The notes under the pieces: generated by a model
Seen by the model: only the letters and a program-made list of their open reading frames with translations
Databases searched by the model: none
Told to the model about the DNA's origin: nothing
Source: Sinomonas gamaensis
GTDB taxonomy: Bacteria > Actinomycetota > Actinomycetes > Actinomycetales > Micrococcaceae
Assembly (NCBI RefSeq): GCF_005876955.1
Contig: NZ_SSCL01000008.1
Coordinates: 124,001-188,000 of the forward strand
Length of the DNA: 64,000 nt
Reading direction: 5' to 3'
In this document: positions 1 to 64,000 of the stretch, piece by piece
How the letters are laid out: each line of letters begins with the position of its first letter
Numbering within the stretch: the stretch's first letter is position 1
Program-made: the position numbers and the translations under genes

Positions 1-482
1 GGGCTGCCGGGAGCCGGCTCGCCGTCGACTTGGAGGGGCTTGGCCTGCTGGATCACCAGCCCAACGGAACGGCCGATCGCTCCGAGGACGGCACGCAGCA
101 CGTCGTGCCCAATGTGTTCCCCACGGAATTCGGGAGCAATATCCAGAGTGGAAACGAACATCACGTCACGGCCGGCACTCTGTTCGAGCGCCTGGAGAAG
201 ATCAGGGCGCCTCTGCACGAGCATCTCGGCCACGTCCTGCAGCTCTTTGCTGAACGCCTCGAGCAGGTCGACGCGGCCAGGTTCCGGCAGGATGTAGGCG
301 ACCACCTGCCCTACTTGCGCATCGACATCGCCGTCAGCCAGATCGCCGTCGACCATCGCCGTGGTGACGTTGACCTCCCACAGCTGAGGGTAATCCTCGG
401 GGGCTTCGTCAGGGACACCCGCGGAGACCATACGGCACTCAAGAATCAGGTCCTGCGGATCGAGCTTCTGCACTGAGACCAC
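1..482 (-). CDS. GNAT-like acetyltransferase domain protein, partial (3' end cut by window edge)
   Basis: The minus strand is open from about 482 to the window edge with good actinobacterial codon bias. The visible 160 residues end in a stretch, PEFRGEHIGHDVLRAVLGAI, followed by a VIQQAKPL segment, that resembles the acetyl-CoA binding loop (R/Q-x-x-G-x-G/A) and the following strand of GNAT N-acetyltransferases. The usual R-G-x-G-I-G is R-G-E-H-I-G here, so the second glycine is replaced by His. The front part is acidic and has no clear domain. A TAG lies in frame a short way upstream; GTG at 482 or GTG at 473 are the only starts and neither has a convincing ribosome binding site. Substrate is unknown. 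The plus-strand open frame over the same bases looks like a shadow. Confidence 0.5.
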   Translation of the reverse strand, partial: MVSVQKLDPQDLILECRMVSAGVPDEAPEDYPQLWEVNVTTAMVDGDLADGDVDAQVGQVVAYILPEPGRVDLLEAFSKELQDVAEMLVQRRPDLLQALEQSAGRDVMFVSTLDIAPEFRGEHIGHDVLRAVLGAIGRSVGLVIQQAKPLQVDGEPAPGS

Positions 483-551
483 CTGTTCGAAACGTCGGCA
501 ACGGCTTCGATCCTATGCCGTCCCGCTGTGCTCGGCTACGGAGCAGCCGTC

Positions 552-1682
552 TCAGTTCGCCCCGCCACCGAACCTGACGACCTGCCGGATCACCTGCCCC
601 GAGGCCAGCGCATCCATCCCCTCGTTGATCTCCTCGAGCACGATCTCGCGGGAGACGAGCCGCTCGAGCGGCAGCCGGCCGTCCCGCCAGAGTTGCTCGA
701 ACACGGGGATGTCTCGCTTGGGCAGGGCCGAACCGAGGTAGCTGCCCACGATGGTCTGTGCCCGGGACGTCAGCTGGAGGGGCTCGATGGCGGCGGTGGC
801 ACCCGGTGCGGGCAGCCCCACGGTCACCAGGGTGCCGCCGAGACCCACGAGTGCGAACGCCGTCTCGAAGGCCCGCGGGTGCCCGACCGCCTCGAGCACC
901 ACGTCGGCCTCAACCCCATGCTGCGCTGCCTCCTCCGGAGTCCATGCCTCGTCCACGCCCCACTCGCGTGCCGTCGCCAGCTTGGACTCCTGCGCATCCA
1001 CCGCCACGACGCGACTTCCCACCGCGAGCGCCGTCAGCAGTCCCGCCATGCCCACTCCCCCGAGGCCGACGACGGCGACCGTCGACTCTGGCGTGATCCT
1101 CCCGGCGTTGAGGAGCGCGCCGCCCCCGGTGAGCACAGCGCAGCCGAGCAGCGCGGCGATAGCAGGCGGGACGTCGTCGCCCACGGGTACGACGGACCGC
1201 TCGTCGACGACGGCGTAGGTGGCAAAGCCGGACACGCCGAGGTGATGGGCGACGTCGTCCGTGGCTCGCCTGAGGTGACGCGACCCGGTGAGGAGGGTCC
1301 CCGCCGCATTCGAAGCGCTGCCCGCCGAACACGGCAGGCGCCCATCCGTCTGGCATGCGGGGCACTCGCCGCAGCGCGGCAAGAAGGTCATGACCACCCT
1401 CTGCCCCGTGCCCACCGACTCGACGTCCGGCCCCACCTCCTCGACGATCCCGGCAGCCTCGTGACCCAGCAGCATGGGCAGGGGGCGCGGGCGCGAGCCG
1501 TTGACCACCGAGAGGTCCGAGTGGCAGAGCCCCGCGGCCTCGATGCGGACGAGGAGTTCGCCCGGGCCCGGGCCGGCGAGCTCGAGCTCGTCGATCGTAA
1601 TCGGACGGCTCGTGGCGTACGGCGGCTCGGCTCCCGAGACGTTCAGGACGGCGCCGCGGATAGTTCGGGTCGAGTCCGGCAA
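552..1682 (-). CDS. zinc-dependent alcohol dehydrogenase (MDR family)
   Basis: This 376-residue cytosolic enzyme is a medium-chain NAD(P)-dependent alcohol dehydrogenase. Catalytic zinc ligands are visible in GLCHSD (Cys53) and GHEAAG (His74, Glu75). The structural zinc lobe has the four cysteines at 104, 107, 110 and 118. The Rossmann dinucleotide motif GLGGVG is at 206-211. Length is normal. The start is a TTG, chosen because AAGGAGG sits four bases upstream. It resembles the class III/aryl-alcohol branch, but the substrate cannot be told from sequence. It is divergent from the gene at 1744 and looks monocistronic. Confidence 0.9.
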   Translation of the reverse strand: MPDSTRTIRGAVLNVSGAEPPYATSRPITIDELELAGPGPGELLVRIEAAGLCHSDLSVVNGSRPRPLPMLLGHEAAGIVEEVGPDVESVGTGQRVVMTFLPRCGECPACQTDGRLPCSAGSASNAAGTLLTGSRHLRRATDDVAHHLGVSGFATYAVVDERSVVPVGDDVPPAIAALLGCAVLTGGGALLNAGRITPESTVAVVGLGGVGMAGLLTALAVGSRVVAVDAQESKLATAREWGVDEAWTPEEAAQHGVEADVVLEAVGHPRAFETAFALVGLGGTLVTVGLPAPGATAAIEPLQLTSRAQTIVGSYLGSALPKRDIPVFEQLWRDGRLPLERLVSREIVLEEINEGMDALASGQVIRQVVRFGGGAN

Positions 1683-1743
1683 GGATCCTCCTTAGACGCA
1701 CCTATCGTTCCCTCGCGCAGTCTCGCATGGAAGACTCGCAAGC

Positions 1744-2415
1744 GTGACGCATCCGACCGACCTCTTCGGACAGCTGTTCGCCGCCGCCTTCGACGTCCTC
1801 AAGACCTTCCGGCCCCGCCGGCCCATCCACACCCAAGGCGTCCTGCTGTCGGGGACCCTCGAACGGCTGGGAAGCGGTGAGCCCTCTGCGATCGCGTTCC
1901 TCGACACGCCGGGCACCACCCCCGTATCGGCGCGGCTCTCGCGCTCGCTCGGGCTGCCGATTTCCTGGCCGGACATCATCGGCCTCGCCTTGCGCCTGCG
2001 AACGGACGACGGCGACGCGGACGTCCTGCTGGCATCCACCGGCTGGCGCGTCCCGGCCAGGTTTGCCCTGACGGCGCACGCGACGGCCGGGGTCGCTCGG
2101 TTCACCTCCCTCATGCCGTACCGCAGCCCCCGCGGCCCGGTGATCCTCGGCGCCCGGACGACGAGCGCGGATCCCGGGGCTCCGGGCCGCTTCCGGCCTG
2201 ACACGGTTTGGCAGCTCGACCTCTATTGGGCGCGGCCGCTCGGGCCCTGGAGAAAGTTCGGATCCCTCCGGCTTGTCCCGGAGCTCGACGCCGAAGGCCG
2301 AGTCGAGGACACGCGGGCGCGCTTCGACCCGCTGCTCAACATTCTCCCGACCGCCGGCACCTACCCGTGGACTCGCCGGCTCCGCGAGCACTCGTATCGG
2401 CTCGCGCGCCGCTAG
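1744..2415 (+). CDS. conserved actinobacterial protein, possibly catalase-like fold
   Basis: A 223-residue soluble protein starting at GTG. It has the conserved pattern of an actinobacterial family often labelled phosphodiesterase: an early 'PRRPIHTQGVLLSGTLERLG' block, then 'DTPGTTPVSARLSRSLGLP', 'PDIIGLALRLR', 'LLASTGW' and a late 'FGSLRLVPEL' block. The order of an N-terminal H-x-x-G-V segment and a central R-x-S-R-x-x-G-L-P segment recalls the distal heme side of small catalase-like proteins, but I cannot confirm heme ligation. No signal peptide or membrane segment. It is convergent with the dehydrogenase at 2420. Function is unproven; both the phosphodiesterase label and the catalase idea are family-level guesses. 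Confidence 0.6.
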   Translation: MTHPTDLFGQLFAAAFDVLKTFRPRRPIHTQGVLLSGTLERLGSGEPSAIAFLDTPGTTPVSARLSRSLGLPISWPDIIGLALRLRTDDGDADVLLASTGWRVPARFALTAHATAGVARFTSLMPYRSPRGPVILGARTTSADPGAPGRFRPDTVWQLDLYWARPLGPWRKFGSLRLVPELDAEGRVEDTRARFDPLLNILPTAGTYPWTRRLREHSYRLARR

Positions 2416-2419
2416 ATCC

Positions 2420-3280
2420 TTACGGGAGGAAAGCCCGGACGACGGCGGCCAAGTCCTCGGTGCCGTGGTCGCCGTCGACCGCCTCTTGATAACGGCCGAC
2501 CAAAGCCTCCATGATCTCCGGCCGCGCCCCCGCGTGTTCCATCGCCTCGAGGATGAGATGGCCGTCCTTCGTTGCGCCCGCTAGCGGGAAGGCCGGCGGG
2601 AACTCGCCGGCCACCATCGATTTGCCCTTCAGCTGCACGTAGGGCACGTCGAGCGCGCCGCCCTTGATGGTGTCGAGGAAGAGCTGCGGGTCAAGGCCGA
2701 GCCGCTGGGTCAAATCGATCGCTTGGGCTGTGGCGCCGACGAGCGAGAGCACGAAGGAATTCGCCACGAGCTTGAGCCGCTGGCCGTCGCCAGGCATGTC
2801 GCTCACCCAGATGGTCCTCGAGCCGACGGCGTCGAACACGGGGGTCACTCTGTCGCGCAGCTCGTCAGGGCCAGCCGCGAGCACCGTCAAGGCGCCCTGC
2901 TCCGCGGGCTGCCTTGTCCCCAGCACGGGCGCGTCCACCAGTGCGATGCCGTGCTTTCCCGCCCGCTCTGTAAGGCGAGCGCCTGCCGCCAAGCCGACGG
3001 TGCTGCTCTGAATCCACACGGCGTCGCTGCGCATCGCTGGCAATGCTTCCTCCATGACCGCCTCGACGGCATCGCCGTCGAAGAGCATGGTGAGGACCAC
3101 GTCCGACGACGACACCGCCGAGGTGACATCGTCCGCTACCGTCGCGCCCGCCTCAGCGAGGGGCTCGGCCTTCTCGTGGTGGCGATTCCAAACCGTCACG
3201 TCAAAGCCGGCCTTGATGAGATTCCGGGCCATCCCGCTGCCCATGATCCCGGTTCCGAGGACGGTGATGGTGCTGCTCAT
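2420..3280 (-). CDS. NAD(P)-dependent 3-hydroxyisobutyrate dehydrogenase-family oxidoreductase
   Basis: A 286-residue beta-hydroxyacid dehydrogenase. The N-terminal Rossmann motif GTGIMG is at 9-14, the substrate-binding 'DAPVLGTRQPAEQG' block is near 116-129 (family consensus D-x-P-V-S-G-x-x-x-A-x-x-G), and the catalytic Lys is Lys170 in GQRLKLVANS. The family reduces or oxidises small 3-hydroxy acids; the exact substrate is unknown. A longer open frame exists upstream, but the start at ATG 3280 is preferred because GGAGG lies seven bases before it and the Rossmann fold begins right after. The gene ends four bases from the convergent gene at 1744. Confidence 0.88.
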   Translation of the reverse strand: MSSTITVLGTGIMGSGMARNLIKAGFDVTVWNRHHEKAEPLAEAGATVADDVTSAVSSSDVVLTMLFDGDAVEAVMEEALPAMRSDAVWIQSSTVGLAAGARLTERAGKHGIALVDAPVLGTRQPAEQGALTVLAAGPDELRDRVTPVFDAVGSRTIWVSDMPGDGQRLKLVANSFVLSLVGATAQAIDLTQRLGLDPQLFLDTIKGGALDVPYVQLKGKSMVAGEFPPAFPLAGATKDGHLILEAMEHAGARPEIMEALVGRYQEAVDGDHGTEDLAAVVRAFLP

Positions 3281-3386
3281 TTCGTACCTCCGAATCTCTG
3301 ATACGACCCACGGAAGCTCCTCCCCTCGCCAGCCGCGCCCAAACTTCCCACGCCAAGAAGCCAGTGCCCATGCAACGATGTGGACC

Positions 3387-3719
3387 ATGGCCTTCGATGA
3401 AGAACTCGCCTCCAGAATTCGCGACATCCTGACCGGGAAGACAGATTTCACCGAGAAGAAGATGTTCGGCGGCCTCGCCTTCCTGGTCGGCGGGAACATG
3501 GCCGTGAGTGCGAGCGGCCACGGAGGGATGCTGCTGCGCGCCGACCCCGAGCAGAGCGACGAGCTGTGCTCGCATGCCGGGGTGGAACGCGCAGTGATGC
3601 GGGGCCGCGAAATGGACGGCTGGCTGCGCGTAGCCGACGACGCCATCGCCTCCGAGGAGGAACTCGAGCGGTGGGTCCAGGTCGGCGTCGACTACGCGAG
3701 CTCGCTGCCGCCGAAATAG
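3387..3719 (+). CDS. TfoX N-terminal domain protein
   Basis: A 110-residue protein matching the TfoX_N family: early 'KKMFGGLAFLVGGNMAVSA' (the M-F-G-G-x-x-F family hallmark), then 'GGMLLRADPE' and the closing 'WVQVGVDYASSLPP'. TfoX in gamma-proteobacteria regulates competence; stand-alone N-terminal domains in actinobacteria have no established role. Two in-frame ATGs exist (3378 and 3387); 3387 gives the usual family N-terminus (M-A-F-D-E-E-L). No clear Shine-Dalgarno, so it may be leaderless. It is divergent from the dehydrogenase at 3280. Confidence 0.8.
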   Translation: MAFDEELASRIRDILTGKTDFTEKKMFGGLAFLVGGNMAVSASGHGGMLLRADPEQSDELCSHAGVERAVMRGREMDGWLRVADDAIASEEELERWVQVGVDYASSLPPK

Positions 3720-3737
3720 CTCAGGAGTGAACCGCCG

Positions 3738-4472
3738 TTAGCGTTCGCACGCAACGCCGTCGTGGTCGGCGTCAAGGCCTGAGCGGTAACCGGGCTGCCC
3801 TGCGTACAGGGGCGCAGCACCGGCGGCCCGAGCCGCGGTGCAGTTGGCGTAGTACACGCTCGCCGGCGCCTGCTGTTGCGGCGCTTGTTGCTGCGCTTGC
3901 TGCTGGGCTGCCTGCTGTTGCGCCGCCTGCTGCTGTGCCTGCTGCTGGGCGACGCGGGCCGCCTCGGCCTGTCGCGCCGCTTCCGCTTGTTGCGCTGCGG
4001 CGTCGGCCTGGCGCTTTGCCTCCGCCGCTGCCGCGTCACGCTGGGCCTGCAGCTGGTCGGCGGCGGCCTTCGTCATCCAGACGCGTTTGCCGTCCGAATT
4101 GTCGATGCACGTCAGATCAACGCTGCCGAAGGTGTAGCGACCTCCCACCGCAGTGCACGAGTCGCCGTCGGCATACAGCGCCACGACAACCGTTTTCGTG
4201 GTCGTGGGGCACGGAGTCGATGACGTGCTCGCTGGCGCCGTGGACCCAGCCTTAGCGGCATCGGCGGAGGCGGATGCCTTGACCGTCGCCGTGACCGTTG
4301 GAGCCGGCGACGGACAGCTCAGCGTGGGAGTCGGCGAAGCCGTTGCAGCCACAGCGGCAGGAGCCTTGCTCGAAGATGCAGGAACAGCGCAGCCCGCTGC
4401 TCCCACGACGGCGCCAGCAATCAGAAGCGAAAGCGCGGCGCGAAAAATGACAGCATTATCCCCGATTGTCAT
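3738..4472 (-). CDS. excalibur calcium-binding domain lipoprotein with Ala/Gln coiled coil
   Basis: A 244-residue exported protein. The N-terminus is a signal peptide with a lipobox-like VGAAGC, followed by an Ala/Ser/Thr/Pro-rich spacer, a Cys-containing globular part ('ADGDSCTAVGGRYTFGSVDL'), a long Ala/Gln/Arg coiled coil with many A-A-Q-Q-Q repeats, and a C-terminal excalibur domain whose calcium loop D-A-D-H-D-G-V-A-C-E is intact. Excalibur domains are typical of actinobacterial and firmicute surface proteins. Start is ATG 4472, with GGAGG eight bases upstream and the signal peptide directly after; an upstream in-frame ATG at 4502 would add ten residues before the signal peptide and is less likely. 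The partner of the coiled coil is unknown. Confidence 0.82.
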   Translation of the reverse strand: MTIGDNAVIFRAALSLLIAGAVVGAAGCAVPASSSKAPAAVAATASPTPTLSCPSPAPTVTATVKASASADAAKAGSTAPASTSSTPCPTTTKTVVVALYADGDSCTAVGGRYTFGSVDLTCIDNSDGKRVWMTKAAADQLQAQRDAAAAEAKRQADAAAQQAEAARQAEAARVAQQQAQQQAAQQQAAQQQAQQQAPQQQAPASVYYANCTAARAAGAAPLYAGQPGYRSGLDADHDGVACER

Positions 4473-4680
4473 GAACTTTCCTCCCCCATCAAGCCTCTTC
4501 ACGGAGGCCGAAAAGTAGCAATGTCAGGAACATAACTTGTCTCTGCGCTTGTGAATACATGTCTGACACTCTCGGTTCAATGACGGTTTTGTCGAAAGCT
4601 GTCCACAACTCCCCTGCGGTCGCTCTGCAACGGTCTTCGGAACCTTCACAAATTTCTGAAACAAGCGCACACTGATCGCT

Positions 4681-5664
4681 ATGGGTACCGTCATCCAGAC
4701 GACCGATCTGCACAAGAGCTTCGGTCAGGTCAAAGCACTCGACGGCCTCGATCTCGAGGTCCGTCAAGGCGAGATCCACGGCTTCCTCGGCCCGAACGGC
4801 GCGGGAAAGTCCACGACGCTGCGCATCCTCCTCGGACTCGCGCGCGCGTCCTCCGGCGGCGCAAGCGTCCTCGGGAAGGACCCCTGGGCGGACGCCGTCG
4901 AACTCCATCGCCGTGTGGCGAGCGTCCCCGGCGATGTCAGCATTTGGCCCAATCTCTCCGGCGGCGAAGCGATAGACCTCATTTCGCGGCTCCGCGGCGG
5001 CGACGTCAACGGGGCATATCGCCAACGCAAGCAGCACCTGTGCGAACTCTTCGATTTCGACCCGACGAAAAAGGGCCGGGCCTATTCAAAGGGCAACCGC
5101 CAGAAGGTTGCGCTCATCGCTGCCCTCGTCACGCCCGCCGAGCTGTACCTCCTGGACGAGCCGACGAGCGGCCTCGACCCTTTGATGGAGGCGGTATTCA
5201 CCCGCGAAATTCACCGCCTCTCACGGGAGGATGGCGCCACGGTGCTCCTCTCGAGCCACATCCTCTCCGAGGTCGAGCAGCTTGCCGACCGCGTGAGCAT
5301 CATCCGGTCGGGCAGGATCGTCGACGGCGGCACGCTCGACTCCCTGCGCCACCTCACCCGCACGGAGATCTCGTTTGCCCAAGACAGCGTGGACACGAGC
5401 GCCCTCGCCGCTCTGGACCAGGTCCACGACCTCACCGTCACCGAAGGCAGGATCAAGTTCGGCGCAGACTCCGACCGCGTGCACGAGGTCCTCCCCCTCC
5501 TCGGCAGCCTCGGCGTCAAAGGCCTCCTGGTCGCGCCGCCGTCGCTCGAGGAACTGTTCCTGCGGCACTATGGCGATCAAGTCGCCCCAGCGCCCGGTGA
5601 GCCGACGCACGACGGCGCCCCGCACCGCCGTCGTCATCGCACCGTGGCCAAGACGGGAGCCTGA
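4681..5664 (+). CDS. ABC-2 type exporter, ATP-binding protein (DrrA/tetronasin-type)
   Basis: A 327-residue ATPase. Walker A is GPNGAGKST at 37-45, the signature is the YSKGNRQK variant at 135-142 (typical of the antibiotic-export DrrA-like group rather than LSGGQ), Walker B LYLLDE with catalytic Glu is at 155-160, and the switch His is in LLSSHIL. A 100-residue C-terminal extension with an 'EELFLRHYG' end is usual for this group. It is followed with a one-base gap by its permease at 5666 and the regulator at 7285, so the three form an operon. It probably energises export of a hydrophobic drug or lipid. Confidence 0.92.
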   Translation: MGTVIQTTDLHKSFGQVKALDGLDLEVRQGEIHGFLGPNGAGKSTTLRILLGLARASSGGASVLGKDPWADAVELHRRVASVPGDVSIWPNLSGGEAIDLISRLRGGDVNGAYRQRKQHLCELFDFDPTKKGRAYSKGNRQKVALIAALVTPAELYLLDEPTSGLDPLMEAVFTREIHRLSREDGATVLLSSHILSEVEQLADRVSIIRSGRIVDGGTLDSLRHLTRTEISFAQDSVDTSALAALDQVHDLTVTEGRIKFGADSDRVHEVLPLLGSLGVKGLLVAPPSLEELFLRHYGDQVAPAPGEPTHDGAPHRRRHRTVAKTGA

Positions 5665-5665
5665 G

Positions 5666-7288
5666 ATGACCACGGTCTGGATCTTGTACCGCCAGCGGCT
5701 GCGGCGGGATCGCTGGCAGCTGCTCAGCTGGGTCCTCTCGATAGCCGTGCTCGCGTGGTTCGCTGTGGAGGCCATCACGAAGACGTTCGGCGACGAGGCC
5801 TCGCGCGCGCAGGTTCTGCAGCTCGCAACGGCCACGCCCGCGATCCTCGTGCTGCGCGGCCTAGCCCGCGGGCCCGCGCAGGACGCCTTCACGTTCTTCG
5901 AGATCTACGCATTCCTCGCGCTGCTCGCAGGGTTCATGAACACGTTCATGGCGGTGCGGCACACCAGGGCGGAGGAGGAGTCGGGCCGGGCGGAGCTCGT
6001 GACCGCCACCGCAGCCGGCCGGTGGGCACCCCTCAGCGCGACAGTGCTGCACGGTCTGGTCGCCAACATCGTCCTCTCGGCTGCTGTGGCGCTCGGGTTC
6101 ATGGGCGGCGGCCTCAACCCGGCGGGCTCGGTCGTGGCAGGCCTGGCGACGGGCGCCGTTGGCCTGGCGTTCCTCGGTGTCGGACTCCTTGCCTCGGAAT
6201 TCTTCAGCACGTCGCGGGCTGCGAACGGCATCTCCTCTGCACTGCTGATGGTGGCCTACCTCCTGCGCGGCTTCGGCGACGCCACCGGGCACGTGAGTCC
6301 TGACGGCATGACCATGACCGCCGCGTGGCCCAGCTGGTTCTCGCCTATTGGCTGGGGGCAGCAGACCTTCGCCTTCACCGGCGACCGCCTCTGGCCGCTC
6401 CTGCTCGCGATGGGGCTCGCGGCGGCGTGCGTGGCCGTCGTCGTCCTCATCATGGCGCGTCGGGACGTCGGCGCCAGCGTACTCGCTGGGCGCTCGGGGC
6501 GCGCAGACGCCCGGTCGTGGCTCCGCGGTCCGTTCGCCCTCGCGCTCCGGCTTCAGGAAGGGGCGATCATCGGCTGGTGCGCGGGCGGGTTCGCGACGGG
6601 CCTCATCACAGGCTCACTCGGCTCGGCAATCCAGTCCACGTTCACGAACAATGCCTCAGTCACCGCCGCCCTCCGCCAGATGGTCCAGGCGCAGGGCACC
6701 TCGATGACGCAGCTCCTCATCGCGGCACTCTTCGAGGTCGGCGGCGTGCTCGCCGCGGCGTGCGGCGTCCAAGCCGTCCTGCGGCTTCGGCAGGAGGAGG
6801 CAGCCGGGACGGCAGAGCTGGTCCTCTCCGAACCGTTGGGCCGCGTCCGCTGGATCGGGAGCTTCATGGGCCTGGGCGCCGTTTCGGTAGTGCTTGTCAT
6901 GGCGTTCACGGCGCTGGGCGCGTGGCTGTCGCTGGTGGCCTCGGGCGACACTTCGAGCGCCGTCGGGGATGTCTGGGCCACGGCGCTCGCGCAGCTTCCG
7001 GCCGCCCTCATCTACTTGGCGCTCCCGGCCGTGGTCTTCGTCATCTGGCCGCGGGCCACGATCCCGTTGGGCTGGGCGTTGCTGGGAGTCGGCGTGGTGC
7101 TCGGGATCTACGGGGGGATGCTCGGCCTCGACCGGAAGATCGTTGACCTCTCGCCGTTCACCCACACGCCCGTCGTCACAGGCGGGGGCACGGACTGGAG
7201 CGGCGGCTTCTGGATGCTCGGGATTGCCGCCGCGCTCGCAGCACTCACGCTCGCGGCGGTGCCGCGGAGGGAGGTGGGGAACGCGTGA
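5666..7288 (+). CDS. ABC-2 type exporter permease
   Basis: A 540-residue integral membrane protein with about twelve hydrophobic segments arranged as two homologous halves (each begins with a juxtamembrane Arg-rich stretch and has an internal 'RxEEExGxxELV' type loop: EEESGRAELV and EEAAGTAELV). This two-half design is that of the tetronasin/antibiotic-export permeases paired with DrrA-like ATPases. The start at ATG 5666 begins 'MTTVWILYRQRLRRD', directly after the stop of the ATPase. The open frame runs far upstream but overlaps the ATPase and is not used. Substrate unknown. Confidence 0.9.
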   Translation: MTTVWILYRQRLRRDRWQLLSWVLSIAVLAWFAVEAITKTFGDEASRAQVLQLATATPAILVLRGLARGPAQDAFTFFEIYAFLALLAGFMNTFMAVRHTRAEEESGRAELVTATAAGRWAPLSATVLHGLVANIVLSAAVALGFMGGGLNPAGSVVAGLATGAVGLAFLGVGLLASEFFSTSRAANGISSALLMVAYLLRGFGDATGHVSPDGMTMTAAWPSWFSPIGWGQQTFAFTGDRLWPLLLAMGLAAACVAVVVLIMARRDVGASVLAGRSGRADARSWLRGPFALALRLQEGAIIGWCAGGFATGLITGSLGSAIQSTFTNNASVTAALRQMVQAQGTSMTQLLIAALFEVGGVLAAACGVQAVLRLRQEEAAGTAELVLSEPLGRVRWIGSFMGLGAVSVVLVMAFTALGAWLSLVASGDTSSAVGDVWATALAQLPAALIYLALPAVVFVIWPRATIPLGWALLGVGVVLGIYGGMLGLDRKIVDLSPFTHTPVVTGGGTDWSGGFWMLGIAAALAALTLAAVPRREVGNA

Positions 7289-7743
7289 GCGAGGCGATGC
7301 CGGCCCCCGCCGAGACCTCGGCCGCCGTCCTCGCGGCTGCCGGGTTCCCCAAGATGCCAGCCCGCGCGCTCATGGCGCTGGTCGTCTCGGAGGAAGGCTG
7401 GCTCACCGCCGCCCAGCTCGGCGAGGTGCTCGGCGCGAGCCCGGCAGCCGTCTCGGGCGCGGTGCGGTACCTGCAGACCGTCGGGTTCGTGCACCGCGTC
7501 TCGCAGCCGGGCAGCCGACGAGACCGCTACGCGCTCCCCGACAACGCGTGGTACGTGGCCTCGCTCCGCCAGAACCCCGTCTACGAGCGCCTCGCGGACC
7601 TGGCCGACGCCACGGCGGCCGCCCTCCCCGAGGATTCGGGGGCGCGGGCCCGGGTCAACGAGATGGCGAGCTTCTACCGCTTCCTCATGAGCCGGCTGCC
7701 CGAGCTCCTGGACGAGTGGGAGCAGGCTCGAGTCGAGGCCTAG
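7285..7743 (+). CDS. GbsR/MarR-family transcriptional regulator
   Basis: A 152-residue regulator with a winged helix near residues 25-75 ('WLTAAQLGEVLGASPAAVSGAVRYL', recognition helix in the second half) followed by the wing 'RVSQPGSRRDRYAL' and a helical dimerisation tail. This is the pattern of GbsR-like MarR proteins that commonly close ABC-2 exporter operons. Its GTG start overlaps the permease stop (GTGA), showing translational coupling. It most likely controls the operon 4681-7743 in response to the exported compound. Confidence 0.85.
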   Translation: MSEAMPAPAETSAAVLAAAGFPKMPARALMALVVSEEGWLTAAQLGEVLGASPAAVSGAVRYLQTVGFVHRVSQPGSRRDRYALPDNAWYVASLRQNPVYERLADLADATAAALPEDSGARARVNEMASFYRFLMSRLPELLDEWEQARVEA

Positions 7744-7763
7744 CGACGTTGACGCGCTCCCGT

Positions 7764-7785
7764 CCGATTGTTTGTTCCCAATCGG
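7764..7785. terminator. hairpin after the ABC-2 exporter operon
   Basis: A perfect 7-bp inverted repeat, CCGATTG at 7764-7770 and CAATCGG at 7779-7785, lies 20 bases after the regulator stop codon. There is no clear U tract, so termination is an inference from position and structure. Confidence 0.4.
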
Positions 7786-7905
7786 TCGGGACCGCGGCGC
7801 GTTGCGCGAGACACGGCTCTCGGACCTCTAGAAGTGGACGGGAACGCTGGCTAGCGTGACTCGTGGGCCGGTGATCAACCGGAAGGGCACGGAGGGAGCG
7901 CACTT

Positions 7906-8556
7906 ATGGCACGGATTGCCATCGTCGGAGGGCACGGAAAGGTGGCCCTTCGACTCGAGCCCCTGCTTGCCCAGCGGGGAGACGCGGTAAGCGCCATCAT
8001 CCGGAACAGAGAGCACACCAAGGATGTCACGACAGCCGCGGCTCATCCCGTCGTTGCCGACGTCGAGCAGCTCGACACGCAGAGGCTTGCCCAGCTGTTC
8101 GAAGGTCACGACGCCGTGGTGTGGTCGGCCGGTGCCGGGGGCGGCAATCCGGCGCGGACGTATGCAGTGGACCGAGACGCTGCGATCCGCTCGATGGATG
8201 CAGCGGCGCAGGCCGGCGTCGGGCGCTACGTGATGGTGTCGTATCTCGGCTCCCGCCTGGACCACGGCATCTCCCCCAACAACTCGTTCTTCACCTATGC
8301 AGAGGCCAAGGCGGCCGCAGACGAGTATCTGCGCGGGACGTCGCTGGACTGGACGATCGTCGCTCCGAGCGCGCTCACTCTGGAACCGGGGACAGGACGC
8401 ATCGAGCTCGCGGACCATTCTCGGAGCGGGAAGGTGAGCCGCGACGATGTGGCCGCCGTGGTGGCGGAGGTCCTGAAGGCTCCCAACACGATCGGGAAGT
8501 TCGTCGGCTTCAACCAGGGCGAGACGCCCATCGCCGAGGCGCTTGCTTCACTCTGA
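7906..8556 (+). CDS. atypical SDR NAD(P)H-binding oxidoreductase
   Basis: A 216-residue protein of the NAD(P)-binding SDR_a5 / YwnB type. The dinucleotide motif is IVGGHGKVA near residue 6. Downstream are 'VWSAGAGGG', 'YVMVSYLGS' and 'YAEAKAAADEYL', where Tyr-x-x-x-Lys of the classical SDR active site appears as Y-A-E-A-K. GGAGGG ten bases upstream supports ATG 7906. These proteins act as reductases or redox sensors; the substrate is unknown. It is followed at once by a DHFR-like reductase. Confidence 0.85.
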   Translation: MARIAIVGGHGKVALRLEPLLAQRGDAVSAIIRNREHTKDVTTAAAHPVVADVEQLDTQRLAQLFEGHDAVVWSAGAGGGNPARTYAVDRDAAIRSMDAAAQAGVGRYVMVSYLGSRLDHGISPNNSFFTYAEAKAAADEYLRGTSLDWTIVAPSALTLEPGTGRIELADHSRSGKVSRDDVAAVVAEVLKAPNTIGKFVGFNQGETPIAEALASL

Positions 8557-8581
8557 CCCCATCACTCTGGAAGGAGGGCCG

Positions 8582-9139
8582 TTGGCCAAGCTCATCTACA
8601 CCGCGATCACGTCCGTGGACGGCTACATCGCTGATCGCGACGCGCAATTCGGCTGGGCGGTCCCGGACGAGGAACTGCACCAGTTCGTGAACGACTTGGT
8701 GCGCCCGGCAGGCACGTACCTCTACGGCCGGCGGATGTTCGAGGTCATGCAGGTCTGGGACGACCCGGGCTTCGCCGAAGGCGGCACCCCTGCTGTGCAG
8801 GACTTCTCGCAGCTGTGGCGGAAGGCGGACAAGGTCGTCTTCTCCGGAACCTTGGAGGAAACGACGACTGCGCGCACTCGCATCGAGCGCAAGTTCGACC
8901 CCGCGGCCGTGCGTGAGCTCAAGGAGTCGGCGAGCGCGGACATCGAGATCGGCGGGGCCGGTCTGGCCGCCGCGGCCTTCGCGGCGGGCCTGGTCGACGA
9001 CGTCCACCTGTTCCCTGCCCCGGTGGCAGTGGGCGGCGGCACGGCGGCGCTTCCCGACTTCAGGGTGGACCTTGAGCTGCTTCACGTCGGCCAGTTCGGG
9101 AGCGGTTTCGCGCACCTCCATTACCGGGTGCGGCATTGA
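8582..9139 (+). CDS. dihydrofolate reductase-family (RibD C-terminal) protein
   Basis: A 185-residue cytosolic protein of the bacterial bifunctional deaminase-reductase C-terminal family (YyaP/YwjB-like). It opens with 'KLIYTAITSVDGYIADRD', has the 'YLYGRRMFEVM' helix, 'KVVFSGTLEE', 'DIEIGGAGLAAAAF' (pyrophosphate-binding Gly-rich loop) and a final 'VGQFGSGFAHLHYRV'. NADPH-dependent reduction of a pterin-like or other heterocycle is expected from the family. The TTG start is chosen because AAGGAGG lies six bases upstream; upstream ATG 8543 lies inside the preceding gene. Confidence 0.85.
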   Translation: MAKLIYTAITSVDGYIADRDAQFGWAVPDEELHQFVNDLVRPAGTYLYGRRMFEVMQVWDDPGFAEGGTPAVQDFSQLWRKADKVVFSGTLEETTTARTRIERKFDPAAVRELKESASADIEIGGAGLAAAAFAAGLVDDVHLFPAPVAVGGGTAALPDFRVDLELLHVGQFGSGFAHLHYRVRH

Positions 9140-10509
9140 CCGTCGTGGGTTCCGCGCAGGTCATTGAGGATCTGGTCGCGGCGCTGCCGGGGCTCGTCGA
9201 GACCGACCCCGAGCATCTCGAGCCTTACACGTACGACCGCTCGGGCCACCGCGCCGTGGGACTGCCGCTCGCCGTAGTTCACCCCCGCAGCATCGAGGAT
9301 GTCCAGGCGGCGTGCCGCATCGCCTCCTCGACGGGAACGGCCATCGTGACGCGAGGCGCTGGCACTGGGCTGGCGGGCGGGGCGGTCGCGGGGCCGGGCG
9401 AGATCGTCCTGTCGACACGGGACATGGACCAGATCCTGGAGGTCTCGCCGGAGAACCGCCTCGCCGTGGTCCAGCCCGGCATCCTCAACGGGGACCTCAA
9501 CCGGGCACTTGCCCCCTATGGACTGTGGTGGGCGCCGGATCCGTCCAGCAAGGACATCTCGACGGTCGGGGGCAACATCGCCATGAACGCCGGCGGGCTC
9601 CTGTGTGCGAAGTACGGGGTGACCCGCGAGGCCGTCCTGGCGCTCAAGGTGGTCCTGGCGGATGGCCGCCTGATCTCTGTAGGGCATCGCACCGTCAAGG
9701 GCGTCACCGGGTACGACCTCTGCGCCCTCATGATCGGGTCCGAGGGCACACTCGGTATCGTCGTCGAATGCACGCTCAAGCTGCAGCCCGTCGTCGTCGG
9801 CGACACGGTGACCATCGGCGCGTTCTTCGAGTCCGTCGAAGCCGCCGCTGATGCAGCACTCGCGGTGACCAGAGCGGGCTTCGTTCCCGCCATCATGGAG
9901 CTCATGGACCGCCGCACGCTGGAGTGCGTCAGCCGCTTCACGGGAGAAGACCTGATAGGCCGCGGCTCGGCATACCTCCTCGTCCAATGCGACGGCCAGG
10001 GCGCCATCGAGACGGCTCAACGCGTTGCGGACCTCCTTCGTGCGGGCGGCGGCAGCCCCGAAACCACCATGGACCCGGTCGAGTCGGAGCGCCTCCTCGA
10101 TCTCCGCCGCAAAGCCCTGCCCGCCATCGAGACTCTGGGGACCGTCCTGGTCGAAGACATCGCGGTGCCCCGCAACCGCCTGAGCGAAGCCTTCGCGTTC
10201 GTGAGGGAAACCGAGGAGCGTTACGGACTCATCATCCCCACCGCTTGCCACGCGGGCGACGGCAACCTTCACCCCACGTTCGTCTTCGAGGGCGACGAGG
10301 TCCCCCAAGCTGTGTGGGAGGCGGCGGGCGACCTCTTCTCACAAGCGCTCGCCCTCGGCGGAACGCTCACCGGGGAGCACGGCATCGGCCTGCTCAAGCG
10401 GCGGTGGCTCGCGGACGAGCTCGGACCCGACCAGTACGAGCTTCAGCGACAGATCAAGGCCGTCTTCGACCCCGCGAACATCCTCAATCCCGGCAAGGTC
10501 TTCGGCTGA
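9136..10509 (+). CDS. FAD-linked oxidase, GlcD / D-lactate dehydrogenase family
   Basis: A 457-residue flavoprotein with an N-terminal PCMH-type FAD-binding domain (residues about 35-215: 'TGTAIVTRGAGTGLAGGAV', 'NIAMNAGG', 'GYDLCALMIGSEGTLGI') and a C-terminal FAD-oxidase domain ending with 'CHAGDGNLHP' and 'GEHGIGLLKRR', where the metal-binding and catalytic His residues sit. It oxidises a 2-hydroxy acid such as glycolate or D-lactate; the exact substrate cannot be assigned because no glcE/glcF neighbour is present. TTG at 9136 overlaps the previous stop (TTGA); GTG at 9145 is the alternative start. Confidence 0.88.
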   Translation: MTVVGSAQVIEDLVAALPGLVETDPEHLEPYTYDRSGHRAVGLPLAVVHPRSIEDVQAACRIASSTGTAIVTRGAGTGLAGGAVAGPGEIVLSTRDMDQILEVSPENRLAVVQPGILNGDLNRALAPYGLWWAPDPSSKDISTVGGNIAMNAGGLLCAKYGVTREAVLALKVVLADGRLISVGHRTVKGVTGYDLCALMIGSEGTLGIVVECTLKLQPVVVGDTVTIGAFFESVEAAADAALAVTRAGFVPAIMELMDRRTLECVSRFTGEDLIGRGSAYLLVQCDGQGAIETAQRVADLLRAGGGSPETTMDPVESERLLDLRRKALPAIETLGTVLVEDIAVPRNRLSEAFAFVRETEERYGLIIPTACHAGDGNLHPTFVFEGDEVPQAVWEAAGDLFSQALALGGTLTGEHGIGLLKRRWLADELGPDQYELQRQIKAVFDPANILNPGKVFG

Positions 10510-10541
10510 TTTCCCGGACTTCCGGTGGGATGATGTGCGGC

Positions 10542-10901
10542 ATGGGAACGGTCGCCGAGTATCTGGATAGCCTCTCCGGGCCGAATCGAGAAGTTCTCGA
10601 GCGTGTGGTGACGGTCGCGCGCGAAGTGGCCCCGGAGGCTGTCGAGGGGACGAGCTACGCCATGCCTGCGCTGCTGGTCGATGGCAAGGGGCTCTTGAGT
10701 GCCCTCGAGACCAAGAAGCACCTCGCCGTCTACCCCTTCAGCGGCAAGGTCCTGACCCAGCTGGCGGCCGAGCTCGAGGGCTTCGACTGGGCCAAGGGGA
10801 CCCTTCGATTCTCGGCGGAGCACCCGTTGTCGGACGAGCTGGTCCGCCGCATCGTCCAGCTCCGTCTCGCCGAAATCGAGGCCAAGTCGGCGCACAAGTG
10901 A
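10542..10901 (+). CDS. DUF1801 protein
   Basis: A 119-residue protein of the DUF1801 / YdhG-like family, with 'TVAEYLDSLSGPNREVLE' at the start, a central 'EGTSYAMPALLV' block and 'KKHLAVYPFSGKVL'. Distant relatives include Bacillus Fra-like iron chaperones, but actinobacterial members are unstudied. In-frame ATGs at 10530 and 10533 are possible; 10542 gives the usual family N-terminus. No membrane or export signal. Confidence 0.78.
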   Translation: MGTVAEYLDSLSGPNREVLERVVTVAREVAPEAVEGTSYAMPALLVDGKGLLSALETKKHLAVYPFSGKVLTQLAAELEGFDWAKGTLRFSAEHPLSDELVRRIVQLRLAEIEAKSAHK

Positions 10902-11022
10902 TGCTCTGAACGGTGCTGCGTGCCCTTCGGCTGGACTCCCCAGCCGTTAGTCGCTACGTCATCTTGCCGTGATCTAATTCTGGGGTGCCCACACCCCCGC
11001 ACGGGCACAGAGAGCAGGAATC

Positions 11023-13209
11023 ATGGCGGACGCAAGCGTTCCCGAGGGCCAGTATTGGTTCGTCGGGTCGTACTACTCGGACCGAGAACCCCAGGATCAG
11101 ACGGACCGGTTCATCGCCGAGGGGATCTGGGAAAACGGTTTCGAAGACCGGTACCTCGATAGCGTCAAGTCCATGAAGGTCGGCGACCGCATCGCCATCA
11201 AGTCCACCTACGTCCGGAAGAAGGACCTTCCGTTCGACCCGCGCGGGCACGCGGTGTCCGTCATGGGGATCAAGGCGATCGGCACGGTGACGGCCAACCC
11301 CGGCGATGGCCGTCAAGTTGCGGTCGACTGGAAGCGCCTCAAGAAGCCGCGGGAATGGTACTTCTACACGGGCCGCCACACCATCTGGCGCGTGACGCCG
11401 AGCCACTGGATGCGGGAGGCCCTCATCCGCTTCGCGTTCTGGGACGAGAAGCAGGACGTGGACCGGTTCCGGAACGACCCGGCCTGGGCCAAGCGCTTTG
11501 CCGATGCCGACCCGAAGCCGGAGCAGCGCTTCGAGTGGACGGCGTTCTACGAAGAAATGGCGACGGCACTGCTCGCCTACCGGGACAGGCGGCCTGAGCT
11601 GCTCGCCCACCTCCGCGAGCTCCAGGCCCGGCATGAGGAACTCGGCTTCCTCGTGGACCGGGATCGGCGCGACAATCCCGTGCCGCTTCGGGACATTTGC
11701 CCGTTCACGGTCATGGGGACGTTCAATCGGAGCGCGACGCCGACCCAGAGAACCGAGATCGCTGCCGGATGGGCCGAGCTGCTCGGGGTCCAGACCCCCG
11801 CGCCCACGAGCTTCGACGGCATTCCCCTGCTGAACAGCCAGAATTCGTGGTTCTTCCCGACGGCGGCCACGCGTCACAAGGACGACGTCGACAGCCTCTG
11901 GGATGTGTTCGAGGCCGCGCTCGCCGCCGCCGATTCGAGCGAGGACCAGGAACGCCTCCGGTTCGCGGCGGCCTACAGCCGTGCGCGGGACATCTACCGG
12001 GTGGGCACCAAGCTCACGATGGGCCTGTTCTGGATCCGGCCCTGGAACTTCGTGCCCCTCGACGGTCACTCCCGGCAGTACCTCAAGACCGAGCTCATGC
12101 TGGACCAGGACTTCTTCGCCGCCGACGGCCTCGCGTACGTGCAGCTCCTGGACACCCTCGCCTCCAAGTTCGAGGACCCGCAGTTCGCGGTGCACTCGTT
12201 CCCGGAGCTGTCGTGGACCGCCTACCTTGAGCGGGATGGCCGCGGAGCCCACGCCGAGAAGGACGAGGCTCCCGAGGTCGAGGACGATGACGATCCGACG
12301 CCCGTTTCGCCCCAAGCGAGCTATACGGTCCGCGACATTGTGACCGACGGCTGCTTCATTCCCGAGGCGGCGCTCAACGGCTACCTGGCGCGCTGGCGGT
12401 CCAAGAAGAATCTCATCCTCCAAGGCCCTCCGGGGACGGGCAAAACCTGGCTTGCCCGTCGACTCGCCTATGCGCTGATCGGCACCCGGGACAACAAGTC
12501 GGCGCTGCGGGCGACCCAGTTCCACCCGAACTCGAGCTACGAGGACTTCGTCCGCGGCTGGCGTCCGGGCTCGGACGGCAAGCTCACCCTCGTGGACGGG
12601 CCGTTCCTCGAGATGGTCGAACGGGCGAACGCGAATCCGGACACGCCGCACGTGATGCTGATCGAGGAGATCAACCGCGGGAACCCTGTTCAGGTCTTCG
12701 GCGAGCTCCTGACGCTCATCGAGGCGGGGAAGCGTTCCCCGCGCGAATCGCTTCAGCTCGCGTACCCGCGTTCAGGGTCGGAGTCGGTCCACGTGCCGAG
12801 CAACCTCTACATCATCGGCACCATGAACCTGGCCGACCGTTCGCTCGCGATCATGGACCTCGCGTTCCGGCGGCGCTTCGCGTTCGTCTCGCTGGAGCCC
12901 AACGTGAACGACCTGTGGCAGGAGTGGATGGCCAACCGGCACAACGTGGGTGCCGAGGACCTCGAGCTTGTCCGCAGCCGCTTCGAGGCGCTCAACGAGC
13001 GGATCGCCGAAGATCCAGCTCTGGGCGGCGAGTTCCGGCTCGGCCACAGCTTCGTTACCCCACCCGCCGAGGAACGCGTCGCGTCCTTCCCGGACTGGTT
13101 CCGTGCCGTCGTCGACACCGAGATTGTGCCCACGCTCGAGGAGTACTGGTTCGATGACGCCGCCAAGGCGGTCGCCGCAACCGAGGCGCTCCTGGAAGGG
13201 CTCGGGTGA
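11023..13209 (+). CDS. mcrB: McrB-type restriction GTPase with N-terminal EVE-like domain
   Basis: A 728-residue modified-DNA restriction ATPase/GTPase of the AAA+ class. Residues 1-130 look like an EVE/YTH-related base-reading domain ('YWFVGSYYSDREPQDQTDRF', 'SVKSMKVGDRIAIKSTYV', 'VDWKRLKKPREWYFYTGRHT'). Residues 130-400 are an all-helical middle region with a Trp-rich segment of the kind found in MrcB-like proteins; an acidic linker follows near 412-430. The motor has Walker A GPPGTGKT at 468-475, Walker B VMLIEEINR, the McrB signature MNLADRS and the arginine-rich end of the fold RRRFAF. Its GTGA overlap with mcrC shows the pair is co-translated. Together they should cleave DNA with modified cytosine or another base read by the EVE domain. 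Confidence 0.92.
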   Translation: MADASVPEGQYWFVGSYYSDREPQDQTDRFIAEGIWENGFEDRYLDSVKSMKVGDRIAIKSTYVRKKDLPFDPRGHAVSVMGIKAIGTVTANPGDGRQVAVDWKRLKKPREWYFYTGRHTIWRVTPSHWMREALIRFAFWDEKQDVDRFRNDPAWAKRFADADPKPEQRFEWTAFYEEMATALLAYRDRRPELLAHLRELQARHEELGFLVDRDRRDNPVPLRDICPFTVMGTFNRSATPTQRTEIAAGWAELLGVQTPAPTSFDGIPLLNSQNSWFFPTAATRHKDDVDSLWDVFEAALAAADSSEDQERLRFAAAYSRARDIYRVGTKLTMGLFWIRPWNFVPLDGHSRQYLKTELMLDQDFFAADGLAYVQLLDTLASKFEDPQFAVHSFPELSWTAYLERDGRGAHAEKDEAPEVEDDDDPTPVSPQASYTVRDIVTDGCFIPEAALNGYLARWRSKKNLILQGPPGTGKTWLARRLAYALIGTRDNKSALRATQFHPNSSYEDFVRGWRPGSDGKLTLVDGPFLEMVERANANPDTPHVMLIEEINRGNPVQVFGELLTLIEAGKRSPRESLQLAYPRSGSESVHVPSNLYIIGTMNLADRSLAIMDLAFRRRFAFVSLEPNVNDLWQEWMANRHNVGAEDLELVRSRFEALNERIAEDPALGGEFRLGHSFVTPPAEERVASFPDWFRAVVDTEIVPTLEEYWFDDAAKAVAATEALLEGLG

Positions 13210-14342
13210 ATCCCCCTGACGGGGCCGCATCATGGACGACGACGGCGGGAGGCGACGGCGTCGTCGTCGCCGGCGGGGTTGAAATCCCCCTCCGCAACGT
13301 GTGGCTCCTGCTCCTGTACGCCTCGGAGCTCTACCAATCCGGGCCTGAGGCGTTCGACGGCATGGAGGACTACCCCGAGAAGCTCCCCGAGCTCCTCGCG
13401 GAGCTTCTCGCGGCGAGCACCGAGGACCGTCTGAGGCGACCGCTCACGCCGTCGTTCGCCAGGACCTCCCGAGACCTCAGCCGCGTACGCGGGGGCATCG
13501 ACACTCTCCGGACGGAGTCGCATCAGCTGCTCTCGCGCGGTCTCGTTGCCTGTCGGTTCGATGAGCTCACCGTGGACACCCCGCGCAATCGGATGATCCG
13601 CACCGCCCTCGAATCGGTGGCCCCGCTCTGCAGCGAGGAAGAGCTGTCCCGGCGCTGCCGCGCCCAGTCGCAGCGGCTGGCGAGCCTCGGCGTCGGCCTG
13701 CTGAATCGGCGCGCGGGCGAGCGCGACGCAAACGTCCGCCTGACCCGCAACGACGCACAGGACCGATCCATCCTGCTCGCGGCCAAGCTGGCCCTCGAGC
13801 TCGCGCTCCCTTCGGGCTACATGACGCCCGGGCATGGCCGCGGCGACCTCTCCGAACGTCAGTTCCGCCACTTGTTCGAGCGCGCCATCGGCGGGTTCTA
13901 CACGGCCCACGGAACCGCGCGGGGCTGGACCGTGCAGAGGGGGCGCAAAGTCGATTGGAAGGCAAGCGAGACGACTCTGGGCCTTGCCGCTGTCCTCCCC
14001 CACATGATGACCGACGTGTGGATCGACGACGTCCCCGGAGGACATCGGCTGATCATCGACACGAAGTTCACCTCGGCGCTCTCCTCAGGACGCTTCGCCA
14101 AGGAAACGCTCCGCAGCGGGCACCTCTACCAGCTCTACGCCTACGTGCGCGCTCAGGAATCCTCGGATCCGCTCGGCGCCTCCGCCGGCGGGCTTCTCCT
14201 CTACCCTGCAGTCGGGACGTCCCTGGCCGAATCGTTCGTCACAGCAGGACACCGACTGGGGGCGGCGACGGTTGACCTCTCGCTGTCCTCGGTCGAGGTC
14301 CGGGACCAGCTCATCGCCGCGGTGAAGCCCTACCTCGGCTGA
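13206..14342 (+). CDS. mcrC: McrC nuclease subunit
   Basis: A 378-residue partner of McrB. The N-terminal half ('PLRNVWLLLLYASELY', 'RNRMIRTALESV') is the McrC scaffold. The C-terminal PD-(D/E)xK nuclease is complete: Asp270 in MMTDVWID, then Asp285-x-Lys287 in LIIDTKF, then 'HLYQLYAYV'. The GTG start overlaps the mcrB stop by four bases. It should form the McrBC complex that translocates and cuts modified foreign DNA. Confidence 0.92.
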   Translation: MNPPDGAASWTTTAGGDGVVVAGGVEIPLRNVWLLLLYASELYQSGPEAFDGMEDYPEKLPELLAELLAASTEDRLRRPLTPSFARTSRDLSRVRGGIDTLRTESHQLLSRGLVACRFDELTVDTPRNRMIRTALESVAPLCSEEELSRRCRAQSQRLASLGVGLLNRRAGERDANVRLTRNDAQDRSILLAAKLALELALPSGYMTPGHGRGDLSERQFRHLFERAIGGFYTAHGTARGWTVQRGRKVDWKASETTLGLAAVLPHMMTDVWIDDVPGGHRLIIDTKFTSALSSGRFAKETLRSGHLYQLYAYVRAQESSDPLGASAGGLLLYPAVGTSLAESFVTAGHRLGAATVDLSLSSVEVRDQLIAAVKPYLG

Positions 14343-14375
14343 GCCAATCCTGGGCCGGGAGATTTGGGGTGAGGC

Positions 14376-15089
14376 CTACGTCGTACGGCACTGGCCGAGC
14401 AGTTGCTCGGCTTTGCCGTGTTCGGCGTCCGTCATCCAGAGCCCGTACCGGCCCTTGATCTCGACGACCCGAACCGTGTACTCGCAGCGGAACGAATTCT
14501 GGGGCGGAAGCCAGGTGGCCACGTCCCCGTCGCCCTTCTCCTGATTGGCGGGACCGTCGACGGCCAGGAGATTGGCGGGATCATTGGCGAACTTCCGCCG
14601 CTGGTCCGCAGTCCACTGCTGGGCGCCCTTCTGCCATGCATCCGAGAGCGGCACGAGGTGGTCGATCTGCACCTCGGCGGAACGCTGCCCCCGGACGAAC
14701 GAGATGTGCTTCGCGGTGTAAGGGTCGTCGAGCTCGCCCGACGCCACGATGCAGTGCACGGAGGCCCTGGCGAAGACGACGGCCTTGAGATCGCGCGCCA
14801 GGACATCGTTGCGCGTATCGCAGCCGTTCCTGTCGACGTCGTCCCAGGCCTCCCCGAACCTCTCACGCGCGTAGCCCGTCTTGGGCGCTCGCCCTTGAAC
14901 CTGAATCGACGCCAGAGCGGTCTTCGCCGCCGCGAGCCGATCGGCCGGCACGCTTCCGATCTGGGAGCCTGCCCAGGGCGCCGGTGAGGCGAGTCCGGGA
15001 GGGTCTACGAGCCCAACGAGCCATGAGAGGACCAGAAGGACGACGGCGGCGAGCGCCAACCCAATGGCGCGGGGCGCGCGCAGCAGCAT
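14376..15089 (-). CDS. membrane-anchored or secreted HNH endonuclease (DUF1524/GmrSD C-terminal type)
   Basis: A 237-residue protein with one N-terminal hydrophobic segment (residues about 8-28) acting as anchor or signal peptide, a short spacer, and a DUF1524-type HNH domain: 'GCDTRNDVLARDL', 'SAEVQIDHLVPLSDAW' (the DH pair), 'FANDPANLLAVDG' (Asn) and 'ANQEKGDGDVATWLPP'. Cysteines flank the domain (C-D-T, H-C-I, F-R-C-E, G-Q-C) and could form disulfides outside the cell. ATG 15089 is used because GGGGGAGAG precedes it; TTG 15104 is an alternative. It sits next to McrBC, but its export suggests a nutrient or anti-competitor nuclease rather than restriction. Confidence 0.85.
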   Translation of the reverse strand: MLLRAPRAIGLALAAVVLLVLSWLVGLVDPPGLASPAPWAGSQIGSVPADRLAAAKTALASIQVQGRAPKTGYARERFGEAWDDVDRNGCDTRNDVLARDLKAVVFARASVHCIVASGELDDPYTAKHISFVRGQRSAEVQIDHLVPLSDAWQKGAQQWTADQRRKFANDPANLLAVDGPANQEKGDGDVATWLPPQNSFRCEYTVRVVEIKGRYGLWMTDAEHGKAEQLLGQCRTT

Positions 15090-15181
15090 GGACTCTCCCC
15101 CCAAAGGTGACGATCTGACTCATTCACCCTATGGGAACGCTGCTGTGCGCGCCCCTCAACGCGGCGCTATGTGGACAACCT

Positions 15182-16000
15182 TCAGGAGAAGGCGACGTCC
15201 TTGGTGCGGTGGTCGTACTCGATGGTGACGGGACCGCCGTCGTGCGTCAGCTCGTGGTTCGCGCCGTTCGGGAAGCCGAATGCGCCGTAGTTCTCGTCCC
15301 ACGAACGGTTGATGGCGATCTTGAACGTGTACGTGCCGGCGGGCAGGTTGACCGTTCGCGTCCAACGCTTGCTTTCCGGGTTGAGCGCCATCTGCACCTC
15401 GTCGAGGCCCGGCTCCCAGTCGACGTCGGCACCGAGGTGGGACGCGAAATCACCGGCGATCGCCACGGTTTCCGGTTGGACGACACCGTTGGAGGAGGCT
15501 TCCTCCACGACGCTCGCCTCCGCTGCCTCGGCGAGGAGCTCGGCAGCCTCGACTGCCGTCGGCTCCTTCTCCGCGGCGGCGCGCTTGGCCGCCTTCGCCA
15601 CGGCCTTCTTCTTGGTGGGCTTCTTGACCGGAGACTCGGTCGGGACCGCGACGCCGGCGGGAATCGGGGTGCCGTCTGTGAGCGCCTGAGCCAGCGAGTC
15701 CACGGTCGGGAAGGCCACCAGTGCCCGCAGCCCGTCGTCCGTGATCGACCAGCCCGAGCGGCCCTTGACCATCCAGCCGGCCTTCACCAGCTTCGCCGTG
15801 GCTGTGGTGAGCGCCTTGTGGCCCCGCGGAATGCCGCCCGAGAGCAGCTCCGCCTCTTTCTCGTCGAACGGGACGAGGTTCACCGCGTGAGCAAGAACGG
15901 CACCGGCATTGGGAGATTCACCCGCCCATCGGGCCTCGGCCAGGCCCTCGAGCACTGCCTTGAGTCGGGCTTCCAACTTGTCGGAGGCGTTCTTCGCCAT
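15182..16000 (-). CDS. winged-helix protein with Lys/Ala hinge and pullulanase X25-type C-terminal domain
   Basis: A 272-residue protein without signal peptide. Residues 1-100 form a predicted winged-helix-like region ('PRGHKALTTATAKLVKAGWM', 'GRSGWSITDDGLRALVAF'). A Lys/Ala/Pro-rich hinge ('PVKKPTKKKAVAKAAKRAAA') and an Ala/Glu stretch follow. The last 95 residues match the X25 carbohydrate-binding-like beta domain of pullulanases ('GDFASHLGADVDWEP', 'WTRTVNLPAGTYTFKIAIN', 'SWDENYGAFG'). Similar proteins in Micrococcaceae are named glycosidase without evidence of a catalytic domain. ATG 16000 is preceded by AGAGGGG. Possible roles include glycogen or alpha-glucan sensing coupled to DNA binding, which is inference only. 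Confidence 0.7.
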   Translation of the reverse strand: MAKNASDKLEARLKAVLEGLAEARWAGESPNAGAVLAHAVNLVPFDEKEAELLSGGIPRGHKALTTATAKLVKAGWMVKGRSGWSITDDGLRALVAFPTVDSLAQALTDGTPIPAGVAVPTESPVKKPTKKKAVAKAAKRAAAEKEPTAVEAAELLAEAAEASVVEEASSNGVVQPETVAIAGDFASHLGADVDWEPGLDEVQMALNPESKRWTRTVNLPAGTYTFKIAINRSWDENYGAFGFPNGANHELTHDGGPVTIEYDHRTKDVAFS

Positions 16001-16235
16001 CCCATCCCCTCTCGTTACGTGGATCACCCTTGCCTCCCTATGCTTGCCGGTTTCTGCCGGGTTGGGCGCAAGGTGACCAACTGTGACGAACCATTGTGAC
16101 GCACAGTCGGCCTTCCTAGACTCTACGGTCTGGGTTTCCAGCATATTAAGCCGACGCAACGAGTTGATACCGATAGCGACGCTCCCCATCCTCCTGTGTC
16201 CCAGAAATGTCGGTGGCCGGTGGTGAGATGGTGTC

Positions 16236-19200
16236 ATGTTCTTCCTCGGCAGCCAGAGCCAGCTGGTCTTCTCCGCTTCGGACGTCGTCACCGCGGCCAA
16301 GTGCGAGTTCGCGCTGCTCCGGCAGCTCGACGAAAAGCTCGGCCTGGCGCCGAAGCTCACCATCGACGACCCCATGCGCGAGCGCGCCGCACGCCTCGGG
16401 GACCGGCATGAGCTGAGGGTCCTCGACGAGTTCCGCGCCCTGTACGGGCCGTGGACTCCGGGACGCCAGAGAGGAGTCGCCGAGATCTCCGAGGCGGAGT
16501 CCATGGAGCGCGGCGTTCTGGAGGCGAAACACGAGGAATCGCTGGACGCAATGCGCAGCGGGGCCGATGTCGTCTATCAGGCCGGCTTCTTCGACGGCCA
16601 CTTTCACGGTCGCTCCGACTTCCTGGTCCGCCAGCCGGACGGCCGGTATCAGGTGTTCGATACGAAGCTCGCCCGCCATGCGAAGGTCGAGGCACTGCTC
16701 CAACTCGCCGCCTACGGGGAGCAGCTGGAGAAGGCCGGGTTCCTCCCGTCCGACCGCGTGAGCCTGATCCTCGGCACGAAGGAGGAGGTTTCCTTCAGCC
16801 TGCCAGACCTGCTTCCTGCCTATCGAGAACGACGGCGGAGGGTCACCCAGCTCACAGCAGATCACCTCGCCCTGGGCACGGCCGCGCGGTGGGATACGCC
16901 GGGGATCGCGGCGTGCGGCCGCTGCGAATACTGCGCCGTGCAGGTGCGCGAGCACCGGGACGTGCTGCTCGTCGCGGGAATGAATCTGGCGCGGCGGAAG
17001 AAGCTGCGCGAGGCCGGCGTCCGGACCATCGAAGAGCTCGCGGCACTGCCCGAACCTGTCGGGGATGCAACCCTGTTCCGGCTGCGCGACCAGGCGCGCT
17101 TCCAGTTGGGGCTGGAGGCTGGCGACGGCGGCGCGCTCGCTCCCGAGCACGGGGACGAACCCGCACACGAGGTCCGCTTCAAGGTCCTTCCGGAGCACAC
17201 GATCGCGGCTCTCCCGGCGTCCGATCCCGGGGATGTGTACTTCGACTTCGAGGGGGATCCGCTGTGGCAGGACGCCGCGACCGGACTTTGGGGCATCGAG
17301 TACCTCTTCGGCGTGCTCGAGCCTCCCGCGGAAGGTGCGGCTCCCCTGTTCCGACCGTTCCTCGCCCACACCCTCGCTGAGGAGAAGCAGGCCTTCCTCG
17401 ACTTCGTCGCGTACATCGAAGAACGGCGGGCGCGTCACCCTCGCATGCACGTCTACCACTACGCCTCTTACGAGAAGACGGCGCTGCGACGTTTGTCCCA
17501 ACGCCATGCAGCTGCCGAGGGCGTGATCGACACGTGGCTGCGCGAGGGGCTGCTCGTGGACCTCTACGAAACAGTCCGCCACAGCATCCGCATCTCGGAG
17601 CGGTCCTACTCGATCAAGAAGCTCGAGCCCCTGTACATGGGCGCTGACCTCCGGACGGCTGAGCTCCAGAGCGCGGCGGGATCCGTGGAGATCTATGCCG
17701 CGTTCACCACCGCGAGGAACGATGGCGATCAGGCCGAGGCGGAGCGACTGCTCAAGCTGATCCTCGAGTACAACGAGGACGACTGCGTCTCGACCCTTCG
17801 GCTCGATCGCTGGCTGAGGGACGTCGGGGCCCTCCGTCCCGGCGCCGAGGCCGTGCAGCGCGAGGAGGCACCGCCGTCGAACGTCGACGAGCCCGAGCCC
17901 GCCGAGGCACCACTCCTCGCGTACCTCGAGCGGCGCGGCAGCGACGGCACCGAGGCGGGCACCCGAAACGGCCAGGCCGTGGCGGACGATACCGCAATAG
18001 CGCTCCTCGCAGCGGCTGTGCGGTATTACCCGCGGGAACGGAAGTCGTACTGGTGGGCGCACTTCGACCGTCTGGAACGCCCCGTCACCGAACTCGAAGG
18101 GGTTCGAGACGCGTTCGTGGTGCGCGAGGCGGAGGTCCTCAAAGACTGGGAGCCGGACAAGAAGACGTTTGCCCGCACCCTCAGGCTGCGCGGGCAGATT
18201 GCTCCTGGCTCCGATTTCAGGACGAGCCGGACGTGGTTCCGGGAATTCGCGCAGCCCCTGCCCTCGCCACTCAAGCCCACGGATTCCCAAGGCCTTGGCC
18301 GCAACGGCTTCGGGAACACCATGCTGCTCAGCGTGGGCTCAGAGGGCGTGGACGAAGTGCTGGAGATCGTCGAGAAGACGCGAACGGGCATGGAGCCGTA
18401 CTGGCAGCTTCCCGTCGCTCTGACCGAGGACCAGCCACCAGGGTCGAAGTCGATCGAGGAAGCCCAACGCGAGCTCGCTGTGCGGGCCGCGGAAGCCCTG
18501 CCCGAGATGCTCGAGCAGCCTGCCGTGGATCTCCTGCGCCGCCTCCCGCCCCGGACCGTCGGGGACGAGCGCCTGCCCTCGGCAGCGGACGTCTCCGCGC
18601 TGCCGCAGACGATCGAGGCCGCAGTGAGGCTCTTGGACCGCTCCTACCTCGCCGTGCAGGGGCCGCCCGGAAGTGGAAAGACCTACGTTGCGAGCCAGGT
18701 GGTGAAGCGGCTCGTGGAATCGGGGTGGAAGGTCGGGGTCGTGGGCAACTCTCACGCCGTCGTCGAGAACCTCCTGTGCCGGGCGATCGAGGCCGGCGTC
18801 CCCGCGGACAAAGTAGCGAAGAAGCTCAAGGAAGGGACTGACCCCGGGACCGTCGTTCCATGGTGCCACTATGGCGACAAGGACGTCTCGACGATCCTCT
18901 CTCTCCCTGGCGGTTGCCTCGTGGGCGGAACTGCGTGGACCATGACAGGCTCTTCCGTCCCCGCCGGGTCACTCGATCTGCTCGTCGTCGACGAGGCCGG
19001 CCAGTTCTCCCTCGCGAACACGATCGCCGTGAGCCGTGCCACTTCCCGCCTCCTCCTGCTCGGCGACCCTCAGCAGCTTCCCCAAGTGAGCCAAGGGCAG
19101 CACCCCGAGCCCGTCGACGAGTCCGCGCTCGGCTGGCTCGCCAACGGCGAGGCGGTGCTGCCCGACCAATACGGGTACTTCCTGCCCGAGTCATGGCGGA

Positions 19201-19775
19201 TGGCGCCCGAACTCTGCGCTGCGGTCTCCCGGCTGTCCTACGAGGGGCGGCTGGAGTCAGCGCCTCCGGCCAAGTCGCGGGCCCTCGCCGAGGTGCCCGC
19301 CGGCGTCGAGACCGTGCTCGTCGAGCATTCCGGGAACGCGACGGCGTCCGTGGAAGAAGCGAACGAGGTGGTGCGCCAGGTGGAGGCCCACGTCGGGCTC
19401 TTGTGGCGCGACGGCAACGAGACCCGTCCGCTCGCCGCCGATGACGTCATCGTGGTGGCTCCCTACAACGCGCAGGTGAATCTCATCCGGACCAAGCTCG
19501 ACGAAGCCGGGTTCGCTGCAACGCCTGTCGGGACCGTTGACCGGTTCCAAGGCCAGGAAGCCGTCGTGGCGATCGTGTCCCTGGCCTGCTCCGACCCCGG
19601 AGAGGCTCCGCGCGGAATGGAGTTCCTGCTCAATCGGAATCGCGTCAATGTGGCGGTGTCGCGCGCGAAGTGGCGGGCCGTCGTCGTCCGCTCCCCTCAC
19701 CTCACGGCGTATCTGCCCACCAAGCCGGCCGCGCTCGAGGAGCTCGGCGCATTCATCGGGCTGTGCGGAGGGTGA
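16236..19775 (+). CDS. TM0106-family RecB-like nuclease fused to superfamily 1 helicase
   Basis: A 1179-residue fusion. The N-terminal half is a TM0106-type RecB-like nuclease ('FSASDVVTAAKCEFALLRQL', 'YQAGFFDGHFHGRSDFLV', 'YQVFDTKLAR', a Cys cluster 'ACGRCEYCAVQ') with an RNase H-like region ('VYFDFEGDPL', 'HVYHYASYEKTALRRL', 'LILEYNEDDCVSTLRL'). The C-terminal half is a Dna2/UPF1-like helicase: Walker A GPPGSGKT at 809-816, DEAG Walker B in LLVVDEAGQFSL, 'LLGDPQQLPQV', 'TVDRFQGQEAVVAIVSL' and 'NRVNVAVSRAK'. All key residues are present. It is monocistronic and divergent from the X25 protein. Likely DNA repair or nucleic-acid defence; its role is not established. Confidence 0.88.
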   Translation: MFFLGSQSQLVFSASDVVTAAKCEFALLRQLDEKLGLAPKLTIDDPMRERAARLGDRHELRVLDEFRALYGPWTPGRQRGVAEISEAESMERGVLEAKHEESLDAMRSGADVVYQAGFFDGHFHGRSDFLVRQPDGRYQVFDTKLARHAKVEALLQLAAYGEQLEKAGFLPSDRVSLILGTKEEVSFSLPDLLPAYRERRRRVTQLTADHLALGTAARWDTPGIAACGRCEYCAVQVREHRDVLLVAGMNLARRKKLREAGVRTIEELAALPEPVGDATLFRLRDQARFQLGLEAGDGGALAPEHGDEPAHEVRFKVLPEHTIAALPASDPGDVYFDFEGDPLWQDAATGLWGIEYLFGVLEPPAEGAAPLFRPFLAHTLAEEKQAFLDFVAYIEERRARHPRMHVYHYASYEKTALRRLSQRHAAAEGVIDTWLREGLLVDLYETVRHSIRISERSYSIKKLEPLYMGADLRTAELQSAAGSVEIYAAFTTARNDGDQAEAERLLKLILEYNEDDCVSTLRLDRWLRDVGALRPGAEAVQREEAPPSNVDEPEPAEAPLLAYLERRGSDGTEAGTRNGQAVADDTAIALLAAAVRYYPRERKSYWWAHFDRLERPVTELEGVRDAFVVREAEVLKDWEPDKKTFARTLRLRGQIAPGSDFRTSRTWFREFAQPLPSPLKPTDSQGLGRNGFGNTMLLSVGSEGVDEVLEIVEKTRTGMEPYWQLPVALTEDQPPGSKSIEEAQRELAVRAAEALPEMLEQPAVDLLRRLPPRTVGDERLPSAADVSALPQTIEAAVRLLDRSYLAVQGPPGSGKTYVASQVVKRLVESGWKVGVVGNSHAVVENLLCRAIEAGVPADKVAKKLKEGTDPGTVVPWCHYGDKDVSTILSLPGGCLVGGTAWTMTGSSVPAGSLDLLVVDEAGQFSLANTIAVSRATSRLLLLGDPQQLPQVSQGQHPEPVDESALGWLANGEAVLPDQYGYFLPESWRMAPELCAAVSRLSYEGRLESAPPAKSRALAEVPAGVETVLVEHSGNATASVEEANEVVRQVEAHVGLLWRDGNETRPLAADDVIVVAPYNAQVNLIRTKLDEAGFAATPVGTVDRFQGQEAVVAIVSLACSDPGEAPRGMEFLLNRNRVNVAVSRAKWRAVVVRSPHLTAYLPTKPAALEELGAFIGLCGG

Positions 19776-19786
19776 GCTGAAAATGA

Positions 19787-19822
19787 CAAGGGCGACCGAG
19801 TTTCGTAACCCAGCCGCCCTTG
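19787..19822. terminator. weak hairpin between convergent genes
   Basis: An 8-bp perfect stem, CAAGGGCG at 19787-19794 and CGCCCTTG at 19815-19822, with a 20-base loop, fills the gap between the helicase stop and the convergent MmpS-like gene. The long loop makes a strong terminator uncertain. Confidence 0.3.
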
Positions 19823-19834
19823 AAGTCGACTCGC

Positions 19835-20473
19835 CTAGCCTGCTGTCGCGTTGCAGGAGGCCGTCGCCAGAGCACCGCTTCCGGTGTTCTTCGCTACGCT
19901 CTTGCCATCCACGATGATTTCGCAAGAGACGGAAGCGCTCTTGTCCTGGAAGTCAGAAGAGGTGACGCTCACCAATGCAGAGGTGAAGCCAGTCGACGCA
20001 ACGTCCTTCGACCAGTTCGCCGTGACGTCCGTCTGGCTTGTGCCATCCGGAGTCCAGTAATGGACGGTGGCCGCACCGCTCGTGGTCACCTTGTACTGGA
20101 TCGAGTGCTGCGCGCTCGCCTTGGCCGAATACGTCGCCAGGCTCTTGGAGATCTCGGTCGAGGCGGAGCTTACGGCCGCGGCAACGACGACGTTGACGAT
20201 GACCGCGATCACGAAGGCGATGACCGCGAGCACGAGGCCGATGATCGCCATGACCTTGCCCCCGAGCTTGCGGATGAGTGCAATCAGGGCGCAGATGAAC
20301 GCTGCGAGGCCGAGCACGAACGCGATGAAGTTCACGACCGGGATGAAGCTGAACAGGAACGCGATCGCGCCGAGGACGAGTGCGACGATCGCGAGCGCCG
20401 CGCTCGGGCGTGGCGGCTGCGGAGCACCGTAGAGCGGCTGCTCCTGAATGGGCGCGCCAGACGAAGAAGACAT
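19835..20473 (-). CDS. DUF4190-like membrane protein with MmpS-like C-terminal domain
   Basis: A 212-residue protein. A Pro-rich N-terminus ('LYGAPQPPRPS') leads to three hydrophobic helices (about 27-48, 50-68, 74-100) of the DUF4190 kind, followed by an external domain with the MmpS pattern: 'VHYWTPDGTSQTDVTANWSK', then 'SVSCEIIVDGKSV' and a final 'ATASCNA' Cys, so the two Cys may pair. MmpS proteins assist transport at the mycobacterial envelope; in this setting the role is open. ATG 20473 has AAGGGGG upstream. It is isolated. Confidence 0.75.
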   Translation of the reverse strand: MSSSSGAPIQEQPLYGAPQPPRPSAALAIVALVLGAIAFLFSFIPVVNFIAFVLGLAAFICALIALIRKLGGKVMAIIGLVLAVIAFVIAVIVNVVVAAAVSSASTEISKSLATYSAKASAQHSIQYKVTTSGAATVHYWTPDGTSQTDVTANWSKDVASTGFTSALVSVTSSDFQDKSASVSCEIIVDGKSVAKNTGSGALATASCNATAG

Positions 20474-20599
20474 GTTTCCCCCTTGATGGAAAAGGGACGT
20501 CAGAACTCGCCGGCCCCATACCGGAGATGCTCAGGACGCCTCGGCAATCCTGCCATGGCGGAGGCAAGATTTACATGTCCAACACGCAGGACTCGGCGG

Positions 20600-21082
20600 T
20601 CAGCGCTCGAACAATCCCTTTCCTACGTATGGCGCGAGCCGCTCCCGCTGGGTCTCCGTGAGCCGCAGGAGACGCCCGGATGCCTCGTCGACGAAGGCGA
20701 GTCCCGTCGTCGCGCGCACGCATTCGTGGCCGTCCACCGGGTCGTGAATGACGTAGTCGAGCGTGAGGGCGGCGGCCTTCAGACCGCTCACCCAGACGTC
20801 GACGGCCGCGGGCACGTTCCGGTAGTCAAGCGGCTTGAGATAGCGAACCCGGTGTTCGACGACGAGCGCAAGCGTCCCGTTGGGAACATCGGAGAAGAGC
20901 GGAACGAGCGGGTCGACCCCCGAAGCCCCGGTCCCGCCAGGCGGGCCGAAAGCGGCAACGCGGGCCTCCTCGAGCATCCGCACGATCTGGACATTGTTGA
21001 TATGCCCGTAGGCGTCCATGTCTCCCCAGCGCATGGGGACCTGGACCCGAAGGCGTTCGCCGGTCTGTTCGGCTGTCGTCAT
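20600..21082 (-). CDS. acyl-CoA thioesterase (hot-dog fold)
   Basis: A 160-residue 4-hydroxybenzoyl-CoA thioesterase-family protein. The active-site segment 'RWGDMDAYGHINNV' carries the conserved Asp and the helix that follows it, 'YLKPLDYRN' and 'ATTGLAFVD' complete the hot-dog pattern. Start at ATG 21082 matches the family N-terminus; the open frame continues upstream to a further start at 21214 but that stretch has no family similarity. It hydrolyses acyl-CoA thioesters; chain specificity cannot be told. Confidence 0.85.
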   Translation of the reverse strand: MTTAEQTGERLRVQVPMRWGDMDAYGHINNVQIVRMLEEARVAAFGPPGGTGASGVDPLVPLFSDVPNGTLALVVEHRVRYLKPLDYRNVPAAVDVWVSGLKAAALTLDYVIHDPVDGHECVRATTGLAFVDEASGRLLRLTETQRERLAPYVGKGLFER

Positions 21083-21472
21083 GCCGTCCGGTCTATCACA
21101 GGCTTGACCCGCCTCGACCGACGACGTGGATCCCACCCGGAACGCTGACTGCTCCGCCGGTGCGATCACTGATTCCACCTTAGGGAGGCGAGCTTGCGAC
21201 GGGGTGTCTCCCATGTTTAATGCTGGTTACCAAGCCGGATATCCGAGGACTTGCGCAGGTCTACCGCAATGGTTGGCGAGATTGGCCCTGCAACCGGACT
21301 TGGCACGAGAGGATCGTGTCTGGCGCTGAACGTCTCAGATCGGGTTCGCGGCGCAGGACCAAGACCTTGTGGCAGAGCGTCGGTCCTGAACCACCAGCCA
21401 GATGGTCCGCGTGCCGTTGAGCACGCGGACCCGCCAAATTACCGCCACCGCGCAACGATCTGGAGAGTCATC
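21083..21472. other. 390-bp stretch without a recognisable gene
   Basis: Open frames here are short, lack family similarity and lack ribosome binding sites. The only clear structure is the 11-bp inverted repeat at 21404-21431, described separately. The far left part should contain the promoter of the divergent thioesterase at 21082. Confidence 0.6.
21404..21431. promoter_or_regulatory. perfect 11-bp inverted repeat upstream of the HA-domain gene
   Basis: GGTCCGCGTGC at 21404-21414 and GCACGCGGACC at 21421-21431 enclose a 6-base loop. It lies 41 bases before the start of the small HA-domain gene and is not followed by a U tract. It could be an operator, a leader hairpin or a terminator of upstream transcription. 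Confidence 0.5.
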
Positions 21473-21751
21473 ATGGACGGGACCACGCGGCGAGAGCTCG
21501 CTCGCCAGATCGCGGGGATATGGGATACCCCGCAGGACGCCAACGAGCTGTTCGATCGCACTCTCCAGCGGCTTGCCGCCTTTCACCGGACCAACGCCCG
21601 GACGCCCGAACCCACCGCGGGCACCCTCGCCGAAGCCCAGCTGGGCCGCTGGCTCGAGGCGCAACGAGCGGACCTCCGGCGCGGCACGCTGTGCGACGAA
21701 AGGCGCAGCCAGCTCAACGAGGCAATCGGCAGCGACTGGGCGTTGCGCTAG
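21473..21751 (+). CDS. small single helicase-associated (HA) domain protein
   Basis: A 92-residue protein that is almost entirely one helicase-associated domain: 'LFDRTLQRLAAFHRTNARTP' fits W/F-x-x-x-L-x-x-L-x-x-F, 'LGRWLEAQRADLRRGTL' is the hallmark L-G-x-W-x-x-x-Q-R block, and 'ERRSQLNEAIGSDW' closes the repeat. HA domains normally occur in tandem at the end of SF2 helicases; a lone domain suggests a small nucleic-acid binding protein or a helicase remnant. ATG 21473 has GGAGAG seven bases upstream. It is convergent with the nickel permease gene. Confidence 0.65.
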   Translation: MDGTTRRELARQIAGIWDTPQDANELFDRTLQRLAAFHRTNARTPEPTAGTLAEAQLGRWLEAQRADLRRGTLCDERRSQLNEAIGSDWALR

Positions 21752-21754
21752 CCA

Positions 21755-22780
21755 TCAGACGCTGCGTCGCGCAAGCACTCCCAAAAGTCCAGCGGCTCCC
21801 CAGACGAGGCCGAACGACGCAACGAGGAGGAGCCCGGCGTCCCCAAGGTCGACTCCCGCGAGGAAGGACGTCAGAGGGTCCGTGAGCCCGAACACCAAGC
21901 GTGCGAGCCCGCCGAGGGTGAGCGCCGCGACGAACAAAGCAGACGCCGCCGACATCCCGGTGACCACGAGGTTGAACCCGAGGCGCCGCTCGGGCGCGCC
22001 GAGCGCCTGCCGATAGAGCCGCATCATCGCGATCCCGTTGAGCGTGTCGCACAGCGTCATCGACGCAGAGAAGGCGAACGGCAGGGCGAGGAGAGCCACC
22101 GCCGGGACGCCCGCGAGCACGGCGGTTGCGGTCGTCACCAGAAGGCCGATCGTCGTCGCGGCATCGAAGCCGAGGCCAAACAGCAGCCCCACGACGTACA
22201 GCTCCCGTGGCCCGCGGACGGCTCCCAAAGGGCGGGCGACGAGACGCGACGCCAGCCCCCGCGGCTCCAATTCGCTCGGGTCTAGCCTTTCGCCGGCACG
22301 CAAACGCCGAGCTGACTGGGCCGTCGCGCGGAATGCACCCAGATTGAATACTCCGAGGGCCAGCAGGAAGACGCCCGAGGCTCCCGCTCCGACCGACGTC
22401 AGGACGAGGTTCGCCGCCGTACCTTCTTCGAAGGCCGGAGCCACGAATCCTGCACCGGCCACGACGAGCGTCGCCGCAGCGACCACCACCGTGCAATGCC
22501 CCAGGCTGAACGCGAGGCCAACCGTCATCGGATGCTGTCCACGGGACGCAAAGCGGCGGCTTGAGTTGTCGATCGCCGCGATGTGATCCCAGTCGTAGGA
22601 GTGCTTCACGCCGGCGAGGTACGCGACGATCGCGAGGCCGAGGGCCTGTGCGGCGTGGTCCCCCGCCGTCCAGACAAGCAGCGCCAGCGCGGTGGCGTGG
22701 AGAACGACGACGACGGCAAGCGCCTTGCGCGCCCCGCGGAACCCGCCGCGGTGTGGGCGGTTGAGCGTGGGGGCCGTCAT
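21755..22780 (-). CDS. nickel/cobalt permease (HoxN/HupN/NixA type), urease-linked
   Basis: A 341-residue membrane protein with eight hydrophobic segments. The nickel-binding signature H-x4-D-H is kept as HSYDWDHIAAIDN, a variant of the usual HAVDADH form, and the second motif 'GLGFDAATTIGLL' matches the LGFDTATE element. It is the last gene of the urease operon, its ATG overlapping the ureD stop (TGATG), so it most likely brings Ni2+ for urease. Start ATG 22780 is set by that overlap. A long internal loop ('RRLRAGERLDPSELEPRGL') is rich in charge and is normal for this family. Confidence 0.88.
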   Translation of the reverse strand: MTAPTLNRPHRGGFRGARKALAVVVVLHATALALLVWTAGDHAAQALGLAIVAYLAGVKHSYDWDHIAAIDNSSRRFASRGQHPMTVGLAFSLGHCTVVVAAATLVVAGAGFVAPAFEEGTAANLVLTSVGAGASGVFLLALGVFNLGAFRATAQSARRLRAGERLDPSELEPRGLASRLVARPLGAVRGPRELYVVGLLFGLGFDAATTIGLLVTTATAVLAGVPAVALLALPFAFSASMTLCDTLNGIAMMRLYRQALGAPERRLGFNLVVTGMSAASALFVAALTLGGLARLVFGLTDPLTSFLAGVDLGDAGLLLVASFGLVWGAAGLLGVLARRSV

Positions 22781-23658
22781 CAGAGCTTCCTGAGGTCGAG
22801 CGCCGGCTCGGCGTGCCATTCCATGCGCAGCCAGTTGATGGCCGCATAGAGGACGGCGTGGGCGGGCCCCGTCGAATCGCACAGTGCGCGGAGCGCGAAG
22901 CCCGGGACGGCCAAGCGCGTCACACCCACCAGAGGGGCGCCGTGCCCGGCGGGAAACGCCTCGGCGAGCATCAGGCGGAGGGCGGCAAGGACGCCGTCGT
23001 CCGCTCGCCTGTCGACCACAAGCAGCGACGCGAGGTGCGAGCGGCCGCCCAACGCCAACGGTCCGACGCCGCCGTCCCCCGGACGGAGCAGCAGGTTGTC
23101 GACGACTCCGAGGCGCCCCTCGATCCGGACGCGGGTCACGAGGGAGACCTCGTCGAACTGGAACGGCTCGCCATCCGGGGACCAGCCCTGCGTGACGGTC
23201 TCGGCAAGGGCGATCGACGCGTCGGCCGCCATGTCCACCTCGGTGTCCTGCAGATACCGCGCGCCGCGATACGCAATGAGCGGGTCCGGCACCAGCTCGA
23301 AGCGCGCGCCCGGGCCGAGGTCGATGCGCTGCACCGCCCGCGCCCGCCCCTGAGGTGTGCGGTACACCTTCGTGGCCGACTGTGTGGTGAGCAGCGCCGA
23401 CGCTCCCCGCTCGAGCTCGACGCGGACCGCGTACTCGTCGCCGCCGAGGTAGGCACCGCCCGGGTTGATGGCGGTAAGCGTGGGATGCCCTGAGCCTTCG
23501 GGGTAGTGCGCCCGAAGGATCCGCAGCGCGCCCGCGTGGAACTGATCGACCACCACGCTCCGCCGCCCGCGGAGGCCGACGCGAAGGCGGAGTTCCCCCG
23601 TGAGGCGAGCGTCCGACGTCGTCCGCTCCCTGAGCGAGAGCCCGGCCGCCGTCGTCAC
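22780..23658 (-). CDS. ureD: urease accessory protein UreD
   Basis: A 292-residue chaperone that with UreF and UreG loads nickel into apo-urease. Family blocks are visible: '[20 protein letters not shown]', '[20 protein letters not shown]', '[11 protein letters not shown]', '[20 protein letters not shown]' and '[13 protein letters not shown]'. GTG start overlaps the ureG stop (GTGA). The order after ureG is usual in actinobacteria. Confidence 0.93.
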
Positions 23659-24269
23659 GCGAGGTCCATCATGAGAACATCGCGCCGGATCCAGTGGAGG
23701 ACGTAATCGAGGCCCTCGTCCGTCTTGAGATTCGTGAAACAGAACGGCTTGTCGCCGCGGAAGGACCTCGAATCGCGCTCCATGACGGCGAGGTCCGCCC
23801 CTACGAACGGCGCGAGGTCGGTCTTGTTGATGACGAGTAGATCCGACTTGATCATGCCCTGGCCGGCCTTGCGAGGAATCTTCTCGCCCTGTGCGACGTC
23901 GATGATGTACACCGAGAAGTCGACAAGCTCCGGGCTGAAAGTCGCCGAAAGGTTGTCGCCGCCGGACTCGACGAAGATGAGCTCGAGGTCAGGGTGCCGT
24001 TCCTTGAGGTCTTCGATCGCGGCGGTGTTCATCGAGGTGTCCTCGCGGATCGCGGTGTGCGGGCAGCCACCCGTCTCGACGCCCACGATCCGGTTCTCCG
24101 GAAGCACGCCGTTTCGCGCGAGGATCTTCGCGTCCTCGATGGTGTAGATGTCGTTCGTGATGGCGGCCATCGAAAGCTCACTGATGAGCGCTCTTGTGAC
24201 GCGTTCGACGAGCTGGGTCTTGCCCGCTCCGACCGGGCCGCCGATGCCGATGATCACGGGATCACTCAT
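23655..24269 (-). CDS. ureG: urease accessory GTPase UreG
   Basis: A 204-residue SIMIBI GTPase. P-loop GGPVGAGKT is at 10-18, the nickel-binding Cys69-Pro70-His71 is in [13 protein letters not shown], and 'FVESGGDNL' and '[10 protein letters not shown]' (NKxD) are present. It hydrolyses GTP to drive nickel transfer. It lies ten bases after ureF with a good TATGAGC/AGGAGAC region upstream of ATG 24269. Confidence 0.95.
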
Positions 24270-24279
24270 GTCAGGTCTC

Positions 24280-25074
24280 CTAGCTCATGAACATGCGCGC
24301 GCGTTGGTGCTCGTGCCGCATCTGATGGATTTCGAGGGCGGGTGCCGCGGCGCCGAAGTGCCGCGGGTCGGCGATGCGGGAACGGACGACGGCGGAGGGC
24401 ACCTTCGTCCGGAGGGTCGCCAAGATCCGCTGGCCAGCGAGCTGGCCGAGCGGGATGGCGCGGACTGCGTTGTATGTCAGGGCGGTAAGGGTCGAGTACA
24501 GGTAGGCCTCGACCAGGGTCTCCTCGTCGAGGCCTTGGCCCGCGCCTGCCACTGCGAACGCAATTGTGTAGTGGCCGGTGCACCGGTTGTCCGCGACAGC
24601 TTCGGCGTACGCGTCGACGCCGTCCGACGGGAAGGAGTCACGGGCGATCTCAAGCATCCGGCGGCCCATCTTGAGGCTTGCTGACCTGATCTGGGCGGGG
24701 ATGAGGAGGGCAGTGAGCTCGGCGTCGAGGGCCTCCAACCCGCCGACGTCGCGTGATGTGTGCCCGAGATCGGGTCCCCCACCGCCGAGATCGGGTGCCC
24801 CACCGCCGACCTCGGCGCCACCAAGCCCGACCTCGGCGCCACCAGGCCCGACCTCGGCGGGGTGAGGACAGACCGAGCGGCACGCGCGGCGGACGGCGAC
24901 GGCGTCGGTATAGGTCAGCTGCGTCGAAAGGAAGCCGTCGAGCCAGACTAGGAGGGTGCGCTCGTCGTGCACCTGACCGGACTCGAGATACGCCTCGAGG
25001 CCGAACGAGTGGCTGAACGCGCCGGTCGGCAGCGCGGAGTCGGTGAGCTGCATCAACGCCGTCAGCCGCGACAT
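24280..25074 (-). CDS. ureF: urease accessory protein UreF with repeat-encoded insertion
   Basis: A 264-residue helical chaperone that bridges UreD and UreG. '[20 protein letters not shown]' at 7-26 and '[18 protein letters not shown]' are diagnostic, and the C-terminus '[11 protein letters not shown]' is typical. Between the helix ending '[10 protein letters not shown]' and '[11 protein letters not shown]' there is a Gly/Ala/Glu/Val insertion at about 70-110 (A-E-V-G-x-G-G, then P-D-L-G-G-G-G) encoded by five 21-bp tandem repeats; comparable UreF proteins have only a short loop there. The frame stays open, so the protein is probably made. ATG overlaps the ureE stop (TGATG). Confidence 0.92.
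24761..24865. repeat. 21-bp tandem repeat inside ureF, five units
   Basis: Five consecutive 21-bp units at 24761, 24782, 24803, 24824 and 24845. Units 3-5 contain GCCGACCTCGG or CCCGACCTCGG; units 1-2 carry the variant CCGAGATCGG. Because 21 is divisible by three the array is an in-frame seven-residue repeat in UreF. The same unit occurs outside genes at 28540-28635. Confidence 0.9.
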
Positions 25075-25532
25075 CAGTGCGTGTGCTCCGCGTGCCGGAA
25101 GGGAACAGCCATGACCCGTTCCTCCCGGGAATACGGAACGCCGTGCCGATCGAGGAAGTCCCGGACGGTGTGGTCGAACTGGCACACCATCACATCCTCG
25201 AAGAACTGCGCCTGTAGGTGTCGGTTGCCGAGCGAATGCGCGGTGAACAGCGCTTCCCCAATAGTCCGGGGTGCGATGACGAGGACATCCGTGGCCTGGA
25301 CGGAGACAACGATGAGGCTCCTCGCGTCTGCCGCGAGAATGTCCCCGTCGCGCAGGTCGGGCGCTCCCGCAGGCAGCCGGATCCCCAGCTCGGTCCCGTG
25401 GTCCGTGCGCACGCGTTGAATCCGCTTCGCAAGGTCGGCGCTCGGAAGGACGACCCGCTCGCGATGGAACCCGTCGTACGCAAGGTCAGCGCCGTCGTCG
25501 TACAGATTGCCCAGAATTTCGGTGACGATCAC
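25074..25532 (-). CDS. ureE: urease accessory protein UreE
   Basis: A 152-residue nickel metallochaperone. The N-terminal peptide-binding part has 'RERVVLPSADLAKRIQRVRT', and the C-terminal metal domain has 'AHSLGNRHLQAQF' and 'MVCQFDHTVRDFLDRHGVPY'. The tail 'RHAEHTH' is His-containing but short. The GTG start has AAGGG upstream. It lies between ureBC and ureF, overlapping ureF. Confidence 0.93.
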   Translation of the reverse strand: MIVTEILGNLYDDGADLAYDGFHRERVVLPSADLAKRIQRVRTDHGTELGIRLPAGAPDLRDGDILAADARSLIVVSVQATDVLVIAPRTIGEALFTAHSLGNRHLQAQFFEDVMVCQFDHTVRDFLDRHGVPYSREERVMAVPFRHAEHTH

Positions 25533-25541
25533 GTGGTGCCC

Positions 25542-27656
25542 TTAGAAGAGGAAATAGCGTTGGGCGAGCGGCAGAATCTCCACGGGATCGCAAGTTGCGA
25601 GTTCTCCATCGACCCTTACCTCGTACGTCTGGGGGTCCACGTCGATCTCCGGCGTTTCGCCGTTGAATGGGAGATCCGCCTTTCGAAGCGAGCGAATTCC
25701 ACCGACGGCACGGATATGCTTTCGCAGCCCCAGTCTTTCGGGAACACCGAGGTCAATCGCGGCCCGCGAAAGGAACGTGATCGACGAACTCTGAACAGAT
25801 CTCCCATACGCGCCGAAGGCCATCCGCAGCGTCTGGGGCTGGGGTGTGGGAATGGAGGCATTCGGATCGCCCATCACCGAATTCGCGATCGTTCCGCCCT
25901 TGATCACCAGATCCGGTTTCACTCCGAAGAATGCCGGGTCCCACAGCACGAGATCGGCGAATTTACCAACTTCCACGGAACCCACGTAGTCGGCGATGCC
26001 CTGTGCCAAGGCGGGATTGATGGTGTATTTCGCGATATAGCGCTTGATTCTGAAATTGTCGGCGGCCGCGTCAGCTGAGAGGTTGCCCCGCTGAGCCTTC
26101 ATCTTGTCCGCGAGTTGCCACGTACGTGTAATGACCTCACCCACCCGGCCCATGGCCTGGGAATCGCTCGACATGATCGAGAAGACGCCGAGATCGTGAA
26201 GGACATCCTCGGCGGCGATGGTCTCGGGGCGGATCCGGGAGTCTGCGAAAGCCACGTCCTCAGGGATCTGCGGGCTGAGGTGGTGGCACACCATGAGCAT
26301 GTCAAGGTGCTCTTCGGCGGTGTTGCGCGTGTAGGGGATGGTGGGATTCGTCGAGGCAGGCAGGACATTTGGCTGCCCGGCGATGGCAATGATGTCCGGT
26401 GCATGGCCGCCACCGGCGCCCTCGGTGTGGAAGGTGTGGATGACGCGATCCCCGATCGCGGCGATCGTGTCCTCGAGGAAGCCGCACTCATTGAGGGTGT
26501 CGGTGTGGATAGCGACTTGCACGTCGTACTCATCGGCCACACGGAGCGAGGTGTCAATGGACGAATGCGTGGCTCCCCAGTCCTCGTGAATCTTCAGCCC
26601 GATCGCACCGGCCTCGATCTGCTCCTCGAGCGGCTCGGTTCGGCTCGCGTGTCCCTTCCCGAGGAAGCCGAAGTTCATCGGCAGGCCCTCCGCAGCCTCG
26701 AGCATGCGGGCAATATGCCACGCACCGGGCGTCACGGTTGTTGCCTTTGTGCCCTCCGCTGGCCCTGTGCCGCCGCCGATCATGGTGGTGATCCCCGACG
26801 CGAGCGCCGTCGGGACCTGATCCGGGGAGATGAAATGAATATGGGTGTCAATCCCGCCCGCAGTGAGGATCTTCCGCTCCCCCGCGATGATCTCCGTCGA
26901 CGCACCCACCACGATGTCCACACCGTCCTGCAGATCGGGGTTCCCGGCCTTGCCGATGGCTTGGATGTGCCCGTCGCGGAGCGCGACGTCAGCCTTGTAG
27001 ATGCCGGTGTAGTCCACAATGAGGGCGTTTGTGATGACGGTATCGGGGATGTCCTGGGAGCGAGTCAGCCGCCCATTCTGGCCCATGCCGTCGCGCAGCA
27101 CCTTGCCGCCGCCGAATACCACCTCGTCGCCGTAGACGGTCCGATCGTCCTCGACCTCCGCGAACAGACCGGTGTCACCGAGGCGGATGCGGTCACCGGT
27201 AGTCGCGCCGTAGAGCTGGGCATAGTGGGCCCGCGGGATAGCACGGTTGGGGATCCCTTGGCGGACCCCGTCTGGCGGGGGAACGGACGACGGCGGCTGC
27301 CCGCCGTCGTCGTTATTCCCGCCTTGCGGGGCGCGCGAGTCGAGCGGGCCGTCGGTGAGGTTCCGCAGACCGTAGACCTCCCGCGAGCCGGCGAGCGGCA
27401 CGAGCCGCACCGTCTTGCGGTCACCTGGTTCGAAACGCACAGCCGTCCCGGCGGGGATGTCGAGGCGACGGCCGCGGGCGGCGACGCGATCGAAGTCAAG
27501 GGCGCGGTTCGTCTCGGCAAAGTGGTAGTGAGAACCGACCTGGATCGGCCGGTCCCCGGTATTCGTAACATCGAGCTCCGTCACCGGGCGGCCAGCGTTG
27601 AGGACAATGTCACCCTGCGCGGTGACGGTCTGTCCCGGGACTAACTGTTCTTCCAC
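25542..27656 (-). CDS. ureC: urease beta-alpha fusion (UreB-UreC), catalytic subunit
   Basis: One 704-residue polypeptide carries the urease beta chain (about 1-103; '[10 protein letters not shown]' at 41-50) and the whole alpha chain (about 141-704), joined by an Asn/Asp/Pro/Gly linker at 104-140. Alpha-chain nickel ligands and catalytic residues are complete: His272 and His274, carbamylated Lys355 in GLKIHEDWG, His384, His410 in HTFHTEG, flap Cys457-His458 in MVCHHL, and Asp498 in SSDSQAMGR. It hydrolyses urea to ammonia and carbamate. GTG start has AGGAGG five bases upstream. Bacterial beta and alpha are normally separate genes, so the fusion is unusual. No stop codon or frameshift interrupts the joint. 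Confidence 0.93.
27286..27311. repeat. perfect inverted repeat inside the ureB-ureC linker
   Basis: GACGACGGCGG at 27286-27296 and CCGCCGTCGTC at 27301-27311 form an 11-bp perfect stem around CTGC. It lies exactly in the interdomain linker and encodes its Asn/Asp/Gly/Pro residues. It looks like a palindrome that would sit between genes elsewhere. Confidence 0.8.
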
Positions 27657-27664
27657 AACGCCTC

Positions 27665-27967
27665 CTAGCGGATCGGCTCGTGAACGGTGACGAGTTTCGT
27701 TCCATCGGGGAACGTGGCCTCTATCTGCACGTCGTGGATCATGTCGGGCACGCCCTCCATCACGTCGTCCCGGCCCAGGATCGTGGTGCCCCAGCTCATG
27801 AGATCCGTCACCGACCTACCGTCGCGCGCGCCCTCGATGAGCTCATAGCTGAGGATCGCTACCGCCTCCGGATAGTTGAGCTTGAGGCCCCGCGCCTGCC
27901 GTCGCCGCGCGAGGTCCGCCGCGACGACGATCATGAGCTTCTCCTGTTCGCGCGGGCTCAGCCTCAT
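27665..27967 (-). CDS. ureA: urease gamma subunit
   Basis: A 100-residue subunit of normal length, beginning '[19 protein letters not shown]' and holding '[20 protein letters not shown]', '[20 protein letters not shown]' and 'TVHEPIR', all diagnostic. ATG 27967 has AAGGAGG directly upstream. It is the first gene of the operon, nine bases before ureBC. The promoter must lie in the 139-bp divergent gap to 28107. Confidence 0.95.
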
Positions 27968-28106
27968 GGCGCCTCCTTGTCTGCCAGCCTGCATGCGCGC
28001 CTGCTCAAAACGGCCGACGGCACCTAATCTGGGATGCTAGGCGGCTCATGTTACCCGGCTGTTTCGGCCGACATCAGAGGGGCCATCGAGAGGAAGGCAG
28101 AGAGCC

Positions 28107-28538
28107 ATGCTCTTCGAACACGACGATGACAGCCCAGTCCGGATCCTCACCGAGGACGAGAGCTGGTTTCTGCTGGAGGACACTCGCTACGGCCGGCTCG
28201 TCACGTATGCGGCGGGCGAGCTGGACGTCGTCCCGATCAACGTCAAAGCGGTAAAGCGTCGGCTGCTCATCCGGACAACCCCGGGGACGAAGCTCATCGA
28301 GGTGGTTATTGGGGGCAAAGTGGCGTTCGAGGCTGACGCGATCCTCTCAGGCGAGGCGTGGAGCGTCGTCGTCAAGGGGAGCGCCAGGGTGCTTGAACAC
28401 AGCGGGGAGATCGAGGCGGCCGAGGCGGCCAAGATCGAGTCTTGGCTTCCGACGCACAAGGACGTCTACGTCGAGATCACTCCCGAGCATGTCGAGGGGC
28501 GCCACTTCGAGCTCGGACCAGAACCTGAGGAACTGTAA
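28107..28538 (+). CDS. pyridoxamine 5'-phosphate oxidase-family flavin-binding protein
   Basis: A 143-residue split-barrel protein. 'ILTEDESWFLLEDTRYGRLV', 'VPINVKAVKRRLLIRTTPGT' (FMN phosphate contact), 'KVAFEADAI', 'WSVVVKGSARVL' and a final 'HFELGPEP' fit small FMN-binding PNPOx-like or deazaflavin-reductase-related proteins of actinobacteria. Function is unknown. It is divergent from the urease operon and its stop is followed immediately by the repeat array at 28540. Confidence 0.8.
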   Translation: MLFEHDDDSPVRILTEDESWFLLEDTRYGRLVTYAAGELDVVPINVKAVKRRLLIRTTPGTKLIEVVIGGKVAFEADAILSGEAWSVVVKGSARVLEHSGEIEAAEAAKIESWLPTHKDVYVEITPEHVEGRHFELGPEPEEL

Positions 28539-28539
28539 C

Positions 28540-28635
28540 CCCGACCTCGGCGCCACACCACCCGACCTCGGCGCCCCACCACCCGACCTCGGCGCCACCG
28601 GGCCCGACGTCGGCGCCACCGGGCCCGACGTCAGG
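28540..28635. repeat. 21-bp tandem repeat between convergent genes
   Basis: Four full 21-bp units start at 28540, 28561, 28582 and 28603, and a partial fifth at 28624. Units start CCCGACCTCGGCGCC or CCCGACGTCGGCGCC. The array begins one base after the stop of the PNPOx-like gene and runs into the stop codon of the convergent ABC exporter gene, so it is the entire intergenic space. It is the same unit as the one inside ureF 3.7 kb away. Confidence 0.9.
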
Positions 28636-30664
28636 TTGTGGTCTCCCGGCCCGCGGTTGCCGCGGCGATCTCGGCGTCCACGTCAAGGCCGCCGGCGAAC
28701 TGGCTCATGTACAGCCGGTAGTACGCACCGCCACGGTCGAGCAGATCCTCATGGTTGCCCTGCTCCACGATCTTGCCGTTCTCCATGACGAGGATGGTGT
28801 CCGCGTCCCGGATCGTGGAGAGCCGGTGCGCGATGACGAACGACGTCCGGTCGCTCCGGAGGGCGCGCATTGCCTTCTGGACGAGCAGCTCGGTGCGGGT
28901 GTCCACGGACGAGGTGGCCTCGTCGAGGATGAGCAGCGACGGGTTCGAGACGAATGCCCGCGCGATCGTGATGAGCTGCTTCTCGCCCGCCGAGACGTTT
29001 GTGCCCTCCTCGTCGATCACCGTGCTGTAGCCGTCGGGAAGGGCCCGGACGAAGCGGTCAACGTACGTCGCCTTGGCCGCGGCCATGATCTGGTCTTCGG
29101 TCGCGTCGAGGTTCCCGTACCGGATGTTGTCGTAGATCGTCCCGCCGAAGAGCCACGCGTCCTGGAGCACCATGCCGACTTTGGAGCGGAGCTCGGCGCG
29201 GGAGAGGTCGCGGATGTCCACGCCGTCGAGCGTGATGCGTCCGGACTGGATCTCGTAGAACCTCATGATCAGGTTCACGAGCGTGGTCTTCCCTGCGCCC
29301 GTGGGCCCGACGATCGCCACGGTGTTCCCCGGCTCTGCGGTGAGGGACAGATCCTCGATGAGCGGCTTGTCCTCGGAGTACGAGAAGTAGACGTGCTCGA
29401 ACGTCACGTGCCCGTCGGTGACCTCCGGGAGGTGCTGGGTCGCGGTCTCCGGCTCCTGCTCGTCGGCGTCGAGCAGCTCGAACGTCCTCTCCGCCGAGGC
29501 GACGCCGGACTGGAGCATGTTCGCCATGCCGGCGATCTGCCCGAGCGGCTGGGTGAACTCGCGCGAGTACTGGATGAACGCGGTGGCGTCGCCGAGGCTC
29601 ATCTGCCCCGCTGCCACCCGCAGGCCGCCGACCACGGCGATGCCCACGTACGCGAGATAGCTGACCCAGTTCATGATCGGGAAGATCATGCCCGAGACGA
29701 ACTGCGCTCCGAACGAGGCCTTGAAAAGCTCCTCGTTCTTGCCGTCGAAGCGCTCGACCATGTCCTCTTGCCGGCCGAACACGGTCGCCAGCTCGTGGCC
29801 CGAGAACGACTCCTCGATCTGGCCGTTGAGCGCGCCGGTGTTCTTCCACTGCGCCTGGAACAGCTTCTGGCTCCGGCTGCCGATGACACCCGCGACGACG
29901 CCAGAGAGCGGCAGTGCAATGAGGGCGATGAGCGCGAGCTGCCACGACACGATGAACATCATGACCACGATGCCGAGCACCTGCAGCAGCGACGAGAGCA
30001 GCTGCGAGAAGGCCTGCTGGAGCGCCTGCTGGATGTTGTCGACGTCGTTCGTCACCCGGGAGAGCACGTCGCCGCGCTGGCGGGTGTCGAAATACCCGAG
30101 GGGCAGTCGGTTGAGCTTCGCTTCGACGTCACGGCGGAGCCCGGAGACCACGCGCATGACGAGCCGGTTGAGGATGTACCCCTGAGCCCACATGAAGAGG
30201 CCTGCCACGAAGTACATGAGCAGGATGACGGCGATCAGGAACGTCAGCTGGTTGAAGTCGATGCCCTTGCCCGGCACGAGGTTCATGCCAGCGAGCATGT
30301 CGGCGAAGTTGTTCTGCCCCTGCGCGCGCAGGCCTTCGACGATCTGGTCCTTCGACGCGCCCGCGGGCATCTGCTTCCCGATCACGCCGGCGAAGATCAC
30401 GTCCATGGCCTTGCCGAGGATCTTCGGCGCGATGACGGTCAGGACCACCGAGACGATGATGAAGGCCACGACGACGGCCATCTTCCCGGCTTCCGGCTTC
30501 AGCAGGCCGATGAGCCGCTTCGCGCTCGGGCCGAAATTCTTGGCCTTCTTGGCGGGCATGGCGCCGAAAGCTCCGCCGTCGGCCTCGCTGGGGCGGTACT
30601 CCTCCTCTTCGAGGTCGTCGGGCTGGATGCCCTCAGGGGCCGGGCTGCTCTTCTCGGCGCTCAT
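28631..30664 (-). CDS. heterodimeric multidrug ABC exporter, consensus-site half (TMD-NBD)
   Basis: A 677-residue half-transporter with six hydrophobic segments and a C-terminal ATPase: Walker A VGPTGAGKTT, signature VSAGEKQ in place of LSGGQ, Walker B LLILDEATSS with the catalytic Glu, and switch His in VIAHRLS. The N-terminus has a charged 70-residue extension before the first membrane segment. Its ATG overlaps the stop of the partner gene at 30661 (ATGA). Together the pair resemble TM287/288- or EfrCD-like exporters, in which this subunit supplies the competent hydrolysis site. Confidence 0.9.
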   Translation of the reverse strand: MSAEKSSPAPEGIQPDDLEEEEYRPSEADGGAFGAMPAKKAKNFGPSAKRLIGLLKPEAGKMAVVVAFIIVSVVLTVIAPKILGKAMDVIFAGVIGKQMPAGASKDQIVEGLRAQGQNNFADMLAGMNLVPGKGIDFNQLTFLIAVILLMYFVAGLFMWAQGYILNRLVMRVVSGLRRDVEAKLNRLPLGYFDTRQRGDVLSRVTNDVDNIQQALQQAFSQLLSSLLQVLGIVVMMFIVSWQLALIALIALPLSGVVAGVIGSRSQKLFQAQWKNTGALNGQIEESFSGHELATVFGRQEDMVERFDGKNEELFKASFGAQFVSGMIFPIMNWVSYLAYVGIAVVGGLRVAAGQMSLGDATAFIQYSREFTQPLGQIAGMANMLQSGVASAERTFELLDADEQEPETATQHLPEVTDGHVTFEHVYFSYSEDKPLIEDLSLTAEPGNTVAIVGPTGAGKTTLVNLIMRFYEIQSGRITLDGVDIRDLSRAELRSKVGMVLQDAWLFGGTIYDNIRYGNLDATEDQIMAAAKATYVDRFVRALPDGYSTVIDEEGTNVSAGEKQLITIARAFVSNPSLLILDEATSSVDTRTELLVQKAMRALRSDRTSFVIAHRLSTIRDADTILVMENGKIVEQGNHEDLLDRGGAYYRLYMSQFAGGLDVDAEIAAATAGRETTT

Positions 30665-32436
30665 GCGAGCTCCCCCTTCGTGGCGCCAGCGGTTTCGGCC
30701 GCGCTCTCGGCTTCCTCGGCCGAGATCTGGGACTGGACGATTTCCTGGTAGGTGGGCGAGGTCTCGAGGAGTTCCTCATGGGTCCCACGGTCGACGATCC
30801 TGCCGTTGTCGAGGACCAGGATCTGGTCGGCGTCAACGATCGTGGAGACTCGCTGGGCCACGATGATGACGGTCGCGTCGCTCGTGCGCTCCCGCAGCGC
30901 GCGCCTCAGCCTCGCGTCGGTGGTGACGTCGAGGGCCGAGAACGAGTCGTCGAACAGGTACACCTTGGGCTCGGCGACGAGCGCACGGGCGATGCATAGG
31001 CGCTGCCGCTGGCCACCCGAGACGTTCGTGCCGCCCTGCGAGATCCCGGAAAGCAGGCCCTTCGGCTTCGCACGAACGAAGTCCGCGGCCTGAGCGACGT
31101 CAAGCGCATCCCAGAGCTCCGCCTCGCTCGCGTCCCGCCGGGCGAAGCGCAGGTTGTGCTCCACCGTGCCGGAGAACAGGTATGGACGCTGCGGGACCAT
31201 GGCCACGCGCGAGGTGATCTCGTGCCGGTCCATGTCCTTCACCTGAACCCCGTCGATGAGGACCTCGCCGGCAGCTGCGTCGTAGAGCCGCGGCACGAGG
31301 TTGAGGAGCGTCGTCTTGCCCGAGCCGGTCGAGCCGATGATCGCGAGCGTCTCGCCGGGGCGCGCCGTGAACGAGATGCCGCTCAGCACGGGCTTCTCGG
31401 CTCCGGGGTAGGCGAAGGAGACGTTCCGGAACTCGACGACGCCCTCATTGCGCGCGGGCGTCACCGGGTTCGCGGGTTCCTTCATCGAAGGCTCGACGTC
31501 GAGCACCTCGCCGATGCGGTCGGCGCAGACGGTCGCGCGCGGGATCATCATGGCCATGAACGTGCCCATCATGACGGCCATGAGGATCTGCAGGAGATAC
31601 TGCATGAACGCCGTGAGCGAACCGACCTGCATCTCCCCCGAGTCCACGCGCTGGCCGCCGAAGTAGAGGACGGCAGCGGTCGCGAGGTGCAGGAGCATCA
31701 TGATCACGGGGAACATGAGCACGAAGATCGATCCGACCTTCACCGAGATGTCCGTCAGGGCCTTGTTCGCCCCGGCGAAGCGCTCCTCCTCGTACGGTTC
31801 GCGCACGAAGGCGCGCACCACGCGGATGCCGATGATCTGCTCGCGCAGCACTCCGTTGATGCCATCGATGCGCGTCTGCATCCCGCGGAACAGCGGCATG
31901 AGCAAGTACACGAGGTACCCCACCACGACGAAGAGCAGCGGCACCGAGACCCACACGAGCCAGGAGAGGCCGACGTCCTCGCGCAGGGCCATGATGATGC
32001 CGCCCACGCACATGATGGGGGTGGACACCATGAAGTTCAGCCCCATGAGGAGGACCATCTGGACCTGCTGGACGTCGTTGGTCCCCCGCGTGATGAGGGT
32101 CGGCGCGCCGAAGCGCTGGACGTCCTGGGACGAGAACGAGGACACCTTGCGGAAGACTGCGCGGCGCAGGTCCCGGCCTACCGCCATCGAGGTCTTGGAG
32201 CCGAAGTAGACGGCGAGGATGGCGGCGGCGACCTGGGCGAGAGCCACGCCCAGCATGACGGCCCCCTGTCGCCAGATGTAGTCCGTGTCCCCCTTGGTCA
32301 CGCCTTGGTCGATGATCTGCGCGTTGAGGCTCGGGAGGTAGAGGGTCGCGATGGTAGTCGCGAGCTGGAAGACCGCTACGGCCAGGATCCACGGCCAATA
32401 GCGCGCGCCATGGCGCCTGAGCAGGGTGACGAGCAT
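30661..32436 (-). CDS. heterodimeric multidrug ABC exporter, degenerate-site half (TMD-NBD)
   Basis: A 591-residue half-transporter. Walker A is IGSTGSGKTT, signature VSGGQRQR is canonical, but Walker B reads VYLFDDSFSALD, with Asp replacing the catalytic Glu, and the switch His is replaced by Gln in IVAQRVS. These changes mark the degenerate nucleotide-binding site of heterodimeric ABC exporters. ATG 32436 has AAGGAA upstream. It is the first gene of the two-gene operon; drugs or lipids are the likely substrates. Confidence 0.9.
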   Translation of the reverse strand: MLVTLLRRHGARYWPWILAVAVFQLATTIATLYLPSLNAQIIDQGVTKGDTDYIWRQGAVMLGVALAQVAAAILAVYFGSKTSMAVGRDLRRAVFRKVSSFSSQDVQRFGAPTLITRGTNDVQQVQMVLLMGLNFMVSTPIMCVGGIIMALREDVGLSWLVWVSVPLLFVVVGYLVYLLMPLFRGMQTRIDGINGVLREQIIGIRVVRAFVREPYEEERFAGANKALTDISVKVGSIFVLMFPVIMMLLHLATAAVLYFGGQRVDSGEMQVGSLTAFMQYLLQILMAVMMGTFMAMMIPRATVCADRIGEVLDVEPSMKEPANPVTPARNEGVVEFRNVSFAYPGAEKPVLSGISFTARPGETLAIIGSTGSGKTTLLNLVPRLYDAAAGEVLIDGVQVKDMDRHEITSRVAMVPQRPYLFSGTVEHNLRFARRDASEAELWDALDVAQAADFVRAKPKGLLSGISQGGTNVSGGQRQRLCIARALVAEPKVYLFDDSFSALDVTTDARLRRALRERTSDATVIIVAQRVSTIVDADQILVLDNGRIVDRGTHEELLETSPTYQEIVQSQISAEEAESAAETAGATKGELA

Positions 32437-32562
32437 CGATTTCCTTCGCGTCAGGCCCGATTCCGGGCAGCACGCACACGGAGGCTGCGGGGTGGAGCAG
32501 ACTCCATGAGCAGCTCCAGAGTAGACCCGCCAGTAGCCGCGCGGGATCCTCCCTAGGGAGTA

Positions 32563-32605
32563 ATCCGAGAGGCTGCGGACACCTCGTGTCCGCAGCCTCT
32601 CGGAT
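32563..32605. terminator. strong hairpin between the efflux pump and ABC operon
   Basis: A perfect 20-bp stem, ATCCGAGAGGCTGCGGACAC at 32563-32582 and its complement at 32586-32605, with a CTC loop. It lies 31 bases after the DHA2 pump stop codon on the minus strand and before the ABC operon start. The plus-strand side is followed by TATTTT. A transcription terminator for the pump gene is the most direct reading. Confidence 0.75.
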
Positions 32606-32635
32606 GCCTATTTTCGGGCCTCAACCCAAGCCAGA

Positions 32636-34750
32636 TCAGCTCGCGCTATGCCGTCCTCGCGTCGCGATGTACAGCGCTGCTTCCTTCTGAAGCTGCCGCT
32701 CCGCGTCCAGCTCACGCTGGATCTCCGCGAGCGTTCCCGCCGCGTTGTCCTGGCGCTCCGCCGTCGCCCGCTGCTGTGCGGCGAGGTCCTGCTGGGCCAC
32801 GAGCTGGTCGGAGATCCGCGACATGAGGGTGGCGAGCTTGGCCTGCTGCACTGCGAGGAGACGCTGAGTCTCCTGCAGCGCGGCCAGCGTCTCGGCCGTA
32901 GTCTGCGGTGCCTCCGCCTCCGACAGCCGCCCTTCGGCGTCGGCGAGCAGGAGCTGGAGCTCGCTGTCCATCTGAGTGCCTTCCTCCAGCTGACTGCCCT
33001 CAGAGGAGCGGGCGAGGGCCGCGCGCACCGCTGCCCGGCGCGCGGGGGTCATGCGGGGCGAGTCCGACGACGGCGGGCCAGCAGGCTCGGCGAGGTCGCC
33101 GTCGTCGTCAGCTGCCTTGAGTCCGTCCGCAACAACGGCGGGTGCGGGCACGGCGGCGGGCTCGGAGCCGACGTCGACCATCGACTGCGCCACCGACTCC
33201 GCTGCCTGCTCGGTCGGCTTGCTGATGTCCACGGTGCGGCGCAGCGGGACCTCCTTGATGAAGAGGACCGCGATGAGCGAGACGATCGCGATGATGCCGG
33301 CAATGAGGAACGCCTGCGCGGAGGCGTCGCCGAACGCGCCGCGAACGATCTCCGCGATGGGGCCGGGCATGTCCTTGATGTCCATGCTCGCTCCGGTGCT
33401 TGATCCGGCCGGGACCTTGATGCCGTGCGAGGCGAGGCCGCTCGAGATGAGGTCCGTGGAGCGGTTGTTGAGGACCGCACCGAGGACGGACACGCCAACC
33501 GCGCCGAAGACGGAGCGGAAGAAGGCGACGGTCGAGCTCGCAGAGCCGATGTCCGCCGCGCGGACCGTGTTCTGGACGCCCAGGACCAGGTTCTGCATCG
33601 TCATGCCGAGGCCCAGGCCCAGGACGGCCATGTAGATGCCGGTGAGCCAGAGCTCGGTCGTGTGGTCGATCGTGCCCAGGAGCACCATGCCCACGACCGT
33701 GAGAGCCGACCCGAGGATGAGGAACCGCTTCCACTTGCCGAAGCGCGTGATGAGCTGGCCCGAAGCCACGGAGCCTATGAAGTTGCCCGCGATCATCGGG
33801 AGGGTCAGGAGACCGGCCTCAGTCGGCGTGGCGCCGCGAGCGACCTGGAAGTACTGGCCGATGAAGGACGAGGACGCGAACATCGCCACGCCGATAGCGG
33901 CGGAAGCGACGATGCTGAGGGCCGTGGTGCGCTCGGCGACGATCTTGAGCGGGATGATCGGCTGGGCGACCTTTGCCTCGACAACGAGCAAGAGGATGAG
34001 GCCGACGACGGCGCCCCCCACCATGGCGAGGGTCTGCCAGGACCACCAGTCGAAGTAGTCAGCCTTGCCGGCGAACGAGACCCAGATGAGGAGCGTGCTG
34101 ACGGAAGCGGTGAGGAGCACGGTGCCGAGCCAGTCGATCTTGGCGGGACGGCGGACGTGCTTGATCTTGAGCGTGGCCTGGATGAGGAACAGCGAGATCA
34201 CCGCGAGCGGCACGCAGACGAAGAACGTCCAGCGCCAGCCGAGCGGCGAGTCCACGATGAACCCGCCCAGAAGCGGGCCGCCCGCGGTGCCGACGGCGAG
34301 GACTGCGCCCATGTAGCCGGAGTACTTGCCGCGCTCGCGCGGTGGGATCATGGTGCCGATGATGGCCTGGGCCAGAGCCGTGAGGCCGCCCATGCCGATG
34401 CCCTGGACCACGCGGGCGCCGATCATCGACGGAATGTCCTGCGAGAAGCCCGCGACGACCGAGCCGACCACGAAGATCACGATGTTCAGCTGCGTCAGGA
34501 GCTTCTTGTTGAAGAGGTCCGCGAGCTTGCCCCAGATCGGCACGGTGACGGCGTTCGCCAGAAGCGCGGCCGTGATCACCCACGCGAAGTCGGTCTGGGT
34601 GCCCTTGAGGTCGGCCATGATGGTCGGGAGCGCGTTCGAGACGATGGTGCTCGAGAGGATCGCCGTGAAGAATGCGGCGAGGAGGCCGGTGAGGGCCTCA
34701 AGGATCTGACGGTGGCTCATCTGCGGAGCCGCAACATCAGCGTGCTGCAA
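32636..34750 (-). CDS. DHA2-family (EmrB/QacA) MFS efflux pump with coiled-coil C-terminal extension
   Basis: A 704-residue proton-driven drug exporter with 14 hydrophobic segments in the first 520 residues. DHA2 motifs are present: 'TIVSNALPTIMADL', 'WGKLADLFNKK', 'GARVVQGIGMGGLTALAQA' and 'PRERGKYSGYMGAVLAVGT' (motif C area). The last 180 residues are soluble: a Pro/Ala/Asp-rich hinge, then a Gln/Ala/Glu-rich coiled coil ('QQAKLATLMSRISDQLVAQQ'). This tail is absent from ordinary EmrB proteins. The start is TTG 34750, where AGAAGGAGG lies six bases upstream, overlapping the 3' end of the marR gene by 14 bases; an earlier TTG at 34780 has no ribosome binding site. Confidence 0.9.
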   Translation of the reverse strand: MQHADVAAPQMSHRQILEALTGLLAAFFTAILSSTIVSNALPTIMADLKGTQTDFAWVITAALLANAVTVPIWGKLADLFNKKLLTQLNIVIFVVGSVVAGFSQDIPSMIGARVVQGIGMGGLTALAQAIIGTMIPPRERGKYSGYMGAVLAVGTAGGPLLGGFIVDSPLGWRWTFFVCVPLAVISLFLIQATLKIKHVRRPAKIDWLGTVLLTASVSTLLIWVSFAGKADYFDWWSWQTLAMVGGAVVGLILLLVVEAKVAQPIIPLKIVAERTTALSIVASAAIGVAMFASSSFIGQYFQVARGATPTEAGLLTLPMIAGNFIGSVASGQLITRFGKWKRFLILGSALTVVGMVLLGTIDHTTELWLTGIYMAVLGLGLGMTMQNLVLGVQNTVRAADIGSASSTVAFFRSVFGAVGVSVLGAVLNNRSTDLISSGLASHGIKVPAGSSTGASMDIKDMPGPIAEIVRGAFGDASAQAFLIAGIIAIVSLIAVLFIKEVPLRRTVDISKPTEQAAESVAQSMVDVGSEPAAVPAPAVVADGLKAADDDGDLAEPAGPPSSDSPRMTPARRAAVRAALARSSEGSQLEEGTQMDSELQLLLADAEGRLSEAEAPQTTAETLAALQETQRLLAVQQAKLATLMSRISDQLVAQQDLAAQQRATAERQDNAAGTLAEIQRELDAERQLQKEAALYIATRGRHSAS

Positions 34751-35237
34751 GGGCTTCCTCCTTCTGGTCGTCGTTCTCAAGGGAGGCGGTCCGGGCCGCC
34801 GGCTGGCTGGCCTTCCGCAGGGTGTCGTTGAGGCGCTGCATCGAATCCGTGCACGACATCGCTTCCGATTCCTCCCACCCGGAGAGGAACTCGAGCAGCC
34901 GCGCTGTCCGAGCCTCCTCGACCTCGGCGAGCTTCGCCGTGCCGGCCTCCGTGAGCTCGAGCAGCTGGGCGCGCCGGTCTTCCGGATCCGGACGTCGTGC
35001 TAAGAGCCCCCGCTCCTGGAGTTCGGCGATGTGCCGGCTCAGCACGGGAGCGCTCACATTGAGCTTCTCGGCGATGTCGACAGCACGGCCGCCGAACTCG
35101 CTGATCATGCGGAGCACACCGGCCTCGGCGGCGCCGACCTCGAGTGCCTTGTGCTCATGCGCGAGGCACCGGAGGGTCCGCTGGAGGTCGAAGACAGTGT
35201 GAATCAGCGCTCGGGCTGTCTGCGGTTCGACGGGCAT
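34737..35237 (-). CDS. MarR-family regulator of the DHA2 pump
   Basis: A 166-residue MarR repressor. The winged helix is seen in 'GRAVDIAEKLNVSAPVLSRH' and the wing in 'ARRPDPEDRRAQLLELTEAG', with dimerisation helices at both ends. ATG 35237 has GAGGGAAG upstream. It is the first gene of an operon with the pump, and two operator-like palindromes flank its promoter, so it probably represses itself and the pump until a ligand binds. Confidence 0.9.
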   Translation of the reverse strand: MPVEPQTARALIHTVFDLQRTLRCLAHEHKALEVGAAEAGVLRMISEFGGRAVDIAEKLNVSAPVLSRHIAELQERGLLARRPDPEDRRAQLLELTEAGTAKLAEVEEARTARLLEFLSGWEESEAMSCTDSMQRLNDTLRKASQPAARTASLENDDQKEEALAAR

Positions 35238-35256
35238 GGTCACTTCCCTCGATTGA

Positions 35257-35269
35257 TTGCTTACAGCAA
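35257..35269. promoter_or_regulatory. MarR operator candidate 1
   Basis: TTGCTTACAGCAA, a perfect 5-bp inverted repeat (TTGCT/AGCAA) with a 3-base spacer, directly downstream of the -10 element of the marR promoter. Its centre is about 28 bp from the second palindrome, close to three helical turns. Confidence 0.65.
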
Positions 35270-35297
35270 CTATATATCCAGATGGTTGCTTAGGCAA
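35269..35297 (-). promoter_or_regulatory. promoter of the marR-pump operon
   Basis: On the minus strand a -35 element TTGCCT (35297-35292), a 17-bp spacer and a -10 element TATAGT (35274-35269) are followed by the 32-base leader to ATG 35237. Spacing is ideal for a sigma-70 type promoter. Both operator-like palindromes overlap or touch it. Confidence 0.7.
35286..35297. promoter_or_regulatory. MarR operator candidate 2
   Basis: TTGCTTAGGCAA, a TTGC/GCAA inverted repeat with a 4-base spacer, overlaps the -35 element. It shares the TTGC...GCAA half-sites with the site at 35257. Confidence 0.6.
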
Positions 35298-35343
35298 ACT
35301 AATGTGAGGAAGGCCGCTTAAACGCAAGGCCGCTTAAACCACA

Positions 35344-35392
35344 TTGCGCCGTCACGTCCGCGGGGTGTGACCCTGCGGACGTGACGGCGCAA
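35344..35392. repeat. about 50-bp palindromic repeat, copy 1
   Basis: TTGCGCCGTCACGTCCGC at 35344-35361 pairs perfectly with 35375-35392, and GGG/CCC inside the loop extends the stem. It lies just past the stop of the thiamine-enzyme gene at 35409. The outer 14 bases of each arm and the core recur at 48380-48430, so this is a dispersed element that probably also works as a terminator. Confidence 0.8.
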
Positions 35393-35408
35393 CGAAAGGG
35401 GCGAGGGG

Positions 35409-37115
35409 CTACCGCACCTCGAGATGGGTGGGCGCGAACATCTTCAGCTGCGTCTCCACCACGACGACGTTCGGCCCGTCCGCGGCGAAGCCCTCCTCGA
35501 GCGCCTGCCGCACCTCCTCGGGAGCGACCTTCCGCGCCGGGACGCCGAACGACTCGGCGAGCTTCACGAAGTCGGGCCGCGCGAGCTCGGTCGCGGTCGC
35601 CTTGCCGAAGGCCCCGACCATGTACTCGCGGAGGATGCCGTACCCGCCGTCGTCGACGATGAGCCACGTGACCGGGACATTGTGCTGCCTCGCGGTCGCG
35701 AGCTCGCTGATGGAGTACATCGACGAGCCGTCGCCGGAGACCGCGAGGACGCGCGAGGGCTTGCCGATGGTCGCGAGGCCGACGGCTCCGCCAATCGCGG
35801 CGGGGAAGCCGTACCCGAGGCCGCCGGCGCCCTGCGCGGAATGGAACTGCCCCTGCCTGGCGTCCCAGCAGCTCCAGCCCCAATAGGCGGCGATGGTCAT
35901 GTCCCAGAACGTCTGCATGTCGTCGGGAACCGCGGCCCGGATGTCCGCCATGAAGCGGAGCTCCTTGCCGAGATCCTGGGACTCGAGGCGCGCCCGCACC
36001 TTGGCGAGCGAATCCGCGACGAGCTGCTCCGGCGTGCGCCCATGCCAGTCGGGCTCGAGCGCCCGGCCGCCGCGCTCCCGATCCAGCGCGGCGCCGAGCG
36101 CGGCGTCGAGGGCCGCCAATGCCTGCCCAGCGTCCGCGCGGATGCCGAGGCCGGGGCGGTTGGACTCAAGGACCCGCGGCTCCGCATCGATCTGGATGAT
36201 CCGGCCCCGCGGCTCGAACGTGAAGTAGTTGGACGTCACCTCGCCCAGCGACGAGCCCACGACAACGAGCACGTCCGCGTCCTCGAGGACGTCCGTCATG
36301 TACCGGTCCTCGACCCACGACTGGAGCGAGAGCGGATGCGTCCAGGGGAACGCGCCGTTCCCGCCCGGCGTGCAGATCACGGGGGCGCGGAGACGCTCCG
36401 CGATCGCCAGCAGGGACTTCTCGGCGTGGCCCCGCCGCGTCCCCCCGCCCGCGATGATCGCCGGGCGCTTCGCGGAAGCGAGCCACTTGACGGCCTCGCG
36501 GACCAGCTCGACGCGCGGGGGGTTGTCGGCCGCGACAGCGAGGGCATCCTCGACGGGAGGAACCATGATCGGGTCGAGGAGGACATTCTGCGGGATCTCC
36601 ACCCAGACCGGTCCCTGCGGCGACGAGATCGCGTCGGTCCACGCATCCTGGATCGCCGACGGGATGCCCGAGGCGTGCTGGATGAGGCGCTGGCTCTTCG
36701 TGACGTTGGCCGCCGAGGCCTTCTGGTCGTCGAGCTGATGCAGCATGCCCTTGCGCCGCGCGCCGAGCCCCTCGAGCGGGATCTGGCTCGCGATCACGAC
36801 CATGGGCACGCCCGTCGCATACGCCTCCTGGAGGCCGGCGAGGGAGGTCAGCGCGCCGGGGCCGGTCGAGAGGAAGAGGACGCCGACCTCCCCCGTGGCC
36901 CGCGAGTAGCCATCGGCGGCGAAGGCCGAGTTGTTCTCGACACGGCTCGAGACGAACTTGAGGTTGCCGCGGCCCATTGCGTCGAACAGGCCGAGCGCAT
37001 GCTGGCCCGGAATGCCGAAGACGGTCTTCGCGCCGAGCGCCTCGAGCGTCTCGACGACCAGGTCGCCGCCGTTTCGGTACTGATCCCTCTGCTCAGCCGC
37101 CGACTGGGCGCTCAT
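35409..37115 (-). CDS. thiamine diphosphate-dependent decarboxylase, possibly 5-guanidino-2-oxopentanoate decarboxylase (AruI-like)
   Basis: A 568-residue enzyme of the acetolactate synthase/benzoylformate decarboxylase fold. '[16 protein letters not shown]' starts the PYR domain, the catalytic Glu is Glu60 in SSRVENN, the central FAD/NAD-like domain has '[15 protein letters not shown]', and the PP domain has '[20 protein letters not shown]' with the GDG...N cofactor motif ('IVDDGGYG' follows; the usual second N is D). Automatic labels would say acetolactate synthase. Translational overlap with an agmatinase/guanidinobutyrase-type gene (ATGA) suggests it decarboxylates 2-ketoarginine in the arginine transaminase route. 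That substrate is inference. Confidence 0.85.
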
Positions 37116-38140
37116 TTGGCGCCCGCCGTCGTCCGCTCTCCCGCGGCGCCCTCGCGCTCTGCGCCGACCCCCGCCTTCGGGAGCTCGCTCATCAGGGAGA
37201 CGAGGTCGTAGGCGACGTGGCTCGCAGCCACGCCGGTGATCTCAGCGTGGTCGTAGGCCGGGGAGACCTCGACGACGTCGGCGCCCACGAGGTTGAGGCC
37301 GCGGAGCCCGCGCAGGATCTCGAGGAGCTCGCGGCTCGTGATGCCGCCCGCCTCGGGCGTCCCGGTGCCCGGCGCATGGGCGGGGTCGAGGACGTCGATG
37401 TCCACGGAGACGTAGAGCGGCCGGTCGCCAATGCGGTCGCGGAGCTTCGCCACGGTCTCCCGCACGCCCTGGTAGTAGACGTCGGACGAGGTGACGATGC
37501 CGAAGCCGAAGCGGCGGTCGTCCTCGAGGTCGCGCTTGCCGTAGAGCGGCCCGCGCGTGCCGACGTGGCTCAACGCGTCCGTGTCGAGGATGCCTTCCTC
37601 GACCGCCCGGCGGAACGGCGTGCCGTGGGTGTACTCGGCGCCGAAATAGGTGTCCCACGTGTCGAGATGGGCGTCGAAGTGCAGGAGCGCGACCGGTCCG
37701 CCGGCGCGCTCGGAGGCGGCGCGGAGCAGCGGGAGGGCGATGGTGTGGTCGCCGCCGATCGTCAGGAGGCGCGTGCCCTCGGCCGTGAGGTCAAGAGCGT
37801 TCTGCTGGATCGTCTCGATGGCCTCGTTGATGTTGAACGGGTTGACGGCCATGTCCCCCGCGTCCGCGACTTGGGCCTCTGCGAACGGCGAGAGGTCGAG
37901 CGCGGGGTTGTAGGGGCGGAGCAGGCGGCTCGCCTCGCGCACGTGGTTGGCGCCGAAACGGGCGCCTGGGCGGTAGGAGACGCCGGTGTCGAAAGGAACA
38001 CCGACGACGGCGACATCGGCGTGCGCGACCTGGTCCAGTCGCGGGAGGCGGGCGAACGTCGCCGCGCCGGCGAAACGCGGAATGCGGGATGAGTCGATCG
38101 GGCCGAGATGGTTGTTGTCCTCGATGCGCAGCTCTTCCAA
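37112..38140 (-). CDS. agmatinase/guanidinobutyrase-family ureohydrolase
   Basis: A 342-residue manganese hydrolase. Metal ligands are complete: His132 in GGDHT, Asp156-x-His158-x-Asp160 in [10 protein letters not shown], and Asp247-x-Asp249 in [19 protein letters not shown]. The family splits agmatine, 4-guanidinobutyrate or related compounds into urea and an amine or amino acid; the product with a thiamine decarboxylase next door would be 4-guanidinobutyrate to GABA plus urea. The TTG start is selected because TGGAGGAA precedes it and the family N-terminus begins here; an upstream open stretch to 38260 is not conserved. Confidence 0.88.
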
Positions 38141-38156
38141 GGTTCCTCCAGAGTTG

Positions 38157-38183
38157 TTGCTGTTGTGACTCAGACTACAGCAA
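38157..38183. promoter_or_regulatory. 7-bp inverted repeat in the ureohydrolase leader
   Basis: TTGCTGT at 38157-38163 and ACAGCAA at 38177-38183 flank 13 bases, just upstream of the ribosome binding site of the gene at 38140. Candidate operator for the divergent pair; the regulator could be the XRE-cupin protein at 40408, which is inference. Confidence 0.35.
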
Positions 38184-38346
38184 AGTTTCCCTTTATGCAC
38201 CCGTTGTTTCCTTCTGGTCCTAATCCGACGGGCTTCCCCGTAGCTCGTCATCTGCGCCACATCGGCATAAGGGATCTATAAAAAGGGGCCGCTTCCACCA
38301 TGCGACGGCCTACGCTCCCCTGCAGAGCCAGCACAAGCAGGGAGCT

Positions 38347-40326
38347 ATGACCACACTGACCAGGCCTCCGGCCGAACCCTCGAATCGAGGCAACCGCCGC
38401 CGCAGCCACAGCTTCCGCACGTGGCTCCTCGAGGGAATGCCGGAGGCTTCCGGCCACCACCCCGGCCCCCACGGCGTTCCAAAAGAGGAGCACAAGCCGT
38501 CCGCGTGGTGGAAGGTCATGTGCCTCACCGGCGTCGACTACTTCTCCACCCTCGGCTACCAGCCCGCCATCGCCGCGCTCGCTGCCGGGCTCCTCGCACC
38601 GATGGCGACCATCATCCTCGTCGTCGTGACGCTCGCGGGCGCTTTGCCGGTGTACCGCCGCGTGGCACGGGAGAGCCACAAGGGCGAGGGCTCCATCGCG
38701 ATGCTCGAACGCCTCATGCCGCGCTGGGGCGGGAAGCTCTTCGTGCTCGCGCTGCTCGGCTTCGCCGCCACCGACTTCATGATCACCATGACCCTCTCGG
38801 CCGCGGACGCGAGCGCCCACCTCATCGAGAACCCCTTCGCGCCCGAGGCGCTGCACGGGCAGCAGGTGACCATCACGCTCGTCCTCATCGCGGCCCTCGG
38901 CGTCGTGTTCCTGCGCGGCTTCCAAGAGGCCATCAATGTGGCCGTCGTGCTGGTCGGGGTGTACCTCGCGCTCAACGCAGTGGTCGTCGTCGTCGGCATC
39001 GGGCACATGCTCACGCAGGGCGCCGCCGTCAGTGACTGGTGGAGCGCGCTCACCACGCAGCACAGCGATCCGCTGCTGATGATCGGGATCGCGCTCATCG
39101 TCTTCCCGAAGCTCGCCCTCGGCCTCTCCGGCTTCGAGACCGGCGTGGCCGTCATGCCCCAGATCAAGGGCCATCCGAGCGACACCGCGGAGAACCCCGC
39201 GGGACGCATCAAGGGCACGCACCAGCTGCTCACCACCGCGGCCGTGATCATGTCCGCGTTCCTCATCACGTCCAGCTTCGTCACAACCGTGCTCATCCCA
39301 GCGGCCGAATTCGAGCCGGATGGGAAGGCCAACGGCCGCGCGCTCGCGTACCTCGCCCACCAGTTCCTCGGCGACGGCTTCGGCACGGTGTACGACGTCT
39401 CGACGATCGCGATCCTCTGGTTCGCCGGTGCCTCCGCAATGGCCGGACTCCTCAACCTCGTGCCACGCTACCTCCCCCGATACGGCATGGCGCCGGCATG
39501 GACCCGGGCCGTCCGGCCGCTCACGCTGGTCTTCACCGCGATCGGCTTCATCATCACCTGGATCTTCAACGCCGACGTCGACGCCCAGGGCGGCGCCTAC
39601 GCCACCGGCGTGCTGGTGCTCATGACCTCAGCCGCCATCGCCGTCACACTCTCGGCACGGCGGAAGAGGCAGATGGGACGCACGTGGTTCTTCGGCGTTG
39701 TCAGCGCCGTGTTCATCTACACGACGATCGCGAACGTCCTCGAACGGCCCGATGGCATCCGGATCGCGGCCCTCTTCATCGTGGGCATCATTGTGGTGAG
39801 CTTCGCCTCCCGCGTCCGGCGCTCGTTCGAGCTCCGAGCCACCCTCGTGCGGCTCGACGAGCAGGCGCTCGAATTCCTCACCGGGATGGACCAAGGACCG
39901 ATCCGCCTCATCGCCCATGAGCCCAAGCGGCTTGACTCCGAGCGCTACCGCGCCAAGCTCGAGCACGCGCGCGCCGCGAACCATCTGCCCGAGTGCGAGG
40001 ACATCCTGTTCATCGAGGTGGTCGTGGACGACAGCTCCGAGTTCGAACAGGAGCTCGAGGTCCACGGCATCAAGCGGCACGGCTTCAAGGTGCTCGAAGT
40101 GCATTCCAACAACGTGCCGAACACCCTCGCAGCCATCCTCCTGCACCTCCGGAACGTCACGGGCCTCATGCCGCACATCTACTTCCGCTGGACAGAGGGA
40201 AACCCGATCGTGAACCTCACGAAGTTCCTGTTCTTCGGGGTCGGCGAGATCGCCCCGGTGACGCGCGAGGTGCTCCGCGAGGCCGAGCCGCGGGTGACCG
40301 AGCGGCCGTGGGTGCACGTGGGGTGA
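38347..40326 (+). CDS. APC-superfamily permease with long cytosolic C-terminal domain
   Basis: A 659-residue membrane protein. A 50-residue charged N-terminus leads to '[20 protein letters not shown]', which is the first APC helix, then about twelve membrane segments ('[19 protein letters not shown]', '[20 protein letters not shown]'). From about residue 495 the protein is soluble for 160 residues ('[20 protein letters not shown]', '[17 protein letters not shown]'), a domain without obvious assignment. Similar actinobacterial proteins are listed as amino acid transporters without proof. ATG 38347 has AGGGAG upstream. It is divergent from the ureohydrolase gene, so a guanidino or polyamine substrate is possible. 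Confidence 0.82.
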
Positions 40327-40346
40327 CCCCTCCGCCCTTGATCGAG

Positions 40347-40394
40347 TGCTCCACAAGTGTCGTTTTGAGCTCCCAGAACGACACTTGTGGAGCA
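40347..40394. terminator. bidirectional terminator-like hairpin
   Basis: TGCTCCACAAGTGTCGTT at 40347-40364 pairs perfectly with 40377-40394 around a 12-base loop. It sits between the stops of the convergent permease and XRE-cupin genes. Without a U tract the terminator role rests on position and an 18-bp stem. Its arms do not match the other palindrome families here. Confidence 0.65.
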
Positions 40395-40407
40395 GTCGAT
40401 GAGGGCG

Positions 40408-40983
40408 TTATCGGCTCGCGGCGGGCACCAGGACCCACAGCACGGTGGCCGGATCGTCCGTGGGATTGACCCAGGTGTGCGGCTCGCGCCCCGGGAACGT
40501 GAGGGTATCCCCGGCGGAGAGCTCGTAGCGGTCGTTCGTCATGATCAGCTCGACTCGTCCGCGGACCACGTGAAGCACGTCCACGTCGCAGTCCACGGCA
40601 TACAGCTCGGACTCGCCGGTTCCCCGCGGCTCGATCTCGGCCTGGATGATCTGCAGCCGCCGCTCGGAGCGTGCCGTCAGGAGCCGCTCGACGATCCCCT
40701 CCCCTCCGAGCGAGATGCGCGGCGCCTCGGTGGACCGGGTCAGGTGGGTCTCCGGGGTCGCGAACAGGTCGCCGATCGGGAGCGAGAGAACTTGGCAGAG
40801 TGTCACAAGCGAGGCCACGCTGGGCGAGGATTCGTCACGCTCGACTCGGCTCAGAAAGCCCTTCGAGAGCCCGGCAGCCTCGGCGACCTGCTCGATCGTC
40901 ATGCGTTGCGCTTCACGCGCCGCGCGGATCCTCGAGCCGATGGCGACGGCGACATTGCTGGGCTCGACGGGGAGGGCTTTCAT
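40408..40983 (-). CDS. XRE-family regulator with C-terminal cupin domain
   Basis: A 191-residue regulator. The HTH occupies about 15-70 ('IEQVAEAAGLSKGFLSRVER', 'SPSVASLVTLCQVL') and the cupin effector domain 110-190 ('VLHVVRGRVELIMTND', 'AGDTLTFPGREPHTWVNPTD'). This architecture (PuuR/SutR-like) often senses polyamines, amino acids or sulfur compounds. It is convergent with the APC permease and close to the ureohydrolase genes, so it may govern them. Confidence 0.9.
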   Translation of the reverse strand: MKALPVEPSNVAVAIGSRIRAAREAQRMTIEQVAEAAGLSKGFLSRVERDESSPSVASLVTLCQVLSLPIGDLFATPETHLTRSTEAPRISLGGEGIVERLLTARSERRLQIIQAEIEPRGTGESELYAVDCDVDVLHVVRGRVELIMTNDRYELSAGDTLTFPGREPHTWVNPTDDPATVLWVLVPAASR

Positions 40984-41038
40984 GCGTCGAGTTTACGACA
41001 ACGATCGATGCCTATAAGGAAATCCCAAGCCGCATGAA

Positions 41039-42058
41039 TCAATCGACGAGAACCGCCACACCGCTGAACGCCCCCTGCGCAAGGTCGTCGAGGGCACGGT
41101 CCGCCTCGGCGAAGGGATAGCGGGTCACACTCGCCCGCAGTCGGAGGCGAGCGGCGAGCCGGAACAGATCCTCTCCGTCCTGCCGGGTGTTGGCCGTCAC
41201 CGAGGTCAGTCGCCGCTCGCGGAACAGATGGTCCTGATAGTTCAGCGGCGGGATGTCGCTGAGGTGGATTCCCGCGACAGCGAGTGTCCCACCCTGATCG
41301 AGCCCGGCCAGCGCGATCGGAACCAGATCGCCCGCGGGCGCGAACAGGATCGACGCATCAAGCGGAACCGGGGGCATTCCGTCGGCGGGACCAGCGGAGG
41401 CGGCACCCAGCTCGAGCGCGAGCCGCTGAGCCTCCTCGCCGCGCGTGAGCACATGCACTTCCGCGCCCTGCGCGATGGCGATCTGTGCCGTCAGGTGGGC
41501 GCTCGCGCCGAACCCGTAGATCCCGAGCCGGCCGCCGGGAGGCAGTTCGGCGCGCCGGAGAGCGCGGTAGCCGATGATCCCGGCGCAGAGCAGCGGCGCC
41601 GCCTGCTCGCTGGGCACCTCTTCGGGAATCCGGTAGGCGTACGACGACGGCACAACAGCACAGCGCGCATACCCGCCATCCGCATCCCACCCCGTGAAGA
41701 GGGCGTTCGGGCAGAGGTTCTCGCGGCCGGAGCGGCACCAGCGGCACAAGCCGCAGGTCGACCGGAGCCAGGCGATCCCCACGCGGTCCCCCAGAGCGAA
41801 ACGCGACGCCCCCTCGCCGAGCGCGGAAACCCGTCCGACCACCTCGTGGCCGGGGATGACGTGCGGCAGGTGCTCGGGCAGGTCCCCGTCGATGATGTGC
41901 AGGTCCGTGCGGCAGACTCCGCAGGCCTCGACCTCGACGAGCACCTCCCCCGGCCCCGGCTGGGGAATCGGGCGCTCGACACGCCGTATCCGGCCGGAGC
42001 CTCCTGCCCCGACCGTCTCCCACGCAGCCATCGTCACGGATTGACCTGTCGCGTCCAT
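41039..42058 (-). CDS. zinc-dependent alcohol dehydrogenase (AdhA type)
   Basis: A 339-residue MDR dehydrogenase. Catalytic zinc ligands are in 'ACGVCRTDLH' and 'PGHEVVG'; the structural zinc site 'STCGLCRWCRSGRENLC' has all four Cys. The Rossmann loop is GIYGFGASAH, a variation of GxGxxG. Similar to Geobacillus AdhT-like or mycobacterial AdhA enzymes. ATG 42058 is chosen; MAAWETVG at 42031 is the alternative start. It is divergent from the sodium:solute symporter. Confidence 0.88.
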   Translation of the reverse strand: MDATGQSVTMAAWETVGAGGSGRIRRVERPIPQPGPGEVLVEVEACGVCRTDLHIIDGDLPEHLPHVIPGHEVVGRVSALGEGASRFALGDRVGIAWLRSTCGLCRWCRSGRENLCPNALFTGWDADGGYARCAVVPSSYAYRIPEEVPSEQAAPLLCAGIIGYRALRRAELPPGGRLGIYGFGASAHLTAQIAIAQGAEVHVLTRGEEAQRLALELGAASAGPADGMPPVPLDASILFAPAGDLVPIALAGLDQGGTLAVAGIHLSDIPPLNYQDHLFRERRLTSVTANTRQDGEDLFRLAARLRLRASVTRYPFAEADRALDDLAQGAFSGVAVLVD

Positions 42059-42075
42059 CACATCTACTCTACAAG

Positions 42076-42089
42076 GCAACACCTGTTGC
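42076..42089. promoter_or_regulatory. palindrome in the adh/symporter divergent region
   Basis: GCAACACCTGTTGC, a perfect 6-bp inverted repeat (GCAACA/TGTTGC) with a CC spacer, lies in the 67-bp gap between the two divergent genes. Good candidate for an operator acting on both promoters. Confidence 0.5.
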
Positions 42090-42125
42090 ACCACAGGAAT
42101 CCCCCTGACCGAGAGACCTACCCCC

Positions 42126-43643
42126 ATGGACGCTAGCGCGATCAACTCGGCCATCGTCATCGCCTATCTCGCCGCGATGCTGGCCTTCGGCTGGTGGGGC
42201 AAGAGCCGCACCAAGAACAACAGCGACTACCTCGTCGCGGGCCGCCGCCTCGGCCCCCTCCTCTACACGGGCACCATGGCCGCCGTCGTCCTCGGCGGTG
42301 CCTCCACCGTCGGCGGCGTGGGCCTCGGCTACAAGTTCGGCATCTCGGGCATGTGGCTCGTGGTCGCGATCGGCTCCGGAGTGCTCCTCCTGAGCCTCCT
42401 CTTCGCTGGGATGATCCAGCGCCTCAAGATCTACACGGTCGCGCAGATGCTGACGCTCCGGTATGGCACGCGCTCGACGCAGACGTCGGGCATCGTCATG
42501 CTGGCCTACACCCTCATGCTGTGCGCGACGTCCACGAGCGCCTACGCGACGATCTTCGTGGTCCTGTTCGGCTGGGAGCGCTGGGTCGCGATCGCCGTGG
42601 GCGGCGCCATCGTGCTCGTCTACTCGACGATCGGCGGCATGTGGTCCATCACCCTCGCCGACCAGGTCCAGTTCGTCATCAAGACCGTCGGCGTGTTCCT
42701 GCTCATGCTCCCGTTCGTCCTCAACGCAGCGGGCGGCTTCGACGGGATCCGCCAGCGCGTGGACGCCTCGTTCTTCCAGTGGGACGGCATCGGCGTCCAG
42801 ACGATCATCACGTACTTCGTGGTCTACACCCTTGGCCTCCTCATCGGCCAGGACATCTGGCAGCGCGTGTTCACGGCGAAGACGCCGGGCGTTGCCCGCT
42901 GGGGCGGCACGACGGCGGGCATCTACTGCGTGCTCTACGGCCTCGCCGGCGCCGTGATCGGCATGGCGGCCCGCGTCGCGCTGCCGAACATCGACGTCAA
43001 GACCCTCGGCAAGGACGTCGTCTACGCGGAGGTCGCCACGCACGTCCTGCCGCTCGTCATCGGCGGCCTCGTCCTCGCCGCAGCCGTCGCGGCCATGATG
43101 TCCACCGCCTCGGGCGCCCTGATCGCCGCCGCGACCGTGGCGCGCACTGACGTCGTCCCGTTTGTCGCAAGCTGGTTCGGCCGCAAGGTCACAGTCGAGC
43201 ACGACCGCAACCCGGAAGAAGACGTGCGCGAGAACCGCTGGTGGGTCCTCGGCCTCGGCGTCGCGGCCATCATCATCGCGATCTTGGTCAAGGACGTGGT
43301 CGCGGCCCTGACCATCGCGTACGACATCCTGGTCGGCGGCCTCCTCGTCGCCATCCTCGGCGGCCTCGTCTGGAAGCGGGGCACCGGTCTCGGCGCGGCG
43401 GTCTCGATGGGCGTGGGCACGGTGGTCACTCTGGGCACCATGACCTGGCTCGAGATCCATGCCGCGGTTCCGCTCGACGGTATCTACGCGAACGAGCCGA
43501 TCTACTACGGCCTCATCGCTTCGGCGGTCTCCTACATCGCGGTGTCCCTCCTGACTCCGCGGACGGACGACGGCGTCATGCTCGCCTGGGAGCGCCGGGT
43601 CGCCGGAAAGGCGGAAGAGCGGGAGGCAGTCACCGCCGCCTGA
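42126..43643 (+). CDS. sodium:solute symporter (SSS family)
   Basis: A 505-residue permease with thirteen hydrophobic segments. SSS landmarks are 'NNSDYLVAGRRLGPLL', 'GGASTVGGVGLGYKFG', 'TIGGMWSITLADQVQFVIKT' and 'GQDIWQRVFTAKTPGVARWG', with the Na+-site Ser/Thr in 'AAMMSTASGALIAAATV'. It imports a small organic solute with Na+. Substrate is unknown; the neighbourhood makes a guanidino acid, polyamine or amino acid plausible. The window up to 43834 after it holds only a GC-rich imperfect hairpin. Confidence 0.9.
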   Translation: MDASAINSAIVIAYLAAMLAFGWWGKSRTKNNSDYLVAGRRLGPLLYTGTMAAVVLGGASTVGGVGLGYKFGISGMWLVVAIGSGVLLLSLLFAGMIQRLKIYTVAQMLTLRYGTRSTQTSGIVMLAYTLMLCATSTSAYATIFVVLFGWERWVAIAVGGAIVLVYSTIGGMWSITLADQVQFVIKTVGVFLLMLPFVLNAAGGFDGIRQRVDASFFQWDGIGVQTIITYFVVYTLGLLIGQDIWQRVFTAKTPGVARWGGTTAGIYCVLYGLAGAVIGMAARVALPNIDVKTLGKDVVYAEVATHVLPLVIGGLVLAAAVAAMMSTASGALIAAATVARTDVVPFVASWFGRKVTVEHDRNPEEDVRENRWWVLGLGVAAIIIAILVKDVVAALTIAYDILVGGLLVAILGGLVWKRGTGLGAAVSMGVGTVVTLGTMTWLEIHAAVPLDGIYANEPIYYGLIASAVSYIAVSLLTPRTDDGVMLAWERRVAGKAEEREAVTAA

Positions 43644-43833
43644 CGCGCGAAGGCAACAGACGACGGCGGCGAGCGGCCCTAGCGGGCGGCTCCCCGCCGT
43701 CGCCGTTCGCCGAGGAAATTACGGCGAGCCGAAGTCTGAAGGTGGGGCGCACCGGCCGAAAAACCGCGGGAATCCGGGCTAGAGTGCTGTGGGCAATGGG
43801 GCCCGCGAGAAGCCGCCCACGCCCAGGAGCACC

Positions 43834-44940
43834 ATGTCACCGTCCACCGATCCCCGCCCGCAGCCCACCCCCGCCGACTACCGCCGATGGCGGCAGTACC
43901 TCGCCGACGAGAAAGCCGAGGCGGCGCTCTACCGGTCGCTGGCGGAGCGGCGCGAAGGCGAGGAGCGCCAGATCCTCCTGGGGCTCGCGGACGCGGAAGG
44001 CCGGCACGAAGCCCACTGGACGGCCCTCCTCGGCGACCAGCTCGGAAGGCCCCGGAGCCCTTCGCTACGCAGCCAGATCCTCGGGTTCTTCGCGCGCCAC
44101 TTCGGGTCCGTGTTCGTCTTGGCGATGGCGCAGCGCGCCGAGAGCCGCTCCCCCTACTCGACCGACCCGTACGCGACCCCGGCCATGGCCGCCGACGAGC
44201 GGATCCACGAGGAGGTCGTGCGCGGTCTCGCGATCCGCGGCCGGACGCGCCTTTCCGGCTCGTTCCGGGCGGCCGTCTTCGGGGCCAATGACGGCCTCGT
44301 CAGCAACCTCTCGCTCGTCACGGGCATGGCGGCCTCCGGCGTGTCGAGCCATGTGGTGCTGCTCTCTGGTGTCGCCGGGCTCTTGGCCGGCGCGCTGTCG
44401 ATGGGCGCGGGCGAGTACATCTCCGTGCGGTCGCAGCGCGAGCTGCTTTCGGCCTCGCGCCCCACGCAGGTCACGCTCACGGCCGCGCCGGCGCTCGACT
44501 TGGATCAGAACGAACTCGTCCTCGTCTACAAGGCGCGCGGCATGAGCCAGGCTGCAGCCGAGCACCGGGCCGCGGAGCGCCTGGGCCAGTTCTCATGCGA
44601 CTGCGATCCGAGTCTTTCGCTCCATCCAGAGCGGGCCGACGAGGAGGACGAGCACGAGGCGATCGGTTCCGCCTGGCAGGCCGCCATCAGCAGCTTCTGC
44701 TTCTTCGCCTCGGGGGCGATTGTGCCGATCCTGCCGTTCCTCTTCGGGATGGTCGGGCTGCCCGCGCTGCTTCTGGCCGCCGTGCTCGTGGGCCTCGTGC
44801 TGCTCGGGACGGGTGCCGTCGTCGGGCTCCTCGCCGGCGCCTCGCCGTTGTGGCGCGCCATGCGGCAGCTCCTTATCGGCTTCGGCGCCGCCGGCGTGAC
44901 GTACGTGCTCGGCTGGCTCTTCGGGACCGTGGTCGGCTAG
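43834..44940 (+). CDS. ferritin-like/VIT1 fusion membrane protein (MbfA-like)
   Basis: A 368-residue protein. Residues 1-110 are a ferritin-like/rubrerythrin helical domain with E-x-x-A/E metal-site patterns ('EKAEAALYRSLAERREGEER', 'GLADAEGRHEAHW'). Residues 135-368 are a VIT1/CCC1 iron-manganese transporter: 'FRAAVFGANDGLVSNLSLVT', 'LLAGALSMGAGEYISVRSQR' and three C-terminal membrane segments. Such fusions export or detoxify iron or manganese. ATG 43834 follows AGGAGC six bases upstream. The first part of the transporter faces the same side as the ferritin domain. Confidence 0.9.
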   Translation: MSPSTDPRPQPTPADYRRWRQYLADEKAEAALYRSLAERREGEERQILLGLADAEGRHEAHWTALLGDQLGRPRSPSLRSQILGFFARHFGSVFVLAMAQRAESRSPYSTDPYATPAMAADERIHEEVVRGLAIRGRTRLSGSFRAAVFGANDGLVSNLSLVTGMAASGVSSHVVLLSGVAGLLAGALSMGAGEYISVRSQRELLSASRPTQVTLTAAPALDLDQNELVLVYKARGMSQAAAEHRAAERLGQFSCDCDPSLSLHPERADEEDEHEAIGSAWQAAISSFCFFASGAIVPILPFLFGMVGLPALLLAAVLVGLVLLGTGAVVGLLAGASPLWRAMRQLLIGFGAAGVTYVLGWLFGTVVG

Positions 44941-45845
44941 GGATTCTCTCCTGAGGCAAGGCGGCGCGCAGTCTCGATAACGGCGTCGACGCGCGGCGGG
45001 CGCCGGGCACCGGGGGCGACGGCAGCCACGACGCCGTTGGCGGGCACGTCATCGGCCACCGGGACGAGCACCACGCCGGACGCCGCGAACAAGTGCTCCA
45101 TCCCCCGCCACACATTTGTGACGCTGTACGCGAGGCCGCTTGAGACGAGCCCTCGGATCGTCTCCGCGACGACGCTCCTCCACCGGACTCGCGGCTCGAC
45201 GCCGGCCGACCGCGCCATGGCCAGCACCCGCTCAGCGCTGGGCGGTACGTCGAACAACACTGCGTCCTCCTCCGCGAGGTGCGCGAACCGGAGCGAGGCT
45301 CGGCCAGCCAACGAGTGGCCGACAGGGAGCATGAAGTGCGGCCGAGACTCGGCAATCGGGAGGAGGTCCACGCCGGGCACTGCCTGGAGCGAGTAGACGA
45401 GCGCGGCATCGAGCTCGCCGGCCGCGACAGCCCGCTGCAGATCCTCGGCGGCCCCCTCGAGAACGTCGACATCGACCTCGGGCCACCGGCGCCCGACCTC
45501 GGCCAGGAGACGGGGCATGAGGCGCGGGCTGATCGCGATCATGCAGCCGACGCGAACGCGTCCCCGCATCTCCTCCCAGCCCGACCGGACGGCCCCCGGC
45601 ACCTCGGCCGCCTCCGCGAGAATGCGACGTGCCCTCGTCCCGAGCGCCTGCCCCGCCGCCGTCGGCACGACGCGTTTGGAACGCGTGCGCAAGAGGAGTT
45701 CTACGCCGAGCGCCCGCTCGAGCTGGGCAATCGCCATCGACGCTGCCGCCTGGGAGATGCTGCTGCGCTTGGCGGCGTCGGTCACCGAGCCGGCGTCGAG
45801 CACTGCGACGAAGTACTCGAGCTGCCGGAGGGTGAATTCCGCCAC
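44937..45845 (-). CDS. LysR-family transcriptional regulator
   Basis: A 302-residue LTTR. The HTH at 1-60 has 'TLRQLEYFVAVLDAGSVTDA' and 'SQAAASMAIAQLERALGVEL'; a periplasmic-binding-like effector domain follows ('RVGCMIAISPRLMPRLLAEV'). The GTG start has AGGAGG upstream. It diverges from the MBL-fold gene at 45954, so it most likely controls the MBL-MFS pair. The A/T-rich 45860-45900 gap is the probable binding region. Confidence 0.9.
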   Translation of the reverse strand: MAEFTLRQLEYFVAVLDAGSVTDAAKRSSISQAAASMAIAQLERALGVELLLRTRSKRVVPTAAGQALGTRARRILAEAAEVPGAVRSGWEEMRGRVRVGCMIAISPRLMPRLLAEVGRRWPEVDVDVLEGAAEDLQRAVAAGELDAALVYSLQAVPGVDLLPIAESRPHFMLPVGHSLAGRASLRFAHLAEEDAVLFDVPPSAERVLAMARSAGVEPRVRWRSVVAETIRGLVSSGLAYSVTNVWRGMEHLFAASGVVLVPVADDVPANGVVAAVAPGARRPPRVDAVIETARRLASGENP

Positions 45846-45953
45846 CCTGCCTCCTAATCAGCAAAATAGATAAGCGTTGTTGAATTGATTGATTATACAA
45901 ATGGAGTGGGCCACAGCACACTGGAAACCAAGCCCCGAACGAAGGAGTTTCCC

Positions 45954-46976
45954 TTGGCTTCCAGCCTCGCCCCCCGCATCGTCACCCTCGGCACGGCGGG
46001 CGGTCCCCGCTGGTGGGCCGCCGCCGACTCGGGCGAGCGCACCGGGATCACCACAGCCGTCGTCGTCGGCGACGCGTTCTACCTCGTGGACTGCGGGCAG
46101 GGCGCGGGGCGACGGATCGCCCAAGCGGGTCTCGACCTCAAGGACCTCCGCGCGCTGTTCATCACCCACCTCCATTCCGACCACGTCTACGACCTCGCCG
46201 GGCTGGGCATCTTCGGCCTCTACGCGCTCCAACACCGGGTCGAGAACCCGGTGCGCATCCTGGGTCCGGGCAACCGCGGCGCGCTGCCACCGGTGTCGTC
46301 GCGCGCCGTCGTCGCCCCTTCGCCGCTCGCGCCCGCGAACCCGACGCCGGGCACCCGAGAAATGTTCGAGACGCTCATGGCCGCGCACGCCACCGACCTC
46401 AATGACCGCATCCTCGACAGCCTCAAGCCGAGCCCGCTCGAGGTATTCCAAGCCGAGGACATCGCGCTCCCCGAGGGAATCGGCTACCACCCGAACGACA
46501 ACCCAACCCCTGAGATGGCGCCCTTCGAGGTGTACCGCGACGAGCTCGTGAAGGTCACGGCGATCCTCGTGGAGCACCCGCCGGTCGCGCCGGCGTTCGC
46601 GTTCCGCTTCGACACGGCCGAGGGCTCCGTCACGATCTCTGGGGACACCTGCTTCACGCAGAACCTCGTGACGCTCGCCCAGGGCACCGGCCTCCTGCTC
46701 CATGAGGCCATCGACTTCGAGTGGGTCGAGCAGCTCTACGGCGACAAGACCGACGACGCGTCCCGCGCCGCGCGGGACCACCACTACAAGTCGCACACGA
46801 GCGTGCGCGACGCCGCGAAGGCCGCGGAAGCCGCCGGTGCCCGGCAGCTCGCGCTCCACCACCTCGTTCCCGGCCACGCGCCGGATCGCGTGTGGGAGGA
46901 GGCCGCCGAGCACTTCTCCGGGCGCTTCATCCTCCCCCGGGACCTCGACACCATCCCGTTCGGCCGCGAGCACTAA
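45954..46976 (+). CDS. MBL-fold metallo-hydrolase
   Basis: A 340-residue metallo-beta-lactamase-fold hydrolase near the RNase Z/arylsulfatase branch. The metal motif is THLHSDHVYD (HxHxDH), 'SGDTCFTQNL' supplies the bridging Asp, and 'LALHHLVPGH' the last His. No signal peptide. TTG start follows GAAGGAG. It is co-oriented with an MHS transporter 39 bp on, implying that the imported compound is a lactone or ester substrate. Confidence 0.85.
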   Translation: MASSLAPRIVTLGTAGGPRWWAAADSGERTGITTAVVVGDAFYLVDCGQGAGRRIAQAGLDLKDLRALFITHLHSDHVYDLAGLGIFGLYALQHRVENPVRILGPGNRGALPPVSSRAVVAPSPLAPANPTPGTREMFETLMAAHATDLNDRILDSLKPSPLEVFQAEDIALPEGIGYHPNDNPTPEMAPFEVYRDELVKVTAILVEHPPVAPAFAFRFDTAEGSVTISGDTCFTQNLVTLAQGTGLLLHEAIDFEWVEQLYGDKTDDASRAARDHHYKSHTSVRDAAKAAEAAGARQLALHHLVPGHAPDRVWEEAAEHFSGRFILPRDLDTIPFGREH

Positions 46977-46980
46977 TCGA

Positions 46981-46996
46981 CTCTCAGCGCTGAGAG
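46981..46996. promoter_or_regulatory. perfect 16-bp palindrome between the MBL and MFS genes
   Basis: CTCTCAGCGCTGAGAG, an uninterrupted 8+8 palindrome, four bases after the MBL stop and 19 before the MFS start. It may be a regulator site or an RNA processing hairpin. Confidence 0.5.
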
Positions 46997-47015
46997 AATA
47001 GGACAGGAGAAACCC

Positions 47016-48332
47016 ATGACCGCCCCCACGCAGCTCACCGCGGCCGCAGCGACCGGCTCGCTCAACACGAAGGACATGCGCCGCATCCTCGGCTCGTCCT
47101 TCATCGGCAGCGCGATCGAGTACTACGACTTCATGCTGTACGCGACTGCCGCGTCGCTCGTGTTCGACAAGGTGTTCTTCGCGAACCTCGGCCCCGGCTT
47201 CGCGCTGTTCGCTTCCTTCGCGACACTCGCGGTCGGGTACATCGCGCGGCCCCTCGGCGGCGTGGTCTTCGGCCACTTCGGCGACATCGTGGGCCGCAAG
47301 AAGATGCTCGTCCTCTCAATGCTCATCATGGGTTTCGGGACCGTGGCGATCGGGTTCCTGCCGACGACGGCGCAGGCCGGGATCGTCGCGCCCCTCACGT
47401 TGGTGGTCCTGCGGCTCATCCAAGGCGTCGCTGTGGGCGGCGAATGGGGCGGCGCCGCGCTCATGGCGGTCGAGCACGCCCCCGCCGCGCGGCGCGGCTT
47501 CGCCGCGGCGTTCGCCAACGCCGGCGGGCCCGCGGGCGCGGTGCTCGGCACGCTCGCCCTCTCACTCTTCGCCGCCCTCTCGGGCAAGGACTTCCTCGTG
47601 TGGGGCTGGCGCGTGCCGTTCCTCCTCAGCGCGCTGCTCATTGCCGTCGGCCTGGTGATCCGGCTGAAGGTCTCGGAAACCCCGGCGTTCCAGCGCCTCG
47701 AAGCAGCCGGGGCGCAGCGGAAGGTACCGCTCCTCGACGTCCTCCGCCACAACAAGAAGTCCGTGCTGCTCGGCCTCGCCGCCACAACCGCCTTCTACGT
47801 GTGCCAGGCGATGACGACCGTGTGGGGCGTGTCCGTGGCAGTGGAAAGCGGCGCCGACAAGAACGGCGTGCTCAACATCAAAGCTGCCGCGGCTGTCCTG
47901 ACGCTGGTAGTCTGCTTCTACTCCGCCCGTCTGAGTGACCGGATCGGACGCAACCGTGTGCTCATCGGCGCCTCGATCCTGGGGGCCGTGCTCGCGTTCC
48001 CCATGCTCTGGCTCATGACGAATGGGACGCTGTGGGGCTTCGGCATCGCGATCGTCCTCGGCAACGGGCTCGTGCAGGGCTTCCTTTACGGCCCGATCGC
48101 GGCGTACGTGGCCGAGCAGTTCCCCACGCGGAACCGGTACACCGGCGCCTCGCTGGCCTATCAGGGCGCGTCGATGCTCGGCGCGGGGTTCACGCCCATG
48201 ATCGTGGCCGGGCTGAGCCTCGCCGCGGGCGGGAGTGTGGGGCTCATCGGGGCCTTCTGGATCGCGATCCTGGCCGCAGCCGCCGTGGCCGTCCGGGTCA
48301 CGCCCGAGGGCAAGGGCCGCGAGCTCGACTGA
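47016..48332 (+). CDS. MHS-family MFS transporter
   Basis: A 438-residue metabolite:H+ symporter with twelve hydrophobic segments. Family motifs are 'SSFIGSAIEYYDFMLYATAA', 'GHFGDIVGRKKMLVLSMLIM' and 'GVAVGGEWGGAALMAVEHAP'. Typical substrates are carboxylates such as shikimate, proline betaine or alpha-ketoglutarate. ATG 47016 has AGGAGAAACCC upstream. Confidence 0.9.
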   Translation: MTAPTQLTAAAATGSLNTKDMRRILGSSFIGSAIEYYDFMLYATAASLVFDKVFFANLGPGFALFASFATLAVGYIARPLGGVVFGHFGDIVGRKKMLVLSMLIMGFGTVAIGFLPTTAQAGIVAPLTLVVLRLIQGVAVGGEWGGAALMAVEHAPAARRGFAAAFANAGGPAGAVLGTLALSLFAALSGKDFLVWGWRVPFLLSALLIAVGLVIRLKVSETPAFQRLEAAGAQRKVPLLDVLRHNKKSVLLGLAATTAFYVCQAMTTVWGVSVAVESGADKNGVLNIKAAAAVLTLVVCFYSARLSDRIGRNRVLIGASILGAVLAFPMLWLMTNGTLWGFGIAIVLGNGLVQGFLYGPIAAYVAEQFPTRNRYTGASLAYQGASMLGAGFTPMIVAGLSLAAGGSVGLIGAFWIAILAAAAVAVRVTPEGKGRELD

Positions 48333-48379
48333 GCTTCCCCTTCCCCCGACCTTCCCGTCCCCGCTCCCCCGACTTCCCG

Positions 48380-48430
48380 TTGCGCCGTCACGTTTTGCAG
48401 GGTGCACACCCTGCAAACGTGACGGCGCAA
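48380..48430. repeat. about 50-bp palindromic repeat, copy 2
   Basis: The arms begin with TTGCGCCGTCACGT at 48380-48393 and end with its complement at 48417-48430; inside, TTTTGCAGGGTG pairs with CACCCTGCAAA leaving one bulged base. It is the sister of the element at 35344-35392, and lies between the convergent MFS and LOG genes. Confidence 0.8.
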
Positions 48431-48431
48431 G

Positions 48432-49559
48432 CTAGGGGGCGAGGACGGCCACCGCCTCCTCGACCGAGTCCACGAGGTGGACCCGGTCGGCCATGCCCCG
48501 GCCCGCGGCCAGGCCCTCGAGCAGCGGCCACGCGGGAAGGTCCTCCGTCCAGTGCCGTTTCCCGACGAGGACCATCGGATTGATGGCCTCGGGCGTCGCG
48601 TAATAGTTCTCGCACGCGTCCTGGAACACCTCCTGCACGGTCCCGGCGGCGCCGGGCAGGAAGACCACGCCCCCGTTGGCCTTCTCCAGCAGAATCGCCT
48701 CCCGGACGGCGTTCGCGAAATACTTCGCGATGTGGGTCGCGAACAGATTCGGCGGCTCGTGCCCGTAGAACCACGTGGGGATGCCGAGGCTGGGCGTCCC
48801 CTCGGGGTGCAGGCCGACGACGGCGAGCGCCGCCCGAGCCCACGCGCTGACCGAGGGGCGGAAGCCGGGGACGACGGCGAGGCGACGGAGGGCCTCGTCG
48901 AGGGCATCCTCCGGCGCGGCCGAATGGTATGCGCCAAGATTGGCCGCCTCCATCGTCCCCGGACCTCCGCCCGTGGCGACCACGAAGCCCGCCGCAGCGA
49001 GTCCGCGCCCGAGGCGGGCGGCGTCGTCGTACGTCTGGCTCCCCCGCAGCGCGGCGTGGCCGCCCATGACGCCGACGATCCGCCGCCCGCGGAAGACTCC
49101 GGCGAGCGCGTCGTGGAGGGACTCGCCGATGTGGTGGTCGTGAAGGGCAACGGACAGAGCACCCTCCACGCCGGCCCTCCCCTGCTGCTTGGTCCAGGCG
49201 TAGATGAGGGCGTCCGGGGTCTCCTCGTAGGGCCGGAACTCGACCCCCTCGTACAGCTCGGTGCCGCTGTACAGGCCCGGGCGATAGGGGTTGAAGGGGA
49301 GCCCGGGGATGGCAGGGAACACGAGGGCCCCGCGGGCGCGAAGGGACTCCTCCATGCCCGGCGACAGCGTGCACCCGAGGAACACCGCACCGGAGGGGTC
49401 CATGGCCTTGAGTTCGGCGGAACGGCCGGAGAAGTCGATCGACTGCAGCTGCCACCCGGACATCCGCCGCGCGCCCCGGGCCACGAGCTCGTCGAACTGC
49501 TTGAGCGACTCGACGTCTAGCGTCCGCGGCATGGGGGTCAGCGCGGGGGTGGCGTTCAT
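48432..49559 (-). CDS. LOG-family (TIGR00730-like) protein with N-terminal extension
   Basis: A 375-residue protein whose residues 160-350 form a LOG/Rossmann domain: 'GVMGGHAALRGSQTYDDAAR' and 'VVATGGGPGTMEAANLGAYH'. The second hallmark PGGxGTxxE appears as FLPGAAGTVQEVFQ, with Ala-Ala for Gly-Gly, so phosphoribohydrolase activity on cytokinin nucleotides is uncertain. The 150-residue N-terminal extension ('GAVFLGCTLSPGMEE') repeats a Rossmann-like beginning. Similar large LOG proteins are common in Micrococcales. No partner genes are adjacent. Confidence 0.82.
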   Translation of the reverse strand: MNATPALTPMPRTLDVESLKQFDELVARGARRMSGWQLQSIDFSGRSAELKAMDPSGAVFLGCTLSPGMEESLRARGALVFPAIPGLPFNPYRPGLYSGTELYEGVEFRPYEETPDALIYAWTKQQGRAGVEGALSVALHDHHIGESLHDALAGVFRGRRIVGVMGGHAALRGSQTYDDAARLGRGLAAAGFVVATGGGPGTMEAANLGAYHSAAPEDALDEALRRLAVVPGFRPSVSAWARAALAVVGLHPEGTPSLGIPTWFYGHEPPNLFATHIAKYFANAVREAILLEKANGGVVFLPGAAGTVQEVFQDACENYYATPEAINPMVLVGKRHWTEDLPAWPLLEGLAAGRGMADRVHLVDSVEEAVAVLAP

Positions 49560-49579
49560 GGGGACAGACTAGCGGCGCC

Positions 49580-49642
49580 CGGCTCCCCAGGTTCTCCGCC
49601 CGGCTCCCCAGATTCTCAGCCGGGCTCCCCAAGTTCACAGGG
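49580..49642. repeat. three-unit 21-bp array with TCCCCA core
   Basis: Units start at 49580, 49601 and 49622 and carry CGGCTCCCCAGGTTCTC, CGGCTCCCCAGATTCTC and GGGCTCCCCAAGTTCAC. An inverted copy (GAAGAACTGGGGAGC) occurs at the end of the gap near 49717-49731, at the stop of the deaminase gene. The array lies between two co-oriented minus-strand genes. Confidence 0.8.
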
Positions 49643-49729
49643 GCAGTGGACGACGACGGAGGGCGCCAGGGCGGGTGCCGCCGCCGAGGGTGCCGAAAAG
49701 GTGGGGAATCCGGCGGAAGAACTGGGGAG

Positions 49730-50683
49730 CTAGGCGCGGGCAGGGGCGCCTGAGATGAAGGAGGCGGCAACCGAATTGGCAGCCAGAGTCCGGAAGACGT
49801 CCGGGTCGAAGCCGAAGGCGTCCCGCAGCGCCTCGAGGTTGTCGTCGAGATAGCCGCCGAAGTATGCGGGGTCGTCGGAGTTGATGGTGACCTTGAGGCC
49901 GAGATCGAGCATCTTCGGCAGCGGGTGCTCCTCAATCGAGGGCACAGCACGCAGGCGGACATTCGAGAGGGGGCAAACCGTCAACGGGATCTGCTCGGAC
50001 CCGAGTCGACGGACGAGTGCGGGGTCCTCGAGCGAGCGGATGCCGTGGTCGATGCGCTCGGCGCCAAGCACGTCCAGTGCCTCCCACACGTAATCCGGCC
50101 CGCCTTCCTCGCCGGCGTGGGCCACGACGTGCAACCCGGCGTCGCGGGCCCGCTCGAAGGTCCGGGCGAAGAGCGACGGCGGGTACCCGACCTCCGCGGA
50201 ATCCAGCCCGAGGCCCAGGATCGGCACGCCGCTGCCCAGAACGTCGTCGAGCATCGCGTCCGCGCTCGCCACCGGCTGGTCCCGCACGACGCAGGCGATG
50301 ATCCCGCCCGTCACGCCTGCTTCGGCCCCCACGGTGTCCAGCGCCCGATGAACCCCTCGCAGTACGGTCCCCGCGGGTACGCCGCGGGCCGAATGAGCCT
50401 GAGGATCCACGAAGAGCTCAACGTGCCCCACGCCTGCCGTCGCGGCTCGGCGCAGGTAGGCGGCGGTGAGCTCGTAGAAGTCGGCTTCGGTGCGCAGCAC
50501 GCGCATGTTCTCGTAGTAGAGGTCCAAGAACGACTGCAGGTCGCGGAACTCGTAGCGGAGCGCGAGCGAGGCCTCGTCAGGGTCCGCAAGCTCGATCCCA
50601 TTGGCCCGGGCCCTGTCGAAGATCATGGCCGGCTCAAGGGTTCCTTCGATGTGCACATGCAGCTCGCACCAGTCAGATGCCAT
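49730..50683 (-). CDS. adenosine/adenine deaminase family protein
   Basis: A 317-residue TIM-barrel deaminase. Zinc and catalytic residues are visible: His9 and His11 in ELHVHIEG, 'VVAHAGEEGG' (His and Glu), 'ERIDHGIRS', and 'INSDDPAYFGG' with the Asp pair. The NSDDP form is more frequent in the adenine deaminase branch, whereas adenosine deaminases have NTDDP. It deaminates a purine base or nucleoside. ATG 50683 has AAGGGAG upstream. It is followed upstream by an amine oxidase. Confidence 0.85.
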   Translation of the reverse strand: MASDWCELHVHIEGTLEPAMIFDRARANGIELADPDEASLALRYEFRDLQSFLDLYYENMRVLRTEADFYELTAAYLRRAATAGVGHVELFVDPQAHSARGVPAGTVLRGVHRALDTVGAEAGVTGGIIACVVRDQPVASADAMLDDVLGSGVPILGLGLDSAEVGYPPSLFARTFERARDAGLHVVAHAGEEGGPDYVWEALDVLGAERIDHGIRSLEDPALVRRLGSEQIPLTVCPLSNVRLRAVPSIEEHPLPKMLDLGLKVTINSDDPAYFGGYLDDNLEALRDAFGFDPDVFRTLAANSVAASFISGAPARA

Positions 50684-50708
50684 GTTGCGCTCCCTTCTGT
50701 TGAGCAGG

Positions 50709-51875
50709 TCAGAGCCGGAAGACCGGCTCGAAGTTCGGGTCCGTGATCGCGGGGCGGCGCAGGGAAAACGGCTCGATCGGGTGCTGGGTAGCGCCCTCCG
50801 TCAGCAGCTCCGCGAGGATCTTCCCGACCAGGCTCGCGAACTTGCCCGCATGCCCGGCGCCGTTGAACACCGCGACATGCGGCGCGTGCGGGAGCGCGTC
50901 GAGGACGAAGTCGCGGTCGGGGGCCATGTCGTACACGCAGGTCCTGTTGGCGTAGACCGGCCCTGCGGCCGAAGGCAAGTAGCGCTCGAGGAAGCCGCGC
51001 AGAATGCCGGCTTCCTCGTCGTCGCCCTCGAAAACACGCCCGCCGCTCTCGATGAACCGCCCGCGCATGTCCCGCGCGAGCTTCACCGCCGGCTCGCCAT
51101 AGACCGGGAAGCCGTAGAACGCCTGCTCGCCGTGGAAGATCCAGATGGGGAACCTATCGGGCGTAAAATCGCGCAGGTTCTGAGACGTGAAGTAGCTGAC
51201 CTGCTCCTGCGAGAGCGTGAGCCGGTAGTCGAGGCCCAGATCCGGCATGAGCTCCCCGAGCCAGGACGCCGCCGCGACCACGAGGTTGTCCGCCTCGAAG
51301 TCGCCGCGCGGGGTCCTCACCGTGACGCTGCCAGGACGGACGACGACGCCAGTCACCTTTGTGTGCGGCACGAACTCGACGCCGTGGGCCAGGGCGAGCG
51401 ACGTGTGGGCTGCAACGGACTTTTTGATGTCGATCAGGCCGCCGGCCTCCTGGTACATGCCGGTGACGTCGTCGCCGATCCTCCACTGCGGGTAGCGGGC
51501 GCGGATCTCCTCGGCAGTCAGGTCCTCGAACGGGATGCGCTCGGCGGCGAGCGCGGCTCGGTACGCGCCGAGTTCCGCGAGGCTGCTCTCGGACGACGTG
51601 GCGAGGTCGAGCCCGCCGGTCTTGACGTAGAGCCGCAGGCCGGACCGCTCCTCGACCTCGCTCCACGCTTCGAACATGGCGGGCGTCAGCTTCGTGTAGT
51701 CCGTGCTGTGGTAGGCGTGGCGGATGATGCGGGAGACGTCTCCCGAGGAGTTGAGGGTGTTGACGAGGTCGAACTGCTCGAGCACGAGCACGCGCGCGCC
51801 GGGTCGCTGCGAGAGCCAGAAGGCCGCCGCGGAACCGATGGCCCCGGCCCCGATCACGATGTGGGTGTAACCCAT
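50709..51875 (-). CDS. monomeric sarcosine oxidase / N-methyltryptophan oxidase (FAD)
   Basis: A 388-residue flavoprotein. The FAD Rossmann motif is VIGAGAIGSAAAFWL at the N-terminus. The covalent-flavin Cys of the MTOX/MSOX group is kept in RTCVYDMAPD, and 'NGAGHAGKFASLVGKI' matches the G-x-G-H-G-F-K FAD block with some drift. It oxidises a secondary amine N-methyl amino acid and makes formaldehyde and H2O2. ATG 51875 has AGAGGAG upstream. It ends 25 bases before the deaminase gene and could be co-transcribed with it. Confidence 0.85.
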   Translation of the reverse strand: MGYTHIVIGAGAIGSAAAFWLSQRPGARVLVLEQFDLVNTLNSSGDVSRIIRHAYHSTDYTKLTPAMFEAWSEVEERSGLRLYVKTGGLDLATSSESSLAELGAYRAALAAERIPFEDLTAEEIRARYPQWRIGDDVTGMYQEAGGLIDIKKSVAAHTSLALAHGVEFVPHTKVTGVVVRPGSVTVRTPRGDFEADNLVVAAASWLGELMPDLGLDYRLTLSQEQVSYFTSQNLRDFTPDRFPIWIFHGEQAFYGFPVYGEPAVKLARDMRGRFIESGGRVFEGDDEEAGILRGFLERYLPSAAGPVYANRTCVYDMAPDRDFVLDALPHAPHVAVFNGAGHAGKFASLVGKILAELLTEGATQHPIEPFSLRRPAITDPNFEPVFRL

Positions 51876-51950
51876 GCATCTCCTCTCGCTGGCCCCCCAC
51901 GAAAGGCGCCCGGACTATCCTCCCAGATGAGACGCCGTCGCCCGCCGTCG

Positions 51951-53498
51951 TCAGCGGAAGTGGTTGAGGATCCTCGCGGCTCTGGTGAACAGGTTGGCAA
52001 ACGTCTCGTTGCTCATTCCCGCGAACGGCGCAATGGGCACGCCGCGCTGGACCGCGACGGTCTGCGCCTCGGTGTACTTGAGGAGGCCCTCGGCGCCGTG
52101 CCGCCGGCCGAGGCCAGACTCCTTCCAACCGCCCATCGGCGAGCCGTGCGAGGCCCACGCGGCGGAGTAGCCCTCGTTGACGTTGACCATCCCGGCCTCG
52201 ATCTGCGCCGCGAGCGTCCTGCCGCGGGACGGCGACGTCCAGACGCTTGCGCTGAGGCCGAGGGCGCTGTCGTTGGCGCGGGCGATCGCCTCGTCCGCGG
52301 AGGCGATCGGATAGATGGCCACGAGGGGACCGAACGTCTCCTCCCGGAAGAGCGTCGCGTCCTCGGGGACGTCGGTGAGCACGGTCGGCTCGAAGAAGCT
52401 CGGTCCGAGGTCCGGCCGGGGCGTGCCTCCGGCGAGGACGCGGGCGCCCTTTGCCACGGCGTCGTCGAGGTGGGCCCGCACCCGGTCGAGCTGCGTGGGC
52501 GAGATGATCGAGCCCATGTCGGCCTCCCACGCGGTTCCTGCACCCACCCTCAGCCGCGCGACCGCGTCGAGGAACGACTGGGTGAACGGCTCGCGCACCC
52601 TCTCGTGAACGTAGATCCGCTCGGGTCCCACGCACAGCTGGCCCGCGTTCGCAAAGCACGCCCGTGCCGCGCCGGCAGCGGCAGCCGGGAGGTCGGCGTC
52701 GTCCATCACGATCAGCGGATTCTTGCCGCCCAGCTCCGCCGAGAAGCCGATGAGCCGCGCCCCGCACTGCTGCGCGAGGAGCCGCCCGGTCTCCGTCGAG
52801 CCGGTGAACATCATGAAGTCCACTGCCCCGACGAGTTCGGACCCCACCACCGGCCCGGGTCCCACCACGACTTGCATCAGGCCTTCCGGCAGGCCCGACG
52901 CGAGCAGCAGGTCGAGCACCAGCAGCGCGCTGAACGGTGTCTGGTGGTCCGGCTTGACCACGACGGCGTTGCCCGCGAGGAGCGCTGGCACCGAGTCGCT
53001 CGCCACGAGGGTGAACGGATAGTTCCACGGCGTGATGACGCCGACAACGCCCTTCGGGTGCCGCAGCTCTGTCGTCTGGGTGAGGACCGGGAACGCGCCC
53101 ACGTGACGGCGCGGCTTGAGGAGCCTGGCCGCGGTGTGGGCGTAGTACGAGGCCATCATCGAGGCGTCGACGACCTCCTCGAACGCAGCCAGCCGTGACT
53201 TGCCCGTCTCAGCCTGGATGACGTCGAGGATCTCGTTCCGCCGATCGAGGACGAGTTCCGCAAAGCGGCGGGCGACAACGGCACGCTCCTTGGGCGGCGT
53301 CGTCGCCCAGTGCTTCTGGGCAGAGCGGCCTCGCCGAACCGCCGCCGCCACCTCGCCGGCCGCGGTCTGACGCACGACGGCGTAAGGCTGGCCATCCGCC
53401 GGGCGCGTCACCTCGAGCTCGGGGCCGGTTCCTGTGGCGAGTGCGGCGAGGCGTGAGGTGTCCTGGGATACGGGGGACGTCGTCGTCCGGGTGTTCAC
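51951..53498 (-). CDS. gabD2: NADP-dependent succinic semialdehyde dehydrogenase (GabD2 type)
   Basis: A 515-residue aldehyde dehydrogenase with the GabD2 layout: 'PWNYPFTLVASDSVPALLAG', NADP-site 'VVVKPDHQTPFS' (Lys182), catalytic Glu255 in SAELGGKN, and Cys289 in ANAGQLCVGPE. It oxidises succinic semialdehyde, the last step of GABA breakdown. GTG 53498 is the start. GABA could come from the ureohydrolase system at 35-38 kb. The GABA transaminase is not in the window. Confidence 0.88.
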   Translation of the reverse strand: MNTRTTTSPVSQDTSRLAALATGTGPELEVTRPADGQPYAVVRQTAAGEVAAAVRRGRSAQKHWATTPPKERAVVARRFAELVLDRRNEILDVIQAETGKSRLAAFEEVVDASMMASYYAHTAARLLKPRRHVGAFPVLTQTTELRHPKGVVGVITPWNYPFTLVASDSVPALLAGNAVVVKPDHQTPFSALLVLDLLLASGLPEGLMQVVVGPGPVVGSELVGAVDFMMFTGSTETGRLLAQQCGARLIGFSAELGGKNPLIVMDDADLPAAAAGAARACFANAGQLCVGPERIYVHERVREPFTQSFLDAVARLRVGAGTAWEADMGSIISPTQLDRVRAHLDDAVAKGARVLAGGTPRPDLGPSFFEPTVLTDVPEDATLFREETFGPLVAIYPIASADEAIARANDSALGLSASVWTSPSRGRTLAAQIEAGMVNVNEGYSAAWASHGSPMGGWKESGLGRRHGAEGLLKYTEAQTVAVQRGVPIAPFAGMSNETFANLFTRAARILNHFR

Positions 53499-53520
53499 GC
53501 GACGAGCATAACGCTCCGAT

Positions 53521-53666
53521 TTCCCCAGCTTCCGCGGTTGGTTCCGACCGGGTTCCCCAACTTCAATCTGCGGGCGGCCGGAGCGGCGCTCAAACTCGTG
53601 CTCTCCACGCCGCCATCTGATCAGAAGCTGGGGAGATCGCTGGCAGGTGCTCCGGAAGTTGGGGAA
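53521..53666. repeat. interleaved inverted copies of the TCCCCA repeat
   Basis: TTCCCCAGCTTC (53521-53532) and TTCCCCAACTTC (53553-53564) each have an inverted partner, GAAGCTGGGGA (53624-53634) and GAAGTTGGGGAA (53655-53666). The order is A, B, A', B', so the two pairings cross each other. The core is shared with the array at 49580. Confidence 0.75.
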
Positions 53667-53708
53667 ACCGGAAGCCGGCCGCGCTCAGCAGAGCCTTCAG
53701 GGTGCGGC

Positions 53709-53738
53709 TTGACAGGGTCTAGTGCCCTGAATCACACT
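53709..53738 (+). promoter_or_regulatory. promoter of the ABC importer operon
   Basis: TTGACA at 53709-53714, an 18-bp spacer and CACACT at 53733-53738. The same TTGACA/CACACT pair with 17-bp spacing precedes the MHS transporter gene at 60278. The -10 element is weak, which fits regulated expression. Confidence 0.6.
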
Positions 53739-53746
53739 ATATCTAC

Positions 53747-53772
53747 TGATAGCTGCTATCATACAGTGATAG
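53747..53772. promoter_or_regulatory. IclR-type operator upstream of the ABC importer operon
   Basis: TGATAG (53747-53752), CTATCA (53756-53761) and TATCATACAGTGATAG (53757-53772) form overlapping inverted repeats immediately after the -10 element. The last 16 bases are identical at 60328-60343. An IclR gene lies between the two sites, so IclR binding is the natural inference. Confidence 0.65.
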
Positions 53773-53824
53773 TCCAGAAGAGGTTGTCCAGCCAATGGCG
53801 GCTCTGAACCGAGGAAAGATGTCA

Positions 53825-54730
53825 ATGAAGAGATTGATCCGAAACACCGTGACCGTGGGCGCGGTTGCGTCCCTGGCCCTGCTCATGGGGGCCTGCGGCA
53901 ACAGCTCGGCCACCGGAACCAGCGGCACCACACCGAACGCGTCGAGCAGCGTTGACCAGAATCTCGCCAAACTCGTCCCGGACGACATTCGTTCCAAAGG
54001 GACCCTCGCCGGGGGCGCCTCGTTCGATACGCAGCCGATGAACTTCTACGCCCAGGGAAACAAGCCAGACGGCGTGATCATCGACCTGCTCGACGCGGCG
54101 GCTGGCAAGCTGGGCTTGTCGATCAAGTGGTCGCAGATCCCCTATTCCGGCCTTGTCCCGGCCCTGCAATCCAAGCGAGTGGACATCGCGGGAGCCCAGA
54201 TCAGCAAAACCCCTGAGAACAACGGGGTCGTGAATCTGCTGGCCTTCTCCAACGCGTCCTCAAGCCTCTTGGTCCCCGCGGGGAAGACCTACGCATCGGA
54301 CACCGACGCCTGCGGAACGCGCTTCGGGCTCACCACAGGGTCCACCGTGAACAAGAACATCGCGGACTCCATCAACAAGGAATGCAAGGACGCGGGAAAG
54401 CCCGAACTGCAGTACCTCTACTTCCCGAGCTTCAACGCGGGCTCGGATGCCATCAAGGCGGGCCGGATCGACTCGTTCCTGAACTCGACCCCGCAGATCC
54501 AGGTCGCCGTCAAGGCGGACAAGAGCCTCGGCTCGACCTTGGTGGGCAAGCTCGCGTCCCGCGAGACCGGGGTCGCGCTCCCGAAGGAGTACACCCAGCT
54601 GACCCAGGCGTTCCAGTCCGCTTTCAACGCCATGATCGCCGACGGCTCGTACAAGAAGATCCTCGACAAGTGGGACCTTGGCACGATGGCCGTTGACAAG
54701 GCCGAGATCAACGACCAGATCTCGATGTGA
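53825..54730 (+). CDS. polar amino-acid type ABC transporter, substrate-binding lipoprotein
   Basis: A 301-residue exported binding protein. The signal peptide ends in a lipobox LMGAC (Cys24), then a Ser/Thr linker, then a type II solute-binding fold ('[20 protein letters not shown]', '[20 protein letters not shown]', '[17 protein letters not shown]', '[18 protein letters not shown]'). The third part, normally a polar amino-acid binding site, does not tell the ligand. ATG 53819 (giving MSMKRL) is a second possible start. Its first codons are almost identical to those of the MFS gene at 60385, which is odd. Confidence 0.9.
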
Positions 54731-55677
54731 TGAAGCAGGCCCTCATGCAATCCTCAGTCAACCCCCCGGCCACCGGGCTCGAACGGCCCGCGGAGGTCCC
54801 CGACGTCGTCGCGGTGAAGCGGCATTACGGCCGCTGGGCAGCCGTCGTCGTCCTCGCCGCCATCGCTCTCGGCTCCGCGAAGTCTCTCGCCCAGAACCCG
54901 CAGCTCGAATGGGGCGTCGTCGGGCAGTTCCTCTTCGACGGCCAGATCCTCGAAGGGCTCGGCCAGACGCTGCTCCTCTCGGTCGTGTCGATGGTGGTGG
55001 CGTCTGCCATCGGGCTCGTGTTCGGATTCTTCCGGCTCAGCGCGAACCCTGTCCTGCGGACCCTGGGCAGCCTCTACGTGTGGGTCTTCCGCAGCGTTCC
55101 GGCCCTGATCCAGATCCTCTTCTGGGGCAACCTGGCCCTCTTCGCCCCCCGCCTCGGCATCGGCATCCCCGGGACCGGATGGAGTCTGGTCTCGGCCCCG
55201 ACCAACGACGTGCTCTCGCCCTTCGCCGCCTCGATCGTGGCCCTCTCGATCGCCAACGGCGCCTATCTGGCCGAGATCATCCGTTCAGGCCTGCTGTCAG
55301 TGGACGAGGGCCAGCACCTGGCCTCCTCTGCGCTCGGCCTTACTTGGTGGCAGGCTCAGCGGAAGGTCATCCTCCCCCAGGCCCTGCGGGTCATGATCCC
55401 GCCCGCCGGGAACCAGTTCATCACCCTGCTGAAGGAGACCTCCCTCGTCTCAGTCATCGCAGGCGGCGACATCCTCAGCCACGCCGAGAACATCTCCGGC
55501 TACAACCTGCGCACCATCGAGCTGCTCATCGTCGCCGCGATCTGGTACCTGGCGGTCACGAGCGCCGCGACCCTGGGACAGAACATCGTCGAACGGCGCA
55601 CCTCTCGCGGGGCCGGGCAGCAGAAGCGCAAGTCGAAGGCCGAAGCGGCCCGGACGCCGAAGGAGGCATCGCTGTGA
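54730..55677 (+). CDS. amino-acid type ABC transporter permease
   Basis: A 315-residue HisM/ArtM-type permease with five or six hydrophobic segments. '[20 protein letters not shown]' and the EAA loop '[20 protein letters not shown]' (E/S-A-x3-G) are seen. ATG 54730 overlaps the stop of the binding protein (TGATG); GTG 54727 is an alternative. A single permease gene suggests a homodimer with the ATPase at 55674. Confidence 0.9.
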
Positions 55678-56429
55678 GCAGCGTCGACATCGTCAACGTG
55701 CACAAGAGCTTCGGGGACAACGAGATCCTCAAGGGCATCGACCTGCAGGTCCGCCAGGGAGAAGTGGTCTGCCTCCTCGGCCCCTCGGGATCCGGCAAGA
55801 GCACGCTCCTGCGCTGCGTCAACGGGCTCGTGATGCCGGACAAGGGCCACGTCTCCGTGGGCGGCAACCTGATCGGCCGCAAAGTGCACAACGGGAAGCT
55901 CCATGACCTGAGCGGCAAGGAGGCCTCGACCCAGCGCGAGCGCATCGGCATGGTCTTCCAGCAGTTCAACCTCTTCCCGCACCTGGACGTCCGGGACAAC
56001 CTGATGCTCGGCCCCCGAGCCCTCAAGCTCGGCGGCAAAGCCGAGCTCGAGGACAAGGCGCGCCACCTGCTCGGCAAGGTGGGGCTCGCCAACCGGGCCG
56101 CGGCCTACCCGTCCCAGCTCTCCGGCGGACAGCAGCAGCGCGTAGCGATCGCCCGTGCGCTGATGATGGAACCCGATCTGATGCTCTTCGACGAGCCCAC
56201 CTCCGCCCTCGATCCCGAGCTGGTGGGCGAGGTCCTGGACACCATGCGGTCCCTCGCACAGGACGGCATGACGATGATCGTCGTCACCCACGAGATGGCG
56301 TTCGCCCGTCAGGTTGCCGACCGGGTCGTCTTCATGGCCGACGGCCGCATCGTCGAGGACACCACCCCGCACCTGTTCTTCGACAGCCCGGAGACGGAGC
56401 GAGCCCGCGCCTTCCTCCGTCTGGCCTGA
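55674..56429 (+). CDS. amino-acid type ABC transporter ATP-binding protein
   Basis: A 251-residue ATPase. Walker [12 protein letters not shown]-loop [10 protein letters not shown], signature LSGGQQQR, Walker [21 protein letters not shown] and switch 'VVTHEMAFA' are all canonical for the HisP/GlnQ family. The GTG start overlaps the permease stop (GTGA), with AAGGAGG upstream. It powers the importer. Confidence 0.93.
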
Positions 56430-56461
56430 TACCAGCCTGCACTATTCGAGAAAGACACATC

Positions 56462-57088
56462 ATGACACTGACAACCGAGCAGTTGTGCCGCCGATTCGGC
56501 GCGCTGCCGACGCCCAACATCGGCGATGCCATGGAACGCCTCGGCGTCCTCGACTCCGCGATCAAGTCGGTCTGGGCCGGCGGCCGCCTCGCCGGCCCAG
56601 CCTTCACCGTATGGACTCGCGCGGGCGACAACGCCTACATCCACCGCGCCCTCGCCGAAGCGGCGCCGGGCGACGTCGTGGTCGTCAACGGCCAAGGAGA
56701 CGAATCCCGCGCGCTCATGGGCGATCTCATTGGGGCCCGGGCGCGTAACGCCGGCCTTGCGGGCTTCGTCATCGACGGAGCCGTGCGGGATGCTGCTGGA
56801 CTCGAGCAGGTCGGCATGCCGGTCTTCGCTCGGACCACCTCGCCGGCCGGCCCCTACAAGAACGGGCCCGGAGCCCTGGGCTGCGCGGTCGCAGTCGGCG
56901 GGGTCGCGGTCCTTCCCGGCGACATTGTGGTGGGCGACGACGACGGCGCCGTGGTCATCCCGCGTGCCCGAGCCGAGGAGGTGCTCATCGCGGCGGAGGC
57001 CGTCCAGCAGGACGAGGCCGAGCGTATGCGGAACATCCTCGCTGCGGCGAACGACGCGAAGGAGGCGAACGCATGCGCTGCACTGTAA
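56462..57088 (+). CDS. RraA-like aldolase/decarboxylase
   Basis: A 208-residue protein of the HMG/CHA aldolase or RraA-like family: 'PTPNIGDAMERLGVLDSAIK', 'GPAFTVWTRAGDNAYIHRAL', 'GDLIGARARNAGLAGFVIDG' and 'AVRDAAGLEQVGMPVFARTT', the last two forming the pyruvate/divalent-metal site (Gly-Asp-x-x-x-x-x-x-R and Asp-x-x-x-Asp). It cleaves 4-hydroxy-4-methyl-2-oxoglutarate-like acids or decarboxylates oxaloacetate. It is followed by a reductase with a 16-bp overlap, so a keto-acid product is processed next. Confidence 0.88.
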   Translation: MTLTTEQLCRRFGALPTPNIGDAMERLGVLDSAIKSVWAGGRLAGPAFTVWTRAGDNAYIHRALAEAAPGDVVVVNGQGDESRALMGDLIGARARNAGLAGFVIDGAVRDAAGLEQVGMPVFARTTSPAGPYKNGPGALGCAVAVGGVAVLPGDIVVGDDDGAVVIPRARAEEVLIAAEAVQQDEAERMRNILAAANDAKEANACAAL

Positions 57089-57846
57089 TCGGTCTCGGCG
57101 AGGCGGGGCGCATCTACGCCCGGGCCCTCCAAGGCGGCGGGCACGTCGTCCTCGGCTACGACGTCGCCCCCATTCCCACCCCCGACCTCCCCCGCGCGGC
57201 GAACATGGCCGAGGCCGTGGGGGAAGCCGAGGCGGTCATCGTCATGACGACGGCCCGGGCGTCGCTCCCAGTCGCGCGGGACGCGGCTCCCCATCTCGCT
57301 CCTGGCACGCTCTACGCCGACTTCACCTCAGCGGCACCGAAGGCAAAGCTTGCCCTGAACGAGGTCCTCCCCGCCGGGGTTCAAGCGGCCGACATCGCCA
57401 TCCTCGGCCCTGTCATCTCGCTCGGTGCCTCCACCCCGCTCATGGCCGCCGGCCCCGGCGCCGGGCGTGTTGCGGATCTCCTCCGCCCCGTGGGCGCACC
57501 CGTCGAGGTCGTCCACGGAGAGCTCGGCGACGCCATGGCGCACAAACTCCTGCGCAGCATCGTCATGAAGGGTCTCGCCGCCGTCGTCTGCGAAGCCGTG
57601 GAAGCCGGCCGCCGCGCCGGCTACGAGGACTGGGTCCGCGGCCAGATCGCCGCCGAGCTCTCAGGCGACGGTCAGTCGACCATTGACCGCTTCATCACCG
57701 GCTCGGCAAAGCACGCCGCGCGACGGGCTGACGAGATGGCCGCCGTCGCGGACTACTGCGAGGCCCTCGGTGCGCCCTCGCACATGAGTTCTGCCGCTCG
57801 TGACTCACTCATGAGCCTCGCTGGGGGAGCCCTGAACAGCGCATGA
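57073..57846 (+). CDS. NAD(P)-binding reductase, 6PGDH-like with DUF1932 C-terminus
   Basis: A 257-residue dehydrogenase. The N-terminal Rossmann motif is VIGLGEAGRIYARAL, with 'AVIVMTTARASLPVAR' and 'GTLYADFTSAAP', and the C-terminal half 'LLRSIVMKGLAAVVCEAVEA' carries the DUF1932-type helical domain with a Lys where the family catalytic Lys is expected. It should reduce a small keto acid or oxidise a hydroxy acid. ATG 57073 has AAGGAGG upstream, inside the preceding gene. Confidence 0.85.
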   Translation: MRCTVIGLGEAGRIYARALQGGGHVVLGYDVAPIPTPDLPRAANMAEAVGEAEAVIVMTTARASLPVARDAAPHLAPGTLYADFTSAAPKAKLALNEVLPAGVQAADIAILGPVISLGASTPLMAAGPGAGRVADLLRPVGAPVEVVHGELGDAMAHKLLRSIVMKGLAAVVCEAVEAGRRAGYEDWVRGQIAAELSGDGQSTIDRFITGSAKHAARRADEMAAVADYCEALGAPSHMSSAARDSLMSLAGGALNSA

Positions 57847-58430
57847 GCTCCCTCTACACGATCCAAGCCGGCGAACCCGAGCAGCGGCAGGAGGTGCTCC
57901 GGGCGATGCCGAGGCTGGCCGAGCTCGGGGCACCCGTCCGGGAACAGGCCATCTCGGCGTGGGTGAGCGCGTGGCTCGCCAGCTCCCACGCCTCCCTCGA
58001 GGAGATGCCCTACTCCCTCCAGGCCTCGGACTACCGGCTGCTCGATCACACGAACGAAGTCGCCGACGCCGGAATCCTCCTTGCGGATTACGCGTACGAG
58101 CGATGGGGGGTCAGGCTCGACCAGGACATCCTTCTGGCCGCGCTGCTGCTGCACGACATCGACAAGGCCCTTCTCTACACCCGCGCCAACGGAGCGGTAG
58201 TAGCGGACCCGGCTCGAGCCGGCCTGCCGCACGGCGTCCTCGGGGCGATGCTGCTGAGGGAGGCAGGGCTGCCCGACAAAGTCGTCACCCTCGTGGGCAC
58301 CCACGCGACCACGAGCCCAGTCAAGACGGGCGATCCCGAGGCATGGGTCCTGCATTACGCAGACCTCTTCGCCTGCGACCACGCCTTCCGGCTGGCGCCC
58401 GGCACCGTCCCCTTCTTCCAAAGAACCTGA
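57843..58430 (+). CDS. HD-domain phosphohydrolase-like protein
   Basis: A 195-residue helical protein with an HD motif: His69 in LLDHTNEVAD, His104-Asp105 in LLLHDIDKAL, 'GTHAT' and a closing Asp in LHYADLFA. HD proteins hydrolyse phosphoesters or nucleotides; here it is embedded in a catabolic operon, its ATG overlapping the reductase stop (ATGA). Function in the pathway is unknown. Confidence 0.82.
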   Translation: MSSLYTIQAGEPEQRQEVLRAMPRLAELGAPVREQAISAWVSAWLASSHASLEEMPYSLQASDYRLLDHTNEVADAGILLADYAYERWGVRLDQDILLAALLLHDIDKALLYTRANGAVVADPARAGLPHGVLGAMLLREAGLPDKVVTLVGTHATTSPVKTGDPEAWVLHYADLFACDHAFRLAPGTVPFFQRT

Positions 58431-58436
58431 AAGCAC

Positions 58437-59414
58437 ATGAGCACCGACCTCCCGAGTTACGACGAGCTGCTTCTTCGCACCGACGCCCCCCGGGGCTCGA
58501 GCTGGGGCCTGTTTCCGGAGGACCCCGAACGGGGCATGGCGAACTTCGCGGGCCCCACCCAGGTCCTCCGAGGCAGCGAGGCGATCCGCACTGGGACGGC
58601 CTTCAACTTGGACTACCCGGCGAATGCCTTCGAGCCCTCGATGTCCCGCAGCCGCACACCTCCGGCCCAGACAGTGACCTCCGCTCACCCAGACAGCTTC
58701 GACGACTACTGGGACAGCTATTGGCCCCAGGCCAGCAGCCACATTGATGGACTGCGGCATCGAAGGGCTCATGGCCACGGGTTCTACAACGGCGTTCCGG
58801 ACGCGAGCATCGCTGAAGGCACCCCCGAGCTCGGGGTCCAGCGCTGGGCCGAGAAGCCCATCGCGGGCAGGGCGGTGATGGTCGACATCGAACGTCACCG
58901 CCGTCAGGTCGGCGAGCCGATCGACCACTCGGTCGGCTCGCCCATCTCCCTCGGCGAGATCACGGACGCGTTGGCGGCGCAGGGATCCTTGATCGAGCCG
59001 GGTGACCTGCTGCTCCTGCACACGGGGTGGGCGGAGTGGTTCCTCGGGCTGAACGCCGAAGGCCGGGGCGCGGCCAAGGCCAAGCGCCACACCACCGGGG
59101 TCGCCCAGTCACGTGACTTCTTGGCTTGGCTCTGGGACAGTCGGATCGCCCTCCTCGGCACCGACACCTTCGCGGTGGAGGCCCTCCCGGCCGACCCTGA
59201 GAGCCCCTTCCTCGCCTCCTCCGGTGAGGACGGCGGAATGATGCACCAAGAGCTCATCGCCAAGCTCGGTTGCCCCCTCGGAGAACTCTGGCATCTGAGC
59301 GAGCTCGCCGAGGAATGCCATCGGACCGGCCGGTATGAGCTCTTCCTCACGGTGAAGCCGCTGAACCTTCCGGGTGCGGTCGGGTCGCCGGCCAACGCCA
59401 CGGCCATCGTCTGA
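58437..59414 (+). CDS. cyclase-family (kynurenine formamidase-like) metal hydrolase
   Basis: A 325-residue member of the cyclase superfamily. The family metal motif H-x-G-T-H-x-D-x-P is degenerate here: 'SSHIDGLRHRRAHGHGFYNG' provides the His/Asp pair but without the usual G-T-H order. 'AEKPIAGRAVMVDIERHR', 'LLLLHTGWAEWFL' and 'LLGTDTFAVEALP' are clear. It should hydrolyse an amide, formamide or lactone. It is the last gene of the IclR-controlled importer operon; the IclR gene itself is convergent to it. Confidence 0.82.
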   Translation: MSTDLPSYDELLLRTDAPRGSSWGLFPEDPERGMANFAGPTQVLRGSEAIRTGTAFNLDYPANAFEPSMSRSRTPPAQTVTSAHPDSFDDYWDSYWPQASSHIDGLRHRRAHGHGFYNGVPDASIAEGTPELGVQRWAEKPIAGRAVMVDIERHRRQVGEPIDHSVGSPISLGEITDALAAQGSLIEPGDLLLLHTGWAEWFLGLNAEGRGAAKAKRHTTGVAQSRDFLAWLWDSRIALLGTDTFAVEALPADPESPFLASSGEDGGMMHQELIAKLGCPLGELWHLSELAEECHRTGRYELFLTVKPLNLPGAVGSPANATAIV

Positions 59415-59442
59415 GGCCTTCGCTGAGGACCCTCTGGGGTCC

Positions 59443-60210
59443 TCAGCGAATGCGCGCGGCGATGCTGACTCCGGCGTTGACGACGTCCCGGGTGACCTCG
59501 GCCACCCGGGACTCGGAGAGGTCCTCTTCGCGGCCGGACACCTGCACCACCCCGAGCAGCTTGCCCTCGCGGGAACGGACCGGGGCGCTCACGGACACGG
59601 CCCCCACGACGCGCTCGTTGCGGGAGACCGCGAACCCCCGGGAGGCGATCTCGTCGAGGAGCTGCATGAACGTGGACATCGGGATGACGGCGCCGCCCGC
59701 CGTCTCGATGTTCTCCAGGCCGCCCATGGCTTCTTCCCTCCCAGCCCGGTCCATGTAGGCCAGGAAGACCTTCCCTGCTCCGAGGTGCAGCGGAAGCCTG
59801 CCCCCGACGGGAAGCTGGTAGCGCAGAGGACTTGCGCCCTCGACCCGCGCAACGAGCAGTCGGGAGGATCCCACGCGGACGGACAGCGACGCGGTAAGGC
59901 CGAGCGCTGCGGCAAGCTCCTGAAGCACCGGTGTGGCCGTGAGCACGAGGTGGTTTCCCACGAGGAACGAATGCGCAGCGGCGAGGGCGGCCGCGCCCAC
60001 GCTGTAGCCGGCCGAATCCTGGGCGACGTAATTCCTACGCTCCAGCACGCGAAGGATGCGCTGTGCCGTCGCGATGTGAAGACCCGTCCCGCGGGCCACC
60101 TCTGCGAGCCTGAGCGGTCGGCCGCTATCCGAGAGAAGATCGACTACATCGAAAGCACGCTCCAGCGAGCGCATGGTCGAGCGTTCTTGGGCCGCGCCGT
60201 CGTCTGCCAT
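59443..60210 (-). CDS. IclR-family transcriptional regulator
   Basis: A 255-residue regulator. The winged helix at 18-75 includes 'LRLAEVARGTGLHIATAQRI' and the effector domain 'GRLPLHLGAGKVFLAYMDRA' and 'GFAVSRNERVVGAVSVSAPV' is the IclR ligand cap. ATG 60210 has AGGAGG upstream; an open stretch to 60303 is not conserved. It sits between the two operons whose promoters share an operator and is the likely regulator of both. Confidence 0.92.
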   Translation of the reverse strand: MADDGAAQERSTMRSLERAFDVVDLLSDSGRPLRLAEVARGTGLHIATAQRILRVLERRNYVAQDSAGYSVGAAALAAAHSFLVGNHLVLTATPVLQELAAALGLTASLSVRVGSSRLLVARVEGASPLRYQLPVGGRLPLHLGAGKVFLAYMDRAGREEAMGGLENIETAGGAVIPMSTFMQLLDEIASRGFAVSRNERVVGAVSVSAPVRSREGKLLGVVQVSGREEDLSESRVAEVTRDVVNAGVSIAARIR

Positions 60211-60277
60211 CTTCCCTCCTAGGATCATCAAGCAATCTAAGCCATAGCGGGAATCGGCACCGAACGGTGGCGCCAGA

Positions 60278-60306
60278 TTGACAGGCCTTATGGCTCCGGT
60301 CACACT
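60278..60306 (+). promoter_or_regulatory. promoter of the MHS transporter operon
   Basis: TTGACA at 60278-60283, a 17-bp spacer and CACACT at 60301-60306, matching the promoter at 53709. Confidence 0.6.
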
Positions 60307-60317
60307 GATCTAAGCTG

Positions 60318-60343
60318 TGATAGCCAATATCATACAGTGATAG
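60318..60343. promoter_or_regulatory. IclR-type operator upstream of the MHS transporter operon
   Basis: TGATAG at 60318-60323 is followed by TATCATACAGTGATAG at 60328-60343, the latter identical to 53757-53772. The TATCA/TGATA half-sites are separated by TACAG. Location after the -10 suggests repression. Confidence 0.65.
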
Positions 60344-60384
60344 CAATCACGAGGGGCGTACCGTTCCTCCAAGGAAAGATGTCG

Positions 60385-61740
60385 ATGAAGAGATTGATCC
60401 AGATGCCCGATGCGCCTTCAAGAGCGGACGGGGTTCCCACGAACCAGTCCAGCGCGGTCTGGAAGACAGCCATAGCCGGCGGAGCGGGATCCGTCATCGA
60501 GTACTACGACTTCTCCCTCTACGCGAATCTGGCGATCTACATCTCGGCGGCCTTCCTCTCCCGCTCGGACCCCGGCACGGCCCTCTTGGACACCCTCGCA
60601 GTTTTCGGCAGCGGGTTCCTCATGCGCCCGGTGGGCGCCCTCTTCTTTGGATGGCTCGGAGACCGGCACGGGCGACGTGCGTCTCTCCTGACCAGCGTCG
60701 TCCTGATGGGGCTCGCGAGTTCGGCAGTAGGGTTCCTCCCGACGTATGCGACCCTCGGGCTCGCGGCGCCCCTCCTGCTGCTGATCCTGCGGCTCCTTCA
60801 GGGCTTCTGCGCCGGAGGCGAGGCCAGCGGGGCTTCCACGTACATCGCCGAGACCGCGCCCTCCCGGCTCCGGGGGTTCTTCGGCGCGTTCAACCCCGCC
60901 GGCATCGCCATCGGGACCGCCGCCGCCGGTGGGCTGGCCGCCGTCGTCAGTGCCGTCGTCGGCAATTCCGCAATGGCGGAGTGGGGCTGGCGGGTGCCGT
61001 TCCTCCTCTCGCTGCCGCTCTCCTTCGTGGTGCTTTTCCTGCGCAGCCGGCTCCCCGAATCGGCGCAATTCGCCAGGAATGTGCGCACAGGCGTCGCTGC
61101 GGGCAGCCCGTTCCGAGCGGCGATCGTGGAGGAATGGCCCGCAGTGGTCAAGCTGGTCGTGCTCTCCTTCTCCATGACCTGCACCGCGTACGTCGGACAC
61201 GTCTACCTCAACACCTACCTCACGGCCCAACTCCACTACCCCCCAAGCGAAGCTCTCTGGACGAACTCGTGGATCACGTTCGTCTTCGCTCTGCTGATGC
61301 CCTTCGCCGCGTGGTCCTCGGACCGCCTCGGGCGCAGGCGTGTCTATGGGGCTGCGATGATCGGCTACGTGGTCCTCGCCCTCCCGGCCTTCCTGTGGAT
61401 GGCCCCCGGCAGCGGCGTCCCGCTCGGGCTCGCCATGGCGGTCTCGTTCGTGCCCTGGGTCTTCTCCCAGGCCGTCGGCTACCCGCTGTTCACTGAGCTC
61501 TTCGGCTCCAAGGCGCGCATGACCGGCGTGGCGTTCGGCTTCTCGATCGGCACCATCCTCGGCGGCGGCTTCGGGCCGTACATCGCACAGCTGCTCACCA
61601 ACGCCAGCAGCTGGAACCTCGCCCCTGCCGCCTACATGGCCGCTTCGGCCCTCGTGGGCCTCGTTGCGCTGCGCTTCGTCGGCCGGTCAAAGATCGACGA
61701 CGCCCCGGCCGCCCCGTCGGGGCGCCCGCTCGAGGACTGA
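60385..61740 (+). CDS. MHS-family MFS transporter
   Basis: A 451-residue metabolite:H+ symporter with twelve hydrophobic segments ('GAGSVIEYYDFSLYANLAIY', 'GWLGDRHGRRASLLTSVVLM', 'GFCAGGEASGASTYIAETAP'). Ligand unknown. AAGGAAAG precedes ATG 60379/60385; the first codons (MSMKRLI) match the binding-protein gene at 53819, although the proteins are unrelated. It is followed two bases on by the amidohydrolase-like gene. Confidence 0.88.
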   Translation: MKRLIQMPDAPSRADGVPTNQSSAVWKTAIAGGAGSVIEYYDFSLYANLAIYISAAFLSRSDPGTALLDTLAVFGSGFLMRPVGALFFGWLGDRHGRRASLLTSVVLMGLASSAVGFLPTYATLGLAAPLLLLILRLLQGFCAGGEASGASTYIAETAPSRLRGFFGAFNPAGIAIGTAAAGGLAAVVSAVVGNSAMAEWGWRVPFLLSLPLSFVVLFLRSRLPESAQFARNVRTGVAAGSPFRAAIVEEWPAVVKLVVLSFSMTCTAYVGHVYLNTYLTAQLHYPPSEALWTNSWITFVFALLMPFAAWSSDRLGRRRVYGAAMIGYVVLALPAFLWMAPGSGVPLGLAMAVSFVPWVFSQAVGYPLFTELFGSKARMTGVAFGFSIGTILGGGFGPYIAQLLTNASSWNLAPAAYMAASALVGLVALRFVGRSKIDDAPAAPSGRPLED

Positions 61741-61742
61741 CT

Positions 61743-62624
61743 GTGGACGACCTGCGTGAGGCGCTCTCCGGTGCAATCGACCTCCACACCCATCCGGCCC
61801 CCGACATCGTCCCCCGCTCCCAGGCCATCCCCGAAGCCCTCGAAGACTTCACCGCCGCCGACTTCGCCGGCTTCGTGGCCAAGTCCCACGTCTCCTCCAC
61901 CGCTGGCCTCTGCAGCACGTCCACGGGAAGTCCCGGCGCCCGGGCTTTCGGGTCCATCGTCCTCAACCGTCCGGCCGGCGGCCTCAACCCGGCTGCGGTG
62001 GAAGTCGCCGCCCTCCTCGGCGCACGCGTCGTCTGGCTCCCGACGGTCGACAGTCGCCGGCAGCGCGAGCACGCCAACGTGGCGGGACCGGCACCCGTCT
62101 GGCAAGGAGCTCAGGCCAAACTTTCGGGCCGCCGCGGTTATGGGGAACCCATCGCGGTTTTCCGAGACGGCCAGGTCGTGCCGGAACTCCACGACGTCCT
62201 CGACGTAGTTGAGGAATACGGGCTCCTCCTTGCCACCGGCCACCTCGACAGCGACGAGGTCTTCGCCGTCATCGACGCCGCCAAGGACCACGGGATCGAG
62301 CGCGTCATGGTCACCCACCCCGACCTCCCGCGGCAGAGGATCACGCTGGACGCGCAGATCGAGATGGCCCGGCGCGGCGCGTGGATTGAACGGACCATGG
62401 CCTCGGTCATCGAAGGCAAGCTGGACTTGGGCGCCGCGCTGCACGGCATCCGGGCGTGCGGCCTGGGCGCAACCCTCCTCACGGGAGACCTCGGCCAACC
62501 CACCAACGGCCCCATCATCGGAGGAATCCAACAGTGGGCGGCCGCCCTGAACGACGCCGGCTTCGGGCTCGGGCAGATCCGCCAACTCCTCGTGGAGAAC
62601 CCGTCCGCGGCGCTGGCGGACTGA
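61743..62624 (+). CDS. amidohydrolase-like protein (DUF6282-like)
   Basis: A 293-residue metal-dependent hydrolase of the PHP/amidohydrolase-like kind: 'AIDLHTHPAPDIVPRS' supplies the HxH metal pair, 'FVAKSHVSSTAGL', 'VVWLPTVDSRRQREHANVAG' and 'MVTHPDLPRQRITLD' provide further His/Asp residues, 'LVENPSAALAD' resembles the amidohydrolase closing N-P-A-x-x-L. GTG 61743 is the start. Substrate is unknown; it is likely a cyclic amide or lactone imported by the preceding transporter. Confidence 0.75.
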   Translation: MDDLREALSGAIDLHTHPAPDIVPRSQAIPEALEDFTAADFAGFVAKSHVSSTAGLCSTSTGSPGARAFGSIVLNRPAGGLNPAAVEVAALLGARVVWLPTVDSRRQREHANVAGPAPVWQGAQAKLSGRRGYGEPIAVFRDGQVVPELHDVLDVVEEYGLLLATGHLDSDEVFAVIDAAKDHGIERVMVTHPDLPRQRITLDAQIEMARRGAWIERTMASVIEGKLDLGAALHGIRACGLGATLLTGDLGQPTNGPIIGGIQQWAAALNDAGFGLGQIRQLLVENPSAALAD

Positions 62625-62711
62625 AGGCTTGATCACCGACCCTCCCCGTGGACAACAAGAGGCTCCAGAAACCCATGCCTACTCGCCCAAACGTGTCAGC
62701 CTCTAGTCCTG

Positions 62712-63677
62712 CTAGACCCGGGCAGGCGCCCAATCTGGCCTATCGCGGAGGATAACTGATCGGAGAAGCTGGGCGGAGCGAACCACGCCCTCGCGGGAAC
62801 CGACGAGCACATCCTCGTGCTCGATATTGAGCGGGCCATCGTAACCGGCGGCTCTTAGGGCATAGACGAAATCAGCCCAGAAGCCCGCGCCTCCCGGATG
62901 GCCGAGTCCGAGCGTGACGTAGTTCCAGGAACGGTCCCGCGCGCCTGCGGGCGGAATAGTGTCCAGCACCCCGTTGACGCCGCAATTCGGGCGATTGATC
63001 CGGGCGTCTTTGGCGTGGACATGGTAGATAGATGGGCCAAGGGCCCGTATGACCTCAAGGATGTCCGCCCCCATCCACATGAGATGCGAGGGGTCGAGAT
63101 TCGCTCCCACGATGTCGCCTCCAACGGCCTCGCGCAGGCGCAGCATCGTAGCGACATTGAAGACCAGCTGATGGCCGATCATCTCGACAGCAAGGCGCAC
63201 GTTCCGGCGTCGCGCGAAGTCGGCGAGATTCTGCCAATAAGGGATAGCCACTTCGTTCCATTGGTAATGGAGGATTTCTTGGGTCTCGGGCGGCCACGAC
63301 GTGGTGATCCAATTCGGAGTTCTGTCCCCCGGCGCGCCCGGGAGGCCCGAGGTGAGGACAACGGTGGGGACGCCGAGTTCGCCGGCGACGGTGATGGTCT
63401 CGCGCACTACTCGATCGTGCTGCCTTCCGGCCACCGGATGCAGCTGATTCCCGTTGGCATTGAGTGCGCTGAGAGTGAGCCCCCGGGAGGTCACCGCCTC
63501 GGACAGCCGCTTCCGAGCGGACGCATTTTGCACGAGTTCGCTCAGGTCCGCGTGGGGAGATTCGGACCAGTTCCCGGTCGCGATCTCCACGGTGTCTAGC
63601 TCGAGGCCAGCGGCCAGATCGAGGGCGTCCTCAAGGGGGAGACTTCCGACCGAATCCGTGATGAGTCCAAGTTGCAT
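62712..63677 (-). CDS. sugar phosphate isomerase/epimerase-family TIM barrel
   Basis: A 321-residue xylose isomerase-like protein. 'MQLGLITDSVGSLPLEDALD' opens the barrel, metal residues appear in 'RLAVEMIGHQLVFN' (Glu, His), 'VGANLDPSHLMWMG' (Asp, His), 'YHVHAKDAR' (His, Lys, Asp) and 'LNIEHEDVLV' (Glu). It may act on sugar phosphates or on hydroxy-keto acids. ATG 63677 is preceded by GGAAG. It faces the IclR-region genes from the right and its own upstream region lies next to a TetR gene. Confidence 0.85.
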   Translation of the reverse strand: MQLGLITDSVGSLPLEDALDLAAGLELDTVEIATGNWSESPHADLSELVQNASARKRLSEAVTSRGLTLSALNANGNQLHPVAGRQHDRVVRETITVAGELGVPTVVLTSGLPGAPGDRTPNWITTSWPPETQEILHYQWNEVAIPYWQNLADFARRRNVRLAVEMIGHQLVFNVATMLRLREAVGGDIVGANLDPSHLMWMGADILEVIRALGPSIYHVHAKDARINRPNCGVNGVLDTIPPAGARDRSWNYVTLGLGHPGGAGFWADFVYALRAAGYDGPLNIEHEDVLVGSREGVVRSAQLLRSVILRDRPDWAPARV

Positions 63678-63694
63678 AGGTCTTCCAATCACTT

Positions 63695-63712
63695 TGTAAG
63701 ATTGACTTTACA
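63695..63712. promoter_or_regulatory. possible TetR operator
   Basis: TGTAA at 63695-63699 and TTACA at 63708-63712 form a short inverted repeat upstream of the isomerase gene and downstream of the TetR gene. The half-sites are only five bases. Confidence 0.3.
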
Positions 63713-63762
63713 TGTTTAGAAGGACGGCTCTCCCCGGGCAAGTTCTGGAGCAGAGCCTCGCG

Positions 63763-64000
63763 TCAGCTCGGCCAGACGGACAGGACGGCGTCGACGACGG
63801 CGGAGAGCTCCTCCCGAGACCGCCCGGATTTCGCTTGGACGGCGAGTCCCTGGACGAGCGTGCTCACCATCCCCGCTGCAGCCTCGGCCGACATGCCGGC
63901 TGGCAGTGGCCCTTTGTCCTTAGTCTCCTCGAACCTCGTGGCCAGCAGGCCCCACAGGGCATCGCGGCTCTGCGCCAGTTCGGCCCTGACCTCCTCGTTC
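63763..64000 (-). CDS. TetR-family regulator, C-terminal part (5' end beyond window)
   Basis: The last 79 codons of a minus-strand gene, ending at TGA 63763. 'NEEVRAELAQSRDALWGLLA' and 'MSAEAAAGMVSTLVQGLAVQ', then 'LSAVVDAVLSVWPS', are typical of the C-terminal ligand domain of TetR proteins. The HTH is outside the window. It could control the isomerase gene 86 bases downstream. Confidence 0.7.
   Translation of the reverse strand, partial: NEEVRAELAQSRDALWGLLATRFEETKDKGPLPAGMSAEAAAGMVSTLVQGLAVQAKSGRSREELSAVVDAVLSVWPS

Follow-up and report, generated by a model that had tools for sequence, protein, structure and literature searches.

The MIRU/VNTR minisatellites of mycobacteria are short tandem arrays found at many loci, some of them at gene junctions, and REP/BIME elements are intergenic, lie near gene ends and are paired in inverted orientation; we know of no REPs that are 21-bp tandem arrays. 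The RPE of Rickettsia, according to the published account (PMC2229807), are dispersed intergenic repeats that also occur in frame inside conserved protein genes, and are elements of 105-146 bp with terminal inverted repeats and long stem-loops. We report here a family of 21-bp tandem repeats of the genus Sinomonas, one array of which lies within the gene for UreF. The Sinomonas arrays are like MIRU/VNTR minisatellites in having short tandem units at many loci, but the unit is shorter, arrays lie inside structured genes, and close neighbours are strictly oriented. As in REP/BIME, they occur between genes, near gene ends and in pairs of inverted orientation. Like the RPE as described in that account, they are found both in intergenic DNA and in frame in conserved genes (12 of 38 arrays, in 10 genes), but their unit is 21 bp, they form tandem arrays of 2-14 units, and paired arrays have a fixed orientation; they resemble RPE in being tolerated inside proteins and are not members of the RPE family. 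A REP/RAYT identity was rejected, the RAYT transposase (Y1_Tnp, PF01797) being absent at E <= 0.001 from all 15 Sinomonas genomes searched with a profile that was positive in 5 of 14 control genomes. A CRISPR array was ruled out by the recurrence of inter-box segments between arrays (CGCCACACCA after the CC centre in four arrays). Titles and abstract openings of the literature matches listed contain no description of such repeats in Sinomonas.

The window, i.e. the whole stretch of 64,000 nucleotides that was analysed (G000:C34:124001-188000), is part of a 4.32-Mb draft genome in 35 contigs. This genome (G000) belongs to a sample of 15 Sinomonas genomes, one per species and in draft contigs, which includes Sinomonas mesophila MPKL 26 (G008) and Sinomonas sp. 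ASV322 (G012). Array detection was seeded by pattern, and genes were called with our own codon-bias script and not with a published gene finder. The features of the window that concern the repeat are as follows.

24280..25074, minus strand: ureF, 264 aa, called by codon bias, with a match to PF01730 (E 2.3e-41), carrying the in-frame 21-bp array
24743..24752, no strand assigned: degenerate sixth box CCGACGTCGC, in register, with one mismatch
24764..24805, minus strand: two 21-bp units of inverted orientation, read as PDLG in UreF
24806..24857, plus strand: three 21-bp units of forward orientation (CCGACCTCGGCGCC...), read as AEVG in UreF
28107..28538, plus strand: gene preceding the intergenic array, Pyridox_ox_2 family (PF12900, E 3.5e-20)
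28541..28613, plus strand: intergenic array of four forward units between convergent genes, with a degenerate fifth box at 28625
28631..30664, minus strand: ABC transporter gene (PF00664, PF00005), the 3' end of which closes the intergenic array

The array in ureF is real. Its CCGANNTCGG boxes begin at 24764, 24785, 24806, 24827 and 24848, in exact 21-bp steps, and a 17-mer that matches eight times in the window (shuffle mean 1.83) reached at least eight matches in 1 of 100 shuffles. On the plus strand, units 1-2 of the array (24764-24857) are of the inverted and units 3-5 of the forward subtype; spacer sequences differ between the two, Tandem Repeats Finder (TRF) treats them as separate arrays, and UreF reads them as AEVG three times followed by PDLG twice, in steps of seven residues. 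An earlier note on this DNA had described five 21-bp units encoding a seven-residue repeat. The five boxes at 21 bp stand, but two of the units are oppositely oriented, so they are not five copies of one unit. In the same way, its equation of the UreF unit with that of the intergenic array at 28540 holds for the three forward units, which match 28541-28613, but not for the two inverted ones, which differ. The intergenic array follows 3.7 kb to the right, its first box starts at the third base past the stop codon ending at 28538, and a search returned no plasmid match to it. The window also contains two further 21-bp tandem repeats with unrelated units (49576-49636 and 20197-20248) and a CTG-rich compound tandem repeat whose periods run from 12 to 42 bp (3864-3950).

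A UreF match was found in 12 of the 15 genus genomes, including G000. Nine of the other 11 orthologues are without an array, and the remaining two carry repeats of the family: UreF of S. mesophila has its own full array in the same loop, with an orientation that also switches midway, and the loop of G005 holds two degenerate units (AEGGSNH AEGGSRT) with 2 mismatches in 10 core positions each. An equivalent non-repetitive insertion, which would have spoken against the earlier note, was therefore absent from these orthologues. The AlphaFold model built from a 12-sequence alignment (mean pLDDT 78) has helices at 38-68 and 110-122, with the insert between them at a block-mean pLDDT of 45-55, i.e. 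the array is predicted to be a low-confidence, loop-like stretch between two helices, as the note had supposed. Foldseek searches with the model retrieved UreF of H. pylori alone and in complexes (4hi0, 3sf5, 3cxn) and UreF of Klebsiella (6jc4), and a profile alignment to H. pylori UreF (2wgl) showed no such insert in 2wgl. The array would lengthen a loop of no known function.

Further copies of the element are numerous. G000 contains 100 box pairs at 21-bp spacing compared with none for a reversed-pattern control, and none at spacings of 15-20 bp (reversed control, one); the oriented pattern has 57 forward and 32 reverse matches. Across the genus, the strict pattern yielded 100 pairs in G000, 42 in G012, 15 in G005, one in G008 and 0-3 in each of the other 11 genomes. 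The core of S. mesophila is diverged (CCCCANNTCGGCG), and with a relaxed pattern G008 gave 40 forward and 52 reverse matches (92), G005 14 and 14 (28), and G012 26 and 16 (42), with 1-2 matches in G001, G004 and G013 and none in the other eight. The family is abundant in 4 of the 15 genus genomes. In a sample of 295 genomes from the bacterial family, of which 15 were Sinomonas, genomes of other genera had 0 or 1 match each. A three-unit pattern run against the genome contigs of 84,980 species recovered 27 stretches from two Sinomonas genomes and one from each of six unrelated genomes, 33 in all. These six each contain a 21-bp tandem array by TRF, most with units unlike the Sinomonas family, the unit of a Clostridia MAG (L163) being similar. 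Viral contigs gave three stretches with one pattern match each. Units differ on average at 3.5 positions within and 6.1 positions between arrays. An openness of the unit in all six frames was dropped as a special trait, since in two of the five units sampled a stop codon interrupts one frame.

For 38 arrays (from 20 stretches around G000 arrays, one added stretch and the window), the position relative to genes was classified by array midpoint; the Pfam-less open reading frame of L069 (8292-9398), the all-repeat frame of L071 and small low-scoring frames were not counted as genes. Twelve arrays lie within 10 genes and 26 are intergenic, which bears out the earlier claim that one DNA element lives both inside and outside genes. 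The arrays in genes are as follows.

UreF (two arms)
HrpA helicase with DUF3418
ABC transporter, tail
Lipoyl-dependent acyltransferase (E2), linkers 1 and 2
CysD-like protein (PAPS_reduct), N-terminus
LUD-domain protein, N-terminus
DUF4194 protein, tail
DUF6707 protein
DnaX, linker
AMP-binding enzyme

All 12 sit in loops, linkers or tails. Nine are read in phase 1 (AEVG/PDLG), three in phase 0 (PTSA/PKSG) and none in the arginine-rich phase 2, although the edge of the L072 array, which is counted as intergenic because its midpoint is what places it, overlaps with its first box the last codons of rmuC in this otherwise unused phase. Whether copies in genes are always in frame, a check proposed in the note, was answered positively for all 12 arrays, each of which lies within one open frame; in part this follows from the gene calls themselves, as an array that broke the frame would not have counted as genic. 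With two reading phases in use for one DNA sequence and most copies between genes, what spreads is the DNA and not the peptide. The earlier idea of selection for a frame-neutral period found no support: the 21-bp period is shared by all 26 intergenic arrays, and just 12 of the 38 arrays are genic, whereas our own gene calls make about 93% of the window coding, which fits a purging of harmful insertions and not a period shaped for genes.

The orthologous linkers were compared in six relatives (G012, G008, G005, G014, G007, G001; four for DUF6707), using 40 of 42 located regions and leaving out DUF6707 of G008 and G005. Family arrays are present in E2 linkers 1 and 2 of G012, G008 and G005, in the DnaX linker of G008 and G005, in HrpA of G012 and G008 (in G005, HrpA contains a similar kind of 21-bp repeat, in 2.6 copies), at the LUD site of G005 and at the DUF4194 tail of G012; the arrays of CysD and DUF6707 have no counterpart among the relatives examined. 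At every shared site (E2 linkers 1 and 2, DnaX, HrpA, LUD, DUF4194 tail and UreF loop) the orientation relative to the gene is the same, and the reading phase likewise agrees. G014, G007 and G001 have no family arrays at the compared sites; their linkers are variable, some with other tandem repeats. In family-free relatives (L109, L110, L121, L128, L145-L147), other tandem arrays with periods of 15, 18, 30, 33 and 42 bp occupy these linkers or their vicinity; an GTACCCGA motif recurs in some of them, with a period of 18 or 31-33 bp. In G005 the parts of dnaX on either side of the repeat linker are in different reading frames (L114), owing either to a sequencing error or to a true frameshift.

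In an unrooted tree built on 2,650 columns, G001 pairs with G012 (96), G008 with G005 (100) and G014 with G007 (100); with G008 and G005 as a deep branch, the simplest history would be an array-bearing ancestor followed by losses. The intergenic array pair flanking an AbiEi-like gene (L062) is in the same place in G000, G008 and G005, and in G012 its right arm aligns, with a reverse array 1.2 kb to the left. Beyond hrpA, G001 carries a two-unit array that G000 lacks, and S. mesophila has a four-unit array between two genes (L185 1741-1879) where the equivalent place in G000 (L070 around 4848) is empty, so gains and losses are ongoing. Two occupied/empty junctions were aligned, and their flanks are too diverged for a target-site duplication, as a MITE would leave, to be read. 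Across seven sites the fourth unit base is typical of the species: all 28 units of G000 and all 22 of G012 have G, and 21 of 23 units of G008 and 15 of 22 of G005 have C, counting one palindromic UreF box in both orientations. Whole units differ by 6.14 mismatches within a species at different sites, by 6.55 at the same site between species and by 7.05 when both differ; as the first value is only slightly below the second, a case for concerted evolution rests mainly on the one base.

The fused urease genes contain further repeats. Urease beta and alpha align as a single frame, like that of the window (25542-27656), in seven relatives (G014, G007, G001, G013, G012, G008, G005), and are separate genes in the outgroup species G003 and G002. 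The fusion linker (L195, L196, L197) holds two units of the 21-bp family each in G008 and G005 and seven related seven-residue repeats in G012, a GACGACGG...CCGTCGTC palindrome in G000, G014, G007 and G013, and neither in G001, apart from a half-like GACGACGG. In G005 the units begin exactly at the point where, in G003, the stop codon follows GGCCCCTCGAC, and in G008 six bases after this point; the repeats may have caused the fusion. In the window, the linker palindrome is GACGACGGCGGctgcCCGCCGTCGTC (27286-27311), and a second GACGACGG...CCGTCGTC hairpin is located at 33066-33106. Hairpins of the GACGACGGCGGctgcCCGCCGTCGTC type number 15-65 per genome in the 15 Sinomonas genomes, compared with 0-4 for the reversed pattern.

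The orientation of neighbouring arrays was counted from coordinates transcribed by hand for 36 arrays of G000, 33 of G008, 15 of G005 and seven of G012 among the matches listed, leaving out the palindromic double match C12:307760 and two G012 matches on C6 (CCCAA type). Neighbours less than 2 kb apart were arranged reverse-then-forward in 19 of 19 cases from four genomes; the number of independent cases is lower, because several represent one locus seen in more than one species. Below 5 kb there were 22 reverse-forward, no forward-reverse, five forward-forward and no reverse-reverse neighbours, and within 20 kb the corresponding numbers were 22, 2, 8 and 0; the rule fades at longer distances. 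One further neighbour pair of G012 agrees with it, as do all 13 opposite-orientation pairs in the fetched G000 stretches and the window. The arms of a cluster are on average not inverted copies of each other: in 13 G000 clusters they differ by a mean of 6.97 mismatches, compared with 6.29 when right arms are shuffled, and arms are alike in single clusters such as L073. Two other candidate features were discarded, namely a G-rich strand pointing to the cluster centre, since some subtypes are not G-rich there, and a common central hairpin, since GACGACGG...CCGTCGTC lies between the arms of L064 and L076 and was found by pattern in no other G000 cluster. A similar hairpin is present in the G012 locus L091, with half-like pieces in L071 and L072; the GACGACGG...CCGTCGTC hairpins between arms look like local terminator-like palindromes.

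We consider it probable that the UreF array is a copy of a dispersed CCCGAnnTCGGCGnnnnnnnn 21-bp minisatellite family of part of Sinomonas, which is neutral and is purged from genes except where it is harmless. Units would be gained and lost by slippage or unequal recombination, and ectopic gene conversion, i.e. sequence exchange between loci, would keep arrays alike within a genome; insertions into genes would escape purging only in tolerant protein segments, where the 21-bp period would make changes in copy number frame-neutral. Chance low-complexity sequence in a GC-rich genome, to which the single three-unit matches in six unrelated genomes might be ascribed, is refuted for Sinomonas by the counts (100 pairs against none in the reversed control, none at 15-20 bp spacing, 0 or 1 match per sampled genome of other genera) and has practically no credibility left. 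A favour at the level of the peptide, with flexible linkers converging on AEVG or PTSA repeats, is very improbable and is contradicted as the main cause: the placement of the 12 in-gene arrays in loops, linkers or tails, their avoidance of the arginine-rich phase and the fact that some family-free relatives fill these linkers with tandem repeats of other kinds (12-42 bp) would agree with it, but the same DNA unit is intergenic in 26 of 38 arrays, and identical DNA is read in two phases and both orientations.

A mobile insertion element of the REP/RAYT, MITE or RPE-like kind, inserting pre-made palindromic pieces, could explain why copies are dispersed, why they lie in frame in conserved genes, as reported for the Rickettsia RPE (PMC2229807), and why G001 and G008 have arrays where G000 has none. 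We nevertheless think such an element improbable, since Y1_Tnp/RAYT, the transposase family searched, was found in 0 of 15 genomes, element length is not fixed, the arms of the 13 clusters are no more alike than shuffled ones, and the shared sites indicate descent. Also unlikely, though less so, is that the arrays are functional DNA sites, bound by a chromosome-organising protein or acting as bidirectional terminators or insulators, with a core every two helical turns and paired arrays bracketing genes in fixed orientation. The exact 21-bp spacing, the orientation rule (19 of 19), the L062 pair kept in place across several species, and an excess between convergent genes (11 of 26 intergenic arrays compared with 10 of 64 background junctions more than 2.5 kb from any array) are in line with such a function. 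So is the conservation of core positions 1-5 and 8-13 (84-99% in 134 G000 units, compared with <=73% at positions 14-21), but most core positions were part of the search patterns, a bias that spares only positions 12 and 13 (89% and 84%). Against such a function, 11 of the 15 genus genomes have next to no copies of the family, 12 of the 38 arrays fall within coding sequence, and the core palindrome is broken in S. mesophila (CCCCANNTCGG), which also weakens the dyad-symmetric box as an essential feature.

The neutral minisatellite remains our preferred reading, but pure neutrality leaves the reverse-then-forward orientation (19 of 19) unexplained. Selection against direct repeats that would delete the intervening DNA could account for the absence of same-direction neighbours, but not for that of forward-reverse ones. 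Arms up to about 2 kb apart always point outward alike and are not copies of each other, and we tentatively propose, as a rather doubtful addition, that a process sensitive to DNA polarity lays down or maintains the arrays. Such a process might extend 3' ends at breaks on a template, act through Chi-like recombination sites, or switch templates within a replication fork.

What lifts this family above an ordinary repeat is its orientation rule, an anomaly that is both sharp and testable. If a polarity-sensing process were true, the arrays would represent a new kind of dispersed bacterial repeat, with a core sequence that shifts genome-wide between species. The presence of family units where the outgroups have a stop codon suggests that such repeats can help to fuse genes. 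Sinomonas is a free-living and easily sequenced genus for following short repeats in and out of genes across species, and it should be possible to follow there where repeats are tolerated, how loci stay alike and how proteins lengthen.
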